Positions 1 through 64,000 of a DNA stretch of 64,000 nt are shown one piece after another. A program made the position numbers and the translations under genes. The notes beneath the pieces were generated by a model. That model saw only the letters and a list, made by a program, of their open reading frames with translations. It was not told the origin of the DNA and searched no databases. Positions within the stretch are counted from its first letter, which is position 1. Every line of letters begins with the position of its first letter. Source of the DNA: Polynucleobacter sp. UK-Kesae-W10 (lineage in GTDB: Bacteria > Pseudomonadota > Gammaproteobacteria > Burkholderiales > Burkholderiaceae); contig NZ_JACVQB010000006.1 in the NCBI RefSeq assembly GCF_018881575.1, positions 62,001 through 126,000 on the forward strand. The letters are read 5' to 3'.

Positions 1-71
1 AAGAAGCCGAAAATCGTTTGCATGTACAAAAAGCCTTGATGGAGTATTTGCTCTGCGGCCGTTTGGACTGA
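1..71 (+). CDS. argF: Ornithine carbamoyltransferase, C-terminal end only (partial)
   Basis: The first 71 bases hold the last 22 codons of a gene that starts outside the window, in the frame that begins at base 3 and ends with TGA at 69-71. The readable tail (EAENRLHVQKALMEYLL and then GRLD) matches the usual end of ornithine carbamoyltransferase, which makes citrulline from ornithine and carbamoyl phosphate in arginine synthesis. The next gene is argG, the following step of the same pathway, which supports the call. Only the tail is visible, so no catalytic residue can be checked. Confidence 0.75.
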   Translation, partial: EAENRLHVQKALMEYLLCGRLD

Positions 72-151
72 TTGAGCAAGCGCAAGCAATAAAATATTGA
101 GTAATTTACTGAATTAAGTTTTTAATTAATTTTTTGATTGAATAAGAAAAC

Positions 152-1384
152 ATGTCTGATATTAAAAAAGCCGTACTAGCCTATTCAGGCGGACTCGACA
201 CTAGCGTGATCTTGAAGTGGTTACAAGATACCTATGGCTGTGAGATCGTGACCTTTACAGCAGATTTGGGCCAAGGCGAAGAGCTTGAGCCTGCACGTGC
301 TAAGGCCCTGCAGTTCGGTATCAAACCGGAAAATATTTTTATCGATGATTTGCGTGAAGAGTTTGTGCGCGACTTTGTATTCCCTATGTTCCGCGCTAAT
401 ACAATCTATGAGGGTGAGTATCTATTAGGCACGTCTATTGCCCGCCCTTTGATTGCAAAGCGTCAAATTGAAATTGCGCGTTTTACAGGTGCCGACTCTG
501 TATCGCATGGCGCTACTGGCAAGGGTAATGACCAAGTCCGTTTTGAACTCGGTTACTACGCGCTTGAGCCAGGAATCAAGGTAATTGCTCCATGGCGCGA
601 GTGGGATTTGCTCTCGCGTGAAAAGCTGATGGCCTACGCTGAAAAGCACGGTATTCCAGTTGAGATGAAACATAAACAGGGCGGCTCACCTTATTCAATG
701 GATGCCAACTTATTGCATATCAGCTATGAAGGTCGTCACCTTGAGAACCCAAATGCTGAGGCTGAAGAGTCTATGTGGCGTTGGACAGTATCTCCAGAGA
801 AAGCTCCAGACGCAGCAGAAATTATTGAAATCGAATTTAAGGCTGGTGATCCTGTAGCGATCAACGGTAAAGCCTACAAGCCACATGAATTACTGGCTGA
901 GCTCAATCGCGTTGGCGGTAAGCACGGCATTGGTCGTCTTGACTTGGTTGAAAACCGCTTTGTGGGTATGAAGAGCCGCGGTTGCTATGAAACTCCTGGC
1001 GGCACAATTTTGCTCAAGGCGCACCGCGGTATTGAGAGTATTACCCTAGACCGTGAAGTAGCGCATCTGAAGGATGACTTGATGCCACGCTACGCTAGCC
1101 TGATCTATAACGGTCTATGGTGGTCTCCAGAGCGTCTCGCTTTGCAAACCTTAATCGATCATACCCAGCAGATGGTTAACGGCGTAGTGCGCTTGAAGCT
1201 CTACAAGGGTTCTGTATCCGTGATTTCACGTGATTCAGCCAATACCTTGTTTGACCAAAATATTGCTACCTTTGATGATGATGGCGGCGCTTATAACCAG
1301 GCAGATGCTGGTGGGTTTATCAAGCTCAACGCCTTGCGTATGCGTATTGCAGAAATTGCAAAGCGTAAGCGCGTCACCAAATAA
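152..1384 (+). CDS. argG: Argininosuccinate synthase
   Basis: Cytosolic enzyme that joins citrulline and aspartate using ATP to give argininosuccinate, the second-last step of arginine synthesis. At 410 residues it has the usual length for the family. The PP-loop that binds ATP is clear (SGGLDTS, residues 12-18), and the conserved [13 protein letters not shown] block lies at 119-131. The ATG at 152 places the nucleotide-binding strand directly at the N-terminus, as in other members. It follows the end of argF by 80 bases of AT-rich sequence that could hold its own promoter, and ppnP follows 36 bases downstream on the same strand. Confidence 0.97.
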
Positions 1385-1420
1385 TCCAAACTAGAACCAA
1401 ACAAAATAGAAAGAACTCAG

Positions 1421-1726
1421 ATGCAATTTGATCAAGTTTCAGTCGGCAAAAAAGCCAATGTATTTTTTGATGGCAAGTGTATTTCTCATACCGTCACGCT
1501 ACCCAACGGAGTACGTAAATCTGTTGGCGTCGTATTACCAAGCACCTTGCGTTTTGACCTCAGCACCAAGGAAGTTATGGAAGTAGTCGATGGTGCTGCT
1601 TTTGTCAGCATTAATGGCGCACCTGAGCAAGAGTTCAAAGCAGGCCAAAGCTGGGAAGTAGAAAAGGGCGGATATTTCATTATTCGCGCTGAGCAACCAG
1701 TGCACTATGTTTGCCACTTTGAATAA
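1421..1726 (+). CDS. ppnP: Pyrimidine/purine nucleoside phosphorylase (PpnP/YaiE family)
   Basis: A 101-residue single-domain cupin-type protein of the family formerly called DUF1255. The E. coli member splits many nucleosides with phosphate into free base and ribose 1-phosphate. The family pattern is visible in the VFFDGKCISHTVTLPNG start and the GVVLPSTLRF segment near residues 36-45. It lies 36 bases after argG and is followed by a strong hairpin terminator, so it is probably the last gene of an argG-ppnP transcript. There is no obvious functional tie to arginine synthesis. The family assignment is firm; the substrate range is known only from homologues. Confidence 0.88.
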   Translation: MQFDQVSVGKKANVFFDGKCISHTVTLPNGVRKSVGVVLPSTLRFDLSTKEVMEVVDGAAFVSINGAPEQEFKAGQSWEVEKGGYFIIRAEQPVHYVCHFE

Positions 1727-1746
1727 GCACTGCATCGCTTAAAGAA

Positions 1747-1772
1747 AACGCAGACCTCGGTCTGCGTTTTTT
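1747..1772. terminator. Bidirectional hairpin terminator between ppnP and the DUF192 gene
   Basis: A perfect 10-bp stem (AACGCAGACC at 1747-1756 with GGTCTGCGTT at 1759-1768) closes a 2-base spacer, so the real loop is slightly larger. It is followed by a run of T on the plus strand and a T-rich stretch on the minus strand. It sits between two convergent genes and can serve both. Confidence 0.9.
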
Positions 1773-1792
1773 ATTGGTTCACTTGCTGGGGC

Positions 1793-2254
1793 TTAATAGG
1801 CTTTTGGTAAGCCAGTGATGCTGCTGCCTGGCACGATCACTCTTTCTGAGAACCATTGCTTATTCATTTCTAGCGCGTAACGTACCGCAGCTTTAGGGCA
1901 GTGGTTATTGGTAGTTTCAGCTTGCATCTCTTCAATATTCACAATCTTGCCATCGTCTGCAATAAATGCAATGGACAGAGGAATCTTGGTGTTGTTCATC
2001 CAGAAGCAATGCCCCGCTTTCTGTTCAAAGATAAACAGCATCCCCGAGTTGCTTGGCATGCTAGTGCGATTCATAAGGCCGACCTCTCTAGCCTTGGGCG
2101 TATCTGCTATCTCCGCCTGGATCCGATAGATGCCAGTCTTGAGCTCAACGGTAGGTAAGCCAACATTGACTTGAGCCCATGCAAGGGTGGCGCTGATCAG
2201 TAGGCTGATAGCGAATAATTGCTGAAGGAGTTTTCTGTGGATATACATGGTCAC
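1793..2254 (-). CDS. Exported DUF192 family protein
   Basis: A 153-residue protein with an N-terminal signal peptide (basic MTMYIHRK, a hydrophobic core to about residue 24, and a probable cut after AWA at 27). The mature part is a single DUF192 domain, recognised by the REVGLMNR segment, the GMLFIF strand and the CFWMNNTKIPLSIAF block. The biochemical role of DUF192 proteins is not established. The signal peptide shows that this one works in the periplasm or outer envelope. It is a single gene converging on ppnP with a shared terminator. It is preceded on its own strand by the cspA terminator, so it probably has its own promoter in the 2255-2282 stretch, but none is obvious. Confidence 0.85.
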   Translation of the reverse strand: MTMYIHRKLLQQLFAISLLISATLAWAQVNVGLPTVELKTGIYRIQAEIADTPKAREVGLMNRTSMPSNSGMLFIFEQKAGHCFWMNNTKIPLSIAFIADDGKIVNIEEMQAETTNNHCPKAAVRYALEMNKQWFSERVIVPGSSITGLPKAY

Positions 2255-2282
2255 TATTTTAAGTGAGGCAATTTCTAGACGA

Positions 2283-2311
2283 AAAAAAACCCAGGAACAA
2301 GTCCTGGGTTT
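2283..2311 (-). terminator. Hairpin terminator of cspA
   Basis: A 10-bp perfect stem (AAACCCAGGA at 2287-2296 with TCCTGGGTTT at 2302-2311) with a 5-base loop. On the minus strand the stem is followed by a run of T, just beyond the cspA stop codon, so it ends the cspA transcript. Confidence 0.9.
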
Positions 2312-2332
2312 CTCATAATGATCTAAGGACTA

Positions 2333-2536
2333 TTAAGCCGCTTGGATATTGGTAGCTTGCTTGCCTTTAGGACCTTGGGTAATGTCAAACGTTACCTTTT
2401 GGTTTTCCTTGAGGGTTTTGAACCCAGGCATAGTAATTGCGCTGAAATGCGCGAACAACTCTTCTTCACCATCATCAGGTTTGATAAAGCCAAAACCTTT
2501 TGCATCATTGAACCACTTAACAATTCCGGTCGCCAT
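2333..2536 (-). CDS. cspA: Cold-shock family single-strand nucleic acid binding protein
   Basis: A 67-residue CspA-type protein consisting of one cold-shock domain. The RNA-binding motifs RNP1 (KGFGFI, residues 13-18) and RNP2 (LFAHF, 27-31) are intact. Such proteins melt RNA secondary structure and act as RNA chaperones; not every member is cold-induced. The start is set by the ATG with a GGAG ribosome site about 8 bases before it. A near-consensus promoter lies 111-139 bases upstream and gives a leader of roughly 100 nt, in keeping with the structured leaders known for cold-shock genes. The gene is monocistronic, with its own terminator. Confidence 0.95.
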
Positions 2537-2646
2537 GCGAACTCCATTACATAAACTTAAAACAACCGTGATGAGGGTAAATACTTTTTAATCAGTCTCA
2601 ATCCACAACACGCCTAAATAGAACCTCTTTTGAAGCCTACCCCCTG

Positions 2647-2675
2647 ATTGTTTGCCCTTTTTGTAGGGGTGTCAA
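2647..2675 (-). promoter_or_regulatory. Sigma-70 promoter of cspA
   Basis: On the minus strand a perfect -35 box TTGACA (2670-2675) is followed after exactly 17 bases by AACAAT (2647-2652, four of six consensus matches). Transcription would start near 2640 and leave a leader of about 100 nt before the cspA ATG. This is the best sigma-70 promoter match I found in the window. Confidence 0.75.
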
Positions 2676-2706
2676 GGAGTTATATGCACTTACCCCCCAG
2701 TAATTA

Positions 2707-2753
2707 CCCCTTTTTTTATCGAAAAATGCCCCAATATGGGTTAAACAGGGGTT
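2707..2753 (+). promoter_or_regulatory. GC-box element upstream of clpS, similar to the rpoD heat-shock promoter
   Basis: The order CCCCT, then CGAAAAATGCCCCAATAT, then CAGGGGTT is shared with the region upstream of rpoD at 56537-56586. CCCCAATAT at 2729-2737 resembles the RpoH -10 consensus CCCCATNT with one extra base. The -35 side (CCCCTTTTTT, 2707-2716) is a poor match to CTTGAAA. It may be a weak RpoH promoter or a binding site for another regulator. The distance to the clpS start is about 85 bases. Confidence 0.4.
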
Positions 2754-2821
2754 TTTGCGTGTTTTTCGCAACAAGACCCCAGTTAAATCAAGTTTAGATA
2801 TCTGTGTTTAGAATGTTTCTC

Positions 2822-3169
2822 ATGAGTCGCACACCTAAGAATCCCACTACCGGCACCCCTGCCAATCCCTATGTTGAGGACACCCTCCTGCTCGAAAAAC
2901 AAGTCGAACAGGTCAAGGCTCCATCAATGTACAAAGTTTTGTTATTGAATGACGATTACACGCCGATGGAATTTGTGGTGATGGTGATTCAGGAGTATTT
3001 TAATAAGGACCACGAAACAGCAACTCGCATCATGTTGCAGGTTCATTTAGTTGGCAAAGGCGTATGCGGAATATTTACTCGCGATGTCGCTGCAACTAAA
3101 GTGCATCAAGTAATCGAATTATCCCGTGAAGCGGGTCACCCACTACAGTGCACTATGGAGGAAGCATGA
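2822..3169 (+). CDS. clpS: ClpS adaptor of the ClpAP protease
   Basis: A 115-residue adaptor that binds N-degron substrates and hands them to ClpA. The core ([17 protein letters not shown], then [16 protein letters not shown]) has the conserved substrate-pocket Asp-Asp and the ClpA-binding surface. A flexible N-terminal tail rich in Pro and Thr precedes it, as in the family. Three in-frame starts exist, GTG 2804, ATG 2813 and ATG 2822. I chose 2822 because MSRTPKNP resembles other ClpS starts, but no ribosome site decides it. The stop codon overlaps the clpA ATG in an ATGA, so the two are translationally coupled. Confidence 0.93.
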
Positions 3170-5472
3170 TTGCCCAAGAACTAGAAGTGAGTTTGCATAT
3201 GGCGTTTGTTGACGCACGGGCATCGCGACATGAATTTATTACGGTCGAGCATTTGCTTGCTGCCTTGCTTGATAACGCTACAGCGGTTGAGGTGCTGAAG
3301 GCTTGCGCCGTCAATATCGCAGAGTTACGTACGCAACTCAAAAACTTCATTAACGACAATACCCCAGTGGTACCAGGCAATGATGAGGTCGACACTCAGC
3401 CGACGCTGGGATTCCAGCGCGTGATTCAACGTGCCATCATGCATGTGCAGTCCACATCGAATGGCAAGAAAGAAGTGACTGGCGCCAATGTATTGGTTGC
3501 GATCTTTGGTGAAAAAGATTCGCACGCTGTGTATTTCTTGCAGCAACAAGGTGTAACCCGTTTAGATGTTGTGAACTTTATTAGCCATGGTGTACGCAAA
3601 GATCAAGCGGAGCATGTCAAGCCTGCGGATCCTGCGCAAGAGACTGAAGAGTCTGCATCCTCTGGAAAAGAGAGCCCGCTAGATCAATACACTCAAAATC
3701 TCAATGCCATGGCACGCCAAGGCAAGATTGATCCATTGATTGGGCGCGAGAGTGAAGTGGAGCGCGTGATTCAGGTGCTTTGCCGTCGCCGTAAAAATAA
3801 TCCATTGCTAGTCGGTGAGGCTGGAGTTGGTAAAACCGCAATCGCTGAAGGCCTTGCCTGGAGAATCGTGAAGGGTGACGTACCCGACATTTTGGCTAAC
3901 GCTACAGTCTATTCACTGGATATGGGTGCTTTGCTTGCTGGCACCAAGTACCGTGGCGACTTTGAGCAGCGTCTCAAGAGCGTCTTGAAGGCACTCAAAG
4001 ACCATGCGCATGGCGTTTTATTTATCGATGAGATTCATACGCTGATTGGCGCTGGTGCTGCATCTGGTGGAACCTTAGACGCTAGCAATCTGTTGAAGCC
4101 TGCCTTATCAAATGGCCAGCTCAAATGCATTGGAGCGACTACCTTTACTGAGTACCGGGGTATTTTTGAAAAAGATGCTGCTTTGTCACGTCGTTTTCAA
4201 AAGGTCGATGTGGTTGAGCCAACCGTAGATCAAACAGTACAAATTTTGCGCGGTCTTAAATCTCGCTTTGAAGAGCACCACAGCGTGAAGTATGCTGCCG
4301 GCGCATTGGTTGCAGCTGCGGAGCTTTCTGCGCGCTATATCAATGATCGTCATTTGCCCGATAAAGCAATTGACGTAATTGATGAGGCTGGCGCTGCACA
4401 GCGCATCTTGCCAAAGTCCAAGCAGAAGAAGACGATTGGTCGCCCTGAGATTGAAGAAATTGTTGCGAAAATCGCGCGCATACCGCCTCAATCCGTGACG
4501 GTGGATGATCGCAGTAAATTGCAGACCCTGGATCGCGATATTAAGAGCGTGGTCTTTGGTCAAGATCCTGCGATCGAGGCCTTGGCGAGTGCTATTAAGA
4601 TGACCCGTGCTGGTCTTGGCAAGATTGATCGTCCGATTGGCTCTTTCTTGTTCTCAGGCCCTACAGGCGTGGGTAAGACTGAGGTTGCCAAGCAGCTTGC
4701 ATATATCTTGGGTATTGAGCTGTTGCGTTTTGATATGTCTGAATACATGGAACGCCATGCGGTAAGCCGTTTGATTGGCGCGCCTCCAGGTTATGTCGGC
4801 TTTGATCAAGGTGGTTTACTTACAGAGGCTGTGAATAAGAAGCCACATTGCGTTCTATTGCTCGATGAGATCGAAAAAGCACATCCAGATATTTTCAATA
4901 TCCTCTTGCAGGTGATGGACCATGGCACTTTGACGGATAACAATGGTCGTAAGACTGATTTCCGCAATGTGATCATTATCATGACCACCAATGCTGGTGC
5001 TGAAGCAATGCAGAAATCCACCATCGGCTTTACCAACGCTCGTGAGTCAGGCGATGAGATGGCCGATATCAAGAAATTCTTCACACCTGAGTTCCGCAAT
5101 CGCTTGGATGCCATTGTTTCCTTCAAAGCTCTTGATGAAACCATCATCATGCGTGTGGTCGATAAATTCTTGATGCAGTTAGAGGAGCAATTGCATGAGA
5201 AGAAAGTGGATGCCACATTCAGCCCGGCTTTACGTGCGCATCTAGCCAAGCATGGTTTCGATCCATTGATGGGTGCTCGCCCTATGCAGCGCATCATCCA
5301 AGACACCGTGCGCAAAGCGCTTGCCGACGAGTTACTCTTTGGTAAGTTGGCTCAAGGTGGGCATGTAGATGTTGATATTGACGAAGAGGGTAAAGTACAG
5401 CTCAACTTCGAAGCTCCAAAACTACCTGGGAAAGCTGCCAAGATTGATATAGCTCCAGCAGAAGAAATTTAA
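3166..5472 (+). CDS. clpA: ATP-dependent Clp protease ATP-binding subunit ClpA
   Basis: AAA+ unfoldase of 768 residues that feeds proteins into the ClpP chamber. Domains in order are the N-terminal double Clp repeat that docks ClpS (about 1-140), the first ATPase module with Walker A GEAGVGKT (217-224) and Walker B FIDEIH (286-291), and a second module with Walker A GPTGVGKT (498-505). The start is the ATG at 3166, which overlaps the clpS stop by ATGA and gives [10 protein letters not shown], the usual ClpA beginning. No clpP is in the window, as expected, because clpP usually travels with clpX. Confidence 0.96.
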
Positions 5473-5499
5473 TTAGCGATTTACCAACAAAAGGAAAAT

Positions 5500-5736
5500 A
5501 TGTCTCATCATCACGATAAATTACTCGAAGCTTTTGAAACTTATAAAGCGGAAAATGAAAAGTTCCAGGGCAAAGGAATTAAAGCTTCTGCTGCACGCGC
5601 TCGCAAAGCCCTCCAAGAAATTGCTGGTTCATGCAAAGAGCGCCGTAAAGAAATTACCGCTGAAAAAGAGTCTCGCGAGGGTGCTGGTGCAGGAATGTCG
5701 CAAGATGCTGCCCGTCACGCGCATGTTCGCAAGTAA
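5500..5736 (+). CDS. Small basic protein, histone H1-like (Hc1-like) candidate
   Basis: A 78-residue protein rich in Lys, Arg, Ala and Glu, with no membrane segment or signal peptide. The middle (GKGIKASAARARKALQEIAG, about residues 25-44) looks like a charged helix of the kind found in small bacterial H1-like nucleoid proteins, followed by CKERRKEI. This is a resemblance read by eye, not a proven family match. It begins 27 bases after clpA, has an AAAGGAAA ribosome site, and is followed by a terminator, so it can be the last gene of a clpS-clpA transcript. A role in DNA compaction is an inference. Confidence 0.6.
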   Translation: MSHHHDKLLEAFETYKAENEKFQGKGIKASAARARKALQEIAGSCKERRKEITAEKESREGAGAGMSQDAARHAHVRK

Positions 5737-5760
5737 TCTAGTTTAAGATTCTGATGAAAT

Positions 5761-5788
5761 AAAAAGGCCACCCTTGGGTGGCTTTTTT
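5761..5788. terminator. Bidirectional hairpin terminator
   Basis: A 7-bp GC-rich stem (GCCACCC at 5767-5773 with GGGTGGC at 5776-5782) is flanked by A-runs on the left and T-runs on the right. It can end both the clpA-side transcript and the converging minus-strand deaminase transcript. Confidence 0.88.
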
Positions 5789-5800
5789 ATTGAGTGAGAT

Positions 5801-6349
5801 TTAGGCCCTCTGTCGATTCATAAATAATGCGTTGCATTCACTTTCGAGAATCCCACCCAATAGTTGGGTTTGACTAAAACCGCTACCTTGATTCATCTGA
5901 TTGGCGCTGAAAGAAAAAATATCGATTCCAGATGCCTGAATTGTCTTGGCTGAGCTTCCATAGACAACCCCACCAATACCAGCCCAAATCAAAGCGCTCA
6001 TGCACATGGGGCAAGGCTCGCCCGTTGTGTATAGGATGCAATCTCCCCAGTTTTTATTTCCTTGTTGGCTAACATAGTCGTTGATACAAACCATTTCTCC
6101 ATGAAGAACGGGATTTTGAAAGGTTTGATTAACTCCCTTGCCGAGAATGGTTCCAGATACAGAGTTGGTAATCACTGCGCCAAAGGGGTAAGCCGCATTT
6201 TGTCTGCCCATCGCAATCGCTGTTCGCATTGCTAGTTCATGTTGCTTCCTGGGAATAGATGCAAGATCGGTTTTGGCAATCGCGCTACGACCCAGGCTTG
6301 CAAGCCCAATGCCGCATAGACAAATTAAAGCATGGCGGCGATTCATCAT
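5801..6349 (-). CDS. Exported nucleoside/base deaminase (cytidine deaminase superfamily)
   Basis: A 182-residue zinc deaminase. Zinc and catalytic residues are intact: H83-G-E85 and the PCPMC motif with C113 and C116. This is the guanine deaminase/tRNA-adenosine deaminase branch of the superfamily. Unusually, the domain is preceded by a signal peptide: MMNRRHALI with an Arg pair at residues 4-5, then a hydrophobic core, then a possible cut after SAIA near 25. The Arg pair suggests Tat export, though the full Tat motif is not present. Its ATG directly follows the dut stop codon, so the two share a transcript. The substrate is unknown; purine bases or nucleosides in the periplasm are one possibility. 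Confidence 0.8.
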   Translation of the reverse strand: MMNRRHALICLCGIGLASLGRSAIAKTDLASIPRKQHELAMRTAIAMGRQNAAYPFGAVITNSVSGTILGKGVNQTFQNPVLHGEMVCINDYVSQQGNKNWGDCILYTTGEPCPMCMSALIWAGIGGVVYGSSAKTIQASGIDIFSFSANQMNQGSGFSQTQLLGGILESECNALFMNRQRA

Positions 6350-6799
6350 TTAGGCTCTGCCAGTGCTGCCAAAACCACCAGCGCCGCGACTGCTTTCTGT
6401 AAATTCTTCTACTACCTTCAGTTCTACTTGCTGCACGGGCATCACAACCAATTGCGCTAAGCGTTCCATTGGCTCAAGCTTAAATGGGGTGGAGCCGCGG
6501 TTCCAGGTGCTCACCATCAACTGACCTTGATAGTCTGAGTCAATCAGGCCCACTAAGTTGCCCAGGACAATCCCGTGCTTATGACCTAGGCCTGAGCGTG
6601 GCAGGATAAAAGCGGCATAACGCGGATCTTCGACGTAGATTGCTAAACCTGTGGGCACTAATACAGTTTGCCCTGGAGCAATTTCAATGGCTTGATCAAT
6701 GCAGGCACGCAAATCAAGACCTGCGCTACCCGGAGTGCCATAGCTTGGTAACTGATCGCGCATACGTTCATCGAGAATTTTGACTTGAAGTGCTTGCAT
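6350..6799 (-). CDS. dut: Deoxyuridine 5'-triphosphate nucleotidohydrolase (dUTPase)
   Basis: A trimeric dUTPase of 149 residues that splits dUTP to dUMP and pyrophosphate, keeping uracil out of DNA and providing the thymidylate precursor. All five family motifs can be read: GSAGLDLRA (24-32), [10 protein letters not shown] (67-76), GLIDSDYQG (84-92), RLAQ (113-116) and the glycine-rich GGFGSTGR tail (141-148) that closes over the nucleotide. It lies 37 bases after coaBC, the same dfp-dut order known from many proteobacteria, and directly precedes the exported deaminase. Confidence 0.97.
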
Positions 6800-6836
6800 G
6801 AATGTTCCTAAAACGGGGAAATAGAAATCGAGAGAC

Positions 6837-8048
6837 TTAAATCTTTTTAGCGAGCAGTTGAATCAACTGGCGAGCGAGGTGTAACTTTTCTGCTTTGGCA
6901 ATTTTTTTACTACCAGCCGAGTCAATCACCAGTAGCTCATTGAGATCACTACCAAAGGTATCAGGGCCAATATTGCCCACAATCATTGGAATGCCTTTGC
7001 GCTTGCGCTTTTCATCCGCATACTTTTCTAATTCCGTTGATTCGGCTGCGAAACCGACACAGTATGGATGTGGCTTGCCACCTTTGGTTTTGACTGCTTT
7101 GGCAACATCGAGAAGGATGTCTGGGTTCGCTACAAATTCAATGCTAGGAGCAGCTGCACCCTGACGCTTCATTTTTTCTTTTGCGGGATTGGCGATACCC
7201 CAGTCGGCTACAGCTGCGACTGCAAAGAAAATATCGCAATCTATTGCAGCAAGGGTGGTGGCGTGCATTTCCTTGGCGCTGGTTACATCGGTGCGCGTAA
7301 TCATACCGCTCGCCGCTAGCGGTGTTGGGAGGCCGCAGGGGCCTGCAATGAGGTGGACTTGAGCGCCAGCCTCTAATGCTGCGCGCGCAATGGCAAAGCC
7401 CATCTTGCCAGAGCTGTGATTAGTAATGCCGCGGACCGGATCAATGGCTTCAAAAGTAGGACCAGCGGTGATCAGTACTTTTTTGCCTGCTAAGCTTTTC
7501 TTCTGAAAAAAGGCGATGACTTGCTCGGCAATTTCTGCGGGCTCTAGCATTCTGCCCATACCGACTTCACCGCAAGCCTGGAAGCCACTGGCAGGGCCAA
7601 GCAATGTGACACCATCTTTTTGTAGTCGTTCTACGCTTCTTTGGGTTGCGCCGTGCTCCCACATTTGCTTATTCATTGCAGGAGCAAGTAATAGCGGGCA
7701 ATCTCGCGCCAAGCAAAGCGTGCTTAATAAATCGTCCGCTAAGCCCAAAGAAAGTTTGGCCATCAGATCGGCGCTCGTAGGTGCAATCAAGATAGCGTCA
7801 GCAGCTCTCGATAATTCGATATGCGCCATATTGTTTGGAATGCTGTTATCCCATTGGCTGGTGTAGACCGGATTGCCTGTAATGGCTTGCATGGTCACCG
7901 GAGTGACAAATTGTCCTGCAGCTTCAGTCATGACTACTTGAACGGAAGCCCCTTCTTGGATGAGGAGACGCGCCAGCTCTGGTGATTTATAGGCTGCAAT
8001 GCCGCCAGAAATGCCCAGAACGATTTTCTTATTCAAAAGTGATTGCAT
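6837..8048 (-). CDS. coaBC: Bifunctional phosphopantothenoylcysteine decarboxylase/synthetase
   Basis: A 403-residue two-domain enzyme of coenzyme A synthesis. The N-terminal CoaC flavoprotein half (about 1-180) carries the active-site His76, the PAMNKQMW motif (123-130) and the reactive Cys159 in the substrate flap. It decarboxylates 4-phosphopantothenoylcysteine. The C-terminal CoaB half (from about 188) has [14 protein letters not shown] (193-206) and SSGKMG (212-217), and uses CTP to join phosphopantothenate with cysteine. It starts 9 bases after lspA within the minus-strand block. Confidence 0.96.
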
Positions 8049-8057
8049 GGCGCCAGC

Positions 8058-8546
8058 TTAATGGGATTGAGGAGTTTTGCCAAATGACTTGCGTAATTCA
8101 CCCCAAATAATGAGGGCGGCACCAATGCAGATGGCGCTATCTGCAATATTAAAGGCTGGCCAGTGCCAACTGCCGTAGTGGAAATCAATAAAATCGACCA
8201 CTGCGCCATACATGAGCCTATCCAGAACGTTGCCTAAAGCACCACCTAAAATCAGACTCAGCGCTACGCAGAGTAAGTGTTCATTCTGATGCTTACGCAA
8301 CATCAGAAGAATGTAGGCGCATGCCACTAATCCCAGAATTGTAAAGAACCAGCGTTGCCAGCCAGAGCTTTGGGCAAGGAATGAAAACGCAGCGCCAGGA
8401 TTAAAAAGTAGCAACCAATTTAAAAAAGGGAGCACCGGCTCTGGAGCACCCATTTGCAAGCTGCTCAGCGCCAACCATTTGCTTGCTTGATCTAAGAGTA
8501 GGGTGATCGTAGCAATGGCTAGGCAGCGCAGAAAAGAAATGCTCAT
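8058..8546 (-). CDS. lspA: Lipoprotein signal peptidase (signal peptidase II)
   Basis: An inner-membrane aspartyl protease of 162 residues that removes signal peptides from prolipoproteins. Four hydrophobic segments are visible (about 7-27, 60-82, 90-108 and 133-148). The family motifs are LFNPGAAFS, GGALGNVLDR (101-110), VVDFIDFH and FNIADSAI, with the catalytic aspartates at about 118 and 136. It follows ileS by 11 bases, the classic ileS-lspA pair. Confidence 0.96.
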   Translation of the reverse strand: MSISFLRCLAIATITLLLDQASKWLALSSLQMGAPEPVLPFLNWLLLFNPGAAFSFLAQSSGWQRWFFTILGLVACAYILLMLRKHQNEHLLCVALSLILGGALGNVLDRLMYGAVVDFIDFHYGSWHWPAFNIADSAICIGAALIIWGELRKSFGKTPQSH

Positions 8547-8557
8547 GAAGTATTCGC

Positions 8558-11419
8558 TTAGGCAAACAAGCGATGGTCACCATCGCCAAAGAGGTTGCTG
8601 ATACAGCGACCACAGAGCTCTGGATGATCAGTATTAGCACCAACGTCTTTCGTGTGATGCCAGCAGCGACCACATTTTTTATATTGACTTCCGCGCACCA
8701 GAACCTCTAGGCCTGAATTGCTTAATTCAATATTGGCACTTGAGGTGATTGTGACAAATCGCAAGTCATCTTCTAGTGAATGCAGGATTGCAAAATCAAC
8801 ATCACCTAATTTAATAGTCAGCTCAGCCTGAAGTGATGAGCCAACATTGCCAGCCTCACGCTCAATCTCGATTGCCTTAGTCACTTCAGAACGGATTTCG
8901 CGGATTCGATTCCATTTAGCGAGCAACTCGCCAGCATCGGCAATTTGAGGGAAGGCGCCAAACTCTTCCATAAAGATGGATTCGGATGGCTTGCTGCCGG
9001 AGCCATGTGGAAAATCTTGCCATGCTTCTTCCGCAGTAAAGGAAAGGAAGGGCGAGAGCCATTTCAATAGATTGCGCGTAATGTGGAAAAGCGCGTTCTG
9101 TGCTGCACGACGATCTGCTGAATTAGGCGCGCTGGTGTAAAGACGATCTTTGAGGATGTCCAAATAGAACCCACCCAAATCTTCGGAGCAGAATGACAGC
9201 ATGCGAGACACGGCTGGATGAAATTCGTATGCTTGGTAGTGCGCTTCAATCTCACCTTGTAGCTGATTGGCTAGAGCGACTGCATAGCGATCAATTTCCA
9301 ACCACTGATCTGCAGGCATGGCATGCTTGCTAGGATCAAAATCTGACAGATTGGCAAGCAAGAAGCGCAAGGTATTGCGAATACGGCGATAACTTTCGGT
9401 CACGCGCTTGAGAATCTCGTCAGAGATGGTCATCTCACCGGAGTAATCGGTAGAGGCAACCCAGAGGCGAATAATTTCAGCGCCCAACTTATCGGCTACT
9501 TGTTGTGGGGCGATCACATTACCAACGGACTTACTCATTTTGCGGCCTTGGCCATCAACGGTAAAGCCATGCGTTAAGAGCGCTTTGTAGGGCGGCTTAC
9601 CATCGAGCATGGCACCAGTCAGAAGGGAAGAGTGGAACCAGCCACGGTGTTGGTCCGAGCCTTCTAAATATAGATCGGCTAAGCGCCCATTGGGAGTTTG
9701 TGCGGCGGCAGTGAGTAGCTCATCGCGATGTGAACCGCGAATCACATGCCAGTGGGTAGTTCCGGAGTCAAACCAGACATCGAGGGTATCCCGATTCTTT
9801 TCATACTGAGCAGCTTCAGTGCCCAGTAATTCGGAGACCTCTAGTTGCTGCCAAGCTTCGATGCCACCCTGTTCTACGCGCTTAGCAACTTCTTCTAGCA
9901 ACTCAACGGTGCGTGGGTGAGGATCACCAGTTTCTTTATGAACAAAGAAGGCCATCGGTACGCCCCATTGGCGTTGGCGCGAGAGAGTCCAGTCAGGGCG
10001 ATTAGCAATCATGCTGTGTAAGCGTTGCTTACCCCAAGCAGGAAAGAAGTCGGTCTGATCAATACCAGCTAATGCGGTTTCACGTAAGCTGGCCTTGCCA
10101 TCAGATGGTTGCTTGTCCATGCTAGCAAACCATTGTGAAGTAGCGCGATAAATAATCGGTGACTTATGGCGCCAGCAATGCATATAAGAGTGGGTGTATG
10201 TTTTGTCACGCAGCAGGCTGCCTGCTTCACGCATTGCTTCCACAATTTTGGGATTGGCTTTCCAAATATACTCATTTGCAAATAGCGGCAACCAAGAGGC
10301 ATATACACCATTACCCATCACTGGATTCAGAATATCTTTATCTGCTAACTGATTGGCTTTACAAGATTTAAAGTCTTCCTCACCATATGCAGGTGCTGAG
10401 TGAACAATGCCAGTACCAGTATCGAGCGTGACGTATTCTGCAGGATAGATAGGTGATAAACGCTTGTAGCCTTCATGTAAGGATGCTAGTGGATGCCAGA
10501 AAGAAATATTCGCTAACTGCACACCTTGGCAGGTAGCAATCACTTTGCCTTCCAGGCCGTAATCTTGTAAACAGGTCTCAACGCGATCCTTGGCAAGAAT
10601 CAAGAGCTTGTCGCCCACATCAACCAAAGCGTAGGTCAATTCAGGATGCACATTCATTGCCTGGTTGGCGGGAATAGTCCAGGGCGTTGTTGTCCAAATG
10701 ACAATCTGTCCAGGCTTATTGGGCAACTCGCTAAGTCCAAATGCTTTTGCCAGTTGAGGGCGTTGCGCATCATCGAAGGCAAATCCAACATCAACCGTTG
10801 GATCGGTCTTGTCCTGATACTCCACTTCTGCTTCCGCTAGAGCCGAGCCACAATCAAAACACCAGTTCACTGGCTTTAAGCCACGGAAAACATAGCCTTT
10901 TTCCCAGATCTTGCCCAAGGCGCGGATTTCATCGGCCTCATTGCGGTAATTCATGGTGAGGTAAGGGTTGTTCCAATCCCCCAATACACCTAGACGCTCA
11001 AAATCTTTCTTCTGCTTATCCACTTGAACTTGGGCATAGGCGCGGGCTTTAGCCTGCACTTCAGCAGTTGGTAAATTTTTGCCAAATTGCTTTTCAATCT
11101 GAATTTCAATTGGCATGCCATGGCAATCCCAACCGGGTACGTATGCAGAATCAAATCCCATGAGCCAACGAGATTTAACAATCATGTCCTTCAAAATCTT
11201 GTTAACCGCGTGACCAATATGAATGTCACCATTTGCATAGGGAGGGCCATCATGAAGAATGAACTTCGGTTGATTGGCATGTGCTGCACGAATTTTTTCG
11301 TAGAGCTTATTTTTTTGCCATTGGGCAACCCATTGTGGTTCACGTTTAGCTAGATCTCCACGCATCGGAAAGGAGGTGTCTAATAAATTGACGGGATAAG
11401 AGTTTTCTTTTTCAGACAT
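8558..11419 (-). CDS. ileS: Isoleucyl-tRNA synthetase
   Basis: A class I synthetase of 953 residues that charges tRNA-Ile. It has HIGH at 67-70, KMSKS near 626-630, the connective editing domain between them, and a C-terminal zinc finger (CGRCWHH, then CGRC). I chose the ATG at 11419, giving [20 protein letters not shown], because upstream in-frame codons lie inside ribF and do not look like ileS. The first 8 bases overlap the end of ribF, so translation is likely coupled. The order ribF-ileS-lspA is widespread in proteobacteria. The CAT-anticodon tRNA at 59329, if it is tRNA-Ile2, is one of its substrates. Confidence 0.97.
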
Positions 11420-12362
11420 AAGCTTTTTTCTGGAAATAATTTCTGGCGTGCTCTGCATCTGCTGCAATAGCTTTGGTAAGGGTGTCGAGGTCATCATACT
11501 TGGCCTCATCACGAATTTTTTCTAAGAGCTCTACGGTGATAATTTTTCCGTAGACATCTTGTTGATAATCAAAAATATGTGTTTCTAGTAATACGCGACC
11601 TTCATCTTCTACCGTGGGCCGCACGCCCAGGCTAGCCACGGCCGGCAAGGCTTTATCACTCAGTCCCAACACTCGTGCAGTAAAAATGCCAGTGGTCGCT
11701 GGCTTGCGATGATGTAAATGATTAGCAACTGCTAAGTTCAATGTAGGAAAGCCTAACTGACGACCTAATTGCTGTCCATGAATCACGTGACCAGAAATTC
11801 CATAAGGGCGACCTAGTAATTTCTCAGCCTGTTTCATATCCCCATGAGCAAGTGCAGCGCGCAATGCTGAACTAGAAATGCGCTCGCCATCTTCTAAGAT
11901 GGTTTGTAAGCTGGAAACTTCAAAACCATATTTTTCACCAGCTGCTTTGAGGCTAGCAAAATTGCCAGCACGTTTTGCGCCGTAGCAAAAGTCATCACCA
12001 ATCAAAATCCACTTGGCATTTAGGCGCTTCACAATAATTTCAGAAACAAATGCTTCTGGAGTGAGACGCGCAAATGCGGTGTTGAAGTGTTCTACGACTA
12101 CCCGATCAATTCCGATTTGGGCCAGCGCAGCTAATTTGTCGCGCAAGTTCAAAATGCGAGGAGGCGCCTGATCGGGGGAAAAGAATTCTTTGGGATGTGG
12201 CTCAAAGGTCATGACGCAGCTGACAAGATTGCGTTCCTTGGCGCCCTCTGCGAGTTGCGTCAGTAGGGCGCGATGACCCCTGTGCACGCCATCGAAGTTA
12301 CCGATGGTTAGGGCACAAGCAGGTCCTGCAGAAAACTGGGTCGGGCCACGGAATACGTTCAC
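11412..12362 (-). CDS. ribF: Bifunctional riboflavin kinase/FAD synthetase
   Basis: A 316-residue enzyme that phosphorylates riboflavin to FMN and adenylates FMN to FAD. The N-terminal nucleotidyltransferase half has the [12 protein letters not shown] motif near residues 20-31. The C-terminal flavokinase half has [10 protein letters not shown] and QLGFPTLNL. It heads the minus-strand block and ends inside the start of ileS. Only 39 bases separate it from the divergent purN, so both promoters must overlap in that gap. I see no FMN riboswitch there. Confidence 0.96.
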
Positions 12363-12401
12363 AAAATCGCTTTCAGGGTAGCCATCAATTATATTGTGGG
12401 C

Positions 12402-13031
12402 ATGCTTTCTATCGTTACCTTAATCTCAGGCCGCGGATCCAATTTCGAGGCCATCGTTAAAACTGCTCAAAAAGAGCAATGGCCAGTCAAATTTGCTGGG
12501 GTGATAGCCAATCACTCTGCGGCTAAGGGCCTTGATTTTGCTCGCTCGCAGGGTATTCCAGCCTTTGCTATTGAACACAAGGAGCACCCGAGTCGTGAAT
12601 CCTTCGATGCCGCCCTCATTGCGAAAATTGATGAGTTGGGGGCTGATTTGGTTGTATTGGCGGGATTCATGAGGATTCTGACCCCCAGCTTTATTCGCCA
12701 TTTTGAAGGCCGTTTGATCAATATTCATCCCGCCCTGCTCCCCGCATTCCCGGGTTTACATACGCATGAGCGCGCCTTGGAGGCCGGGGTCAAGGAGCAC
12801 GGTGCTACCGTGCATTTCGTGAATGAGGGTGTTGATGAGGGGCCAGTGATTTGCCAGGCCTCTGTGCCAGTGCTCGCAGACGATACGGCCGACACGCTCG
12901 CTGCTCGTGTTTTGACTGCCGAACATCAGATTTACCCGCGGGCCGTAAAATGGTTCCTTGATGGACGATTGCGAATAGAAGGTAATCAAGTGAAGTTACA
13001 ACCCCCAGAGTCGCAATTTTTTAAATTATGA
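12402..13031 (+). CDS. purN: Phosphoribosylglycinamide formyltransferase
   Basis: Transfers a formyl group from 10-formyltetrahydrofolate to glycinamide ribonucleotide in purine synthesis. The protein has 209 residues. The N-terminal SGRGSNFEAI binds the phosphate of the substrate, and the catalytic set is visible in NIHPALLPAFPG (Asn, His) and in the GVDEGP segment (Asp). I chose the ATG at 12402 over the GTG two codons earlier because MLSIVTLISGRGS fits the family start. The stop overlaps the next gene's ATG by ATGA. Confidence 0.95.
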   Translation: MLSIVTLISGRGSNFEAIVKTAQKEQWPVKFAGVIANHSAAKGLDFARSQGIPAFAIEHKEHPSRESFDAALIAKIDELGADLVVLAGFMRILTPSFIRHFEGRLINIHPALLPAFPGLHTHERALEAGVKEHGATVHFVNEGVDEGPVICQASVPVLADDTADTLAARVLTAEHQIYPRAVKWFLDGRLRIEGNQVKLQPPESQFFKL

Positions 13032-14587
13032 GCGCAGAACGTCCGCCGCGGAAATCTGGCAACAGATTGGCTCCGCATAAAAGTTACGCAGCGAAATCGA
13101 GAGATCCTTTGCGTCGTCCTGAGCGACGCAATGCCAGTGGTAATTTGATCGCGCCTGAAGGTCAAAAGAATTTTTCAAATGCAAAAGCACTGCCTCAGCA
13201 TGCGATTCACCTAGAGCGCTTACTGCCTGAGTTGCTCAGCTTTGAGCAGCCGGCTGATCGTGTAGTCAGTCGTTATTTCCGCGCAGAACCCCAGTTAGGA
13301 AATCGTGATCGCGCCTTAATTGCGGAGAGCGCTTTTGCAATTTTGCGTCGTAAAAATGAGTTCTCACAATTTGCCGTGAGCGGTGAAGGCTCCCAGGCTA
13401 GACGCTTAGCCCTATTGGGTTTGCTGTCTGCGCTCTCTGAAGGTGGCTTGGGCTCGGCTAACCGTCCTGAAAGCGCTATCGCTGATTTGGCGCACGTGCT
13501 AAAGGCAGGTGAATATGAGTGGTTGCAACGTTTTGCCACGATCGATGCTGCCGCATTAAATCCATTGGTGCGTAACAATTTACCCGAGTGGTTGTGGGAT
13601 GCATTTGGAAAATATCCCGGCGAAGAGACACGCGAAGCGTTAGCAAAATCATTAATGCATCCGGCACTTTTAGATTTGCGTGCGAACACCATGAAAACTA
13701 ATCGCGAAGATTTGCTTGCGCAAATGAATGCATTGGGTGGACGTTATCAAGCAATTCCAACTCCATATGCACCCGATGGTGTGCGCATTATGGGTAAGCC
13801 TGCATTGCAAAATACCGCCGGCTTTAAGGCGGGTATGTTTGAGGTGCAAGATGAGGGTAGTCAGCTGTTGGCTTACTTACTTGCCCCGAAGCGTGGCGAG
13901 ATGGTGGTTGATTTCTGTGCTGGCGCTGGTGGCAAAACCTTGGCTATTGGCGCCTTAATGCGCTCCACAGGCCGTTTGTATGCATTTGATACATCTGAGC
14001 GCCGTTTGGCTAATTTGAAGCCAAGGCAGGCTCGTAGCGGTCTTTCAAATGTGCATCCGGTATGGATAGATAGTGAGAACGACGCCAAGATCAAGCGCTT
14101 GGCTGGAAAAATCGATCGCGTCTTGGTTGATGCCCCTTGTAGTGGCATGGGTACCTTACGTCGCAATCCAGACCTCAAGTGGCGCCAAACCCCCGCTGGG
14201 GTCCTTGAGCTGAACCAAAAGCAGATGAGCATTCTGGCTTCAGCAGCACGTTTACTCAAGCCAGGCGGTCGGCTGGTATATGCCACTTGCAGCCTATTAC
14301 CCCAAGAAAATCAAGCAATTGCAGAGGATTTCCTGGCGAAACACCCGAATTTTGAGGCGGTTCCGGCTGCTGAAGTTCTTAAGCCATTGTTTCCAAAGGA
14401 TAAATTGCCACTAGGATGTTCTGTTGACAATCCTTGGTGGCAGTTATGGCCCCATATTCATGGTACCGATGGCTTTTTTGGGGCAGTCTTCCAGAAAAAA
14501 GCGGCTACGAAGAGCGAAGACTCTGAAAAAGAGGCGGTAAAGACGGCAAAAGTCAAAACCAAGAAAGCTGCAGACGAACTAAAATAA
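13028..14587 (+). CDS. RsmB/NOP-family RNA (cytosine-5) methyltransferase
   Basis: A 519-residue SAM-dependent methyltransferase of the RsmB (16S rRNA C967) type. An N-terminal NusB-like helical region (about 60-200) is followed by the catalytic domain, with the SAM loop DFCAGAGGKT from residue 295, Cys371 in DAPCSGMG (motif IV) and the nucleophile Cys421 in ATCSLLPQEN (motif VI). The first 60 residues are basic and low in complexity, and the C-terminus ends in a Lys/Ala-rich tail, both probably RNA-binding extensions. It is coupled to purN by ATGA. Burkholderiales often carry more than one RsmB-like protein, so I leave the symbol empty. Confidence 0.85.
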   Translation: MSAERPPRKSGNRLAPHKSYAAKSRDPLRRPERRNASGNLIAPEGQKNFSNAKALPQHAIHLERLLPELLSFEQPADRVVSRYFRAEPQLGNRDRALIAESAFAILRRKNEFSQFAVSGEGSQARRLALLGLLSALSEGGLGSANRPESAIADLAHVLKAGEYEWLQRFATIDAAALNPLVRNNLPEWLWDAFGKYPGEETREALAKSLMHPALLDLRANTMKTNREDLLAQMNALGGRYQAIPTPYAPDGVRIMGKPALQNTAGFKAGMFEVQDEGSQLLAYLLAPKRGEMVVDFCAGAGGKTLAIGALMRSTGRLYAFDTSERRLANLKPRQARSGLSNVHPVWIDSENDAKIKRLAGKIDRVLVDAPCSGMGTLRRNPDLKWRQTPAGVLELNQKQMSILASAARLLKPGGRLVYATCSLLPQENQAIAEDFLAKHPNFEAVPAAEVLKPLFPKDKLPLGCSVDNPWWQLWPHIHGTDGFFGAVFQKKAATKSEDSEKEAVKTAKVKTKKAADELK

Positions 14588-14615
14588 GGGTTTAGACCTC
14601 TTTAGGGACTCCCTT

Positions 14616-15809
14616 TTGAATACAGCTTCAGGTTTTGATTTATTCCTCAATTGGCTAGCCAATGGTTATTTAGATTGGTCGTGGTGGCAAATCACCTTAT
14701 TTACCTTGGCCGTGACTCACGTGACCATTGCTGCCGTCACCATATTTCTTCATCGTTGTCAGGCCCATCGTGCTTTAGACCTGCATCCGATTGTTTCCCA
14801 TTTTTTCCGTCTTTGGCTGTGGTTAACCACCGGCATGGTGACAAAGGAGTGGGCCTCCATTCATCGCAAACACCATGCTAAATGTGAGACGGTGGATGAT
14901 CCGCACAGCCCGCAAATTCTCGGTATCACTACGGTTTTATCGCGCGGTGCTGAGCTCTACAAACAAGAAGCGAAAAATCAAGAGACGATGGACAAGTTTG
15001 GCCATGGCACTCCAGATGATTGGCTTGAGCGCAATGTGTATTCCAAGTTTTCTTGGCAGGGTGTTGCCATCATGCTCATCATTGATGTGTTTTTGTTTGG
15101 GGCAGTTGGTTTGACAGTCTGGGCAGTACAGATGTTGTGGATTCCGATTACTGCTGCTGGAGTGATCAATGGTATTGGCCACTTCTGGGGCTATCGCAAT
15201 TTCGATTGTGAAGATGCTTCAAGGAATATTTTTCCGTGGGGAATTTTGATTGGTGGCGAAGAGCTACACAACAATCACCACACCTTTGCCACGAGCGCTA
15301 AGCTCTCTAACAAATGGTACGAGTTTGATATTGGTTGGCTCTACATTCAGATGATGAGCACTGTAGGTTTGGCGACAGTGAAGAAGACGCCTCCTAAGCC
15401 CGTATTGAGTGATTTGCGTCCTGCTGATCAAAATACACTAGAAGCCATCATTGCGAATCGTTATGAAATCATGGCGCGCTATAGCAAAACCCTGCGCAAT
15501 TTCTTTAGCAATGAAGTGCAGCACATGCAGGTACTTGCCACTCATTTGAGTGATGCACGTAGCTGGTTGGTAAAGGATGAATCTCGCCTGAGTCATGAGG
15601 AGAAAGCCAAGCTCGAAGAACTGATGGCGAGCAATGCCCAGCTGCGTAAGATGATTGAGATGCGTCGCGACCTACAGGCTATCTGGGGCCGCTCTAATGC
15701 AACGCGCGAGCAATTGCTTGCGCAACTTCATGCATGGTGTCAGCGTGCGGAAGATAGTGGCTTAACGAGCTTGCGTGAATTCTCATTACGGTTGCGTCGT
15801 TACGCATAA
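14616..15809 (+). CDS. Membrane fatty acid (acyl-CoA type) desaturase
   Basis: A 397-residue integral membrane di-iron desaturase that should insert a double bond into fatty acyl chains. The three histidine boxes are intact: HRCQAHR (46-52), HRKHH (83-87) and HNNHH (218-222). Hydrophobic segments lie near 25-45, 60-75, 145-165 and 168-185. The last 150 residues are soluble and helical. The start is a TTG at 14616 with AGGG about 10 bases before it; the next ATG would remove the first histidine box. It needs an electron donor, and none is next to it. A terminator follows. Confidence 0.88.
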   Translation: MNTASGFDLFLNWLANGYLDWSWWQITLFTLAVTHVTIAAVTIFLHRCQAHRALDLHPIVSHFFRLWLWLTTGMVTKEWASIHRKHHAKCETVDDPHSPQILGITTVLSRGAELYKQEAKNQETMDKFGHGTPDDWLERNVYSKFSWQGVAIMLIIDVFLFGAVGLTVWAVQMLWIPITAAGVINGIGHFWGYRNFDCEDASRNIFPWGILIGGEELHNNHHTFATSAKLSNKWYEFDIGWLYIQMMSTVGLATVKKTPPKPVLSDLRPADQNTLEAIIANRYEIMARYSKTLRNFFSNEVQHMQVLATHLSDARSWLVKDESRLSHEEKAKLEELMASNAQLRKMIEMRRDLQAIWGRSNATREQLLAQLHAWCQRAEDSGLTSLREFSLRLRRYA

Positions 15810-15854
15810 ACAAATACGAGTTACAAGCGACCTGAAAGAAAATTGAGACAACAA

Positions 15855-15882
15855 AAAACCCGCTGATGAGCGGGTTTTTTTG
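15855..15882. terminator. Bidirectional hairpin terminator between the desaturase gene and rpmG
   Basis: A 10-bp perfect stem (15855-15864 with 15869-15878) and a GATG loop, with T-runs on both strands, between convergent genes. Confidence 0.9.
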
Positions 15883-15911
15883 TTTGCTACAAACAGGTAT
15901 TGAATCAATAC

Positions 15912-16079
15912 TTATTTGAGCTTGGTTTCTTTATAAGCAACGTGCTTGCGAATGGTTGGATCAAACTTCATGATCTCCATTTTTTCAGGCTTTGTACGCT
16001 TGTTTTTTGAAGTTGTATAGAAGTGACCAGTACCAGCTGATGACTCTAATTTGATTTTTTCTCTGCCGCCTTTAGCCAT
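15912..16079 (-). CDS. rpmG: 50S ribosomal protein L33
   Basis: A 55-residue basic ribosomal protein read on the minus strand from ATG at 16079 to TAA at 15912. The sequence ([20 protein letters not shown], later [17 protein letters not shown]) is typical L33. It has no Cys pairs, so it is the zinc-independent form. It lies 11 bases after rpmB, the standard rpmB-rpmG operon of proteobacteria, and ends before a terminator. Confidence 0.95.
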
Positions 16080-16090
16080 TTGTGCGCTCC

Positions 16091-16324
16091 TTAAATTTCG
16101 CCACGTGCACGAAGATCAGACAAAACAGCATCGATGCCATTCTTGTCGATAACGCGCAAACCAGCATTGGTTAAGCGCAAGCTAATCCAACGGTTTTCAG
16201 ATTCAACCCAGAAACGACGGTTTTGCAAATTCGGCAAAAAGCGACGCTTCGTTTTATTGTTTGCATGGGATACATTGTTGCCAACCATCGGCTTCTTCCC
16301 AGTGACTTGGCAAACTTTTGCCAT
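16091..16324 (-). CDS. rpmB: 50S ribosomal protein L28
   Basis: A 77-residue large-subunit protein with the typical start [20 protein letters not shown], followed by [10 protein letters not shown] and the [13 protein letters not shown] segment. It has a single Cys, so it is the zinc-free form, matching L33 beside it. A GGAG ribosome site precedes the ATG, and an extended -10 promoter lies about 32 bases further upstream. It is the first gene of the rpmB-rpmG operon. Confidence 0.97.
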
Positions 16325-16355
16325 GACATAACTCCATTAATTGCGAAAAAAGAAG

Positions 16356-16364
16356 ATTGTATCA
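16356..16364 (-). promoter_or_regulatory. Extended -10 promoter of rpmB-rpmG
   Basis: On the minus strand TGATACAAT forms a TGn extension plus TACAAT, five of six matches to the -10 box. No good -35 box lies 16-18 bases upstream, which is common for extended -10 promoters. Transcription would start about 25 bases before the rpmB ATG. Confidence 0.5.
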
Positions 16365-16478
16365 GCCTAGGCCTATTTTGGGCTAGCCCTAATTGGCTTT
16401 AGTTTTGGGGCAATAGGCAAAAATGGGTAGAAATTGGCTAAAACGCCCTCAAAATAGCTATAAAGTTAGTAATTGCTA

Positions 16479-17174
16479 TCATTTATTACCAATATTCATC
16501 AGGCCAGCCTCAGAAAAAGAGAAAAATCCGCTCTGACTAACGATGCAGTGATCTAAAAGGGGAATATCAACCAATTGAAGGGCGCTTTGCAGGGTCTTGG
16601 TTAACTCTTGATCTGCCTGGCTGGGTAGGGGGTTCCCGCTGGGGTGGTTATGGGCCACGATTAAGGCGCTGGCATTTCTGCGAAGAGCCTCTTTGAGGAC
16701 TTCCCGGGGGTAGATGGCGGTCTGGGCAATTGAGCCCCTAAAAAGCTCGTGGCACTCAATCAGGTGCAGTCGGGAGTCAAGGTATAGGCACAGAAAGACT
16801 TCATGCGGCAGGCCGCCAATAGTGGTTTGCAAGAACTCTTTGACGTGACCTGGGGAGGAAAAAATAGAGTCCTGGGCAAGACTGTCTTCAAGGCTGCGCT
16901 TAACCAGCTCGTAGGCTGCTTGAATCTGCGCCCATTTCGAGAGTCCCATGCCATGAATGCAGATAAATTCCTCTGCGGGGCTGGCGAGTAAGCGCTGTAG
17001 GCTGCCAAAGTGATGGAGTAAATCGTGGGCAAGCGTGACGGCGCTTTTCCCTTGGATGCCGACCCGCAAAAAAATAGCCAACAATTCGGCGTCACTCAAG
17101 GCTTTAGCACCATACCTGCGGAGCTTTTCTCGAGGTTGCTCCATTTTGGGCCAATTTGGGATTGGGGATTCCAT
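16479..17174 (-). CDS. radC: RadC family JAMM/MPN domain protein
   Basis: A 231-residue protein of the RadC family: an N-terminal helix-hairpin-helix region (about 15-90) and a C-terminal MPN metalloprotease-like domain with the JAMM set, including H175-N-H177-P-S-G and a downstream Asp. The early claim that RadC repairs DNA has been withdrawn, and its role is unknown. I chose ATG 17174 (MESPIPNWPKMEQPREKL) because the family start lies there; longer in-frame starts would run through the divergent FKBP gene. The 154 bases between its end and rpmB hold no gene. Confidence 0.88.
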   Translation of the reverse strand: MESPIPNWPKMEQPREKLRRYGAKALSDAELLAIFLRVGIQGKSAVTLAHDLLHHFGSLQRLLASPAEEFICIHGMGLSKWAQIQAAYELVKRSLEDSLAQDSIFSSPGHVKEFLQTTIGGLPHEVFLCLYLDSRLHLIECHELFRGSIAQTAIYPREVLKEALRRNASALIVAHNHPSGNPLPSQADQELTKTLQSALQLVDIPLLDHCIVSQSGFFSFSEAGLMNIGNK

Positions 17175-17204
17175 GATTGCCGTTGGCCTAGATACAATCA
17201 CCTT

Positions 17205-17651
17205 ATGACCAAGCTTACTGTTTTGCCTAACTCTTACTTGACCCTCAACTATCGGCTGACTTTGCCCAATGGGGAGGACTACATCAATACGTTCGTTGAT
17301 CGTCCTGCGACGGTGTTGATGGGATCTGGACAATTTGCACCTTGCTTTGAAAAAGTATTATTGGGTTTAGGTGTGGGCGATAAAAAGAGTGCCTTACTTG
17401 CTCCGGATGAAAGCTTTGGAGAGCGCAAAGAAGATTTGGTGCAGTGGGTTTCTTTGAAAGCTCTCAAAGAAGGTCGTGATGACGATGTGGAATTCAATCC
17501 CGGTGATGTGATTGAATTTAATGCGCCCGGAGGCGCGCAATATGCTGGTGTACTGCAATCGATTAATGAGGAGGGCGCCTGGTTTGATTTCAATCACCCC
17601 TTGGCAGGTCGTGAGGTTACTTTTGAAGCGCAAATCGTTGCCATTTTGTAA
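17205..17651 (+). CDS. slpA: FKBP-type peptidyl-prolyl isomerase (SlpA-like)
   Basis: A 148-residue cytosolic cis-trans prolyl isomerase of the SlyD/SlpA group. It shows an FKBP half-domain (YRLTLPNGEDY, then GQFAPCFEKVLLGLGVGDKK), an inserted-flap region (about 75-125) and the closing strand with NHPLAGREVTFE. The His-rich tail of SlyD is missing, so SlpA is the better match. The ATG at 17205 is the family start. It is followed by ispH after only 3 bases, the slpA-ispH pair also seen in E. coli. Confidence 0.93.
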   Translation: MTKLTVLPNSYLTLNYRLTLPNGEDYINTFVDRPATVLMGSGQFAPCFEKVLLGLGVGDKKSALLAPDESFGERKEDLVQWVSLKALKEGRDDDVEFNPGDVIEFNAPGGAQYAGVLQSINEEGAWFDFNHPLAGREVTFEAQIVAIL

Positions 17652-17654
17652 AGC

Positions 17655-18596
17655 ATGAGTACGCTTGATAACGCTGAAATCTTGATGGCTCAACCCCGTG
17701 GCTTTTGCGCGGGAGTCGATCGTGCCATCAATATCGTGAATGAAGCACTGGTTCGCTTTGGTGCTCCAATTTATGTGCGACATGAAATTGTGCATAACGC
17801 TTATGTAGTCAATGAATTGCGCAACAAGGGTGCCGTATTTGTAGAAGAGCTGCACGAGGTTCCTAAAGGCGGCATTGTGGTGTTTAGTGCGCATGGCGTT
17901 TCTCAGGAAGTGCGCAAAGATGCTCAGGAGCGTGGTCTGCAGGTATACGATGCCACTTGTCCACTGGTAACGAAGGTCCATCTTGAAGTGATCAAGATGT
18001 GCAAAGAGGGTTTTACGGTATTGATGATTGGTCATGCTGGTCACCCTGAAGTTGAAGGCACTATGGGGCAAGTCAAAGAAGGTGTTTTCTTGATTGAAAA
18101 AGTAGCGGATGTTGCCAAGCTCACTTTTCCAGCGGATGAAAAAATTGCGTTTGTTACACAAACCACTTTATCGGTTGATGAAACCAAAGAAATTGTGGAA
18201 GCGCTCACCAAAAAATTTCCAAGCATTGTTCAACCTCGCAAACAAGATATTTGTTATGCCACCCAGAATCGCCAAGATGCCGTGAAATTTATGGCACCTC
18301 AAGTGGAGCTTGTTATTGTGGTTGGTAGCGCAACGAGTTCGAACTCGAATCGCTTGCGTGAATTGTCTGAAAAGTTGGGCGTTCCGTCTTATATGGTCGA
18401 TGCCCCAGAGCAATTGAAACCAGAGTGGTTTGTAGGAAAAAAACGCGTGGGCTTAACGGCGGGCGCATCAGCCCCGGAGAGCTTGGCGCAATCCATTGTG
18501 GCGCGTATTCAAGAATTCGGTCCACGGTCCGTGCGCGCTTTGTCAGGGGTGGTAGAGGATGTTACTTTCTCTTTGCCTAAAAATTTAGTCGACTGA
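17655..18596 (+). CDS. ispH: 4-hydroxy-3-methylbut-2-enyl diphosphate reductase
   Basis: The last enzyme of the MEP isoprenoid pathway, 313 residues, making IPP and DMAPP with a [4Fe-4S] cluster. The three cluster cysteines are present: Cys18 (QPRGFCAGV), Cys102 (DATCPLV) and Cys200 (DICYAT). The conserved HGVS and VVGSATSSNSNRL segments are also there. It sits 3 bases after slpA. The first pathway enzyme, Dxs, is at 49794 in the same window. Confidence 0.97.
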   Translation: MSTLDNAEILMAQPRGFCAGVDRAINIVNEALVRFGAPIYVRHEIVHNAYVVNELRNKGAVFVEELHEVPKGGIVVFSAHGVSQEVRKDAQERGLQVYDATCPLVTKVHLEVIKMCKEGFTVLMIGHAGHPEVEGTMGQVKEGVFLIEKVADVAKLTFPADEKIAFVTQTTLSVDETKEIVEALTKKFPSIVQPRKQDICYATQNRQDAVKFMAPQVELVIVVGSATSSNSNRLRELSEKLGVPSYMVDAPEQLKPEWFVGKKRVGLTAGASAPESLAQSIVARIQEFGPRSVRALSGVVEDVTFSLPKNLVD

Positions 18597-18625
18597 AGTA
18601 TTGATTCATAACAAAGGAGCTGTAG

Positions 18626-19813
18626 ATGAGTAATTCAAAGGCGTCAAAAGTGATTTTTATGAAAACTGCTATCGCTTTATCTGTCACAGCCTTGATTCTG
18701 GCTGCTTGCGGTAAAGGTGACAACAAGTCTGCTGCCGTTGCTGCGGATGGCGTTGAAGTCAAGATTGGGCATGTAGCGCCACTGACTGGTCCAATCGCCC
18801 ACTTAGGTAAAGACAATGAGAATGGCGCGCGTTTAGCGCTTGAAGAAATTAATAAAGCCGGACTCACTATTGATGGTAAAAAAGTGGTGCTTACTTTAGT
18901 TCCCGAGGATGATGCAGAAGATCCTAAGACAGCCACTCAGGTTGCGCAAAAATTAGTGGATGCAAAAGTGGTTGGTGTAGTTGGCCATCTGAATTCTGGA
19001 ACCAGTATTCCTGCTTCAAAAATTTATAGTGATGCAGGCATTACCCAGATCTCTCCATCTTCAACAAATCCGGATTACACCAAGCAAGGCTTTAAAACGA
19101 CTTATCGCCTAGTAGCGACTGACGCGCAACAAGGCCCAGCACTTGGAAATTACGTTGCTAAAACGCTCAACGCGAAGACGGTAGCCATCATTGATGATTC
19201 TTCTCAGTACGGCAAAGGTCTGGCTGATGAGTTTGAGAAAACAGTCAAAGCTGCTGGTGTGAAGGTTGTGACTCGTGAAGCCAGCAATAACAAGGCTACC
19301 GACTTTAAGGCGATTCTCACGAAGGTTAAGGGTAGTAAGCCAGATGTCATTATGTATGGTGGTATGGATGCAACCGGTGGGCCGCTAGTAAAGCAGGCTG
19401 CTGAATTAGGCATCAAAGCCAAAGTGGTTGGTGGCGATGGCATGTGCACTGAAAAATTGGCTGAACTGGCTGGTGATGCAGTCGTGAATGTGACTTGCTC
19501 TGAGGCGGGTAAGGCGCTCTCGAAGATGGCTCAAGGCGCTGACTTCCAAAAGCGTTACAAAGAGCGCTTTAACGCGGATGTTCAAATTTATGCTCCATTT
19601 ACCTATGATGCTGTCTATGTCTTGGTAGATGCCATGAAGCGTGCAAACTCTACTGATCCAGCCAAGATTTTAGTGGTCATGCCAGACACCAAGATGAATG
19701 GTTTGATCGGTAATATTGCTTTTGACAATAAAGGCGATATGAAAGAAGGCGTGATTACTTTGTATGATTTCAAGGACAAAAAGAAAACGGTTCTTGATGT
19801 GATCAATATGTAA
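18626..19813 (+). CDS. Branched-chain amino acid ABC transporter, substrate-binding lipoprotein
   Basis: A 395-residue Leu/Ile/Val-binding type protein (type 1 periplasmic-binding fold). A lipoprotein signal with lipobox LAAC puts the lipidated Cys at residue 28. The mature part starts with IGHVAPLTGPIAHLGKDNEN, the usual LivJ-type ligand-site beginning. A strong AAAGGAG site 6 bases before ATG 18626 decides this start over the in-frame ATG 11 codons later. It is the first gene of a complete five-gene transporter set, followed by a hairpin that may reduce read-through. The actual ligand cannot be told from the sequence. Confidence 0.9.
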   Translation: MSNSKASKVIFMKTAIALSVTALILAACGKGDNKSAAVAADGVEVKIGHVAPLTGPIAHLGKDNENGARLALEEINKAGLTIDGKKVVLTLVPEDDAEDPKTATQVAQKLVDAKVVGVVGHLNSGTSIPASKIYSDAGITQISPSSTNPDYTKQGFKTTYRLVATDAQQGPALGNYVAKTLNAKTVAIIDDSSQYGKGLADEFEKTVKAAGVKVVTREASNNKATDFKAILTKVKGSKPDVIMYGGMDATGGPLVKQAAELGIKAKVVGGDGMCTEKLAELAGDAVVNVTCSEAGKALSKMAQGADFQKRYKERFNADVQIYAPFTYDAVYVLVDAMKRANSTDPAKILVVMPDTKMNGLIGNIAFDNKGDMKEGVITLYDFKDKKKTVLDVINM

Positions 19814-19822
19814 GAAACACTG

Positions 19823-19852
19823 AAAGAGCGCCGCAATTGCGGTGCTCTTTTT
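19823..19852 (+). terminator. Intercistronic hairpin with T-run between binding protein and permease genes
   Basis: A 12-bp stem with one G-T pair (19823-19834 with 19839-19850), an AATT loop and a run of five T (19848-19852). It lies 9 bases after the binding-protein stop codon and 25 bases before the permease ATG, inside what is otherwise one transport operon. It may act as a partial terminator or as a 3' stabiliser for the binding-protein message. Confidence 0.8.
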
Positions 19853-19877
19853 AAGTGCCCCTGCATTTAATTTACGA

Positions 19878-20813
19878 ATGGATATTTTTCTTCAGCAAAT
19901 CATCAATGGCTTAGTGCTCGGCAGCATCTATGCCTTGATTGCTTTGGGCTACACCATGGTCTATGGCGTGTTGGGGATTATTAACTTTGCCCATGGTGAA
20001 GTGCTGATGATTGGCGCCATGGTGTCGCTGTCATTGTTGCGTTTGATATTAAGCGTAACCAGCGATCTTCCTGGTTGGTTAACACTATTAATTGTTTTGC
20101 CGGTGACGATGGCAGTCTGCGCTGGACTGAGTTACTGGATTGAGCGAATTGCTTATCGTCCACTGCGCAATGCCCCCCGTTTAGCGCCTCTGATTTCGGC
20201 TATCGGCATGTCTATCTTGCTGCAAACCATTGCGATGTTAATTTGGTCTAGAAATCCCATGACCTATCCGCAGTTGCTACCATCTAGCCCCATTGAGCTT
20301 GGTACTACTGGTGCAACGATCACTGGCAAAGAGATCATCATCATTGTGGTGGCCTTGGCGGTGATGTGTGGCTTGTTATTTCTGGTAGAAAAAACCAAGC
20401 TTGGCAGAGCAATGCGCGCGACCGCAGAGCAAACCCAAATTGCTGCTTTGATGGGCGTAAATCCGAATCGCGTTATTTCGATTACCTTCATGTTGGGCGG
20501 GGCGCTCGCCGGTCTAGCTGGCGTCATGATTGCTAGCAACTATGGCAATGTCCATTTTTATATGGGCTTCATCCCGGGCCTAAAAGCATTTACAGCAGCC
20601 GTTCTTGGCGGCATTGGAAATTTGCAGGGCGCCATGCTCGGCGGTCTTTTGCTTGGCTTGATAGAGGCATTGGGCGCGGGTTATATCGGTGAGCTAACGG
20701 GTGGTGTATTTGGTTCAAACTATCAAGACATCTTTGCATTCTTAGTACTCATCTTGGTATTGGTATTACGTCCAACCGGCTTATTGGGCGAGAAGGTTTC
20801 TGATCGTGCTTAA
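19878..20813 (+). CDS. livH: Branched-chain amino acid ABC transporter permease, LivH-like
   Basis: A 311-residue inner-membrane permease with about eight hydrophobic segments and the LivH-type start (QQIINGLVLGSIYALIALGY). The cytoplasmic coupling region (MGVNPNRVISITFMLGGALAGLAGV) near residues 190-220 is the EAA-like loop contacting the ATPases. The ATG at 19878 is preferred over an upstream TTG that lies inside the terminator hairpin. Its last 8 bases overlap the next permease gene. Confidence 0.92.
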   Translation: MDIFLQQIINGLVLGSIYALIALGYTMVYGVLGIINFAHGEVLMIGAMVSLSLLRLILSVTSDLPGWLTLLIVLPVTMAVCAGLSYWIERIAYRPLRNAPRLAPLISAIGMSILLQTIAMLIWSRNPMTYPQLLPSSPIELGTTGATITGKEIIIIVVALAVMCGLLFLVEKTKLGRAMRATAEQTQIAALMGVNPNRVISITFMLGGALAGLAGVMIASNYGNVHFYMGFIPGLKAFTAAVLGGIGNLQGAMLGGLLLGLIEALGAGYIGELTGGVFGSNYQDIFAFLVLILVLVLRPTGLLGEKVSDRA

Positions 20814-21894
20814 GCGACTTCTTGCCAATCATCTCAATCGTTCTGCCTATCTTTGTTTAGGAGCTTTGGCATTGATGCTCCTTCCCTGGGTTGTTGGGGC
20901 GGGTGGTGGCAACTACTGGGTTCGCGTACTGGATTTTGCTTTGCTCTATATCGTTCTTGCCTTAGGTCTGAATGTTGTAGTTGGTTTTGCCGGTCTTCTT
21001 GACTTGGGATACATTGCCTTCTATGCCTTAGGTGCCTATAGCTACGCTTTATTGGCCTCCCCGCATTTGCCGCAGCATTTTGAAACGATTGCTGCTGCAC
21101 TGCCTCAAGGCATGCATTTTTCACCTTGGGTGGTAGCTCTGTTTGCTATTTTGTTGGCCGCGCTATTCGGCATGATTTTGGGCTTGCCTACCCTGCAGTT
21201 ACGAGGAGACTATTTGGCTATCGTGACTTTGGGTTTTGGTGAAATTATTCGCATCTTTATGAATAATTTGGATCGCCCATTGAATCTGACCAATGGCCCC
21301 AAGGGAATTACTGCAATTGACCCACTCCAATTATTTGGGATTTCATTTACCAAACCCCTGGACCTAGGATTTGTTCAGGTTCCCGGCTTGTATTTGGTGT
21401 TCTACCTCTTTCTGGCTTTAGCTATTGCCGTCACGATTGTGTGCCTGCATTTACAAAACTCTCGCATTGGACGGGCTTGGGTGGCCATTCGTGAAGATGA
21501 GATTGCTGCAAAGGCGATGGGTATTAACACGCGCAATATGAAATTGTTGGCATTTGCCATTGGCGCCTCTTTTGCTGGCGTTGCAGGTGTACTCTTTTCT
21601 GCTTTCCAAGGATTTGTTTCGCCAGAGTCATTTACTTTGTGGGAATCGATCGTAGTACTTGCGATGGTAGTGCTGGGCGGTATTGGGCATATTCCGGGCG
21701 TGATCTTGGGCGCAATCGTATTGGCAGTCTTCCCAGAGGTGCTGCGTGGCGTTGCCGAGCCAATTCAAAAGGCGCTGTTTGGTCATGTGATCGTTGATGT
21801 GGAAGTGATTCGTCAATTAATTTATGGTTTGGCATTGATTCTCATCATGCTGTATCGACCCGGTGGAATTTGGCAAAAGGGAGATAGCAAATAA
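20806..21894 (+). CDS. livM: Branched-chain amino acid ABC transporter permease, LivM-like
   Basis: A 362-residue integral membrane partner of the LivH-like permease. The LivM signature is visible in LGLNVVVGFAGLLDLGYIAF and in the coupling loop with AMGINTRNMKLLAFAIGASFAGVAG (written here as the segment around residues 240-264). It begins at a GTG overlapping the stop of livH by 8 bases, a clear sign of coupled translation. Its stop shares one base with the livG ATG. Confidence 0.92.
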   Translation: MLKRLLANHLNRSAYLCLGALALMLLPWVVGAGGGNYWVRVLDFALLYIVLALGLNVVVGFAGLLDLGYIAFYALGAYSYALLASPHLPQHFETIAAALPQGMHFSPWVVALFAILLAALFGMILGLPTLQLRGDYLAIVTLGFGEIIRIFMNNLDRPLNLTNGPKGITAIDPLQLFGISFTKPLDLGFVQVPGLYLVFYLFLALAIAVTIVCLHLQNSRIGRAWVAIREDEIAAKAMGINTRNMKLLAFAIGASFAGVAGVLFSAFQGFVSPESFTLWESIVVLAMVVLGGIGHIPGVILGAIVLAVFPEVLRGVAEPIQKALFGHVIVDVEVIRQLIYGLALILIMLYRPGGIWQKGDSK

Positions 21895-22667
21895 TGTCTA
21901 CGCATTTGCTTCTTGATGTCACTGATGTTTCTAAGCGCTTTGGCGGCGTACAGGCTTTGGATTCAGTTGGGCTGCAGGTCCCTCATGGCGCCATTGTGGG
22001 CCTGATTGGTCCTAATGGGGCTGGGAAGACCACCTTCTTTAATGTGATTACAGGCCTCTATCCAGCAGACTCTGGAATATTCTTGTTTGATGGCAAAGGC
22101 TACTTCCCAGAGTCCGTATCGGAGGTAACCAAATCAGGATTGGCGAGAACCTTTCAAAATATTCGCCTTTTTGGTGAGATGTCAGTTCTAGAGAATGTGA
22201 TGGTGGGATGCCATTGCCGATCGAAGGCTGGTGTTTTGGGTGCTATTTTTCGCTTTCCCTCTACTAGGTGTGAGGAGCGGGTGATACGGGAAAAATCTCG
22301 TGCACTACTGGCCTATGTTGGATTGAGTGAATATGCAGACATGCAAGCACGCAATTTATCGTATGGACATCAACGTCGTCTGGAGATAGCGCGGGCGCTT
22401 GCAACCGAGCCAAAGCTTTTGGCTTTAGATGAGCCTGCGGCCGGTATGAACGCTACTGAAAAGTTGGAATTGCGCGAGCTTTTATTGCGTATTCGCGCTG
22501 ACGGCAAGACGATCTTATTGATTGAGCACGATGTCAGCTTGGTCATGGGGATTTGCGATCACTTGACGGTCTTAGATTACGGCAAAGTCATTGCCGCTGG
22601 AAAGCCAGCGGATGTTCGCGTTCACCCTGAGGTCATTAAGGCTTATCTTGGACAGGGGGCGGTGTGA
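21894..22667 (+). CDS. livG: Branched-chain amino acid ABC transporter ATP-binding protein, LivG-like
   Basis: A 257-residue ABC ATPase. It has Walker A GPNGAGKT (39-46), the signature LSYGHQRRLEIARAL and Walker B LLALDEPAAGM. The signature starts LSYG rather than LSGG, which is normal for LivG. The LivG-type C-terminal end (KVIAAGKPADVRVHPEVIKAYLG) supports the subunit call. Its ATG overlaps the livM stop, and its own stop overlaps livF. Confidence 0.93.
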   Translation: MSTHLLLDVTDVSKRFGGVQALDSVGLQVPHGAIVGLIGPNGAGKTTFFNVITGLYPADSGIFLFDGKGYFPESVSEVTKSGLARTFQNIRLFGEMSVLENVMVGCHCRSKAGVLGAIFRFPSTRCEERVIREKSRALLAYVGLSEYADMQARNLSYGHQRRLEIARALATEPKLLALDEPAAGMNATEKLELRELLLRIRADGKTILLIEHDVSLVMGICDHLTVLDYGKVIAAGKPADVRVHPEVIKAYLGQGAV

Positions 22668-23377
22668 TGTCGTTGCTCCAGGTTCAAGATTTGAAAGTAG
22701 CTTACGGCGGGATTAATGCAGTCAAAGGCATTGATTTGCATGTCAACCCAGGAGAGCTGGTGGCCTTGATTGGCGCCAATGGCGCAGGCAAGAGTTCCAG
22801 TCTAAAAGCAATTGCCGGTTTATTAAGGCCTGCTGCTGGTGCGATTGATTTCTTAGGTCAGCGCACCAACCCCCTTCCTGCGTATGAGTTGGTACGCCTG
22901 GGCCTCGGCTTAGTTCCGGAGGGGCGCGGGGTATTTAAGCGCATGACAATCTTGGAAAATCTACAGATGGGCGCGTTCTTGAAAAAAGATCCGCAGGCCA
23001 TTGCGCAAAAATTAGAAGAAGTCTTTCATTATTTCCCGCGTTTAAAAGAGCGTCTTTCGCAGTTAGCAGGAACGCTCTCTGGCGGCGAACAACAAATGGT
23101 GGCTATGGGTAGGGCAATGATGGCCGGGCCTAAACTCTTATTGTTGGATGAGCCCTCAATGGGTTTATCGCCCATGATGGTTGAAACCATTTTTGATGTG
23201 ATTCGTCATCTCTCTGCTGCTGGCATGACGGTTCTGTTGGTCGAGCAAAATGCCAGACTAGCGCTGCAGATGGCTGATCGTGCTTACGTGATGGAGAGTG
23301 GATTGGTGACTCTTACGGGCTCTGGACAAGACTTGCTGCAAGATCCCAGAGTACGAACTGCCTACTTAGGTGAATAA
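22667..23377 (+). CDS. livF: Branched-chain amino acid ABC transporter ATP-binding protein, LivF-like
   Basis: The second ATPase of the transporter, 236 residues, with Walker A GANGAGKS (36-43), signature LSGGEQQMVAMGRAM and Walker B LLLLDEPSMGL. The LivF-specific end (TGSGQDLLQDPRVRTAYLGE) closes the gene. I chose ATG 22667, which overlaps the livG stop (TGATG); a GTG one codon earlier is possible. This completes a set of one binding protein, two permeases and two ATPases. Confidence 0.93.
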   Translation: MSLLQVQDLKVAYGGINAVKGIDLHVNPGELVALIGANGAGKSSSLKAIAGLLRPAAGAIDFLGQRTNPLPAYELVRLGLGLVPEGRGVFKRMTILENLQMGAFLKKDPQAIAQKLEEVFHYFPRLKERLSQLAGTLSGGEQQMVAMGRAMMAGPKLLLLDEPSMGLSPMMVETIFDVIRHLSAAGMTVLLVEQNARLALQMADRAYVMESGLVTLTGSGQDLLQDPRVRTAYLGE

Positions 23378-23408
23378 GTAGGCTTAGTTGGCTGATTCGG
23401 ATTGCTGT

Positions 23409-24599
23409 TTACACAGTCTGTTTGAGTAGCTCGCGCAGCATATTGCACATCTGACGAATTTCGTCATCGCTCACGTTCAAAGCTGGCATAAAGCGAAGTA
23501 AGTTTGGTCTTGGGGAGTTGATCAGCAATCCTTCTGGACCGCGATCACGGGCGAGCTCTACGAGCTTCGGGCCAATATCTTTGCCTAGCATGAGGGCACG
23601 CAATAAGCCTTCGCCACGCTCGCCTTCAAGATGAAATTCTGCGCATAACTTTAAGAGTTCTGACTTCAGCAGCTCACCTTTGGCTTTCACGCTGTCTAAA
23701 AATCCAGGTGCCAATAATTGCTCAATCACACTGATACCAACAGCAGTCATTAGAGGGTTGCCGTTATAAGTGCCGCCCTGATCGCCAGGCACAAAGCAGG
23801 CAACAGCATCTGTTGCCATTAGCGCAGCCAAGGGCACCCCACCACCAATACCTTTTCCTAAGGTCATGATGTCGGGCTCGATACCGTAATGCTGATAGGC
23901 AAAGAGGGTACCCGTTCGGCCGCAACCCGCCTGCACTTCATCTGCAATCAAGAGGATATTGTTTTCTTTGGTGAACTTACGCAGTTCACGCATGAATTCT
24001 TTTGTAGCGGGAATGACGCCACCTTCACCTTGAACAGGCTCTAGCATAACTGCAACTGTTTTATCGTTCACCAGCTTTTTCACTGAATCCAAATCATTCA
24101 GATCTGCTTTTGGAAAGCCGGGCACCTGCGGTGCAAACATCGTATCCCAGCCTGGTTTTCCAGAGGCGCTCATAGTTGCTAATGTGCGCCCATGAAAGCT
24201 ATGGTCAAAGGTGATAATTTCAAAGGCACCGTTTTTATTGAGTTGCCCCCATTTACGTGCCAGCTTAATGGCACCTTCATTTGCTTCGGCGCCGCTATTA
24301 GCAAAGAAAACTTTATTAAAGCAGCTATTGCTAGTGAGTAAATTGGATAAGCCAATCATCGGCTCGTTGTAAAACGCAGGGCTAGGATTAATCAGCTTTT
24401 TTGCTTGTGCATTGAGCGCTTCAATCATTCCAGGATTGCCATGACCCAAGCAATTGACGGCCCATCCTTGTAGGAAATCTAAATAGCGCTTGCCATTGTT
24501 ATCCGTTAACCATGAGCCTTGACCCTCAACCATCACCACATCTGGGCGTTGAGTAATGAACATTACTGAGTGGGTATCGATAGGGGCTGGCTGGCTCAT
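23409..24599 (-). CDS. argD: Acetylornithine aminotransferase (class III PLP aminotransferase)
   Basis: A 396-residue PLP enzyme of fold type I, class III. The PLP-binding lysine is K249 in TLGKGIGGG, preceded by the [13 protein letters not shown] cofactor site and the [17 protein letters not shown] phosphate-binding region. The expected reaction is transfer of an amino group between N-acetylornithine and 2-oxoglutarate in arginine synthesis, possibly also succinyl-diaminopimelate in lysine synthesis. I chose ATG 24599 ([15 protein letters not shown]) as the family-like start. It is not next to other arg genes, so a related omega-aminotransferase role cannot be excluded. Confidence 0.82.
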
Positions 24600-24669
24600 G
24601 CTGGTTTTATGTAATAAGGGGCTGTTAAGGTTTCTATTATCCAACTGAATGCGTTTTATTTTCTAGGAG

Positions 24670-25716
24670 TTAATTGGCGACCAGATCTGCGGCACTGGTA
24701 AAGGAGTCGGCAAAGAATTCTTCCTCGGGCAGATGACATTTCGATGAAAAGTCATTTCTGGCGGCATTGACCATGACAGGCGCTCCGCAGGCATAAACCT
24801 GAAAGTCCTTGAGATTAGGATGGTCTTCCATGACGGCCTGATGCACAAAGCCGGTGCGGCCCTGCCAAGCATCCTCTGGCAGTCCATCAGAAATCACCGG
24901 AATGTATTGGAAGTTCGGGATGGCTTGCTCCCAGGTTTTACACAAATCATTTAAGTAGAGATCGCTTGGACGACGTCCGCCCCAATACAGCTTGATTGGT
25001 CGATCGATCTTCTTTGCCTGCATTTGTTCAATGATGGATTTGATCGGTGCAAAGCCGGTGCCAGCAGCTAAAAAGACGATGGGTTTTTTGGAATCCTCTC
25101 TCAAGAAGAAACTTCCCAGGGGGCCTTCAAAGCGCAAAATATCTTTTTCTTTTAATGCTGGATTGCTTACCCCAAATACAAAGTCGGTAAATAGTCCGCC
25201 GGGAAGATGGCGAATGTGTAGCTCTAGTGGGCCTTCTTGTTCGGGTGCGTTAGCAATAGAGTAGGCACGGCGCTGGCCATCTTTCAGGAGGAATTCGATG
25301 TACTGGCCTGCTAGGAACTGAAAGCGTTCTGCGGCTGGCAGTTGGAGTTTCAGAATAGCGACGTCATTACTAGGTTTGGCGATGGCGTTGACGCGACAGG
25401 GGACTTTACGAATGGCAATATCGCCTGCACCCTGAACCTCACGCGCTTCAATGAGTAGGTCTGATTGCGGGTGAGAGCAGCAAAATAAAATTCCGCCAGC
25501 CGTCTCATCAGCTTTACTCAGGGCGTTATCACTGTGTTGACCATGATTTACCTGGCCCTCTAGGACCTTGCCTTTGCAAGAACCGCAGGCACCATTTTTG
25601 CAGCCATAGGGTAAGTTAATGCCTTGGCGAAGGGCGGCCTCCAGGAGGGTTTCATCCTGGTTAACAGTAAATTGTTTGCCGCTCGTTTTGAGCGTGACTT
25701 GATAAGACACTCTCAT
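24670..25716 (-). CDS. Stand-alone ferredoxin-flavin oxidoreductase (CDP-6-deoxyglucoseen reductase-like)
   Basis: A 348-residue electron-transfer protein. The N-terminal plant-type [2Fe-2S] domain has C39, C44, C47 and a fourth Cys at 79 or 80. An FAD domain with RRAYSIANAP and a C-terminal NAD(P)H domain with GTGFAPIKS follow. This is the architecture of oxygenase reductases and of the AscD-like enzymes under whose name such proteins are often filed. No deoxysugar genes are nearby, so that name is unlikely to describe its job. Possible partners are the desaturase at 14616 and the Rieske oxygenase at 47394. ATG 25716 was chosen over an upstream TTG. Confidence 0.82.
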   Translation of the reverse strand: MRVSYQVTLKTSGKQFTVNQDETLLEAALRQGINLPYGCKNGACGSCKGKVLEGQVNHGQHSDNALSKADETAGGILFCCSHPQSDLLIEAREVQGAGDIAIRKVPCRVNAIAKPSNDVAILKLQLPAAERFQFLAGQYIEFLLKDGQRRAYSIANAPEQEGPLELHIRHLPGGLFTDFVFGVSNPALKEKDILRFEGPLGSFFLREDSKKPIVFLAAGTGFAPIKSIIEQMQAKKIDRPIKLYWGGRRPSDLYLNDLCKTWEQAIPNFQYIPVISDGLPEDAWQGRTGFVHQAVMEDHPNLKDFQVYACGAPVMVNAARNDFSSKCHLPEEEFFADSFTSAADLVAN

Positions 25717-25737
25717 TCCTTTCAATAAGTCGTTACG

Positions 25738-26634
25738 ATGTTACTTATGCAATCTTTTGGTAAACCTTCAATTCTGATTATTGGCTGCGGCGACATTGGT
25801 TTGCGGGTGGCTCGACAGCTCTCTAGAAGCCATCGAGTTTTTGCCCTGACTTCTTCGCAAGGTCGCTTTCAGGAATTGAGGGGGGTCGGAGCGATTCCAA
25901 TTTTGGGCAATCTGGATCATCCAGAAACCTTATGGCGCCTTGCGGGTTTAGCGCAAACTGTGATTCATTTGGCGCCACCCCAAAATCAAGGAAATCGTGA
26001 CTACCGAACCCGTAACCTGCTCAGAATTTTAGCCCAAGGCTCAAATGCCGTCAGGCGCCTGATCTATATCAGCACTACAGGGGTCTATGGGGATCATCGT
26101 GGCGCCAAAGTGAGCGAGTCGACCCCGGTTAGCCCTCAAAGCGAGCGTGCGCAAAGGCGGGTGGATGCTGAACGTATTTTGCGTTTGTGGGGGCCTGCGC
26201 ATGGAGTTGCTATTACCATCTTGCGAGTCCCCGGCATTTACGCGGCAGATCGTTTGCCTCTCGATCGACTGCATGCCCAAACCCCAGCTTTACTGCCAGA
26301 AGAAGATGCCTATTCAAACCATATTCACAGTGATGATTTGGCGCGATTGGTGTGTGCTGCGGTTTATCACGGCAAACCTCAAAGAGTGATCAATACCTGC
26401 GATGGTGGTGAAACTAAGATGGGGGATTACTTTGATGAGGTGGCAGACGCCTATGGCTTGAAGAGGCCACCCCGTTTGCCTGCGAGTGAGTTACAAAAAA
26501 TCGTCAGTCCAATGCTTTGGTCGTTCATGCGCGAGTCTAGGCGAGTGAGCAACCAGCGACTGCATGAGTTGAAAACCCCGCTGCGTTATCCCAGCGTGGC
26601 CGATTTTTTGAAGGCTACTTCCAAGAATCCTTGA
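25738..26634 (+). CDS. NAD-dependent epimerase/SDR-type protein
   Basis: A 298-residue Rossmann-fold protein of the extended SDR group. The nucleotide loop ILIIGCGDIGLRVA (about 12-25) opens the protein, and an ISTTGVYGD stretch near residues 111-119 resembles the YeeZ-like branch. The usual YxxxK catalytic pair is not clear, so enzymatic activity is uncertain. The start is ATG 25738 or the ATG three codons later. Only 21 bases separate it from the divergent reductase gene, and its last 20 bases overlap the end of the convergent glnS. Confidence 0.78.
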   Translation: MLLMQSFGKPSILIIGCGDIGLRVARQLSRSHRVFALTSSQGRFQELRGVGAIPILGNLDHPETLWRLAGLAQTVIHLAPPQNQGNRDYRTRNLLRILAQGSNAVRRLIYISTTGVYGDHRGAKVSESTPVSPQSERAQRRVDAERILRLWGPAHGVAITILRVPGIYAADRLPLDRLHAQTPALLPEEDAYSNHIHSDDLARLVCAAVYHGKPQRVINTCDGGETKMGDYFDEVADAYGLKRPPRLPASELQKIVSPMLWSFMRESRRVSNQRLHELKTPLRYPSVADFLKATSKNP

Positions 26635-28387
26635 GGCCAACCGTCCGATTAAAAACAGGCTTGCCAGGTTGAGAGTCTGCCTTATCGGCAACAAAGTAGC
26701 CATGACGCTCAAACTGGAAACGATCCTCTGCTTTGGCATCTTTCATACAAGGCTCTAAGTAAGCGGTAAGTGTTTCTTTGGAATGGGGGTTGATTGCATC
26801 CAGGAAATTCTTATCACCACTATCTGGATGAGGATCATTAAAGAGGTGGTCATAAAGACGTACTTCAGCAGGGATTGCTTCAGCAGCGCTAATCCAGTGA
26901 ATATTGCCCTTCACCTTGTAATTGTTGGAGCCTGGGGTGCCGCTCTTACTATCTGGGAAGTGTGTCACGTTGACTTGTGTGACATTGCCCTGCGCATCAG
27001 TCTCAAAGCCTGTGCATTCCACGACAAAGCCGTGGCGCAAGCGTACTCGACTGCCTGGCTGGTCACCAATTGGTGGATAAAGTCTGAAAAAGCCCTTGAT
27101 CGGCTCTTTCATAAAATCATCCGCCTCAATCCACAACTCGCGTGTGAAATGAAAATCACGATTGCCCCATTCAGGATGCTGAGGGTGGCGTGGTGCTGAA
27201 CAAGCTTCACTAGCAGAAGCATCAAAATTTTCTACCACCAACTTCAGTGGCTTAAGTACTGCAGTGGCGCGTGGTGCTTTCGCCTCAAGATCATCGCGCA
27301 AGGCTTGATCAAGGGTGCTCATATCAATCCAGCTGTCAGCCTTTGAAACACCAATGCGTTCGCAGAATAAGCGAATACTTTCTGGGGTATAGCCGCGGCG
27401 ACGGATACCAACGATCGTCGGCATACGTGGGTCATCCCAGCCATCTACATGTTTTTCTTCTACGAGCTGCAACAGCTTGCGTTTGCTGGTGATGGTATAA
27501 GTCAGATTGAGGCGGGCGAACTCGTATTGATGGGGAACGGGATCTTTGAAGACGCCCAATTCCTTGAGTGCGTTCACAATCCAGTCATAGAGCGGACGAT
27601 TGTTTTCAAATTCGAGCGTGCAAATCGAGTGAGAGACATTCTCTAAGGCATCAGAGATGCAATGGGTGAAGTCATACAGCGGGTAAATACACCACTTGCT
27701 GCCGGTGCGATGGTGGTCGGTATGGCGGATACGGTAAACCACGGGATCGCGCATCACGATATTCGGATGTGCCATATCGATCTTTAGGCGCAGTACATGC
27801 TCGCCATCTTTAAATTTACCATCGCGCATATCGCGAAACAGCTGAAGATTTTCAGCGGGGCTGCGATCGCGATAGGGGCTATTTTTTCCGACTTGCCCAA
27901 AGTTGCCGCGATTCGTATGAATGTCATCAGCACTTTGACTGTCAACATATGCTTTGCCATTCTCAATCAGAATTTCTGCGAACTGATAGAGTTGATCAAA
28001 GTAATCGCTTGCATGATAAAGATGTGTACCCCAATCAAAACCAAGCCATTTCACCGCATCCAAAATGCTGTCGGCGTATTCAACATCTTCTTTTACAGGG
28101 TTGGTGTCATCCAAGCGCATATTGCAACGCGCGCCGCCAGCTTGATTGTTGTAATCGGCCGCAAGGCCAAAGTTCAGGCAAATACTTTTGGCGTGGCCAA
28201 TATGCAGGTAACCGTTTGGCTCTGGTGGAAAGCGCGTAATGATGGAAGGAATCGCTTCGCCCGCTAAATTGGTACGCTGAGCAAAGGCGCCACTTGCTAG
28301 GTCCTGATCAATGATCTGACGTAAGAAATTCGATGGTTCGGCGATTGCGCCAACAGCGGCTTTAGAGGGTTTGCTATCTTGGGACAT
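26615..28387 (-). CDS. glnS: Glutaminyl-tRNA synthetase
   Basis: A class I synthetase of 590 residues that charges tRNA-Gln directly. HIGH lies at 62-65 within PPEPNGYLHIGHAKS, and a TSKRKLL segment replaces KMSKS as usual for GlnRS. The GlnRS-specific GWDDPRMPTI block confirms it is not GltX. It is a few dozen residues longer than the E. coli protein, mainly at the N-terminus. ATG 28387 was chosen over a GTG two codons upstream. The stop codon lies inside the 3' end of the SDR gene. Confidence 0.96.
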   Translation of the reverse strand: MSQDSKPSKAAVGAIAEPSNFLRQIIDQDLASGAFAQRTNLAGEAIPSIITRFPPEPNGYLHIGHAKSICLNFGLAADYNNQAGGARCNMRLDDTNPVKEDVEYADSILDAVKWLGFDWGTHLYHASDYFDQLYQFAEILIENGKAYVDSQSADDIHTNRGNFGQVGKNSPYRDRSPAENLQLFRDMRDGKFKDGEHVLRLKIDMAHPNIVMRDPVVYRIRHTDHHRTGSKWCIYPLYDFTHCISDALENVSHSICTLEFENNRPLYDWIVNALKELGVFKDPVPHQYEFARLNLTYTITSKRKLLQLVEEKHVDGWDDPRMPTIVGIRRRGYTPESIRLFCERIGVSKADSWIDMSTLDQALRDDLEAKAPRATAVLKPLKLVVENFDASASEACSAPRHPQHPEWGNRDFHFTRELWIEADDFMKEPIKGFFRLYPPIGDQPGSRVRLRHGFVVECTGFETDAQGNVTQVNVTHFPDSKSGTPGSNNYKVKGNIHWISAAEAIPAEVRLYDHLFNDPHPDSGDKNFLDAINPHSKETLTAYLEPCMKDAKAEDRFQFERHGYFVADKADSQPGKPVFNRTVGLKDSWK

Positions 28388-28423
28388 AGCCACATTGTAG
28401 AGAAAACCCCGAGGTCCATAAAG

Positions 28424-28449
28424 AAAAAGCCCGCAAACTGCTGCGGGCT
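28424..28449 (-). terminator. Hairpin terminator after tctA
   Basis: An 8-bp GC-rich stem (AGCCCGCA at 28428-28435 with TGCGGGCT at 28442-28449) followed on the minus strand by a T-rich run. It lies just beyond the tctA stop codon and before glnS on the same strand, so it separates the two transcripts. Confidence 0.85.
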
Positions 28450-28472
28450 CGTTTCTGGGAAGGCTGGGACGA

Positions 28473-29975
28473 TCAGTCTTCGACGAAGGCTTCTTCGCGA
28501 GTCTTCTTTACTGCTGGCAAGGTCACCATAACCACCAAGAGGGCTGACGCAATGAGTAAGCCAAGCGACAGTGGGCGGGTTAAGAAGGTTGTGAAATCAC
28601 CGCGGGACAGCAATAAAGCGCGGCGGAAGTTCTCTTCCATCATTGGCCCCAAAACAAAGCCCAAAAGCAATGGAGGTGGTTCGCAGCCGAGTTTGAAGAA
28701 GAGGTAACCAATGATGCCAAAGGCGGCAGTTACATAAACGTCAAACACAGTGTTGTTTACGGTGTACACACCGATACAACAGAAAACCAAAATGGCTGGA
28801 TACATAAAGCGATAAGGAATCTTCAAGAGTTTTACCCAAATACCAATGAGGGGTAAGTTCAAGAGAATCAACATCACATTACCAATCCACATTGATGCGA
28901 TCAGACCCCAGAACAATGCTGGGTTGCTGGTCATTACCTGTGGACCTGGCTGAATGTTATGAATCGTCATCGCACCAACCATCAAAGCCATCACTGCGTT
29001 TGGTGGGATACCTAAAGTAAGCAATGGAATGAATGAGGTTTGAGCGGCAGCGTTGTTAGCGGATTCTGGGCCGGCAACACCTTCGATCGCGCCATGTCCA
29101 AATTCGTGGCTGTACTTAGAGGATTTCTTCTCAACAGAGTAGGCGCCAAAGGCGGCCAATGCAGCGCCACCACCTGGCAAGATGCCGAGGATAGAGCCAA
29201 TCGTTGTACCGCGCAAAATGGAAGGAATCATGCGCTTCACATCTTGCTTGGTAGGGATCATGGTGGTCATCTTGTTTAAGAAGCCCTCATCCTCATCCTT
29301 CTTCTCGAGGTTACTCATGATCTCGGCAAATCCAAACACACCCATGGCCACTGCAACGAAACCGATGCCGTCGCTCAATTCAGGAATGTCAAATGCATAG
29401 CGAGAAACACCGGAGTTCACGTCGGTGCCAATCAAGCCCATGAGCAAGCCTAATACGATCATGCCGATCGCTTTAATCAGGGAGCCAGATGCTAGAACTA
29501 CGGCACCGATCAAGCCCAAGACCATCAATGAGAAATACTCAGCGGGGCCAAACTTAAATGCGAGCTGTGAGAGTGGTGCGGCAAATGCGGCTAGTACTAA
29601 AGTCGCAACGCAACCAGCAAAGAATGAGCCCATACCAGCGGTAAAGAGCGCTACACCGGCTCGACCATTTCGGGCCATCTGATAGCCGTCGATCGCCGTG
29701 ACGACCGAGGACGTTTCTCCCGGAATGTTGAGCAAAATTGCGGTTGTGGAGCCACCGTACTGTGAGCCGTAGTAAATACCGGCCAACATAATCAATGCAG
29801 CGATTGGAGGCAAGGCGTAAGTGGCTGGCAAGAGCATCGCAATCGTTGCAATTGGGCCAAGGCCTGGCAACACGCCAATCAAAGTACCCAATACACAGCC
29901 AATCAGGCAGTACAGAAGGTTTTGTAAAGTAAACGCGGTATCGAAACCGAGAGCTAAATTAGCAAATAAGTCCAT
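28473..29975 (-). CDS. tctA: Tripartite tricarboxylate transporter, large membrane subunit TctA
   Basis: A 500-residue inner-membrane protein with about 11-12 hydrophobic segments. The family hallmarks are GVLPGLGPIATIAMLLP (about 34-50), YYGSQYGGSTTAILLNIPGE and a second GILPGGGAALAAF. Together with TctB and a periplasmic TctC binding protein it imports tricarboxylates or related organic acids driven by an ion gradient. tctB lies 19 bases upstream; no tctC is adjacent, so the substrate cannot be inferred from context. Confidence 0.95.
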   Translation of the reverse strand: MDLFANLALGFDTAFTLQNLLYCLIGCVLGTLIGVLPGLGPIATIAMLLPATYALPPIAALIMLAGIYYGSQYGGSTTAILLNIPGETSSVVTAIDGYQMARNGRAGVALFTAGMGSFFAGCVATLVLAAFAAPLSQLAFKFGPAEYFSLMVLGLIGAVVLASGSLIKAIGMIVLGLLMGLIGTDVNSGVSRYAFDIPELSDGIGFVAVAMGVFGFAEIMSNLEKKDEDEGFLNKMTTMIPTKQDVKRMIPSILRGTTIGSILGILPGGGAALAAFGAYSVEKKSSKYSHEFGHGAIEGVAGPESANNAAAQTSFIPLLTLGIPPNAVMALMVGAMTIHNIQPGPQVMTSNPALFWGLIASMWIGNVMLILLNLPLIGIWVKLLKIPYRFMYPAILVFCCIGVYTVNNTVFDVYVTAAFGIIGYLFFKLGCEPPPLLLGFVLGPMMEENFRRALLLSRGDFTTFLTRPLSLGLLIASALLVVMVTLPAVKKTREEAFVED

Positions 29976-29994
29976 TTTTTAGTATCCCGGTTCG

Positions 29995-30453
29995 TTATTG
30001 AAGAAAGAAAGGTAGTAATGGGAACTGAAGCTTGAGGCCCAAAACGAATACCGAGTATGTAAAGAAGATGAGGAAGGTGGCGTTAATTAAAGTGCCCTTC
30101 CAGCTGAATTCATGGCTAGCACTTGCAGACATGAATACCAAAACAAATACCGCCACGATGAAGCCCATGGTTGGCAATAAGATGCCGTAGAGGACAACAG
30201 AGCCAGTAATTAGGCCAATAATTCTCCAGTTAAATGGAGGAATCTTTTCAATGGCTGCTTTTGCGCTCATTGATTTAACAAGAATCAAGAGGCCTAAAGC
30301 CGTCATTACTAATCCCAGCCAGAATGGGAAATAGCCTGGGCCCATTTTGGCGGCGGTGCCCATTTGATACTGGGTGGCCATATAGGTAAAAAATAGGCCA
30401 ATGACCATATACATCAGGCCGGCCCCAAAATCTTTTTGATTACGGATTTCCAA
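29995..30453 (-). CDS. tctB: Tripartite tricarboxylate transporter, small membrane subunit TctB
   Basis: A small membrane protein with four hydrophobic segments and the TctB-type GPGYFPFWLGLVMTALGL motif. I place the start at a TTG at 30453, preceded by AAAAGGAG with a 6-base spacer, which gives 152 residues beginning with (M)EIRNQKDFGAGLMYM. A GTG at 30519 would add 22 residues of polar sequence without a ribosome site, so it is less likely. It heads the tctB-tctA transcript and is divergent from alaS. Confidence 0.88.
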   Translation of the reverse strand: MEIRNQKDFGAGLMYMVIGLFFTYMATQYQMGTAAKMGPGYFPFWLGLVMTALGLLILVKSMSAKAAIEKIPPFNWRIIGLITGSVVLYGILLPTMGFIVAVFVLVFMSASASHEFSWKGTLINATFLIFFTYSVFVLGLKLQFPLLPFFLQ

Positions 30454-30530
30454 GTTGCGCTCCTTTTGTATCGGCTTTTTTGCCGACTTATTTATTGATG
30501 TTGTGGGATTGTAAGGCACTACGGGGGTGT

Positions 30531-30556
30531 CCTGTCTAGGGTTTGCCCTAGACAGG
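30531..30556. repeat. Perfect 11-bp inverted repeat between tctB and alaS
   Basis: CCTGTCTAGGG (30531-30541) is followed by the loop TTTG and the exact reverse complement CCCTAGACAGG (30546-30556). No T-run follows on either strand, so it is not an ordinary terminator. The right arm overlaps the likely alaS -35 box, so it can be an operator. The E. coli alanyl-tRNA synthetase is known to repress its own gene by binding a palindrome at its promoter. Confidence 0.75.
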
Positions 30557-30571
30557 TGCCAATGCGATAAT
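30543..30571 (+). promoter_or_regulatory. Probable alaS promoter overlapping the inverted repeat
   Basis: TTGCCC (30543-30548) and GATAAT (30566-30571, five of six matches) are spaced by 17 bases. The -10 box is part of a second small palindrome, GATAATTATC (30566-30575). The expected start is close to the ATG at 30579, so the alaS message would be leaderless or nearly so. This is a prediction from box matches only. Confidence 0.45.
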
Positions 30572-30578
30572 TATCAGC

Positions 30579-33203
30579 ATGAAAGTCTCCCAAATTCGCC
30601 AGGCTTACCTGGATTTCTTTGCCCAAAAAGGCCACCAAATCGTTCCCTCCAGCCCAGTAGTGCCGGGGGATGACCCCACGCTGCTGTTTACTAATGCGGG
30701 GATGAACCAATTTAAGGATGTTTTTCTCGGCTTTGATAAGCGCCCTTATAGCCGTGCAACGACCGCCCAAAAATGTATTCGGGCGGGCGGCAAACATAAT
30801 GACCTCGATAACGTGGGCTATACCGCACGTCACCACACCTTTTTTGAGATGCTGGGTAATTTTTCCTTTGGGGACTACTTCAAGAAAGATGCCATTCAAT
30901 TTGCTTGGGACTTATTAACCCAAGTTTTCAAATTGCCAAAAGACAAACTATTGGTGACTGTCTATGCTGAAGATGACGAGGCATATGCTATTTGGAAAGA
31001 TCAAATTGGTGTGCCTGCTGAGCGGATTATTCGTATTGGCGATAACAAGGGCGCACGCTACGCATCGGATAATTTCTGGATGATGGGGGATACCGGTCCA
31101 TGCGGTCCTTGCACGGAAATTTTTTACGATCATGGTGAACATATTCCTGGCGGCCCTCCAGGTAGCCCAGAAGAAGATGGTGATCGTTTTATCGAAATTT
31201 GGAACAACGTCTTCATGCAATTTAATCGCGATGAAGCGGGCGTCATGCATCCACTGCCTAAGCCTAGTGTGGATACTGGCATGGGGCTTGAGCGCATTGC
31301 CGCAGTCTTGCAGCACGTTCACTCCAATTATGAAATCGACCTCTTCGTCAATCTCATTCAGGCCTCCAAGGATGCGGTAGATGGCGCGGGCGGTGAAAAC
31401 TGTGATGCCGCAAGCCCTTCACTCAGAGTGATTGCTGACCATATTCGTGCGTGTAGCTTCATTGTGGTGGATGGTGTTATTCCCGGCAATGCAGGGCGTG
31501 GTTATGTGCTGCGTCGGATTGCGCGTCGTGCGATTCGTCATGGTTATAAGTTAGGTGCACGCAAACCATTCTTCTATCAACTAGTTCCGGCGCTCGTCAA
31601 AGAAATGGGCGATGCCTATCCGGAATTGCGTGCAGCACAAGATAAAGTGAGTGAAGTGCTCAAGCAAGAAGAAGAGCGCTTCTTCCAAACGATTGCCAAT
31701 GGCATGGAAATTTTGGATGGTGCTTTAGCTGGTGGGGCAAAAATGGTAGATGGCGAAACTGCTTTCCGTCTCCATGACACATTTGGTTTCCCATTGGACT
31801 TAACTGCAGACGTTTGTCGTGAGCGTGGCGTCACCGTTGATGCCGAAGGTTTTGAAGTTGCGATGCAAAAGCAGCGGGATCAGGCCAGAGCTGCTGGCAA
31901 GTTCAAAGTGGCTCAAGGCCTCGATTACAAAGGCAAACCTACTCAGTTTCATGGCTACGATACCCTGAAGCATGAGGGCGCCAAAGTAACAGCGCTTTAT
32001 GTTGATGGCTCTGAAGTGACCTCTGTGAAGGCGGGCGATGCTGCTGTAATCGTGCTGGATAACACTCCTTTCTATGCTGAGTCAGGTGGCCAGGTTGGCG
32101 ATCAGGGTGAGCTGCGCAATGAGTCTGTCCGCTTTGCGGTTGAGGATACCTTCAAGATTCAGGCTGACGTATTCGGTCACCAAGGGGAAGTTCTTGAGGG
32201 CGAGATTAAGGTAGGTGACGCACTAAATGCCTTAGTGGATGTTCAACAAAGAACCGATACGATGCGCAACCATAGCGCTACCCATATCTTGCATAAAGCA
32301 TTGCGGGAAGTCTTGGGCGATCATGTGCAGCAAAAAGGCTCTTTGGTAGATGCTACCAAGACCCGTTTTGACTTTACCCACAATGCACCGATTACGGCAG
32401 AGCAGATTCGCCGTATTGAAGACATTGTTAATGAAGAGATTTTGGAAAATACTGCCACCTCTGGCAAGGTCATGTCTTTAGAAGATGCGCAAAAGACAGG
32501 TGCCATGATGCTGTTTGGAGAGAAGTATGGCGACGAAGTACGTGTATTGGAAATCGGCTCCTCTAAAGAGCTCTGTGGCGGTACCCACGTAGGGCGCACT
32601 GGTGATATCGGCAGCTTGAAGATTGTTTCTGAGGGCGGCGTTGCAGCTGGTATTCGTCGAGTAGAGGCGGTGACTGGTAAGCATGCACTTCAGTTCTTGC
32701 AAGCGTTGGAAGATAAGGTCAACGAAGCTGCAACCATTCTTAAAACCCATCCTGGTGATTTAGTGAATCGTGTTGCGCAGTTGCAAGAGAGTCTGCGCCA
32801 GGCAGAGCGCGAATTGGATAAAGTAAATTCAAAGCTGGCGGCAAGCCAGGGTGATGAGTTAGCTGGTCAAGCAGTAGATGTCAATGGACTCAAAGTGCTC
32901 GCAGCGCGTCTTGATGGTGCTGATGCAGGTGTACTGCGTGAAACGATGGACGCCCTCAAAGCCAAGTTAAAGACCGCTGCCATTGTGTTGGCTTCAGTAC
33001 AAGGCGATAAGGTGAGTTTGATTGCTGGCGTTACCGCGGACTCTATTGGCAAAGTTAAGGCAGGTGATTTGGTGAACTTTGTAGCCCAACAGGTGGGCGG
33101 CAAAGGTGGCGGCAAGCCAGAAATGGCAATGGCTGGTGGTAATGATCCAAGCAAGCTCGGTGCTGCACTAGCAGGCGTAAGAGATTGGGTGGCTAGCAAA
33201 TGA
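30579..33203 (+). CDS. alaS: Alanyl-tRNA synthetase
   Basis: A class II synthetase of 874 residues. The N-terminal catalytic core begins [18 protein letters not shown] and has the [14 protein letters not shown] motif. The editing domain keeps all four zinc ligands: H565 and H569 (HSATH), C666 and H670 (CGGTH). The C-terminal C-Ala domain ends in [15 protein letters not shown]. The gene is divergent from tctB across a strong palindrome, and its stop overlaps the start of tusA by ATGA. Confidence 0.97.
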
Positions 33204-33445
33204 GTGATGTAGCGAATATTGCTTTCAATGCCGAGGTCGATGCCATCGGGATGAATTGCCCTCTACCCATTTTGCGGACCAAAAAGGCGCTGGCAACGAT
33301 GCAGTCTGGTGAAGTTCTTAAAATTAAGGCCACAGACTCTGGCGCTGCAAGAGACTTCCCTGCGTTTGCCAAGCAGACTGGCAATGAATTAGTTGGCAGT
33401 ACTACGGAAGGCGATGTTTTGGTGTTCTTCTTAAAGAGAAGATAA
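33200..33445 (+). CDS. TusA-type sulfur carrier protein
   Basis: An 81-residue SirA/TusA/YeeD-fold protein. The sulfur-carrying Cys20 lies in [14 protein letters not shown], the Cys-Pro family signature. Such proteins carry persulfide sulfur to tRNA thiolation or other acceptors; several paralogues are common in one genome, so the specific route is not certain. The ATG overlaps the alaS stop, which suggests co-translation. A link to tRNA modification would fit the alaS neighbour but is inference. Confidence 0.88.
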
Positions 33446-33448
33446 GCG

Positions 33449-33474
33449 CAAGAGAAGGTCAGCGCCTTCTCTTG
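33449..33474. terminator. Hairpin between convergent tusA-like gene and galU
   Basis: A 10-bp perfect stem (CAAGAGAAGG at 33449-33458 with CCTTCTCTTG at 33465-33474) with a 6-base loop fills the 33-base gap between convergent genes. No real T-run follows on either strand, so it is a weak terminator or an mRNA end stabiliser. Confidence 0.5.
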
Positions 33475-33478
33475 ATCC

Positions 33479-34369
33479 TTATTTCAAAGGCCAGCTTTTG
33501 AGATACTCTGCAAAATCTTCGCCGACCTCTGGATGGCGCAAAGCAAAGTCCACCGAAGCCTTAAGGTAGCCTAGCTTGCTACCGCAGTCATAACGAACTC
33601 CATCGTATTCATAACCAAATACAGGCTCTTCTTTGAGTAGGGCCGCAATGGCATCCGTTAATTGGATTTCACCGCCGGCACCGGGTTTTACATTGCGAAT
33701 GTGATCAAAGATTTTGGATGACAAGACATAACGTCCGACTACCGCAAGGTTAGATGGTGCATCGGCTGGCTTGGGTTTCTCCACAATGCCGTTTAAGCGA
33801 TAGATGCCTTGACTAACTTCATCGCCAGAAATAATGCCGTAGGAACTGGATTTAGCAGGATCAATTTTTTCTACCGCCAAGACTGAGCCTGACTGCTCTT
33901 CATGAACTTTGAGCATCTGCGAAAGGACCGGTGGTTGACCATCCAAAAGATCATCGGCTAGGATGATGGCAAAGGGCTCATCACCAACCAATTTCTCGGC
34001 ACACAACACCGCGTGACCCAAACCCAATGGCTCAGATTGGCGAATGTAGACACAATCTACATTATCGGGTTTAACGCTACGTACGAGATGAAGCAAATCT
34101 TGTTTGTTTTTTGCCTCGAGCGCCGCTTCTAATTCATATGCTTTATCGAAGTGGTCTTCAATAGCGCGTTTGCTGCGACCGGTGACGAAAATCAATTCAG
34201 TAATGCCAGCAGCAATCGCTTCATCCACTGCATATTGAATCAGCGGCTTATCGACGACATTGAGCATTTCTTTTGGACTTGCTTTAGTGGCAGGCAAAAA
34301 GCGGGTGCCAAAACCAGCAACTGGAAAAACAGCCTTGGTGACCTTTTTGGAGCTGAAATGCAATGCCAT
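33479..34369 (-). CDS. galU: UTP-glucose-1-phosphate uridylyltransferase
   Basis: A 296-residue nucleotidyltransferase making UDP-glucose for envelope polysaccharides. The nucleotide-binding motif [11 protein letters not shown] (19-29) with KEML behind it, [13 protein letters not shown] and the [12 protein letters not shown] segment are typical of GalU. The C-terminal [12 protein letters not shown] block contains the conserved substrate lysine. It lies 31 bases after valS on the same strand. Confidence 0.95.
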
Positions 34370-34400
34370 AGTGAATCCGATCTGTATTCTTTAGTAGAGA

Positions 34401-37292
34401 TTATTTGAGACGTTCTAATTGTGCAACAAGCTTCTCATGATTTTGCTCAAAGCCCGCAAGACGTTGTTTTTCTTGGGCCACTACCTCTGCTGGGGCACGT
34501 GCTACAAAGCCCTCATTGCCCAATTTGCTGCGAGCTTTTGTGATCTCATTGGCAAGACGTTCAATTTCTTTGCCCAGACGAATGCGCTCAGCGGCGACAT
34601 CCACCTCGATTTTGAGCAGGAGCTTAATGTCGCCCACTAGCGCAATCGGTGCTCCTGGGGCATCTTTTTCTAAAGCGGATTCATCGCTATAGATTTTGAC
34701 TTCAGTCAGCTTGGCCAAAGCCATCAAGTAAGGTGTCGCTTTTTCTAGGAAAGCCTGTGGGCCATAAATCCAGAGTGGCACTTTTTGTGCTGGAGAAACT
34801 TGCATTTCACCGCGCAAATTGCGGCAAGCATCGACAATAGCCTTGACTTGGGTAACCCAAGCTTCACTTTGCTCATCAATCTTCTCGGGCTGTGCAATCG
34901 GGTAGGGTTGTAGCGCAATGGACTGCTTAGTTTGTTCTGCTAACGCTTTGCCAGATTTTGGCCCAACGGTTTGCCACAAGGTTTCCGTAATAAATGGAAT
35001 CAACGGGTGAGCCATGCGCAAGATAGTCTCAAGTACGCGCAATAAGGTGCGACGCGTGGCGCGTTGTTGCGCAGGTGTACCGGTTTGCAACTGCACTTTG
35101 GCTAACTCTAAATACCAGTCACAGTATTCATCCCAAACAAACTGATAGATGCTGCTAGCAATATTGTCAAAGCGATAGTTCTGAAAGCCTTTGGCTACCT
35201 CCGCTTCAGTGCGCTGTAATTGAGAGACGATCCAGCGATCTGCTGGTGAAAAGTCTAGATATCCTTCTGGGCCGCATTGATTGTCACAGGGCGCCAAGCC
35301 ATTGTCTTCGTCATTGCCAGGGCAGTTCATCAAGACAAAGCGGGTGGCATTCCAAAGTTTGTTGCAAAAGTTTCGATATCCTTCGCAACGCTTTTGATCA
35401 AAGTTGATGTTGCGACCTAGAGAGGCGAGCGAGGCAAAGGTAAAGCGCAGTGCATCGGTTCCAAAGGCTGGAATGCCATCCGGAAATTCCTTTTTGGTTT
35501 TCTTGGCGATACTCTCTGCTTGCTTTGGGTTCATCAAGCCAGTGGTGCGTTTACCCACAAGCTCTTCAATCTTGATGCCATCAATCAAATCAATCGGATC
35601 CAAAGTATTTCCTTTGGACTTACTCATTTTCTGACCTTCCGCATCACGCACTAAGCCATGAACATAGACGGTATGAAAAGGTACTTTGCCGGTGAAGTGG
35701 CAAGTCATCATTACCATGCGTGCCACCCAGAAGAAGATGATGTCAAAACCAGTTACCAGTACAGAGGATGGTAAGAAATGATTTAGCGCAGGCGTCTTTT
35801 CTGGCCAGCCCAAAGAGCTAAATGGCACCAGTGCAGAACTAAACCATGTATCGAGAACATCTGGGTCACGGTTGAGTGCGCCGGTATAGCCAGCTGCAGT
35901 GGCTTTAGACTTGGCTTCCTCTTCAGAGCGCGCTACAAAGATCTGACCATCATCGCCATACCAGGCAGGGATTTGGTGGCCCCACCAGAGTTGGCGTGAG
36001 ATACACCAGTCCTGAATGTTTTCTAACCACTGGGTGTAAGTATTGATCCAGTTTTCTGGCACCAGCTTGATATCGCCCTTGGTAACGGCATCTAAGGCAG
36101 CGCCTGCAATCGATGAGCCAGGTTGATATTGGTTGTCAGGACTTGGCTTAGACATGGCTACAAACCACTGGTCTGTGAGCATCGGTTCAATAATAGTCTG
36201 CGTACGATCGCCGCGCGGCACCATCAATTTATGCGGCTGCACTTTTTCTAGCAAGCCTGCAGCTTCTAAATCCGCCACCACTTGTTTGCGCGCAGCAAAG
36301 CGTTCCATGCCTTGATAAGCAGCTGGTGCGTTCTCGTTGATCTTGGCATCCAATGTAAGGATGTTGATCATGGGTAATTGATGGCGTTGACCTACCGCAT
36401 AGTCATTGAAGTCATGCGCAGGAGTGACCTTCACTACACCAGTACCAAAGTTCAAATCTACATAGTCATCTGCAATGATGGGGATTTCACGGTTGCATAA
36501 AGGCAAGTGAACGGATTTACCGATCAGGTGTATATAGCGCTCATCTTCTGGGTTCACCATGACAGCCACGTCACCCAGCAACGTCTCAGGGCGTGTTGTG
36601 GCAACTGTGAGGTGGCCAGAGCCATCGGCGAGTGGATAGCGGATGTGCCACATTGAGCCATCCTCTTCTTCGCTGACAACTTCCAAATCAGAAACGGCAG
36701 TACCTAAAACGGGATCCCAATTGACTAGTCGTTTACCGCGGTAAATCAGACCTTGCTCATGCAGTCGAACAAAGACTTCAACAACTGCTTTGGACATTTT
36801 GCTGTCCATGGTGAAATATTCTTTACCCCAATCAATCGATGCGCCCAGGCGACGAATTTGGCGGGTAATGGTGGAGCCAGAAGTTTCTTTCCACTCCCAA
36901 ACTTTTTCTAAAAACTTCGCACGACCTAAATCATGGCGTGAGACTTTTTGTGCATCGAGCTGGCGCTCCACAACAATTTGCGTTGCAATACCGGCATGGT
37001 CAGTACCTGGTACCCACAAAGTGTTTTTACCCGACATCCGTGCATGACGAACCAGGCCATCCATGATGGTTTGGTTAAAAGCGTGACCCATGTGGAGGGT
37101 GCCGGTGACATTCGGAGGAGGGAGCTGAATGGAAAAATCCCCTTTACCTTCATCCATGCTGGCATCGGCAATGCCTCTGCGTTCCCACTCTGGGCCCCAA
37201 TAGGCTTCAATCGGGGCGGGTTCGTAGGATTTGGCTAGTTCGTCTGCTGAACTGGCCGCTGGTGAATTAGGGGTATTTGAGGCATTTGGCAT
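34401..37292 (-). CDS. valS: Valyl-tRNA synthetase
   Basis: A class I synthetase of 963 residues. It has HMGH at 67-70 ([15 protein letters not shown]), KMSKS at 555-559, the editing domain between them, and the C-terminal coiled-coil arm rich in Lys, Glu and Arg (about 890-963) that contacts tRNA. ATG 37292 gives [10 protein letters not shown]; a TTG three codons earlier is less likely. Only 24 bases separate it from the divergent helicase gene, so the two promoters must overlap each other's coding starts or leaders. Confidence 0.97.
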
Positions 37293-37316
37293 AAGAGGCA
37301 AATTATAATTGGGGCG

Positions 37317-39680
37317 ATGTACTCAGACTTGCTCGCGAACCTCAATCCAGAACAGCGCGAGGCAGTGACCCTCCCGCCCGTTAATCCCAATGGCCAAGCC
37401 CAATCAGCCCTGATTTTGGCTGGGGCGGGGAGCGGTAAAACCCGCGTACTCACCACCCGTATAGCTTGGTTGATCCAGACGGGCCAGGTATCGCCTATTG
37501 GGGTCCTAGCAGTGACCTTCACCAATAAGGCAGCCAAAGAGATGATGGTGCGTTTGAGCGCCATGTTGCCAATCAATACTCGCGGGATGTGGATTGGTAC
37601 CTTCCATGGCCTTTGTAACCGTTTATTGCGCGCCCACCACAAAGAGGCAGGCCTACCATCGACCTTTCAGATTCTGGATACCCAAGATCAGTTATCAGCC
37701 ATTAAGCGACTTCTCAAGGGTTTAAAGGTCGATGATGAAAAATATCCGCCTAAGCAATTGCAGTATTTCATTGCGCATGCCAAGGAACGTGGTCAGCGCG
37801 CTAAAGATTTGGCGGTGGGTGATGATTTTCAGGCGAAGATGGCGCAACTCTATGCAGCCTATGACGAACAATGTCAGCGCGAGGGCGTCGTGGATTTTGC
37901 AGAGCTCTTATTGCGCAGTTATGAGTTGCTAAAACATAGTGAGCCGATTCGTACTCACTACCAAGAGCGCTTCCGTCATATTTTGATTGATGAGTTTCAA
38001 GATACCAATGCCTTGCAATACGCGTGGCTCAAATTACTCTCGGGCCATGATGCAAGTCGTGTCAATGTCAGCGGTATGGGCAGCAGTTCGGTATTTGCAG
38101 TGGGTGATGACGATCAAAGTATTTATGCATTCCGAGGTGCAGATGTGGAGAACATGCGCCTTTATGAGAAGCAGTTTCATCCATTATTGGTAAAGCTAGA
38201 GCAAAACTATCGTTCGCATGGCCATATTCTGGATACCGCCAATCATCTAATTGCTAACAATTCAGAGCGTCTGGGCAAGAACCTGCGAACCGATGCTGGG
38301 CATGGCGAGCCAGTCCGGATCTACGAAGCACCAAGTGATCACGCTGAAGCCGCTTGGTTGGTCGATGAAATTAAGGCGCTAGTCAATAGCGGTATCAAGC
38401 GCACTGAAGTGGCTTTGCTCTATCGCAGCAATGCGCAGTCACGCATCATTGAGCATGCCTTATTTTCAGCGGGTATTCCGTATCGTGTATATGGTGGTTT
38501 GCGATTCTTCGAGCGCGCCGAAATTAAACATGCGCTCGCTTATTTACGCTTGCTCGAAAATCCAAATGATGACACCTCATTCTCTCGGGTCGTGAATTTC
38601 CCAACGCGGGGTATTGGCGCAAGATCAATCGAAGCGTTGCAAGATGCCGCTAGAGATCAGCAATGTTCCTTATATGTTGCTGCCTCATCATTAGAAGGAA
38701 AAGCGGGTGCGGCATTGGGTGGCTTTATTCGCTTGGTCGATCATATGCGTGAAGCGACTCGTCACAACACCTTGCCTGAGACCGTTGAATTTGTCATTCA
38801 GCATAGCGGACTGATTCAGCATTACCTCTCTGAACGTGAAGGTCAGGATCGGGTAGAGAACTTGCAGGAATTGATTAATGCTGCCACTGCATTCATAGCG
38901 GAAGAGGGCTATGGCCAAGACGCAGCCGCTGCGATGTTGCCTGGCGAGAATGCGCCTGGAGTAGTCGAAGTCTCGCCATTGGCTGCCTTCCTATCGCACG
39001 CCTCTTTGGAGGCAGGCGATAACCAGGCTCAAGCTGGGCAAGATGCCGTCCAGCTGATGACAGTCCACTCTGCTAAAGGCTTGGAGTTCACCTCAGTCTT
39101 TATTACCGGTCTTGAGGAGGGGTTATTTCCTCATGAAAACAGCATTAATGAACAAAACGGTCTTGAAGAAGAGCGTCGCTTAATGTACGTAGCGATTACA
39201 AGGGCTAAAGAGCGCCTGTATCTGTCGCATACCCAGTCTCGCATGCTCCATGGTCAAGTGCGCTACAACATGCCTTCCCGCTTCTTGGAAGAATTGCCAT
39301 CTGAATCGCTCAAGTGGCTGACGCCAAAAGCCAAGGATGCTCGCTGGGGTGGTGCTTCTCGCTCAGGATCTACCTGGCAGGATGGCTACACACGGCAACG
39401 TGAATATGAATCGAATGACTTCTTTGACTCCGGTAGCGAGAGACCGCGACCCGCTAAGCGAGTAGGCTCTGCTTCCATGGAAGTCAAGAGACTAGCCTCA
39501 CCTCCACGTGGCGACTATCCTTTCAAGATCGGTCAAAATGTATTTCATACCAAGTTTGGTGAGGGCCGAGTAACTGGTCTTGAAGGTGTAGATGCTGATG
39601 CCCGCGCGCAAGTGAACTTTAAGCGTCATGGTGTTAAGTGGTTGCAGCTCAGCATTGCCAAGCTTGCAGCCATCGATTAA
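37317..39680 (+). CDS. uvrD: UvrD/Rep/PcrA-family DNA helicase
   Basis: A 787-residue superfamily 1A 3'-5' helicase. The Walker A is GAGSGKT (36-42), followed by [10 protein letters not shown] (motif Ia), DEFQDTN (Walker B), [13 protein letters not shown] (motif III), the [14 protein letters not shown] motif V region and ITRAKERL (motif VI). The last 80 residues hold a Tudor-like segment ([19 protein letters not shown]) that in UvrD/PcrA contacts RNA polymerase. The family assignment is firm; UvrD versus Rep is judged from length and the Tudor tail. Confidence 0.9.
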
Positions 39681-39705
39681 AAACCGCTTGCTTAATTAGC
39701 GGTAA

Positions 39706-40479
39706 TTAAAGAACAACTTCATCTTCAGTAAAGCAGGCTTTCCACGTTGCGTAGAAAGAGCAGTGCATGACAGTGAGTCCGGCCATGGAGATGGGGGCGA
39801 TGATGAAAGATGCAGCTTGTCCAAAATCCAGCGCATCAAGCACCATGCCAATGCTTAATGGAATCGCAATGAGAATTGCGCTCCAGATCGCCAAGTAGAA
39901 AAAGAAAGCAGCTTTATTAGTCCAGCAGGCCAGCCAGCTAGAAAAGAGGGCTTGGGGAATTGACATGTCTGCCCATGCAACCAAGATAGGCGAGAACCAC
40001 ATCAACATAGCGACCGGAATGTAGAGGATGGCGCCAAAAAATAAGACCAAATAGATTTGACGAATTGCCTCAGGTGTTACGGGTTTATCGCTCGTCATCA
40101 GCGGCAAGAGAGATTCAAAGTCAACTAAGAGGCTAAGAACAAAGCTCAGCGCCAAAATGAGTACGGTGTATATCAAGCCTAATTGCAAAATCCGCTTGCG
40201 AATCAGAATTCCAGATCGCAACGCAATCAAATAGACCATCGGACTAATACGTTCTTTTTGAATTCCTTGGCGGCAAGCAGTCATAAATCCAACGGATAAC
40301 GCCGGCGTTAGGAGTAGTACGGCAAAGACGCCAATCACTGGAATAATCACTGCCAATTGTGCAGCGAAGACGTACATGAAGACGAGCATTAAAAATCCCA
40401 ATGGATTTTGTTTAAATAACCAAATGCCCTGTCTGATCCAGGTATAGCCTTCTTTAGGTGCTACAGAATTGAGTTTCAT
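39706..40479 (-). CDS. BPSS1780-type multi-spanning membrane protein
   Basis: A 257-residue inner-membrane protein with about six hydrophobic segments (roughly 28-50, 52-70, 98-118, 140-165, 185-205, 215-240). The beginning, with a basic stretch and WIRQGIWLFKQNPLGFLML, fits a family of beta-proteobacterial membrane proteins of unknown function named after the Burkholderia member BPSS1780. It overlaps the thrB stop by 4 bases, so they are co-translated. Function unknown. Confidence 0.8.
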   Translation of the reverse strand: MKLNSVAPKEGYTWIRQGIWLFKQNPLGFLMLVFMYVFAAQLAVIIPVIGVFAVLLLTPALSVGFMTACRQGIQKERISPMVYLIALRSGILIRKRILQLGLIYTVLILALSFVLSLLVDFESLLPLMTSDKPVTPEAIRQIYLVLFFGAILYIPVAMLMWFSPILVAWADMSIPQALFSSWLACWTNKAAFFFYLAIWSAILIAIPLSIGMVLDALDFGQAASFIIAPISMAGLTVMHCSFYATWKACFTEDEVVL

Positions 40480-41453
40480 AGGGTGCGACGACTGAGCAGA
40501 ATTCGCTCAAAGTGTGTGGGATCGTGTGGGGTGAGCATTTGCGCATCACGTGGCAAGTAAAAATCCCATAGGCGCGATACCCAGAAGCGTAAGGCGGCAG
40601 CCCTCACCATGAGCGGCCAACTAGCCTGCTCCTCTTTGGTCAAAGGGCGTACTGCTTGGTAGGCTTTCATGAGAGCCTCAAAGCGAGCGGGATCTAAATC
40701 CTGTTTATTGTCAGCAAGACACCAATCGTTGACAGTCACAGCAAGGTCAAACAACCATTTATCCGTTCCGGCGAAATAAAAATCAAAGAAACCGCCCAAG
40801 CGATCATTGCTTGTATCGTTTGTACCTTTGGGGTCAAAGAGTACGTTGTCGCGGAAGAGGTCGCAATGGCTTGCTCCTTGAGGCAACGCATCGTAATTGC
40901 TTGAGGCAAAAAACGCTTCTTGCGTAGCGAGCTCGTGCGTTAGTAAATCTCGTTGTGCGAAATTTAAGTGCGGCAATACTGAAGGAATCGTTTGTTGCCA
41001 CCAGCCAAGGCTGCGCAGATTTTCTTGTGACTTCGGAAAATCTTTCCCAGCTAAATGCATCTTGGCCAACATCTCACCTACCAATGCGCAATGACTTGCT
41101 TCAGGCTGCATGCGTGACAAACCAGGCAGTTTGCTCACAATGGCTGCTGGCTTACCCTTCAGTGAAAACAGTATTTCACCACGCTGATTTTCAATAGGCT
41201 TCGGTACGGGGATTCCCTTGTTTGCCAGGTGACGCATGAGCTCCAAGTAATAAGGTAGCTGCTGTGCAGACAGTCTCTCAAAGATGGTGAGTACGTATTC
41301 GTGCTTCTGACCATCTTTAATAGTGTCTAAGAAGAAATTGGAGTTTTCGATGCCACCATGAATGCCACGAATCTCGCTAGCACTGCCGATATCAAAATCT
41401 TGAGCAATCCACTGCGAGATATCGTCAAGTTCGATCGGGGTAAAAACAGCCAT
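40476..41453 (-). CDS. thrB: Homoserine kinase, APH-fold (type II ThrB)
   Basis: A 325-residue kinase of the aminoglycoside phosphotransferase fold, the type of homoserine kinase used by many beta- and gamma-proteobacteria instead of the GHMP enzyme. The catalytic loop HCDLFRDN (196-203) is intact, followed by the GGFFDFYFAG metal-binding stretch. It makes O-phosphohomoserine for threonine synthesis. It lies 25 bases after the DUF2782-type gene and overlaps the membrane protein gene, forming a three-gene minus-strand set. Confidence 0.93.
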   Translation of the reverse strand: MAVFTPIELDDISQWIAQDFDIGSASEIRGIHGGIENSNFFLDTIKDGQKHEYVLTIFERLSAQQLPYYLELMRHLANKGIPVPKPIENQRGEILFSLKGKPAAIVSKLPGLSRMQPEASHCALVGEMLAKMHLAGKDFPKSQENLRSLGWWQQTIPSVLPHLNFAQRDLLTHELATQEAFFASSNYDALPQGASHCDLFRDNVLFDPKGTNDTSNDRLGGFFDFYFAGTDKWLFDLAVTVNDWCLADNKQDLDPARFEALMKAYQAVRPLTKEEQASWPLMVRAAALRFWVSRLWDFYLPRDAQMLTPHDPTHFERILLSRRTL

Positions 41454-41478
41454 GAAGCAGCGACTCTACTGTTAGGAA

Positions 41479-41892
41479 TTAATTGAGTGGAATGCTAATG
41501 CTCGGTACGCTCAAGAGGCTACCTTCACCGCTTGGTGCTCCTGGCTTCACAGAGTCCGGAGGAGACATTTCATAGGTGGTGTATTTTGTTTTGACTTGAA
41601 CCTGAGTCGGGCTATTGGCATCTTTGTATTCAGTAATTTCGGTGCCCGTTACTTCTTTATGTTGAAAGCTCGGCTGACGCTTTTCCGGGTTGCTCAAGAC
41701 GCCGGATGGGCTAACGGCAGGGGCTAGTGGCTGGTTATTAATTTGATTGAGTTCAGACTGGCTCAGGGCTTGGCTGGTATTCTGGGCTTGCGCTGAACCG
41801 ACCCCAAAAAGGCCAAAAATCACCAAAAAGCTCGTCAGAGCAAGGCTTTGGCTGAAGAAGTGGCTAATTACATTCGTTAGAGCGTGCATCAT
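41479..41892 (-). CDS. Exported DUF2782-type protein
   Basis: A 137-residue protein with an N-terminal hydrophobic signal (about 10-36, probable cut after AQAQ). The mature part is low in complexity at first and then shows the EITEYKDANSPTQVQVKTKY segment (residues about 82-105) that fits the short DUF2782 pattern of an acidic-Tyr hairpin. This family often sits between thrB and polA in beta-proteobacteria, as here. Function unknown; it probably works in the periplasm. The divergent polA starts 82 bases away. Confidence 0.7.
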   Translation of the reverse strand: MMHALTNVISHFFSQSLALTSFLVIFGLFGVGSAQAQNTSQALSQSELNQINNQPLAPAVSPSGVLSNPEKRQPSFQHKEVTGTEITEYKDANSPTQVQVKTKYTTYEMSPPDSVKPGAPSGEGSLLSVPSISIPLN

Positions 41893-41974
41893 TTTTCACC
41901 TTTTTAGGCCTACTCTCGGGTGGTTCCTTAACCAGACCTGTAGGCAGTTCACAACTAGATTGTACGATTGCGGT

Positions 41975-44800
41975 ATGACTAAACATAGACTCTTGTTGGT
42001 AGACGGCTCTAGCTACCTGTATCGCGCCTTCCATGCCATGCCAGACCTCCGAAATGGGGCTGGTGAGCCCACAGGCGCCATTTATGGCATGGTCAATATG
42101 ATGCGCCGCGCCCGTTCCGAGCTCAAGGCGGACCATATCGCCTGCGTTTTTGATGCTAAGGGCAAGACTTTCCGGGATGAGATGTACGCCGAGTACAAGG
42201 CCCATCGCTCACCGATGCCTGAGGATTTGGTCAAGCAAATCGAACCGATCCATGCCATGGTGAAGGCATTGGGCTGGCCTGTACTGATGGTCTCTGGCGT
42301 AGAGGCTGATGATGTGATTGGTACGTTGGCATGTCAGGCTACTCAGGCTGGATGGGAAACCATTATTTCCACGGGCGATAAAGATTTGGCGCAATTAGTC
42401 AATGAATCCGTCACGCTCATCAATACGATGACCAATGAAAAATTGGATATCAATGGGGTGGTTGAGAAATTTGGTGTACCACCAGAGCGCATTGTGGATT
42501 ACTTATCGATCATTGGTGATGCTGTTGACAATGTTCCTGGCGTACCAAAAGCAGGACCTAAAACTGCTAATAAATGGTTAGCTGAGTTTGGTGATTTAGA
42601 TAACTTGATGGCAAATGCAGATCAAGTGAAGGGCGTAGTCGGCGAAAATTTACGCGCTACTTTAGCGTGGTTGCCACAAGCACGTCAGTTAATTACTGTG
42701 AAAACAGATTGTGATTTGTCGCCACACCTTCCTGGTTTAGATGATCTACATGCTAAGCCTGAAAATGCGCCATTATTGCGAGAGTTATTTGAGCGTTACG
42801 CCTTTAAAACCTGGTTACGGGACGTGGAGAAGCAGCTTACAAGCCCGCAGGAAAAGGCTCTAGAGGCGACAGCATTTGATTTAGCCGGCACGCCCATTGC
42901 CCATACATCTGACGAGGATGAATCTAAAAAATCACGCGTGATTGCCAGCGCACCCACCAAAGCACTGTCACAAGATACAACGGATTTACAAGACGCTATC
43001 GAGCGTCATTACGAATGTATTACCGATGAAGTGGGTTTAGAAAAGTGGCTGCAAAAAATTGCGCAGGCAGAATTAACAGCAGTCGATACGGAGACGACTA
43101 GCTTGGATGCACTGGCTGCAGAGTTGGTGGGCATTTCTTTATCGGTCAAACCTGGTGAAGCTTGCTATATTCCGGTTGCACATCGCAATGGAGAAACGCA
43201 ACTCAATCGCGAGCATGTGCTTGCGCGTATGAAGTCCTGGCTGGAAAGTGCAACTCACTTAAAGGTGGGGCAAAACCTAAAATACGACGCGCATATTTTT
43301 GCAAACTATGGAATCACCTTAGGTGGCATTGCCTTTGATACTTTGCTTGAATCCTATGTGCTTGAATCTCATCTGCCGCACAATATGGACAGCCTGGCTG
43401 AGCGCCACTTAGGCATGAAAACCATCCGCTATGAAGAAGTGTGTGGAAAAGGGGTTCATCAAATCGGCTTTGATCAAGTAGATTTGCAGATTGCGACCAA
43501 CTATGCTGCTGAAGACGCCGACATCACTTTGCGCCTCCATTTAACGCTCTGGCCGCAAATTCAGGAGAGCCCTGGATTGCTTTATATCTACCAAAATATT
43601 GAAATGCCGGCCATGCGCGTCCTAGGAATCATGGAGCGTAATGGCATTCGAATTGATTCTGAGCTGCTGGGTAAGCAGGGGCAGCAAGTGGGTAAGCGCC
43701 TCCTGGAGCTGGAGGGTGAGATTCACCAGTTAGCAGGGCAGCCTTTTAATATTCAGTCGCCTAAACAAATTGCAGAAATTCTTTTTGTGCAATTAGAGTT
43801 GCCAGTGGTTAAGAAAACACCTTCGGGCGCGCCTTCCACTGACGAAGAGGTGCTCCAGAAATTAGCTGAAGATTACCCCTTGCCAGCGCGTATCCTGGAC
43901 TACCGTAGCTTGGCGAAATTGATGTCAACCTATATTGAGAAGCTTCCCCGCATGGCTGATCCGAAGACCGGTCGGGTGCATACTAATTTCTCTCAAGCAA
44001 CAGCGGTGACAGGTCGTCTCGCATCTAGCGATCCCAATTTGCAAAATATTCCGGTACGTACTGAAGAGGGTCGACGTATTCGTGAGGCATTTATTCCTGC
44101 GGCAGGTTGCAAGCTCTTATCAGCGGACTATTCACAAATCGAGCTGCGCATCATGGCGCATATTGCCGAAGATGAAAATTTGTTAGCGGCATTTCGGGAT
44201 GGTAAAGACGTGCACCAAGCGACTGCCGCAGAAATTTTTGGCATCCCCTTGGAAGAGGTTAATTCAGAACAGCGTCGCTATGCCAAGGTCATTAACTTTG
44301 GCTTGATCTACGGCATGAGTGCTTTTGGTCTAGCAGGAAATTTGGGTATTGAGCGTGCTGCTGCGCAAAACTACATTGCGAAATACTTTGATCGCTATCC
44401 GGGGGTTGCGCAATATATGGAGCGTACCCGCCTTGAAGCTAGAGAAAACGGATACGTAGAAACAGTCTTTGGCCGTCGCTTATGGTTGCCGGAGATCAAG
44501 GGTTCGAATGGTCCTCGTCGTCAAGGTGCCGAGCGAGCTGCAATTAATGCGCCGATGCAAGGAACTGCCGCTGACTTGATTAAGTTAGCCATGATTGCAG
44601 TAGAAGATTGGCTGGAAAAGGAGCAGTTAAAAACCAAACTTCTCCTTCAGGTCCATGATGAGTTGGTATTAGATGTGCCCTTGGATGAAATCGACTTACT
44701 CCAAGCAAAGTTACCGGATTTGATGTGCAATGTAGCCCAGTTAAAGGTGCCTTTGGTGGTCAGTATCGGGATTGGCGATAATTGGGAAGAAGCACACTAG
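41975..44800 (+). CDS. polA: DNA polymerase I
   Basis: A 941-residue family A polymerase with all three domains. The 5'-nuclease (about 1-290) has LLVDGSSYLYRAFHA and GDAVDNVPGVPKAGPKTA. The proofreading 3'-5' exonuclease keeps D371 and E373 in VDTETTS, so it is active, unlike in some lineages. The polymerase domain has D718 (DYSQIELR) and H894-D895-E896. ATG 41975 gives MTKHRLLLVDGSS, the usual start; the longer in-frame extension would run through the divergent DUF2782 gene. Confidence 0.97.
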   Translation: MTKHRLLLVDGSSYLYRAFHAMPDLRNGAGEPTGAIYGMVNMMRRARSELKADHIACVFDAKGKTFRDEMYAEYKAHRSPMPEDLVKQIEPIHAMVKALGWPVLMVSGVEADDVIGTLACQATQAGWETIISTGDKDLAQLVNESVTLINTMTNEKLDINGVVEKFGVPPERIVDYLSIIGDAVDNVPGVPKAGPKTANKWLAEFGDLDNLMANADQVKGVVGENLRATLAWLPQARQLITVKTDCDLSPHLPGLDDLHAKPENAPLLRELFERYAFKTWLRDVEKQLTSPQEKALEATAFDLAGTPIAHTSDEDESKKSRVIASAPTKALSQDTTDLQDAIERHYECITDEVGLEKWLQKIAQAELTAVDTETTSLDALAAELVGISLSVKPGEACYIPVAHRNGETQLNREHVLARMKSWLESATHLKVGQNLKYDAHIFANYGITLGGIAFDTLLESYVLESHLPHNMDSLAERHLGMKTIRYEEVCGKGVHQIGFDQVDLQIATNYAAEDADITLRLHLTLWPQIQESPGLLYIYQNIEMPAMRVLGIMERNGIRIDSELLGKQGQQVGKRLLELEGEIHQLAGQPFNIQSPKQIAEILFVQLELPVVKKTPSGAPSTDEEVLQKLAEDYPLPARILDYRSLAKLMSTYIEKLPRMADPKTGRVHTNFSQATAVTGRLASSDPNLQNIPVRTEEGRRIREAFIPAAGCKLLSADYSQIELRIMAHIAEDENLLAAFRDGKDVHQATAAEIFGIPLEEVNSEQRRYAKVINFGLIYGMSAFGLAGNLGIERAAAQNYIAKYFDRYPGVAQYMERTRLEARENGYVETVFGRRLWLPEIKGSNGPRRQGAERAAINAPMQGTAADLIKLAMIAVEDWLEKEQLKTKLLLQVHDELVLDVPLDEIDLLQAKLPDLMCNVAQLKVPLVVSIGIGDNWEEAH

Positions 44801-44828
44801 AGGCCCAGATGCAGCCTGGAGACAATGA

Positions 44829-45713
44829 ATGAATAAAAACACACAAAACAGCAGAAGAGAGTTTATAAAGACATCCGCCGCTAGCGCTACTGCGCTGGGG
44901 ACTTTGGGCGTTGGATTTGTTGCTGCTTCTGATCCAGTAGCTGCGGCAGCCATTGAAACGGATTTCAGGGGCATTAAAGCGGGCGAGCAAATGATTCCGG
45001 TTGGCAGCTTTCAGTTGCCTGCTTACGTTTCTCGCCCAGCAAATGCCAAAGGCAATTTGCCAGTCATCATCGTGGTGAGTGAAATATTTGGTGTTCATGA
45101 ATACATCGCTGATGTCACCAGGCGTTTTGCCAAGCTTGGCTATCTTGCAATTGCCCCAGAGTTTTTTACGCGGGCAGGCGACCCTAATAATTACGGCACG
45201 ATTGCTGATATTTTGACGAATGTAGTAGCCAAAACGCCCGATGCTCAAGTACTCAATGATTTGCAAGCTGCTCTAGTGTGGGCTGGTAAAAATGGCGGCG
45301 ATTTAAAGCGCGTTGGTGTCACGGGTTTCTGTTGGGGCGGGCGCATCACTTGGTTGTCTGCTACTTTGCCTCAGGTCAAAGCAGGGGTTGCTTGGTATGG
45401 CCGTTTGATTGGCGAGAAGACCGAAGGCAATCCTCGTCACCCCGTTGATGTGGCGGCAGATTTAAAGGCCCCTGTATTGGGTCTTTATGGCGGGGCCGAT
45501 GCCGGCATCTCTCTAGAAAGCGTAGAGCAAATGCGCGCTGCCCTGGCGCAGGCAGCGGCTAAAAATCCTGCTGCTAAAGCTTCTATGATTGAGGTCTATC
45601 CTGATACACCACATGCCTTTCATGCGGATTATCGAGAGTCTTATCGCGCAGGCCCTGCTAAAGACGGTTGGGAAAAGTGCTTAGCTTGGTTTAAGAAAAA
45701 CGGAGTAGCTTAA
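44829..45713 (+). CDS. Tat-exported dienelactone hydrolase family protein
   Basis: A 294-residue alpha/beta hydrolase. The catalytic triad of the family is visible: C168 in GFCWGG, D224 and H262 (TPHAF). The N-terminus has a full twin-arginine signal (NSRREFIKTSAAS, residues 7-19) with a hydrophobic stretch behind it and a cut near 42. It would therefore fold in the cytoplasm and work in the periplasm. It begins 28 bases after polA with a GGAG-type site. The true substrate is unknown, since classical dienelactone hydrolases are cytosolic enzymes of chloroaromatic breakdown and no such pathway is nearby. Confidence 0.88.
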   Translation: MNKNTQNSRREFIKTSAASATALGTLGVGFVAASDPVAAAAIETDFRGIKAGEQMIPVGSFQLPAYVSRPANAKGNLPVIIVVSEIFGVHEYIADVTRRFAKLGYLAIAPEFFTRAGDPNNYGTIADILTNVVAKTPDAQVLNDLQAALVWAGKNGGDLKRVGVTGFCWGGRITWLSATLPQVKAGVAWYGRLIGEKTEGNPRHPVDVAADLKAPVLGLYGGADAGISLESVEQMRAALAQAAAKNPAAKASMIEVYPDTPHAFHADYRESYRAGPAKDGWEKCLAWFKKNGVA

Positions 45714-45717
45714 TTCA

Positions 45718-46491
45718 ATGTCGGCTTTACAGAGCATCATCTTGATCACGGCTTTAGCAGGCGCCACTAGCGTGCTGATTGCCGCCAGTTGTTCGGTGAC
45801 ATTACTCTCCAGAATGATCAACAATATGGTTAGTTTGTCGGTTGGTATTTTGCTGGCGACAGCTTTATTACATTCTTTGCCGGAAGCATTTAGCATCGAA
45901 GGCACCAGCCCACAATTGTTATTTGCTACCTTGTTGGCTGGTTTATTGGGATTTTTCTTATTAGAAAAGATTGCCTTATTGCGCCATGATCACCATCACG
46001 AAGGTGATGGCCATCACCATCATCATGGTCACGATGCCGAAAATGCTGGACGTAGTGGGTGGATGATTTTGGTTGGTGATGGCATTCACAACTTCGTGGA
46101 TGGTATTTTGATTGCTGCGGCATTTATGGCCGATTACCAAGTGGGTATTTTTACGGCGATCGCCATCATTGCGCACGAGATTCCCCAAGAGATTGGTGAC
46201 TTCATTGTGTTGCTCAATGCCGGTTTTTCCCGTACCCGCGCCTTGCTCTACAACTTAATTTGCGGCTTGTCTGCGGTGGTGGGAGGGGTACTTGCCTACT
46301 TCTTCCTAGAGAAGGCTCATGCAGCAATGCCCTACTTATTGGTCATCGCTTCGAGTAGCTTTATCTATATTGCTGTTAGCGATTTAATCCCGCAAATGCA
46401 TCGTCGCCCACACTGGGCTGAGTCTTTACGTCAAACCGTATTGATTGCTTGTGGCGTGGGATTTGTGATCCTTTTGTCCTTGTTGCACTAA
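45718..46491 (+). CDS. ZIP family divalent metal transporter
   Basis: A 257-residue inner-membrane protein with about seven to eight hydrophobic segments. The histidine-rich cytoplasmic loop (HDHHHEGDGHHHHHGHD, about 89-105) and the metal-site segments DGIHNFVDGILIA and AHEIPQEIGDF are characteristic of ZIP transporters, which import zinc, iron or manganese. It begins 4 bases after the hydrolase gene and ends 3 bases before the convergent sulfurtransferase gene. Which metal it moves cannot be told from sequence. Confidence 0.93.
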   Translation: MSALQSIILITALAGATSVLIAASCSVTLLSRMINNMVSLSVGILLATALLHSLPEAFSIEGTSPQLLFATLLAGLLGFFLLEKIALLRHDHHHEGDGHHHHHGHDAENAGRSGWMILVGDGIHNFVDGILIAAAFMADYQVGIFTAIAIIAHEIPQEIGDFIVLLNAGFSRTRALLYNLICGLSAVVGGVLAYFFLEKAHAAMPYLLVIASSSFIYIAVSDLIPQMHRRPHWAESLRQTVLIACGVGFVILLSLLH

Positions 46492-46494
46492 AAC

Positions 46495-47325
46495 TTAAGT
46501 CTCCACGGGTCTACTGGAGTCGGCGCACCATTCACTCCAGCTACCAGCATATAAACGCGAGCCTTTTAAGCCTGCAATTTCCATGGCCAATAAATTGTGA
46601 CACGCAGTGACACCAGAGCCACATTGATGAATCACATCGCTTGGTTTGAGTGGGCCAAGAAATTCAACATACTCTTTAAACAGCTGTTCAGCTGGTTTAA
46701 AGGCGGTAGATAAAAGGTTATCTTTAAAGAAGTGATTTTTTGCACTGGGGATGTGGCCTCCAACCGGATCTAGGGTTTCATTCTGACCATGAAAGCGATC
46801 ATTTGCGCGCGCATCGACGATGGTAAATTGCTGATTCTGTAAATTACTTACTACTTCATCTACCAGCACTAAGCCAACATAAGGTCTGGGCTCGATTGCC
46901 TGCTGTGCTGGGGTAGCTTGGCGCGGGACGCTACCCATCGGCCCATTCCAGGCATCTAAGCCACCATCTAAGACTTGCACTTTGGCATGCCCACTGGCCT
47001 TGAGCATCCACCAGAGGCGGCTGGCATAGACCGAGCCTTGTTTGTCATAGGCAACCACCAGAGTGTTTGGGGAAATGCCTAAGCGGGTTTTGGTTTTTGC
47101 CCACACCTCAGGGGCGGGCAGTGGATGTCGGCCATTGCTACCGTTTTTGGGACCGGAAAGATCGTGGTCTAAGTCAACATAAATAGCGCCAGGAATATGA
47201 CTCTCTGCGTAGGCTTTTTTACCAGCAAGAGGATCAACGAGATCGAAGCGGCAGTCGCACAGTAATACCTGCTCACCACTATTAATGATTTCTTCTAATT
47301 GATTGGCAGAGATTAGAGGAGTCAT
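46495..47325 (-). CDS. sseA: 3-mercaptopyruvate sulfurtransferase (double rhodanese)
   Basis: A 276-residue protein of two rhodanese domains. The C-terminal domain carries the catalytic C235 in CGSGVTA (235-241). The CGSGVT loop, as opposed to CRKGVT, is typical of 3-mercaptopyruvate sulfurtransferase rather than thiosulfate sulfurtransferase. The N-terminal domain has WWMLKASGH and lacks a catalytic Cys, as usual. It is separated from the Rieske gene upstream by 68 bases and may share its transcript. Confidence 0.9.
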   Translation of the reverse strand: MTPLISANQLEEIINSGEQVLLCDCRFDLVDPLAGKKAYAESHIPGAIYVDLDHDLSGPKNGSNGRHPLPAPEVWAKTKTRLGISPNTLVVAYDKQGSVYASRLWWMLKASGHAKVQVLDGGLDAWNGPMGSVPRQATPAQQAIEPRPYVGLVLVDEVVSNLQNQQFTIVDARANDRFHGQNETLDPVGGHIPSAKNHFFKDNLLSTAFKPAEQLFKEYVEFLGPLKPSDVIHQCGSGVTACHNLLAMEIAGLKGSRLYAGSWSEWCADSSRPVET

Positions 47326-47393
47326 GATGCTTCCTTATGAAGAGGCACAGCGTTTACTGAAAAAGAGTTTTAAAGCAAAAACACCTATCTAGA

Positions 47394-48500
47394 TTATGCG
47401 CCTTGAAAATTCATCACGCGACGATACCATTCGTGGAAATGTTGCATACCATCTTCCATTGGGCTTTGATAAGGCCCAACTTCGTTAACGCCACGTGCAA
47501 GCAAAGCAGCTCTACCTTGATCCATGCGCTCAGCAATTTCATCATCTTCAATGCAGGTTTCCATGTAGGCGGCACGCTCGGCCTCTACAAATTCACGCTC
47601 AAATAATGCAATCTCTTCTGGATAGTAGAACTCCACGATATTGCGCGTCTTGTTCACGCCCATGGGGTGTAAGGTAGAAACGCACAAAACTCCTGGGTAC
47701 CACTCCACCATCACATTGGGGTAGTAGGTGAGCCAGATGGCTCCGTGGCGTGGGGCTTTGCCGTCAAACTGACGCAACACGGCCTCATGCCAATTGCGGT
47801 ATGTTGGTGAGCCTGGTTTTTGAAGATCTTTGTGAATGCCAACGGTTTGTACGCTATGCCAGTCACCGAATTCCCAATGCAAATCTTCGCAAGAAACAAA
47901 CTTACCTAAGCCCGGATGAAACGGCACCACATGGTAGTCCTCGAGGTAGACCTCGATGAATGTTTTCCAGTTGTAATTGCAGTCATGTACTTCAACATGA
48001 TCGAGCATGTAGCCATCAAAGCGAAGATCATTTGCAACACCCAACTTGGCAAGATCGGCGCGCACATCACGCGGACCTTCGAATAAGAGGCCTTGCCAAT
48101 TTTGAAGCGGAGACTTGCCTAGATTTAAACAAGGCTTATCTTCAAAGTGTGGTGCACCCAATAAATTACCGCCTAAGTCATAAGTCCAGCGATGAAGTGG
48201 GCAAACAATATTGTCAGTTTTGCCTTTGCCGTTGAGCATGAGTGCTTGACGATGGCGACAAACATTGGAAAGGAGCTCAATCCCCTCATTATTGCGCACC
48301 AGAATGCGCCCTTCATTTTCAGCGCTTAAAGTTTGGTAGGAGCCTATTTCAGACACCATGAGTTCGTGGCCGACATAGCCAGGACCCTGCTTGAACAGCA
48401 GTTCAATTTCCCGCCGATACAAGTCAGCGTCAAAATATGCCGAAACCGGCAGTTGTAAGTTGGACGGCGCAAGCTTCTGCGCGGTAGCCAGATTAGTCAT
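47394..48500 (-). CDS. Rieske non-heme iron oxygenase, alpha subunit type
   Basis: A 368-residue oxygenase. The Rieske cluster ligands are C81 and H83 (CRHR), then C100 and H103 (CPLH). The catalytic domain shows NWKTFIEVYLEDYHVVPFH (177-195), with the iron-binding H190 and H195. This is the alpha-subunit pattern of aromatic-ring hydroxylating and demethylating oxygenases. No beta subunit, ferredoxin or reductase gene is adjacent. ATG 48500 is chosen; a GTG three codons upstream with a GGGGG stretch before it is possible. The substrate is unknown. The only ferredoxin-reductase in the window is at 24670. Confidence 0.88.
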   Translation of the reverse strand: MTNLATAQKLAPSNLQLPVSAYFDADLYRREIELLFKQGPGYVGHELMVSEIGSYQTLSAENEGRILVRNNEGIELLSNVCRHRQALMLNGKGKTDNIVCPLHRWTYDLGGNLLGAPHFEDKPCLNLGKSPLQNWQGLLFEGPRDVRADLAKLGVANDLRFDGYMLDHVEVHDCNYNWKTFIEVYLEDYHVVPFHPGLGKFVSCEDLHWEFGDWHSVQTVGIHKDLQKPGSPTYRNWHEAVLRQFDGKAPRHGAIWLTYYPNVMVEWYPGVLCVSTLHPMGVNKTRNIVEFYYPEEIALFEREFVEAERAAYMETCIEDDEIAERMDQGRAALLARGVNEVGPYQSPMEDGMQHFHEWYRRVMNFQGA

Positions 48501-48661
48501 TCTCCCCACCCCCGAAAACGTCAGCCGAAGCTAAGCGGAATAACCAATCCAACCATCGACGGATCGATATTGGAAAGGAAGGGGTGGATTATACCCATCC
48601 AAAGGGCTTCTCGCTTTAAGATGTAGGGCTATTCGCACCGCAAATTGAAGGAAATTCGCTT

Positions 48662-48895
48662 ATGCCAGCCAAGAAGTCAGAGAGTCAAAAACCAGGTCTT
48701 GAGGTCCAGATCGACCCAGATCTTCGCTATGAGCAAGCTGTCAAAGAGCTCGAAAAGCTGATTTCTGACATGGAATCTGGCAAATTTTCACTTGAAGAGA
48801 CGCTATTGGCATATCAGCGTGGTGCCGCCTTACTCAAACATTGCCAGGGTGTTTTGGCACAAGTTGAGCAACAGGTTCGAGTATTCGAGGCCTAA
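48662..48895 (+). CDS. xseB: Exodeoxyribonuclease VII small subunit
   Basis: A 77-residue helical protein with the XseB pattern: LRYEQAVKELEKLISDMESG, then LSLEETLLAY-like sequence and YQRGAALLKHCQ. It binds the long helical arm of XseA to form the nuclease that trims single-stranded DNA from both ends. The large subunit xseA is not in the window, as is usual. GAAGGA lies about 9 bases before the ATG. Its stop overlaps the ispA ATG by one base. Confidence 0.94.
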   Translation: MPAKKSESQKPGLEVQIDPDLRYEQAVKELEKLISDMESGKFSLEETLLAYQRGAALLKHCQGVLAQVEQQVRVFEA

Positions 48896-49797
48896 TGAAC
48901 GCCGGTTTTCAATTTCAAGAGTGGCTTAACGCTCATTCTGAGCGCACTGAATCTGCGCTCGATCGTTTGCTCGACTCTGAGCAAACTACGCCACACCGAT
49001 TGCATGAGGCTATGCGTTATGCAGCCCAAGGTGGGGGTAAGCGTATACGTCCATTACTAGTTTATGCAGCAGGTCAATTGGGCGAGCAAGATAGCCAAGA
49101 CAACTCGCCATTATTAGATGGAGCAGCAGTTGCTATTGAGTGTATTCATGCCTACTCATTAGTGCATGATGATTTGCCGTGTATGGATGACGATGATTTG
49201 CGACGTGGTAGGGCAACAGTACACAAAGCCTACGATGAGGCGACAGCCCTTTTGGTGGGTGATGCGTTACAAACCCGTGCCTTTGAAATTTTGGCAAATG
49301 CTAAGGGTCCCGCAAATGATCGATTGCGCATGATCGCTGCCTTAGCTGCAGCCTCGGGATCCCGTGGTATGGCAGGTGGACAGGCGATTGATCTCGATAG
49401 CGTGGGTAAGAAATTAGATCTCGCAGGCTTACAGCAAATGCACGCCATGAAAACGGGCGCCTTACTTTCTTGTGCGGTGGAATTGGGCGGTATTGCCGCG
49501 AATCTCGATGCGGCGCAATTAAGTCAGTTAAAGCGGTATTCAACTGCACTCGGTTTGGCATTTCAAATTGTGGATGATGTGCTCGATGCCACTGCCGATA
49601 GTCAAACCCTTGGAAAAACAGCAGGCAAGGACGCTGCAGCAAACAAGCCGACCTATGTGACCTTGATGGGTTTAGACTATGCCCAGAAGCAGGCTAAGAA
49701 TTTACAAGAAACTGCAATTAGCAGTTTGGATGGTTTTGGTAATAAAGCCAATGCTTTAAAAGATTTAGCCCTGTTGGTTGTCAATAGAGGTAAATGA
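48895..49797 (+). CDS. ispA: Polyprenyl (farnesyl) diphosphate synthase
   Basis: A 300-residue trans-prenyltransferase that condenses IPP with DMAPP and GPP. The first Asp-rich motif DDLPCMD (92-98) and second DDVLD (227-231) bind magnesium and diphosphate. GGGKRIRP (about 42-49) binds IPP. The order xseB-ispA-dxs is the standard isoprenoid cluster of proteobacteria. It overlaps dxs by 4 bases (ATGA). Confidence 0.95.
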
Positions 49798-51713
49798 CAA
49801 AATTAGATGCAATGACTTTACATTCCGTTAATTCCCCTGATGATTTAAAGAAACTCACGCGTGAAGAGTTGCCCGTGCTCGCTGATGAGTTGCGTCAGTT
49901 TGTTTTGGATTCCGTTTCCAAAACTGGGGGACACCTGTCCTCGAACTTGGGTACGGTGGAGTTGTCGATTGCCTTGCACTATGTATTTGATACACCTCGC
50001 GATCGCATCGTCTGGGATGTGGGCCACCAGAGCTATCCTCACAAAATCCTGACCGGCCGTCGTGATCGGATGCATACCTTGCGTCAGTTCAAAGGCTTAT
50101 CGGGCTTTCCACATCGCGCTGAAAGTGAATTCGATGCATTTGGCACAGGCCATTCATCGACCAGTATCTCTGCGGCGATGGGTATGGCGCGTGCTTTTCA
50201 AACTAAAGGTGAGCGTCAGGTCGCTGTAGCGGTCATTGGGGATAGCGCCATGACAGGCGGCATGGCTTTTGAAGCCATGAACAATGCTGGTGTGTATGAC
50301 GACTTGCCGCTGGTGGTGATCTTGAACGACAACGACATGTCGATCTCGCCTGCAGTAGGCGCACTCAATCGTCACCTTGCTCGCTTGCTCAGTGGCAATA
50401 TTTATTCAGCGACGAAGAAGGGTATTGATAGTGTTTTGTCGATTGCACCTCCGTTACGCGAGTTTGCAAAGCGCCTAGAGGATCACGCGAAGGGCATGGT
50501 TTCGCCATCCACTATTTTTCAAGAATTTGGCTTTAATTACTTTGGTCCGATCGATGGTCACGATTTAGATGCCTTGATCCCCATGTTGCAGAATGTGCGC
50601 CGCCTTGCACTTGAAGGACGCGGCCCACAGTTCTTGCATGTGGTGACTAAAAAAGGCCAAGGTTATGAATTGGCTGAAGCCGATCCGGTGCTGTATCACG
50701 GCCCGAGCAAGTTCAATCCGCAAGAGGGTGTTAAAAAGCCAGCCGCTAGTAAGAAGACCTTCACTCAAGTCTTTGGTGAGTGGCTTTGTGACATGGCGCA
50801 TGCTGACCCCTTATTAATTGGCATTACCCCAGCGATGCGCGAAGGCTCTGGTTTGGTTGAGTTTGAGAAACATTTTCCAAAGCGCTATTACGACGTGGGT
50901 ATCGCAGAGCAGCATGCAGTGACCTTTGCGGCTGGTATGGCCTGTGAGGGCATGAAGCCTGTAGTGGCAATTTATTCCACCTTCTTGCAGCGCGCATACG
51001 ATCAACTCATTCATGATGTTGCCTTACAAGACTTGCCTGTCTTATTTGCCTTAGATCGTGCTGGCTTAGTGGGTGCAGATGGCGCAACCCATGCAGGCGC
51101 ATATGACATTCCATTTTTACGTTGCATTCCCAATATGCTGGTGATGACACCCGCGGATGAAGCAGAGTGCCGTGATTTATTGACAACAGCGTTTCATCAA
51201 TCTCATCCTAGTGCTGTGCGTTATCCACGGGGTGCCGGTGTTGGAACGATCCCATCAGCAGAATTGCGAACAGTGCCGCTAGGCAAAGGTGAAGTACGTC
51301 GTAAATCAAATGCACCTGCTGGTCAGCGAGTAGCGATTCTGGCATTTGGAACTTTGCTCTATTCTGCTTTGGAAGTTGCTGAGGGTATTGATGCGACAGT
51401 CGCCAATATGCGTTTTGTGAAGCCGCTTGATGTTGAGCTCATCAAAACCTTGGCTACTGATCATGATTATTTGGTGACCATTGAGGATGGCGCAATTCAG
51501 GGGGGTGCCGGTAGCGCTTGTCTTGAGGCGCTCTCAGCCTTGGGTATTCACAAGCCACTTTTGCAGTTGGGACTTCCCGATCAATTTATCGAGCATGGTG
51601 ATTACAACCTACTAATGACCCAGTGCGGCCTTGATGTAGAGGGCATTACAAACTCCATCCAGCAGCGTTTTCCGGTGGTATTGAAGGCAAATTCAGTCAT
51701 TTCAGGCAAATAA
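49794..51713 (+). CDS. dxs: 1-deoxy-D-xylulose-5-phosphate synthase
   Basis: The first enzyme of the MEP pathway, 639 residues, joining pyruvate and glyceraldehyde 3-phosphate with thiamine diphosphate. The TPP/Mg site is GDSAMTGG and, about 30 residues on, NDND. The catalytic Glu is E372 in [26 protein letters not shown] is also typical. It overlaps ispA by ATGA, and folE2 follows after 25 bases. The last step of the pathway, ispH, is at 17655. Confidence 0.97.
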
Positions 51714-51738
51714 GCCTGTTTTGCTTGAAAATAGAGTC

Positions 51739-52566
51739 ATGAATGATATGAATCCTGCCTTTCTCAAAGCTAGCGCAATGCCTGACGTGCAATCCACTTT
51801 GGATGAGCGCGCGTTGCCTATTGAGCAAGTCGGTATTCGGGGTGTGCGTCACCCCTTAACGATTCGCAGTAAGACCGGCAATTTTCCATCAGTTGGTAAT
51901 TTTGAGATGGATGTCGCTTTGCCAGCGCACATCAAGGGAACGCATATGTCGCGTTTCATGGCCTTATTGCAAAAACAAGAGCAGGCAGTCGATAGCATGA
52001 CGGTAGTGTCCCTGGTGCGTGAGATGTTGCCTTTACTCGATGCCAAAGAAGGGCATGTGCAATTTACGTATACACACTTCGTGAAAAAAGCGGCGCCGGT
52101 ATCGGGTGTAGAAAGCTTGATGGATTACGAAGTAACTTGGATGGCCACTGCCAAGCAAAATACTACAGGTGCGATCGATGTGGAATTGGGTTTACGTGCG
52201 CAAGTCCCGGTGATGAGTTTGTGCCCTTGCTCAAAGGAGATCTCTGATTTTGGTGCACACAATCAGCGCTCTCACGTCACGATGACAGTGGTGTTGGATT
52301 CAAAAACCCAAATGACGGTTGAAGATTTGGTTGCTGCTGCAGAGAGCGAAGCTTCTAGTGAGTTGTGGGGCTTACTCAAGCGCCCTGATGAAAAGTGGGT
52401 AACAGAGCATTCTTATAGCAATCCGAAATTTGCTGAAGATCTCGTGCGCGATGTGGCTGGGCGCCTCAAGGCAGATGGACGTATTGCCTCTTTTGAGGTT
52501 GAAGTCGAAAACTTCGAGTCTATCCATAACCATAGCGCATTTGCCCGCATTAGCCACCAGAAATAA
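51739..52566 (+). CDS. folE2: GTP cyclohydrolase IB (FolE2 type)
   Basis: A 275-residue GTP cyclohydrolase of the FolE2/COG1469 type, which starts folate synthesis from GTP and uses metals other than zinc. The conserved Cys162 in SLCPCSKEISDFGAHNQRSH is the family hallmark. ATG 51739 gives MNDMNPAFLK; other in-frame starts (51721, 51748) are possible. It lies 25 bases after dxs on the same strand. A classical folE might exist elsewhere in the genome. Confidence 0.93.
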   Translation: MNDMNPAFLKASAMPDVQSTLDERALPIEQVGIRGVRHPLTIRSKTGNFPSVGNFEMDVALPAHIKGTHMSRFMALLQKQEQAVDSMTVVSLVREMLPLLDAKEGHVQFTYTHFVKKAAPVSGVESLMDYEVTWMATAKQNTTGAIDVELGLRAQVPVMSLCPCSKEISDFGAHNQRSHVTMTVVLDSKTQMTVEDLVAAAESEASSELWGLLKRPDEKWVTEHSYSNPKFAEDLVRDVAGRLKADGRIASFEVEVENFESIHNHSAFARISHQK

Positions 52567-52579
52567 AGCGCGCTACAAA

Positions 52580-53653
52580 CTATTTCAAGTTATTGCTTTG
52601 CAAATCCCAGCGGGGTTTGATATCAAAGGCTCCCGATGTTGTGGAGCCATTATTTTTTGCAAGCATGCGTAGTGCGCCAGCAAATGCAATCATGACGCCA
52701 TTGTCAGTGCACAGTTCGAGTGGTGGGTAGTGCACCTCAAAATCATTGCGAGCAGCTTTTTCATTCAAAGCAGCGCGCAACTGAAGGTTAGCGCCAACGC
52801 CACCAGCTAAGACCAAATGTTTGCAGCCACTGTGCTTTAAGGCTTTCTCTGATTTGCTGACTAATACGGCAACAATGGCCTCGACAAAACTGCGCGCGAG
52901 ATCCGCATGAAACTGGGCCACTTCTGTAGGATCGGTGACATGTTTCTCTGCAAACTTTTTCACTTGATTGAGTACGGCGGTTTTTAATCCAGAGAAAGAA
53001 AAATCCAGATCACCTGAATGCAGCATAGGCCTTGGTAAATCAAATACTCCTGGCCGACCTTTTTCAGCCAACTTAGAAATCGCTGCGCCACCTGGGTAAT
53101 CCAGCCCCAATAATTTGGCGGTTTTATCGAATGCTTCGCCAGCCGCATCATCCAAGGTTTCACCTAACAGTTCGTATTGACCAATGCCCGATACCTTCAT
53201 GAGTTGGGTATGACCCCCAGAGACCAAAAGGGCGATAAACGGAAATTGCGGCGCGGTTTGCCCTAAAAGCGGCGAAAGGAGGTGGCCTTCGAGGTGATGA
53301 ACCCCAATCGAGGGCAAATTGAGGCCCTGGGCAAGTGATTTGGCAAAGGCGCTGCCAACTAGAAGGGCGCCTGCCAGACCGGGCCCCTGAGTGAAGGCCA
53401 CAGCATCAATATCGGCCAATGTGAGCCCAGATTGGGCCAAAGATTGGTCCAAAAGGGGCAAAACCCGACGAATATGGTCTCTTGAGGCCAGTTCAGGGAC
53501 TACTCCCCCGTAATCCCGGTGCATAGCGATCTGAGAGTGCAAACCCTGGCCCAGAATGCCTAAAAACGCAGGTTTGCCCTCTTCCCAGGGGGTGGTGTTG
53601 TATAAAGCCACCCCGGTTTCGTCACAAGAAGTTTCTATTCCTAAAACAATCAT
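52580..53653 (-). CDS. tsaD: tRNA threonylcarbamoyladenosine synthesis protein TsaD
   Basis: A 357-residue ASKHA-fold protein that transfers threonylcarbamoyl to A37 of ANN-reading tRNAs. The metal-binding HxxxH is H120 and H124 (HHLEGH), and [13 protein letters not shown] opens the protein. It is divergent from rpsU, the same arrangement as in E. coli. The 14-base gap to the convergent folE2 holds no terminator. Confidence 0.96.
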
Positions 53654-53668
53654 TTTTTTGCTTGGTCG

Positions 53669-53677
53669 TGCTAGAAT
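53669..53677 (+). promoter_or_regulatory. Extended -10 promoter of rpsU
   Basis: TG at 53669-53670 and TAGAAT at 53672-53677 form an extended -10 box. The T-run at the -35 position gives no good -35 match. Transcription would start near 53684, about 47 bases before the rpsU ATG. Confidence 0.5.
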
Positions 53678-53730
53678 CGCAATTCAGTTAATTTTTCGAT
53701 ATCTATCGAGCATATACGAGTTAAATAAGT

Positions 53731-53943
53731 ATGACTACAGTCCGCCTCCGCGAAAACGAACCATTTGAAGTGGCATTGCGCCGTTTCAAGCGCACCATTG
53801 AAAAAAATGGTCTTTTGACAGACTTGCGTGCCCGCGAGTTTTACGAGAAGCCAACGGCTGAGCGTAAGCGTAAAAAGGCTGCTGCTGCAAAACGCCATTA
53901 CAAGCGTATTCGCAGCCAAATGTTGCCTAAGAAGCTTTACTAA
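53731..53943 (+). CDS. rpsU: 30S ribosomal protein S21
   Basis: A 70-residue basic protein with the S21 pattern ([20 protein letters not shown] and [16 protein letters not shown]). It acts at the anti-Shine-Dalgarno end of 16S rRNA. It is the first gene of the macromolecular synthesis set rpsU-yqeY-dnaG-rpoD and is followed by a hairpin terminator, so it can be made in excess over dnaG and rpoD. Confidence 0.97.
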
Positions 53944-53978
53944 TAGAATTTAAAAGCTCTCTTCACCGAGAAGCTTTG

Positions 53979-54014
53979 AAACCCGCTGACGGTGAAACGC
54001 AGCGGGTTTTTGCT
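53979..54014 (+). terminator. Hairpin terminator after rpsU
   Basis: A 10-bp perfect stem (AAACCCGCTG at 53979-53988 with CAGCGGGTTT at 54000-54009), an 11-base loop and a T-run. It should stop most rpsU transcripts before yqeY-dnaG-rpoD, as the terminator between rpsU and dnaG does in E. coli. Confidence 0.88.
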
Positions 54015-54073
54015 TTTTGAATTACTCAACGTAAGCTATATAGCTAGATACATTCAACATCAGGAATAAAGCC

Positions 54074-54520
54074 ATGAGTCTGAAAGATCAAATTACCGAA
54101 GATATGAAATCTGCAATGCGCGCTAAAGAGGTTGCACGTCTTGGCACGATTCGCCTTTTATTGGCCGCCATCAAACAACGTGAAGTAGATGATCGCATTG
54201 TGCTCGATGATGCAGCCATTATTTCTACCATCGAAAAAATGATCAAGCAGCGCAAAGATTCCATCTCTCAGTTTGAAAAAGCGGGGCGCGATGACTTGGT
54301 TGCCGTAGAGTCTGCAGAGATGGTGATTTTGCAAGCGTACTTGCCAGCACAAATGTCAGATGCGGAAGTTGAAGCTGCAGTAGCTGCAGCAGTAGCGTCT
54401 ACTGGCGCCGCAGGCCCGCAGGATATGGGCAAAGTCATTGGTGTTCTGAAGGGGCAGTTGGCTGGTAAGGCGGATATGGGCAAAGTCTCCGGCTTGGTTA
54501 AAGCCGCACTGGCGAAGTAA
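54074..54520 (+). CDS. yqeY: GatB/YqeY domain protein
   Basis: A 148-residue protein of the YqeY family, related to the C-terminal domain of GatB. The pattern LKDQITEDMKSAMRAKE at the start and LPAQMSDAEVEAAV in the middle is typical. It may bind tRNA, but the function is unproven. It often lies between rpsU and dnaG, as here. The ATG at 54074 has AGGAA about 10 bases upstream. Confidence 0.9.
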   Translation: MSLKDQITEDMKSAMRAKEVARLGTIRLLLAAIKQREVDDRIVLDDAAIISTIEKMIKQRKDSISQFEKAGRDDLVAVESAEMVILQAYLPAQMSDAEVEAAVAAAVASTGAAGPQDMGKVIGVLKGQLAGKADMGKVSGLVKAALAK

Positions 54521-54568
54521 GTTTAAAAACATTTAGGCCAATCAGAAAAATAGTTTCATACTCATCGT

Positions 54569-56521
54569 ATGGCACTCATTCCACAATCCTTCATTGCTGA
54601 TCTTTTAAATCGGGTCGACATCGTGGATGTAGTTGGGCAGCACGTTAAGTTAAAAAAGGCTGGCGCAAACTATCAAGGTCTGTGCCCCTTTCATTCTGAG
54701 AAATCCCCTTCTTTTTCTGTCTCACCAACCAAGCAGTTCTATCACTGTTTTGGTTGCGGGGCTCATGGCTCAGCGATTAGCTTTCTCATGGAGTACTCTG
54801 GTCTTGGCTATGTAGATGCGATTGAAGAATTGGCGCGTTCTGCTGGTTTAGATGTGCCGCGCGAAGAGCGTACTGCTAATGATGTGGCAAGACAGCAGCA
54901 GACAATGGCCTTAAGTGAAGTCATGAGCGCAGCTGCGGATTGGTATCGTCAACAACTGAAAAATAGTCCGCGTGCTGTTGAATATCTCAAGGGGCGCGGT
55001 CTTACTGGTGAGATTGCAAAGCGTTATGCGCTAGGTTATGCCCCTGATGGTTGGCAAGGTCTTGAGGCGGTATTTGGGACCTATGCTAATGATGAAGTGG
55101 CTAAGACCCTGCTAGATGGTGGGCTGATCATCCAGGGCGAGCAAGCTGAGGGCGGCCAGCCCGTCAAACGCTACGATCGTTTTCGGGATCGCGTCATGTT
55201 CCCGATTCGCAATCCAAAGGGCCAAACCATTGGCTTTGGTGGCCGCATCTTGGATCAAGGTGAGCCTAAATATTTAAATTCTCCAGAGACGCCACTTTTT
55301 TCTAAAGGCAACACGCTCTACGGTTTATTTGAAGCAAGACAAGCCATTCGTGCCCAAGAATATGTTTTGGTGTGCGAGGGATATATGGATGTGGTGGCAC
55401 TCGCACAATTGGGTTTCCCGAATGCAGTGGCTACTTTGGGTACGGCATGTACTGCTAACCATGTGCGCATGCTATTACGTCAGACCGATAAAATCGTATT
55501 CTCTTTTGATGGGGATGCTGCTGGGCAACGCGCAGCACAGCGTGCACTCGAAGCTTGCTTGCCACTCATCTCTGACGATAAAGAAATTCGCTTCTTGTTT
55601 TTGCCTACAGAGCATGACCCCGATAGTTATGTGCGCGCTTATGGCGCACCTGCTTTTGAAAAAGCAATTAAAGAGGCGATGTCGATCTCTAGTTTCTTTT
55701 TCAAAATTGCCAGTGAAGGTCATGACTTAACGACCCCAGAAGGCAGGGCCCATACGCATCATGCGGCTAAACCCCTTTTGCTATCAATGCCACCGATTGC
55801 ATTGCGCACCCAAATCCTGCGTGAGTTAGCTATCCGAACTAACACCACGCCGGCAGAGCTTGAGGCATTTTGTGGTCTTACAGTAGTGCCTGCACCAGTA
55901 CAGGTATCTTCATATCAAGCTGCGCAAGCAAGGGCGCAAAATAATCCAAGCAACTATGCTGGCAATAGCAATCGACAAGGTGCCCCTTGGCAAGCATCCA
56001 AAGGTTCTGCTAAACGTGTCGCCACACAAAACATCGAGCCACCCAAAGCGCCAACAGATTTAGCAGAGCAAATGTTGCGCGTCTTGATTCAGTTTCCGCA
56101 TTTAGGAAAAGCGCTCGATAGCAATCAGCGCGCCTTGGTATTAAAAGCGGCTGAGCAAAGATCGGCTAACGCATTGGCGCTCATGAAAGATCTCTTATTG
56201 CAATGCGACTTAGTAGAATTGATTCCCGGTGAGGGCGGTAAACCGGATAGTTTTGGTGGAGGTGCTTTTGCGATGTTCCAAGATCAGCTATCTCGTAGTG
56301 AGCTGGCCCCGATGTATGAAGTACTTCGTAAAAGAGTCATGGGTTCTGATTTGGAGCTCGATGGCGCGGTAGCGGACCTGCAAGGGAGTCTAAAAAAGCT
56401 GGAGTTAGCTCAGCTCAAGCAGGAAATGACAGAAATCGCCCAAAAGATTGCTGGAGGCACAGCCAATGACCTTGATCGTGCCCGTTATCGTGAATTGGGC
56501 GAAAAGCTCAAATCCGCCTAA
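54569..56521 (+). CDS. dnaG: DNA primase
   Basis: A 650-residue primase making RNA primers at the replication fork. The zinc-binding domain has C39, H42, C60 and C63 (CPFH and CFGC). The TOPRIM catalytic core has the CEGYMDVVAL Glu and the DGDAAGQRAAQRAL Asp cluster. A flexible linker rich in Ala, Gln and Asn (about 450-505) leads to the C-terminal helicase-binding domain. It starts 48 bases after yqeY. Confidence 0.96.
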   Translation: MALIPQSFIADLLNRVDIVDVVGQHVKLKKAGANYQGLCPFHSEKSPSFSVSPTKQFYHCFGCGAHGSAISFLMEYSGLGYVDAIEELARSAGLDVPREERTANDVARQQQTMALSEVMSAAADWYRQQLKNSPRAVEYLKGRGLTGEIAKRYALGYAPDGWQGLEAVFGTYANDEVAKTLLDGGLIIQGEQAEGGQPVKRYDRFRDRVMFPIRNPKGQTIGFGGRILDQGEPKYLNSPETPLFSKGNTLYGLFEARQAIRAQEYVLVCEGYMDVVALAQLGFPNAVATLGTACTANHVRMLLRQTDKIVFSFDGDAAGQRAAQRALEACLPLISDDKEIRFLFLPTEHDPDSYVRAYGAPAFEKAIKEAMSISSFFFKIASEGHDLTTPEGRAHTHHAAKPLLLSMPPIALRTQILRELAIRTNTTPAELEAFCGLTVVPAPVQVSSYQAAQARAQNNPSNYAGNSNRQGAPWQASKGSAKRVATQNIEPPKAPTDLAEQMLRVLIQFPHLGKALDSNQRALVLKAAEQRSANALALMKDLLLQCDLVELIPGEGGKPDSFGGGAFAMFQDQLSRSELAPMYEVLRKRVMGSDLELDGAVADLQGSLKKLELAQLKQEMTEIAQKIAGGTANDLDRARYRELGEKLKSA

Positions 56522-56536
56522 GAATTTACTGATACA

Positions 56537-56586
56537 CCCCTAGAAATCCCCGAAAAATACCCCATATTTTTAGGTAATCAGGGGTT
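56537..56586 (+). promoter_or_regulatory. RpoH (heat-shock) promoter-like element upstream of rpoD
   Basis: CTAGAAA (56540-56546), six of seven matches to the RpoH -35 CTTGAAA, is followed after 13 bases by CCCCATAT (56560-56567), a full match to the -10 consensus CCCCATNT. The larger block CCCC...CGAAAAATACCCCATAT...CAGGGGTT is also present upstream of clpS. E. coli rpoD is known to have a heat-shock promoter just upstream, inside dnaG, so the position makes sense. Confidence 0.65.
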
Positions 56587-56604
56587 AAAAAAGTCGCAAT
56601 CGAC

Positions 56605-56610
56605 TATAAT
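56605..56610 (+). promoter_or_regulatory. Perfect -10 box of a likely vegetative rpoD promoter
   Basis: TATAAT at 56605-56610, about 45 bases after the RpoH-like promoter and 134 bases before the rpoD ATG. The -35 position (around 56581-56587) reads GGGGTTA and is a poor match, so the promoter is uncertain. Confidence 0.4.
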
Positions 56611-56744
56611 CCTCTGTTCCCAAGAAAAAAACGAATTAATTCAGCCACTTGCGCTTTATTTTCATGAAATTTGGGGTAAGTGGACCACGGGGCTGTGCTT
56701 CATCAGTCAAGACCAACAACAGTAATGTGAGTAAGTGCTAATAA

Positions 56745-59315
56745 ATGCCGAATATCAAGACCAAAAAACCAGCTAAACCAGTAGTTAAGGCTAAGGCTCC
56801 CGTTAAACCAGCACCTAAAGCAAAGACACCGGCTAAGCCAGTGAAAGCTGCTGCTAAGCCAGCACCTAAGGCGAAGACTCCAGCCAAACCTGTGAAGGCT
56901 GCTGCTAAACCAGCACCTAAGGCGAAGACTCCAGTCAAACCTGTCAAGGCTGCTGCTAAACCAGCACCCAAAGCAAAGGCACCAGTGAAGCCAGTGAAAG
57001 CGGCCGCTAAGCCAGTAAAGGCAGCAGCAAAACCTGTAGCGAAAGCAAAGACTCCCGCTAAGCCAGCGCCAAAAGTGCCAGCGAAGCCAGTGAAGGCGGT
57101 TGCTAAACCCGCCCCAAAAGCACCAGTAAAAGCAACTGCTCCAGCTAAGCCTGTTAAGGCTGCTGCTCCTGCAAAGCCTGTGAAAGCAGAAGTCAAAGAG
57201 CCTGCTAAGAAGACAAAAGCAGAAGAGGCTAAAGAAGCAAAAGAGTTAAAGGGTAAGAAGGCTAAAGCTACTGAAGAAGTAGTAGTGGTGGTTGAAGAAG
57301 AGAAGAAGCGTGGCCGTAAGGCAAAGGCGGATGCTCCTGCTGATGCTGCCGAGCCAGTGTTGACCGACCGTCAAAAGGCTCGTGAGCGTAAAGCGAAAGA
57401 AAAGGCGCTCTTAAAAGAATTCGCGGCACAACAGTTGGGTACTGAAGAGCAACAAGAATTACGTCGTGCTCGCTTGAAGACATTGATCAAGATGGGTATG
57501 TCCAAGGGTTACTTAACCCATGGTGAGATGAATGACGTGATGTCTGATGAGTTGTCTGATGCGGATGCATTGGAAACTTTGATTAGCTTATTAAACGACA
57601 TCGGTATTACCGTTTATGAACAAGCTCCTGATGCTGAAACCTTAATTCTGTCGGATAACGCGTCTGCTGCAGCGTCTGAAGAAGAGGCGGAAGAAGAGGC
57701 GGAAGCAGCGCTTTCTACAGTTGATTCAGAATTCGGTCGTACAACTGACCCGGTACGTATGTATATGCGTGAAATGGGTACAGTCGATTTGTTGACTCGC
57801 GAAGGCGAGATTGTTATTGCCAAGAAGATTGAGGCTGGTCTCAAAGACATGGTGATGGCATTGGCGGCATGTCCTGTCACGATTGCCGAAATTTTGACGA
57901 ACGTAGACAAGATTGCTTCCGGCGAAATGGAGATTGACCAGTTTGTTGATGGTTTGGTCGATCCCAATGCTGAAGATATTAAGCTGGGACCAGAAGAGCC
58001 AGAAGTCGATCCCGATGCTGAAGAGGGTGATGAAGAAGGTGGTGAAGATGAAGGCGGCGGTGGCGGCGGTGGCGCTGCAACAGCCAATGCCAAGCAGTTG
58101 GAAGAACTCAAGCAAATCTCCTTAGAGAAGTTTGCAATCGTGCGCGCTCAAGCCGACAAAATGCGTCGTGCATTTGATAAAGACGGTTACAACTGTCCTG
58201 CTTATATCAAGGCGCAAGATGCGATTCGTGCCGAGTTGTTAGGTTTCCGTTTAACTGCTAAGAGCGTTGAGAAGCTATGCGACACCATGCGTTCCCAGGT
58301 GGATCAAGTTTGGAAACTCGAGCGCGGTATCGTGAGCTTATTAGTTGACAAAGTTGGCGTTAATCGCGGTGAAGTATTAAAAGACTTCCTGAAGATGTCC
58401 ATGAACCTCACTTGGACCGACAAGTTACTCAAAGAGAACAAGCCTTACAGCGCACTCTTGCAACGTAATGTTCCGGCAATTCAAGAACTGCAACAGAAAT
58501 TGATCGACATCCAGAAGAATGTTGTCATTCCGTTACCAGAGTTGAAAGAAGTCAATAAGCAAATGATTGCAGGCGAGAAACGTGCTCGCGAAGCGAAGCG
58601 TGAGATGACAGTAGCCAACTTACGTTTGGTGATCTCTATTGCTAAGAAATACACCAATCGTGGTTTGCAGTTCTTGGATTTGATTCAAGAGGGTAATATT
58701 GGCTTGATGAAGGCGGTAGATAAGTTTGAATACCGTCGTGGCTATAAGTTCTCTACCTATGCAACATGGTGGATTCGTCAAGCAATTACCCGTTCGATTG
58801 CTGACCAGGCGCGTACGATCCGTATCCCTGTTCACATGATCGAGACTATTAATAAGATGAATCGTATCAGCCGTCAAATCTTGCAAGAAACTGGTCATGA
58901 GCCAGATGCTGCTACTTTGGCCCTGAAGATGGAAATTCCTGAAGATAAGATTCGTAAGATCATGAAGATTGCTAAAGAGCCAATCTCCATGGAAACACCA
59001 ATTGGTGATGACGAAGATTCACATTTGGGCGACTTCATCGAAGATGGAAATACCTTGGCTCCAGCTGAAGCTGCATTGCATGACTCTATGCGCGATGTAG
59101 TGAAAGATGTGTTGGATTCATTGACACCACGTGAGGCAAAAGTATTGCGTATGCGTTTCGGTGTTGAGATGAGTACTGACCACACTCTCGAAGAAGTCGG
59201 TAAGCAGTTTGACGTTACTCGTGAGCGTATTCGTCAAATTGAGGCGAAGGCCCTGAGAAAAATGCGCCACCCAAGCCGTAGTGACAAACTCAAGACCTTC
59301 CTCGAAGAAGATTGA
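56745..59315 (+). CDS. rpoD: RNA polymerase sigma-70 factor RpoD with Lys/Ala/Pro-rich N-terminal repeats
   Basis: The primary sigma factor, 856 residues, which is long. Residues 1-160 are Lys/Ala/Pro-rich and resemble histone H1 tails. They include four tandem copies of a 17-residue unit (21-88). Region 1.1 follows, then an acidic and glycine-rich insert (about 412-443, with a run of seven Gly), region 1.2-2 with [20 protein letters not shown] near 645 and [12 protein letters not shown], and region 4.2 ([18 protein letters not shown], about 814-832). The start is ATG 56745. An upstream RpoH-like promoter and a TATAAT box lie in the gap after dnaG. The tRNA gene follows after 13 bases. Confidence 0.95.
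56805..57008 (+). repeat. Tandem 51-bp repeat in the 5' end of rpoD
   Basis: Four copies of a 51-bp unit coding for [17 protein letters not shown] or close variants, residues 21-88 of RpoD. The copies differ at many third codon positions, which argues that the repeat is old and maintained at the protein level. Partial units continue to about 57200. Confidence 0.9.
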
Positions 59316-59328
59316 ACCAAAGACTAAC

Positions 59329-59405
59329 GGGCCCATAGCTCAGTTGGTTAGAGCAGAGGACTCATAATCCTTTGGTCCCAGGTTCAAGTCCTGGTGGGCC
59401 CACCA
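59329..59405 (+). tRNA. tRNA with CAT anticodon, probably tRNA-Ile2 (lysidine type)
   Basis: A 77-base cloverleaf with CCA encoded. The acceptor arm is GGGCCCA (59329-59335) paired with TGGGCCC (59395-59401). The anticodon loop reads CTCATAA on a GAGGA stem. CAT could mean elongator Met, initiator Met or Ile2. The acceptor C4 and C5, which the lysidine enzyme TilS recognises, and the overall similarity to known Ile2 sequences favour Ile2, which reads AUA after C34 is changed to lysidine. It starts 13 bases after the rpoD stop with no terminator between them. Confidence 0.85.
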
Positions 59406-59412
59406 GTAATGC

Positions 59413-59449
59413 AAACAACTTAGGAAGAAATTCCTAAGTTGTTTTTCTT
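59413..59449 (+). terminator. Strong hairpin terminator after the tRNA gene
   Basis: A 14-bp perfect stem (59413-59426 with 59431-59444) capped by a GAAA tetraloop and followed by a T-rich run. It lies 7 bases after the CCA end of the tRNA and probably ends the whole rpoD-tRNA transcript. Confidence 0.93.
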
Positions 59450-59809
59450 TCTGTGCAATAAGGTGTGTAAGCAATCTCCACACATCTTCCGCTGCAACCC
59501 CAATAGATATATAGGTCTGCCATTAGAGCAACGAACTAATTGTTGCCCATGATTTGTAAGTGCTCAAGGACTGCTATCGGCTATTAATTGACATTTGAAA
59601 GCCGTGGGTTGCAACACTCTGTAGTGTAAAAAGAAGCCATAGACTCGGGTAATGACTTGAGTCCAGCTAATACAACTGCTTTTGAGATGGTTCAAGCTAC
59701 CAAATTGATCTCTAAACAGCTCGGCCTGTTGGAGTAGTTTCAAGTAAAAATACACAGCCGAAGACTCAACCTTATTGTGTTCGACCTGGCCTCTTCATGA
59801 CATCAGGAA
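59450..59809. other. Intergenic stretch with no convincing gene, possible gene remnant
   Basis: About 360 bases between the tRNA terminator and the end of the TetR gene. No open frame here has a ribosome site and convincing protein character. On the plus strand a 36-codon open stretch runs from 59630 and ends with TAG at 59738 (ending TKLISKQLGLLE). It reads like the end of a real protein but has stops just upstream, so it may be a decayed remnant. I found no second copy of the tRNA 3' end that would mark an attachment site. Confidence 0.5.
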
Positions 59810-60433
59810 CTACTTTGAATAGATGCGCAGCACAATGTCTTTAACTATAGTCTTGTGAGCCTGGGTGCCGGCAATGGGATTTTCTTCCAAAAAAGGGGTG
59901 ATTATTGCGGTTAGAGATGTTCGGTTAAGGAACGGCCACTCTTCTTCAGAAATATCGCGTATGGTTCCGGTAGTGTTGCGCTGAATACAGGCTCTAACGT
60001 ACGGATACAAAACCTTAGAATAGGAGGAGTAGAACTCTGGTTTGCTTGCATTTTGATAGTACAAGGACAGAGTCTCTTTTTTAGCTGCTATTGGCTTTTG
60101 ATTCCACTCAGCAAATGTTTGGTCAATCATTTTGTCAGCAGCCATATCTAGGGTCACTTCAGGCCCTAGACCTTCTAGCAATGTAATTAATGAATTTAGT
60201 CTTCGGCGAACTTTTCGTATTAACAAACTTGCAAAGATACTATCAACAGAAGGGAAGTGGTGATATATCGCTCCAACTGAGACAAAAGCCTTTTTGGCTA
60301 TCGACTGGACGTCGATCTTTTTCGATGGAGTCTGGACCATTAAATCCTCAACTGCATCAAGTATTTTCTCGACGCGTACCTGGCTGCGATCTTGCTTGGA
60401 TTCGTTAGTAAGGTAGTAATCAGAATTGCTCAT
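59810..60433 (-). CDS. TetR/AcrR family transcriptional regulator
   Basis: A 207-residue regulator. The N-terminal DNA-binding domain (about 17-65) has the TetR pattern: VEKILDAVEDLM, then IDVQSIAKKAFVSVGAIYHHFPSVDSIFASLL. The C-terminal ligand domain is not recognisable as any known subgroup. It is divergent from the small exported protein and secretion genes, with 207 bases between, including a 20-bp near-palindrome and a second similar site. It most likely represses itself and the secretion operon; this is inferred from position. The effector is unknown. Confidence 0.9.
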   Translation of the reverse strand: MSNSDYYLTNESKQDRSQVRVEKILDAVEDLMVQTPSKKIDVQSIAKKAFVSVGAIYHHFPSVDSIFASLLIRKVRRRLNSLITLLEGLGPEVTLDMAADKMIDQTFAEWNQKPIAAKKETLSLYYQNASKPEFYSSYSKVLYPYVRACIQRNTTGTIRDISEEEWPFLNRTSLTAIITPFLEENPIAGTQAHKTIVKDIVLRIYSK

Positions 60434-60496
60434 AAATTTTAGATCTGAATGGATTTAAGTAATTCTATCGGCAAATTACAAAACATTCAGAAATTA

Positions 60497-60516
60497 ATAC
60501 CGAATGAATTCGATAT
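60497..60516. promoter_or_regulatory. Near-palindromic operator candidate 1 for the TetR regulator
   Basis: CGAATGAATTCG (60501-60512) is a perfect 5+2+5 inverted repeat. With one mismatch the symmetry extends to 20 bases (ATAC on the left, ATAT on the right). It lies 64-83 bases upstream of the regulator ATG in the divergent gap, a typical length and place for a TetR-family operator. Confidence 0.5.
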
Positions 60517-60555
60517 ATAGGTTGATAAGCCTTTACTTATATGGGTTTTTAGTAA

Positions 60556-60569
60556 ATTCATTACCGAAT
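60556..60569. promoter_or_regulatory. Operator candidate 2 for the TetR regulator
   Basis: ATTCATTACCGAAT has ATTC and GAAT as inverted ends. It repeats the TACCGAAT half of operator candidate 1 in the same orientation 64 bases downstream, about six helix turns. Two related sites in one divergent gap suggest paired control of both directions. Confidence 0.4.
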
Positions 60570-60640
60570 AAAAATACGCTAATTTTGACGAAAAGTGTGA
60601 GTAATATTCTTACATAGAAACAGTATGACCGGAGCGAGAA

Positions 60641-60910
60641 TTGAAAAAAATTATCGTAGGTTTAGCAGCAATGGGCATTTTTGGGTATGTAAATGCTCAA
60701 ACAAAGGATGAGATTTACAAAAACCTAGCTCAAAAAATTCAACACAGTCAATCGAACTTGCAAACAAGTTTGGTCCGAGCATCCACGTGGCCTGTTCCAA
60801 GTATTGATGGTGGTGAAGCGGCTGCTCTGGCAGCGGTTGATCGAATGGAGCAGTCGCAGAGAGGTAGCCAAATGCAGTTAACTCAAATGTATATGCAGTA
60901 CTGCCAGTAA
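60641..60910 (+). CDS. Small exported protein of unknown function at the head of a type I secretion operon
   Basis: An 89-residue protein starting at a TTG (60641) with GGAG about 8 bases before it; the next in-frame ATG would cut into the signal peptide. The signal peptide is clear: KKIIVGLAAMGIFGYVNAQ with a cut after NA or AQ near 19-20. The mature part of about 70 residues is rich in Gln, Ser and Met and ends MYMQYCQ with a single Cys. I do not recognise a family. It is followed 6 bases later by the secretion ATPase and must be made from the same transcript, so a role in secretion or as an envelope helper is likely but unproven. Confidence 0.75.
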   Translation: MKKIIVGLAAMGIFGYVNAQTKDEIYKNLAQKIQHSQSNLQTSLVRASTWPVPSIDGGEAAALAAVDRMEQSQRGSQMQLTQMYMQYCQ

Positions 60911-60916
60911 CAAAAA

Positions 60917-63085
60917 ATGAACATCAAAATAAGTAAAGAACCCGATGCTAATCCTGATGCAGACTCCAATGTCAATGCTGAGGCAAAGATAGATTCTGGT
61001 CTTTGGGCCATTCTTTCGATGGCTGCATTGCATGGCATTTCAGCTGATGCCTCCAAAATCACTCATGATTTTGGCGCCAAGCTGACAAATCAGCAAATAC
61101 TGTTGGCTGCTCGTGATCTCGGTATGACTGCGAAGCTTATTAAGCAGGATGTTAGTCGGATGAATAAAGCCCCCTTGCCGGCTGTTGCCATTAGTAAAGA
61201 GGGTGAATATTTCATCGTTGCAAAGCTCATTGAAGAAAAGCTGCTGATTCAGCATCCAGGGCAGGCGCCGTTACTAATCACTTTGGATGAATTATTTTCT
61301 TTGTGGACTGGTGAATTCATATTTTTTACGAGCAAGGCGAGCTTTGCTGGCGCAATGGCGCGCTTTGATTTCACTTGGTTTATTCCGGCTATTGTGAAAT
61401 ACCGAAAATTATTGGGTGAAATATTGATCATTTCACTCGCATTACAGCTTGTTGCCCTAATTACTCCAATGTTTTTCCAGGTCGTGATGGATAAGGTTTT
61501 GGTCAATCATGCAATGAAAACTCTCAATGTCATTGCTATAGGCTTAATTTGCTCCATGGTATTTGAGGCCGCCCTCAATGGCATTAGAACCTGGGTCTTT
61601 GCGCATACCAGCTCTAAGATTGATGTGGAGTTAGGTGCAAGACTATTTCGTCATCTTCTCAATCTTCCCATTTCCTATTTCCAATCTCGTAGGGTAGGCG
61701 ACTCTGTCGCTCGTATTCGAGAGTTAGAAAACATACGCTCGTTTTTAACTGGCAATGCCATGACTGTGGTTTTGGACATACTCTTTTCGTTCATCTTTCT
61801 GGCGGTCATGTTCTGGTATAGCCCTTTGCTAACCTTAGTTGTCCTCATATCAATACCCTTATATGTAGTCATTTCGCTTTTCTGTACCCCAATCATTCGT
61901 GATCGTTTAAATGAGAAATTTAATAAAGGCGCAGAAAACCAATCTTTTTTAGTGGAAACCATCAGCGGCATTGATACGGTGAAGTCAATGGCAGTTGAGC
62001 CACGATGGGTTCAAAAATGGGATCAGCAATTGGCGGGGTATGTCACTGCAGGTTTATCGGTAACCAATGTGTCAACTGTTGCAAGTGGCACTGTCGGCCT
62101 TATTAGCAAGGTCGTTACCGCGCTCATTATGTGGATTGGTGCAGGTCTTGTCATTGATAACAAATTAACCGTGGGTGAGTTAATCGCATTTAATATGCTT
62201 GCCACCCAGGTTTCTAGTCCAATCTTGCGATTGGCTCAGCTATGGAATGACTTTCAGCAGGTGGGCATCTCTATGAGCCGCTTGGGAGATATTCTTAATA
62301 CGCATACGGAGATAGATGGTCAGAAAACTCGCCTTTCTCGCCTACAAGGAGCTATTAGTTTTGAAGGTGTTTCTTTCCGTTATCGGGCGGATGGAGTAGA
62401 AGTTCTCAGGAATGTGAATTTATCAGTATCCCCGGGGGAAGTCATTGGCATTGTTGGCCGCTCTGGTTCGGGTAAAAGTACCCTCACAAAATTGGCGCAG
62501 CGTTTATATGTCCCTGATCGAGGAAAAGTCTTGGTGGATGGCCAAAATATTGCCATCATAGATACGGCCTCATTGCGTCAGCAGATCGGTGTTGTTCTTC
62601 AAGAAAATACTCTGTTTAATCGTTCCGTTAGAGACAATATTGCCTTAAGTAATCCTAGCCTACCTTTTGAGGCTATCGTAGCCGCTGCGACGTTAGCAGG
62701 TGCACACGAGTTTATCTGTGAGCTCCCCGAAGGATATGACACCATGATTGGTGAGCATGGCACAGGTTTATCTGGTGGGCAGCGGCAACGTATTGCGATT
62801 GCTCGGGCCCTAATCACCAATCCTCGCATCTTGATTTTTGATGAGGCAACCAGTGCGCTTGACTATGAATCAGAAAAAATTATTCAAGACAATATGCGCT
62901 CTATTTGTCAGGATCGTACGGTTCTGATAATTGCGCATCGTTTATCAGCCGTACGCGATGCTAATCGCATCATCGTGATGGATAAGGGTCAAATTGTTGA
63001 AATAGGTTCACATCAAGAGCTATTAGAAAATCATGCAGGCATCTACCATCATCTTCATCATTTGCAAGATGGAGGCAAATCATGA
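60917..63085 (+). CDS. Type I secretion ABC transporter (HlyB-type) with inactive C39-like domain
   Basis: A 722-residue inner-membrane exporter. Domains in order: a C39 peptidase-like domain (about 24-145) in which the catalytic Cys position is S27, so it cannot cut and should act as a substrate-docking domain as in HlyB; a six-helix membrane domain (about 165-450); and an ABC ATPase with Walker A GRSGSGKS (514-521), signature LSGGQ (618-622) and Walker B Asp642-Glu643. It has no clear ribosome site, so translation may be coupled to the small gene 6 bases upstream. Its stop overlaps the adaptor gene by ATGA. Substrates of this class carry uncleaved C-terminal signals. Confidence 0.94.
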   Translation: MNIKISKEPDANPDADSNVNAEAKIDSGLWAILSMAALHGISADASKITHDFGAKLTNQQILLAARDLGMTAKLIKQDVSRMNKAPLPAVAISKEGEYFIVAKLIEEKLLIQHPGQAPLLITLDELFSLWTGEFIFFTSKASFAGAMARFDFTWFIPAIVKYRKLLGEILIISLALQLVALITPMFFQVVMDKVLVNHAMKTLNVIAIGLICSMVFEAALNGIRTWVFAHTSSKIDVELGARLFRHLLNLPISYFQSRRVGDSVARIRELENIRSFLTGNAMTVVLDILFSFIFLAVMFWYSPLLTLVVLISIPLYVVISLFCTPIIRDRLNEKFNKGAENQSFLVETISGIDTVKSMAVEPRWVQKWDQQLAGYVTAGLSVTNVSTVASGTVGLISKVVTALIMWIGAGLVIDNKLTVGELIAFNMLATQVSSPILRLAQLWNDFQQVGISMSRLGDILNTHTEIDGQKTRLSRLQGAISFEGVSFRYRADGVEVLRNVNLSVSPGEVIGIVGRSGSGKSTLTKLAQRLYVPDRGKVLVDGQNIAIIDTASLRQQIGVVLQENTLFNRSVRDNIALSNPSLPFEAIVAAATLAGAHEFICELPEGYDTMIGEHGTGLSGGQRQRIAIARALITNPRILIFDEATSALDYESEKIIQDNMRSICQDRTVLIIAHRLSAVRDANRIIVMDKGQIVEIGSHQELLENHAGIYHHLHHLQDGGKS

Positions 63086-64000
63086 GCTTGCGCCATCGAA
63101 CAGAAGCAATCAAAGAGCTACTTGGGCGCTATCGCGAATCCTTTCTTTTTTGGTGGGAGCGTCGAAAACAATTGGATCTTCCGGATCTCAGAGCTCATGA
63201 AGCAGAGTTCTTGCCGGCAGCGCTTTCTTTGCAGGCTACACCAGTCTCGCCAGCGGGACGATGGGTGGCGCGTATTCTCATTGGCTTCATTTTTTTGATT
63301 CTATTGTGGTCAATATTTGGGAAGGTCGACATTATTGTCAATGGTCAAGGAAAGATCATTGCTGGGGGTTATACAAAAACCATTGCCTCAGTAGAAACGG
63401 CAAAAGTAATAGGACTCTTTGTTGAAGAAGGCCAGCATGTTAAGGCTGGAGATCTTCTCATTGAGTTAGATGCAAGAGGCGCTGATAGTGATCGTAATAA
63501 GGCAGAGGGAGATCGTCAATTAGCGCTATTACAAATGGAGCGTTCTAAAGCGCTCCTGAGTGCCATTCAAACAAGTACTCCTCCAACATTAGCCCCGATT
63601 CAGGGGGTAGATGAGGCGCACTATCAAAGTGCAGTAAGCCACATGAATGATCAATGGGGTGAATATTCTGCTAAACGAGCAAGGATTGCATCTCAAGTGA
63701 AGCGATATAGCGCTGCTTTACCTCTGGCTACACGTCGTGCTAATAACTACGCTGAATTGGCTAAGGATCACGATGTCTCTGAGCATGCTTATTTAGAAAA
63801 AGAGCAAGCACGTATTGAAATTTTGGGGCAGTTAGATGACGCTAAGACACAATTAGCATCACTGACTTCAGAGACCCGTAAAACACTACAAGACGAACTC
63901 TATCAAGCCACTCGTATTTGGTCTGGTGCAGCACAAGATGTCAACAAAGCGGCTGCACATAGTGAGCAGTTACGAATAATGGCCCCTGTTGATGGCACTA
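63082..64000 (+). CDS. HlyD-type membrane fusion adaptor of type I secretion (partial, runs off the window)
   Basis: The first 306 codons of a HlyD-family adaptor, starting at ATG 63082, which overlaps the transporter stop by 4 bases. The N-terminus resembles E. coli HlyD closely: a cytoplasmic RKQLDLPDLRAHEAEFLPAA stretch, TPVSPAGR, one membrane segment (about 65-85), then the lipoyl-type region (ETAKVIGLFVEEGQHVKAGD) and a long coiled coil (about 125-290). The similarity in the cytoplasmic tail, which in HlyD helps recruit substrate, suggests a haemolysin-type system. The C-terminus, the outer-membrane partner and the substrate are outside the window. Confidence 0.9.
   Translation, partial: MSLRHRTEAIKELLGRYRESFLFWWERRKQLDLPDLRAHEAEFLPAALSLQATPVSPAGRWVARILIGFIFLILLWSIFGKVDIIVNGQGKIIAGGYTKTIASVETAKVIGLFVEEGQHVKAGDLLIELDARGADSDRNKAEGDRQLALLQMERSKALLSAIQTSTPPTLAPIQGVDEAHYQSAVSHMNDQWGEYSAKRARIASQVKRYSAALPLATRRANNYAELAKDHDVSEHAYLEKEQARIEILGQLDDAKTQLASLTSETRKTLQDELYQATRIWSGAAQDVNKAAAHSEQLRIMAPVDGT

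Follow-up and report, generated by a model that had tools for sequence, protein, structure and literature searches.

A conserved palindromic core between tctB and alaS in Polynucleobacter, a proposed operator of a putative tctBA activator

Several described control systems lie close to the arrangement found between tctB and alaS in Polynucleobacter, an abundant freshwater genus with small genomes. In E. coli, alanyl-tRNA synthetase (AlaRS) represses its own gene by way of a palindrome at the alaS promoter. Here too a palindrome stands at an alaS promoter, but its core keeps step with tctB; none of 77 alaS loci from outside the genus set has it, and other genes are preceded by it as well. Class II activator sites like those of CRP/FNR lie near -41.5, and the locus resembles them in having a palindrome at about -42 of a promoter with a -10 box and, as judged largely by eye, no evident good -35 box, and in its steps of one helical turn; the half-site, however, reads AGGG and not TGTGA or TTGAT. 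TctD/TctE-type control of tct operons is likewise control of a tripartite tricarboxylate transporter, whereas the element here takes the form of an inverted repeat, and by eye no flanking gene codes for a regulator. Finally, fds in Cupriavidus is governed by the LysR-type regulator FdsR. A conserved palindrome precedes fdsG in Polynucleobacter too, yet there is no LysR-type gene among the five open reading frames tested around fds, and tctB and a GNAT acetyltransferase gene have the same motif.

As far as titles tell, no paper retrieved with a spelling of the motif deals with Polynucleobacter or with a betaproteobacterial regulator; judged by titles and the beginnings of abstracts, the literature on FdsR, on alaS autoregulation and on tct or fds in Polynucleobacter holds nothing on this element, and no paper on the E. 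coli alaS precedent surfaced. Spellings of the motif do occur in papers that, by their titles, concern a streptococcal resistance gene and Pseudomonas phages (PMC10314930, PMC5587285).

The inverted repeat and its flanking promoters

The window, the whole 64,000-nucleotide stretch of DNA that was analysed, contains between the divergent tctB and alaS genes the sequence CCTGTCTAGGG-TTTG-CCCTAGACAGG (Table 1), in which all 11 of 11 base pairs match across the 4-nt spacer. The palindrome described in the earlier note is thus real, and it is unique: the 26-mer pattern occurs once in the 2.04-Mb genome even when up to 3 mismatches are allowed, and we accordingly rejected a dispersed repeat family. 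A scan of the GTDB collection with the 24-mer pattern, spacer left free, gave no exact match, the window's own record possibly being absent there. The window has 4 separate sites with perfect arms of at least 11 bp and a loop of at most 10 nt, as against 2 in all, or 0.17 each, in 12 simulated 64-kb sequences (first-order Markov), which is more than expected by chance.

Table 1. Features of the tctB-alaS region, in coordinates of the window
Feature	Position	Strand	Basis
Perfect 11-bp inverted repeat, 4-nt spacer	30531..30556	none	full arms in 2/137 aligned genus loci
Conserved core AGGGTTTGCCCT, proposed operator of a putative activator	30538..30549	none	at most 1 mismatch in 123/144 loci
tctA, large membrane subunit	28473..29975	-	PF01970
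tctB, tripartite tricarboxylate transporter small membrane subunit	29995..30453	-	PF07331
Probable tctB start codon TTG; SD AAAGGAG at 30460-30466	30451..30453	-	genus alignment
Hairpin in tctB 5' leader just upstream of SD	30471..30486	-	leader comparison
Probable tctB -10 box TACAAT; by eye, 16-18 nt away no good -35 box	30508..30513	-	conserved across loci
alaS -35 box TTGCCC, within core in most of genus	30543..30548	+	promoter scan, core-to--10 spacing
alaS -10 box GATAAT with extended TGC	30566..30571	+	promoter scan, genus alignment
alaS, alanyl-tRNA synthetase	30579..33203	+	TIGR00344

Terminator prediction over 30400-30700 returned nothing at the repeat, which lacks the combination of a G+C-rich hairpin and a T-run, and an intrinsic terminator was rejected on this ground. 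In Rfam, 30300-30800 had only two matches, both eukaryotic and below threshold, which we took as chance. Because the predicted starts of both flanking genes fall outside it, the repeat probably acts as DNA and not as RNA.

On the alaS side, TTGCCC-17 nt-GATAAT is the sole sigma-70-like match of the promoter scan in 30400-30700 (shuffled sequences gave 0.5 +/- 0.8). The -10 box ends 7 bases upstream of the alaS ATG, so that the message is predicted to be nearly leaderless. The earlier note had placed the -35 box under the right arm of the repeat and had proposed an almost leaderless message, and both proposals hold up in most of the genus. Its second palindrome, over the -10 box, fares less well: GATAATTATC is a perfect 10-bp palindrome in the window, but the same stretch is perfect in only 17 of 144 genus loci.

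The scan found no minus-strand match in this interval, and the -35 region of tctB was otherwise judged by eye. The minus-strand promoter of tctB carries a conserved TTACAAT followed by a leader with a Shine-Dalgarno sequence. In the genus alignment the tctB start codon is TTG in 128 of 143 loci and GGAG is present in 131 of 143; the start of the longest open reading frame, GTG at 30519, is therefore probably wrong, and TTG at 30453 with its Shine-Dalgarno sequence is the conserved start. Many relatives have a leader hairpin, RTCGRC-N6-GYCGAT, just 5' of the Shine-Dalgarno sequence, with paired variation such as ATCGGC/GTCGAT and ATCGAC/GTCGGT; in some other relatives the tctB leader holds a different hairpin or none of this kind.

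The conserved core and the gene that it follows

We searched 151 genomes of the genus, the window's included, and found an alaS match in 149. Four genomes (G025, G092, G138, G142) were omitted, their match being incomplete or lying where a contig begins, and upstream regions were taken from 145 alaS loci; with L217 (69 nt upstream) too short, 144 were analysed. The tctB gene is divergent from alaS in 143 of the 145 loci, the other two (L177, L217) holding too little DNA. When the best match to the 12-bp core AGGGTTTNCCCT was sought on the alaS strand from about -140 to -30 of the ATG, 137 of the 144 regions had it with at most two mismatches: 78 loci had none, 45 had one, 14 two, 4 three and 3 four.

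The conserved element is the inner part of the repeat. Each core position carries 1.1-2.0 bits against 0.24-0.85 in the outer arms, where one position reaches 1.07; these values come from the 137 loci with at most two mismatches, a choice that favours the core, and the seven loci with more mismatches were left out of both the logo and the pairing counts. The left half AGGG, which lies outside the alaS -35 box, is about as conserved as the right half. Full 11-bp arms occur in the window and in L149 only. Among 100 distinct 26-mers, core pairs covary no more than they do in shuffled columns, and outer pairs clearly exceed the shuffles at two positions only, for which kinship alone could suffice. 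The palindrome is thus perfect here, but the genus conserves its inner 12-16 bp; the full repeat length is peculiar to this strain and one relative.

Which of the two genes does the core follow? In the window it is centred 33 bp from the tctB -10 box, and across the genus the distance between core centre and TACAAT centre is 33/34 bp in 125 loci and 44/45 bp in 14. Hence 139 of 144 loci hold the core at one of these two spacings, which differ by a helical turn, in a count for which the tctB -10 box was sought only 20-60 bp from the core and no placed locus offered a second candidate; in the other five (L154, L209, L214, L220, L226) the best core match is degenerate or lies elsewhere. On the alaS side, the same 139 placed loci have the -10 box 25 bp from the core in 116, 26-27 bp in 12, and 37, 66-68, 81 or 118-119 bp in 11, a span of 25-119 bp over which the core does not stay with the alaS promoter. 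Ten deep-clade loci keep the tctB spacing although the alaS -10 box is 66-119 bp off. A TctB tree built from 136 loci shows 7 or more changes of the spacing to tctB, all of them among 33, 34, 44 and 45 bp, while the alaS-side spacing takes ten values through at least 10 changes. In the main clade, the right half of the core doubles as the alaS -35 box.

A protein in contact with RNA polymerase needs just such a constant phase, with shifts by a whole helical turn. Judged from the position of the -10 box and the transcription start predicted from it, the site would be centred near -42 (or -53) of tctB.

Beyond the genus set, a wider search gave 80 alaS loci, 79 of them with at least 100 nt upstream (L111, with 38 nt, was omitted). 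Two of these, L032 and L033, have the core with at most one mismatch, and their upstream sequence is identical to that of L029 and L191 of the genus set. The remaining 77, set apart by record title and by identity of at most 86% to the start of the window's AlaS rather than by a tree, have no core at this threshold within 300 nt on either strand. The exact core is missing from all 20 tctB loci that were taken from other genera, two of which have a single-mismatch core within about 2.5 kb. Several other-genus tctB upstream regions show TAGGG-N5-ACCCTGA, with 5 central bases instead of 4 (uncounted), and, by eye, tctB of other genera has direct repeats resembling response-regulator sites.

Taken together, the fixed tctB spacing, the absence of the core from other alaS loci and its presence before fds and the GNAT gene favour a core that tracks the tctB promoter and not alaS, and suggest control of the transporter within a wider regulon. 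Of the two circuits that the earlier note had entertained, AlaRS autoregulation is unlikely in the light of these same observations, and control of the organic-acid transporter genes, its alternative, is the one favoured.

The core at other loci

The window's genome contains three exact copies of the core: between alaS and tctB, upstream of a formate dehydrogenase operon, and between a GNAT gene and a 16S rRNA gene. The formate dehydrogenase is of the NAD type, its alpha subunit matching TIGR01591. Upstream of fdsG in the 30 best-scoring loci, a sample that leans to closer relatives, the core is exact in 25, has one mismatch in 4 and two in 1. It lies there in a conserved block just behind the stop codon of the preceding gene, and a -10 box could not be assigned. 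After the core, at a near-fixed distance upstream of fdsG (L260-L289), comes the nearly invariant block CTTGAGCGCCGTCAAGGAC, which contains an inverted repeat.

For the GNAT gene, we drew loci from 18 chosen genomes, deep clades included; three were without a match and one had a weak match only. All 15 strong loci fetched by protein have the core, 14 of them exact to AGGGNWWNCCCT and L385 with one mismatch. In a set of 19 loci, which leaves aside four weak paralogs and four duplicate loci and owes 4 of its members to a search with the motif, the core lies 30 bp from a TANNNT hexamer in 13, 31 bp in 1 and 41 bp in 5, again a step of one turn; more than one TANNNT is in range in 11 of the 19, and the hexamer in line with the conserved one was chosen. 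The tctB and GNAT spacings differ by 3 bp. The GNAT gene beside the rRNA operon may be leaderless (L377 and other loci): in close relatives its -10 hexamer stops 6 bases short of the ATG.

A TctC-family receptor gene (PF03401) is preceded by the core within 2 mismatches in 24 of 30 loci, 6 of them exact, where the search covered 420 nt on either strand and the chance estimate, assuming equal bases, is about 0.1 per locus. These are 30 of the 31 loci listed, and one (G053) was first found by the motif. The window's genome has no match to that TctC gene at E <= 1e-60. Ahead of the TctC gene at L404, L405 and L407, variant sites with the pattern TTAG-N8-CTAA form, by eye, a tandem with a step of about 20 bp.

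Across ten other genomes there are 22 exact copies, 17 of which lie at alaS/tctB, fds or GNAT loci; one of the ten, G115, has none. The central bases of the core differ by locus. Three further sites were seen in passing: at L361 (G119, 1498-1556), a TTGACA/TATATT-like promoter that precedes a short open reading frame lies between two copies of the palindrome; at L347 (G124, around 1501), a single core abuts a hydrolase gene in an apparent bacteriochlorophyll cluster; and at L351 (G016, around 1501), the core precedes a gene for an apparent molybdopterin enzyme of the sulfite oxidase type, the gene names at the last two having been assigned by eye.

Counts alone show no clear enrichment of the core over its reversed pattern: 3 against 3 in the window's genome, 22 against 19 in the ten genomes, and 42 against 59 with up to 2 mismatches. 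Nor is the looser AGGGNWWNCCCT clearly over-represented, with 9 against 8, 6 against 5 and 11 against 5 sites in three genomes. Of the first 30 near-matches in the window's genome, 13 fall between genes; for the reversed pattern the figure is 4 among its first 30 (Fisher p = 0.02 with the ORF threshold set to 110 aa; p from 0.01 to 0.10 when it is varied from 80 to 150 aa). Several intergenic near-matches precede apparent transport or central-carbon genes, as read by eye from the first residues. The case for the core rests on position and not on number.

The putative factor and competing readings

We consider it reasonably likely, if well short of certain, that the core is the operator of a putative activator of tctBA and is shared with a small regulon; binding, activation and a single factor are all inferred here from sequence. 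The core AGGGTTTNCCCT, in its fullest form TTAGGGTWWACCCTAA, would be recognised by a putative dimeric transcription factor, bound near -42 with respect to the divergent tctB gene or a helical turn farther upstream. With a good -10 box and, as judged largely by eye, no good -35 box, the tctB promoter would have the arrangement expected where an activator recruits RNA polymerase. The same factor would probably serve the formate dehydrogenase operon, the GNAT acetyltransferase gene and, in many relatives, the TctC receptor gene, making up a small regulon of organic-acid and energy metabolism. Since the operator's right half serves at the same time as the alaS -35 box across most of the genus, a bound factor should reduce initiation at alaS and would probably dampen this gene. 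One short sequence could in this way be an activator site for one gene and the -35 box of its divergent neighbour. A conserved operator with strict helical phasing also gives a testable entry into the control of dissolved organic acid uptake and formate oxidation.

A more far-reaching proposal, which is tentative and less likely than not, is that a Polynucleobacter activator reading TTAGGGTWWACCCTAA jointly controls tctBA, TctC receptors, formate oxidation and GNAT, and lowers alaS expression during organic-acid uptake. If true, organic-acid uptake would be directly coupled to translation capacity through the expression of alanyl-tRNA synthetase.

The readings that compete with an activator site are not all mutually exclusive. 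The core might instead be the operator of a repressor of tctBA, for example of the TetR, MarR or GntR type; palindromic operators are typical of repressors, and the two copies that flank a promoter-like sequence at L361 would suit one. We nevertheless regard repression as rather unlikely, since activation better accounts for a site near -42, for helical-turn steps and for the lack, as judged by eye, of a good -35 box at tctB or GNAT. It is also unlikely that separate, unrelated factors act at the tctB, fds and GNAT sites, with the common 12-mer a coincidence: the same 12-mer is separately conserved at three loci and the same +11-bp step recurs at two of the three, even if the core lacks clear genome-wide over-representation and its central bases differ by locus. 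We give little credence to the view that the element is nothing more than the alaS promoter, with TTGCCC as its -35 box and the left arm a chance complement. The right half, the spacing and the extended -10 box are indeed conserved in the main clade, and the outer arms pair hardly better than shuffles; still, the left-half AGGG is about as conserved though it lies outside the -35 box, and in deep clades the entire core stands at a distance from alaS. Least credible of all is binding of the palindrome by AlaRS to repress alaS as in E. coli, for which that precedent and the overlap with the alaS -35 box in most of the genus speak, but against which stand the ten deep-clade loci, the 0 of 77 outside alaS loci and the same core before other genes.

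To return to the putative activator, no gene for a regulator was found among the neighbours tested, which included 9 open reading frames outside the window around fds or GNAT. The AAGGG-N4-CCCTT spacing led us to consider a CRP/FNR protein as the binder. Both such proteins found in the genome carry, by eye, an FNR-like E-T-[VI]-S-R helix, so neither is an obvious binder and we do not claim one. Elsewhere in the window's genome, a two-mismatch copy of the core (centre of L246) has, by eye, a TetR-type regulator gene on one side and a CoxG-like gene on the other, and this TetR-type gene is a possible candidate for the factor.
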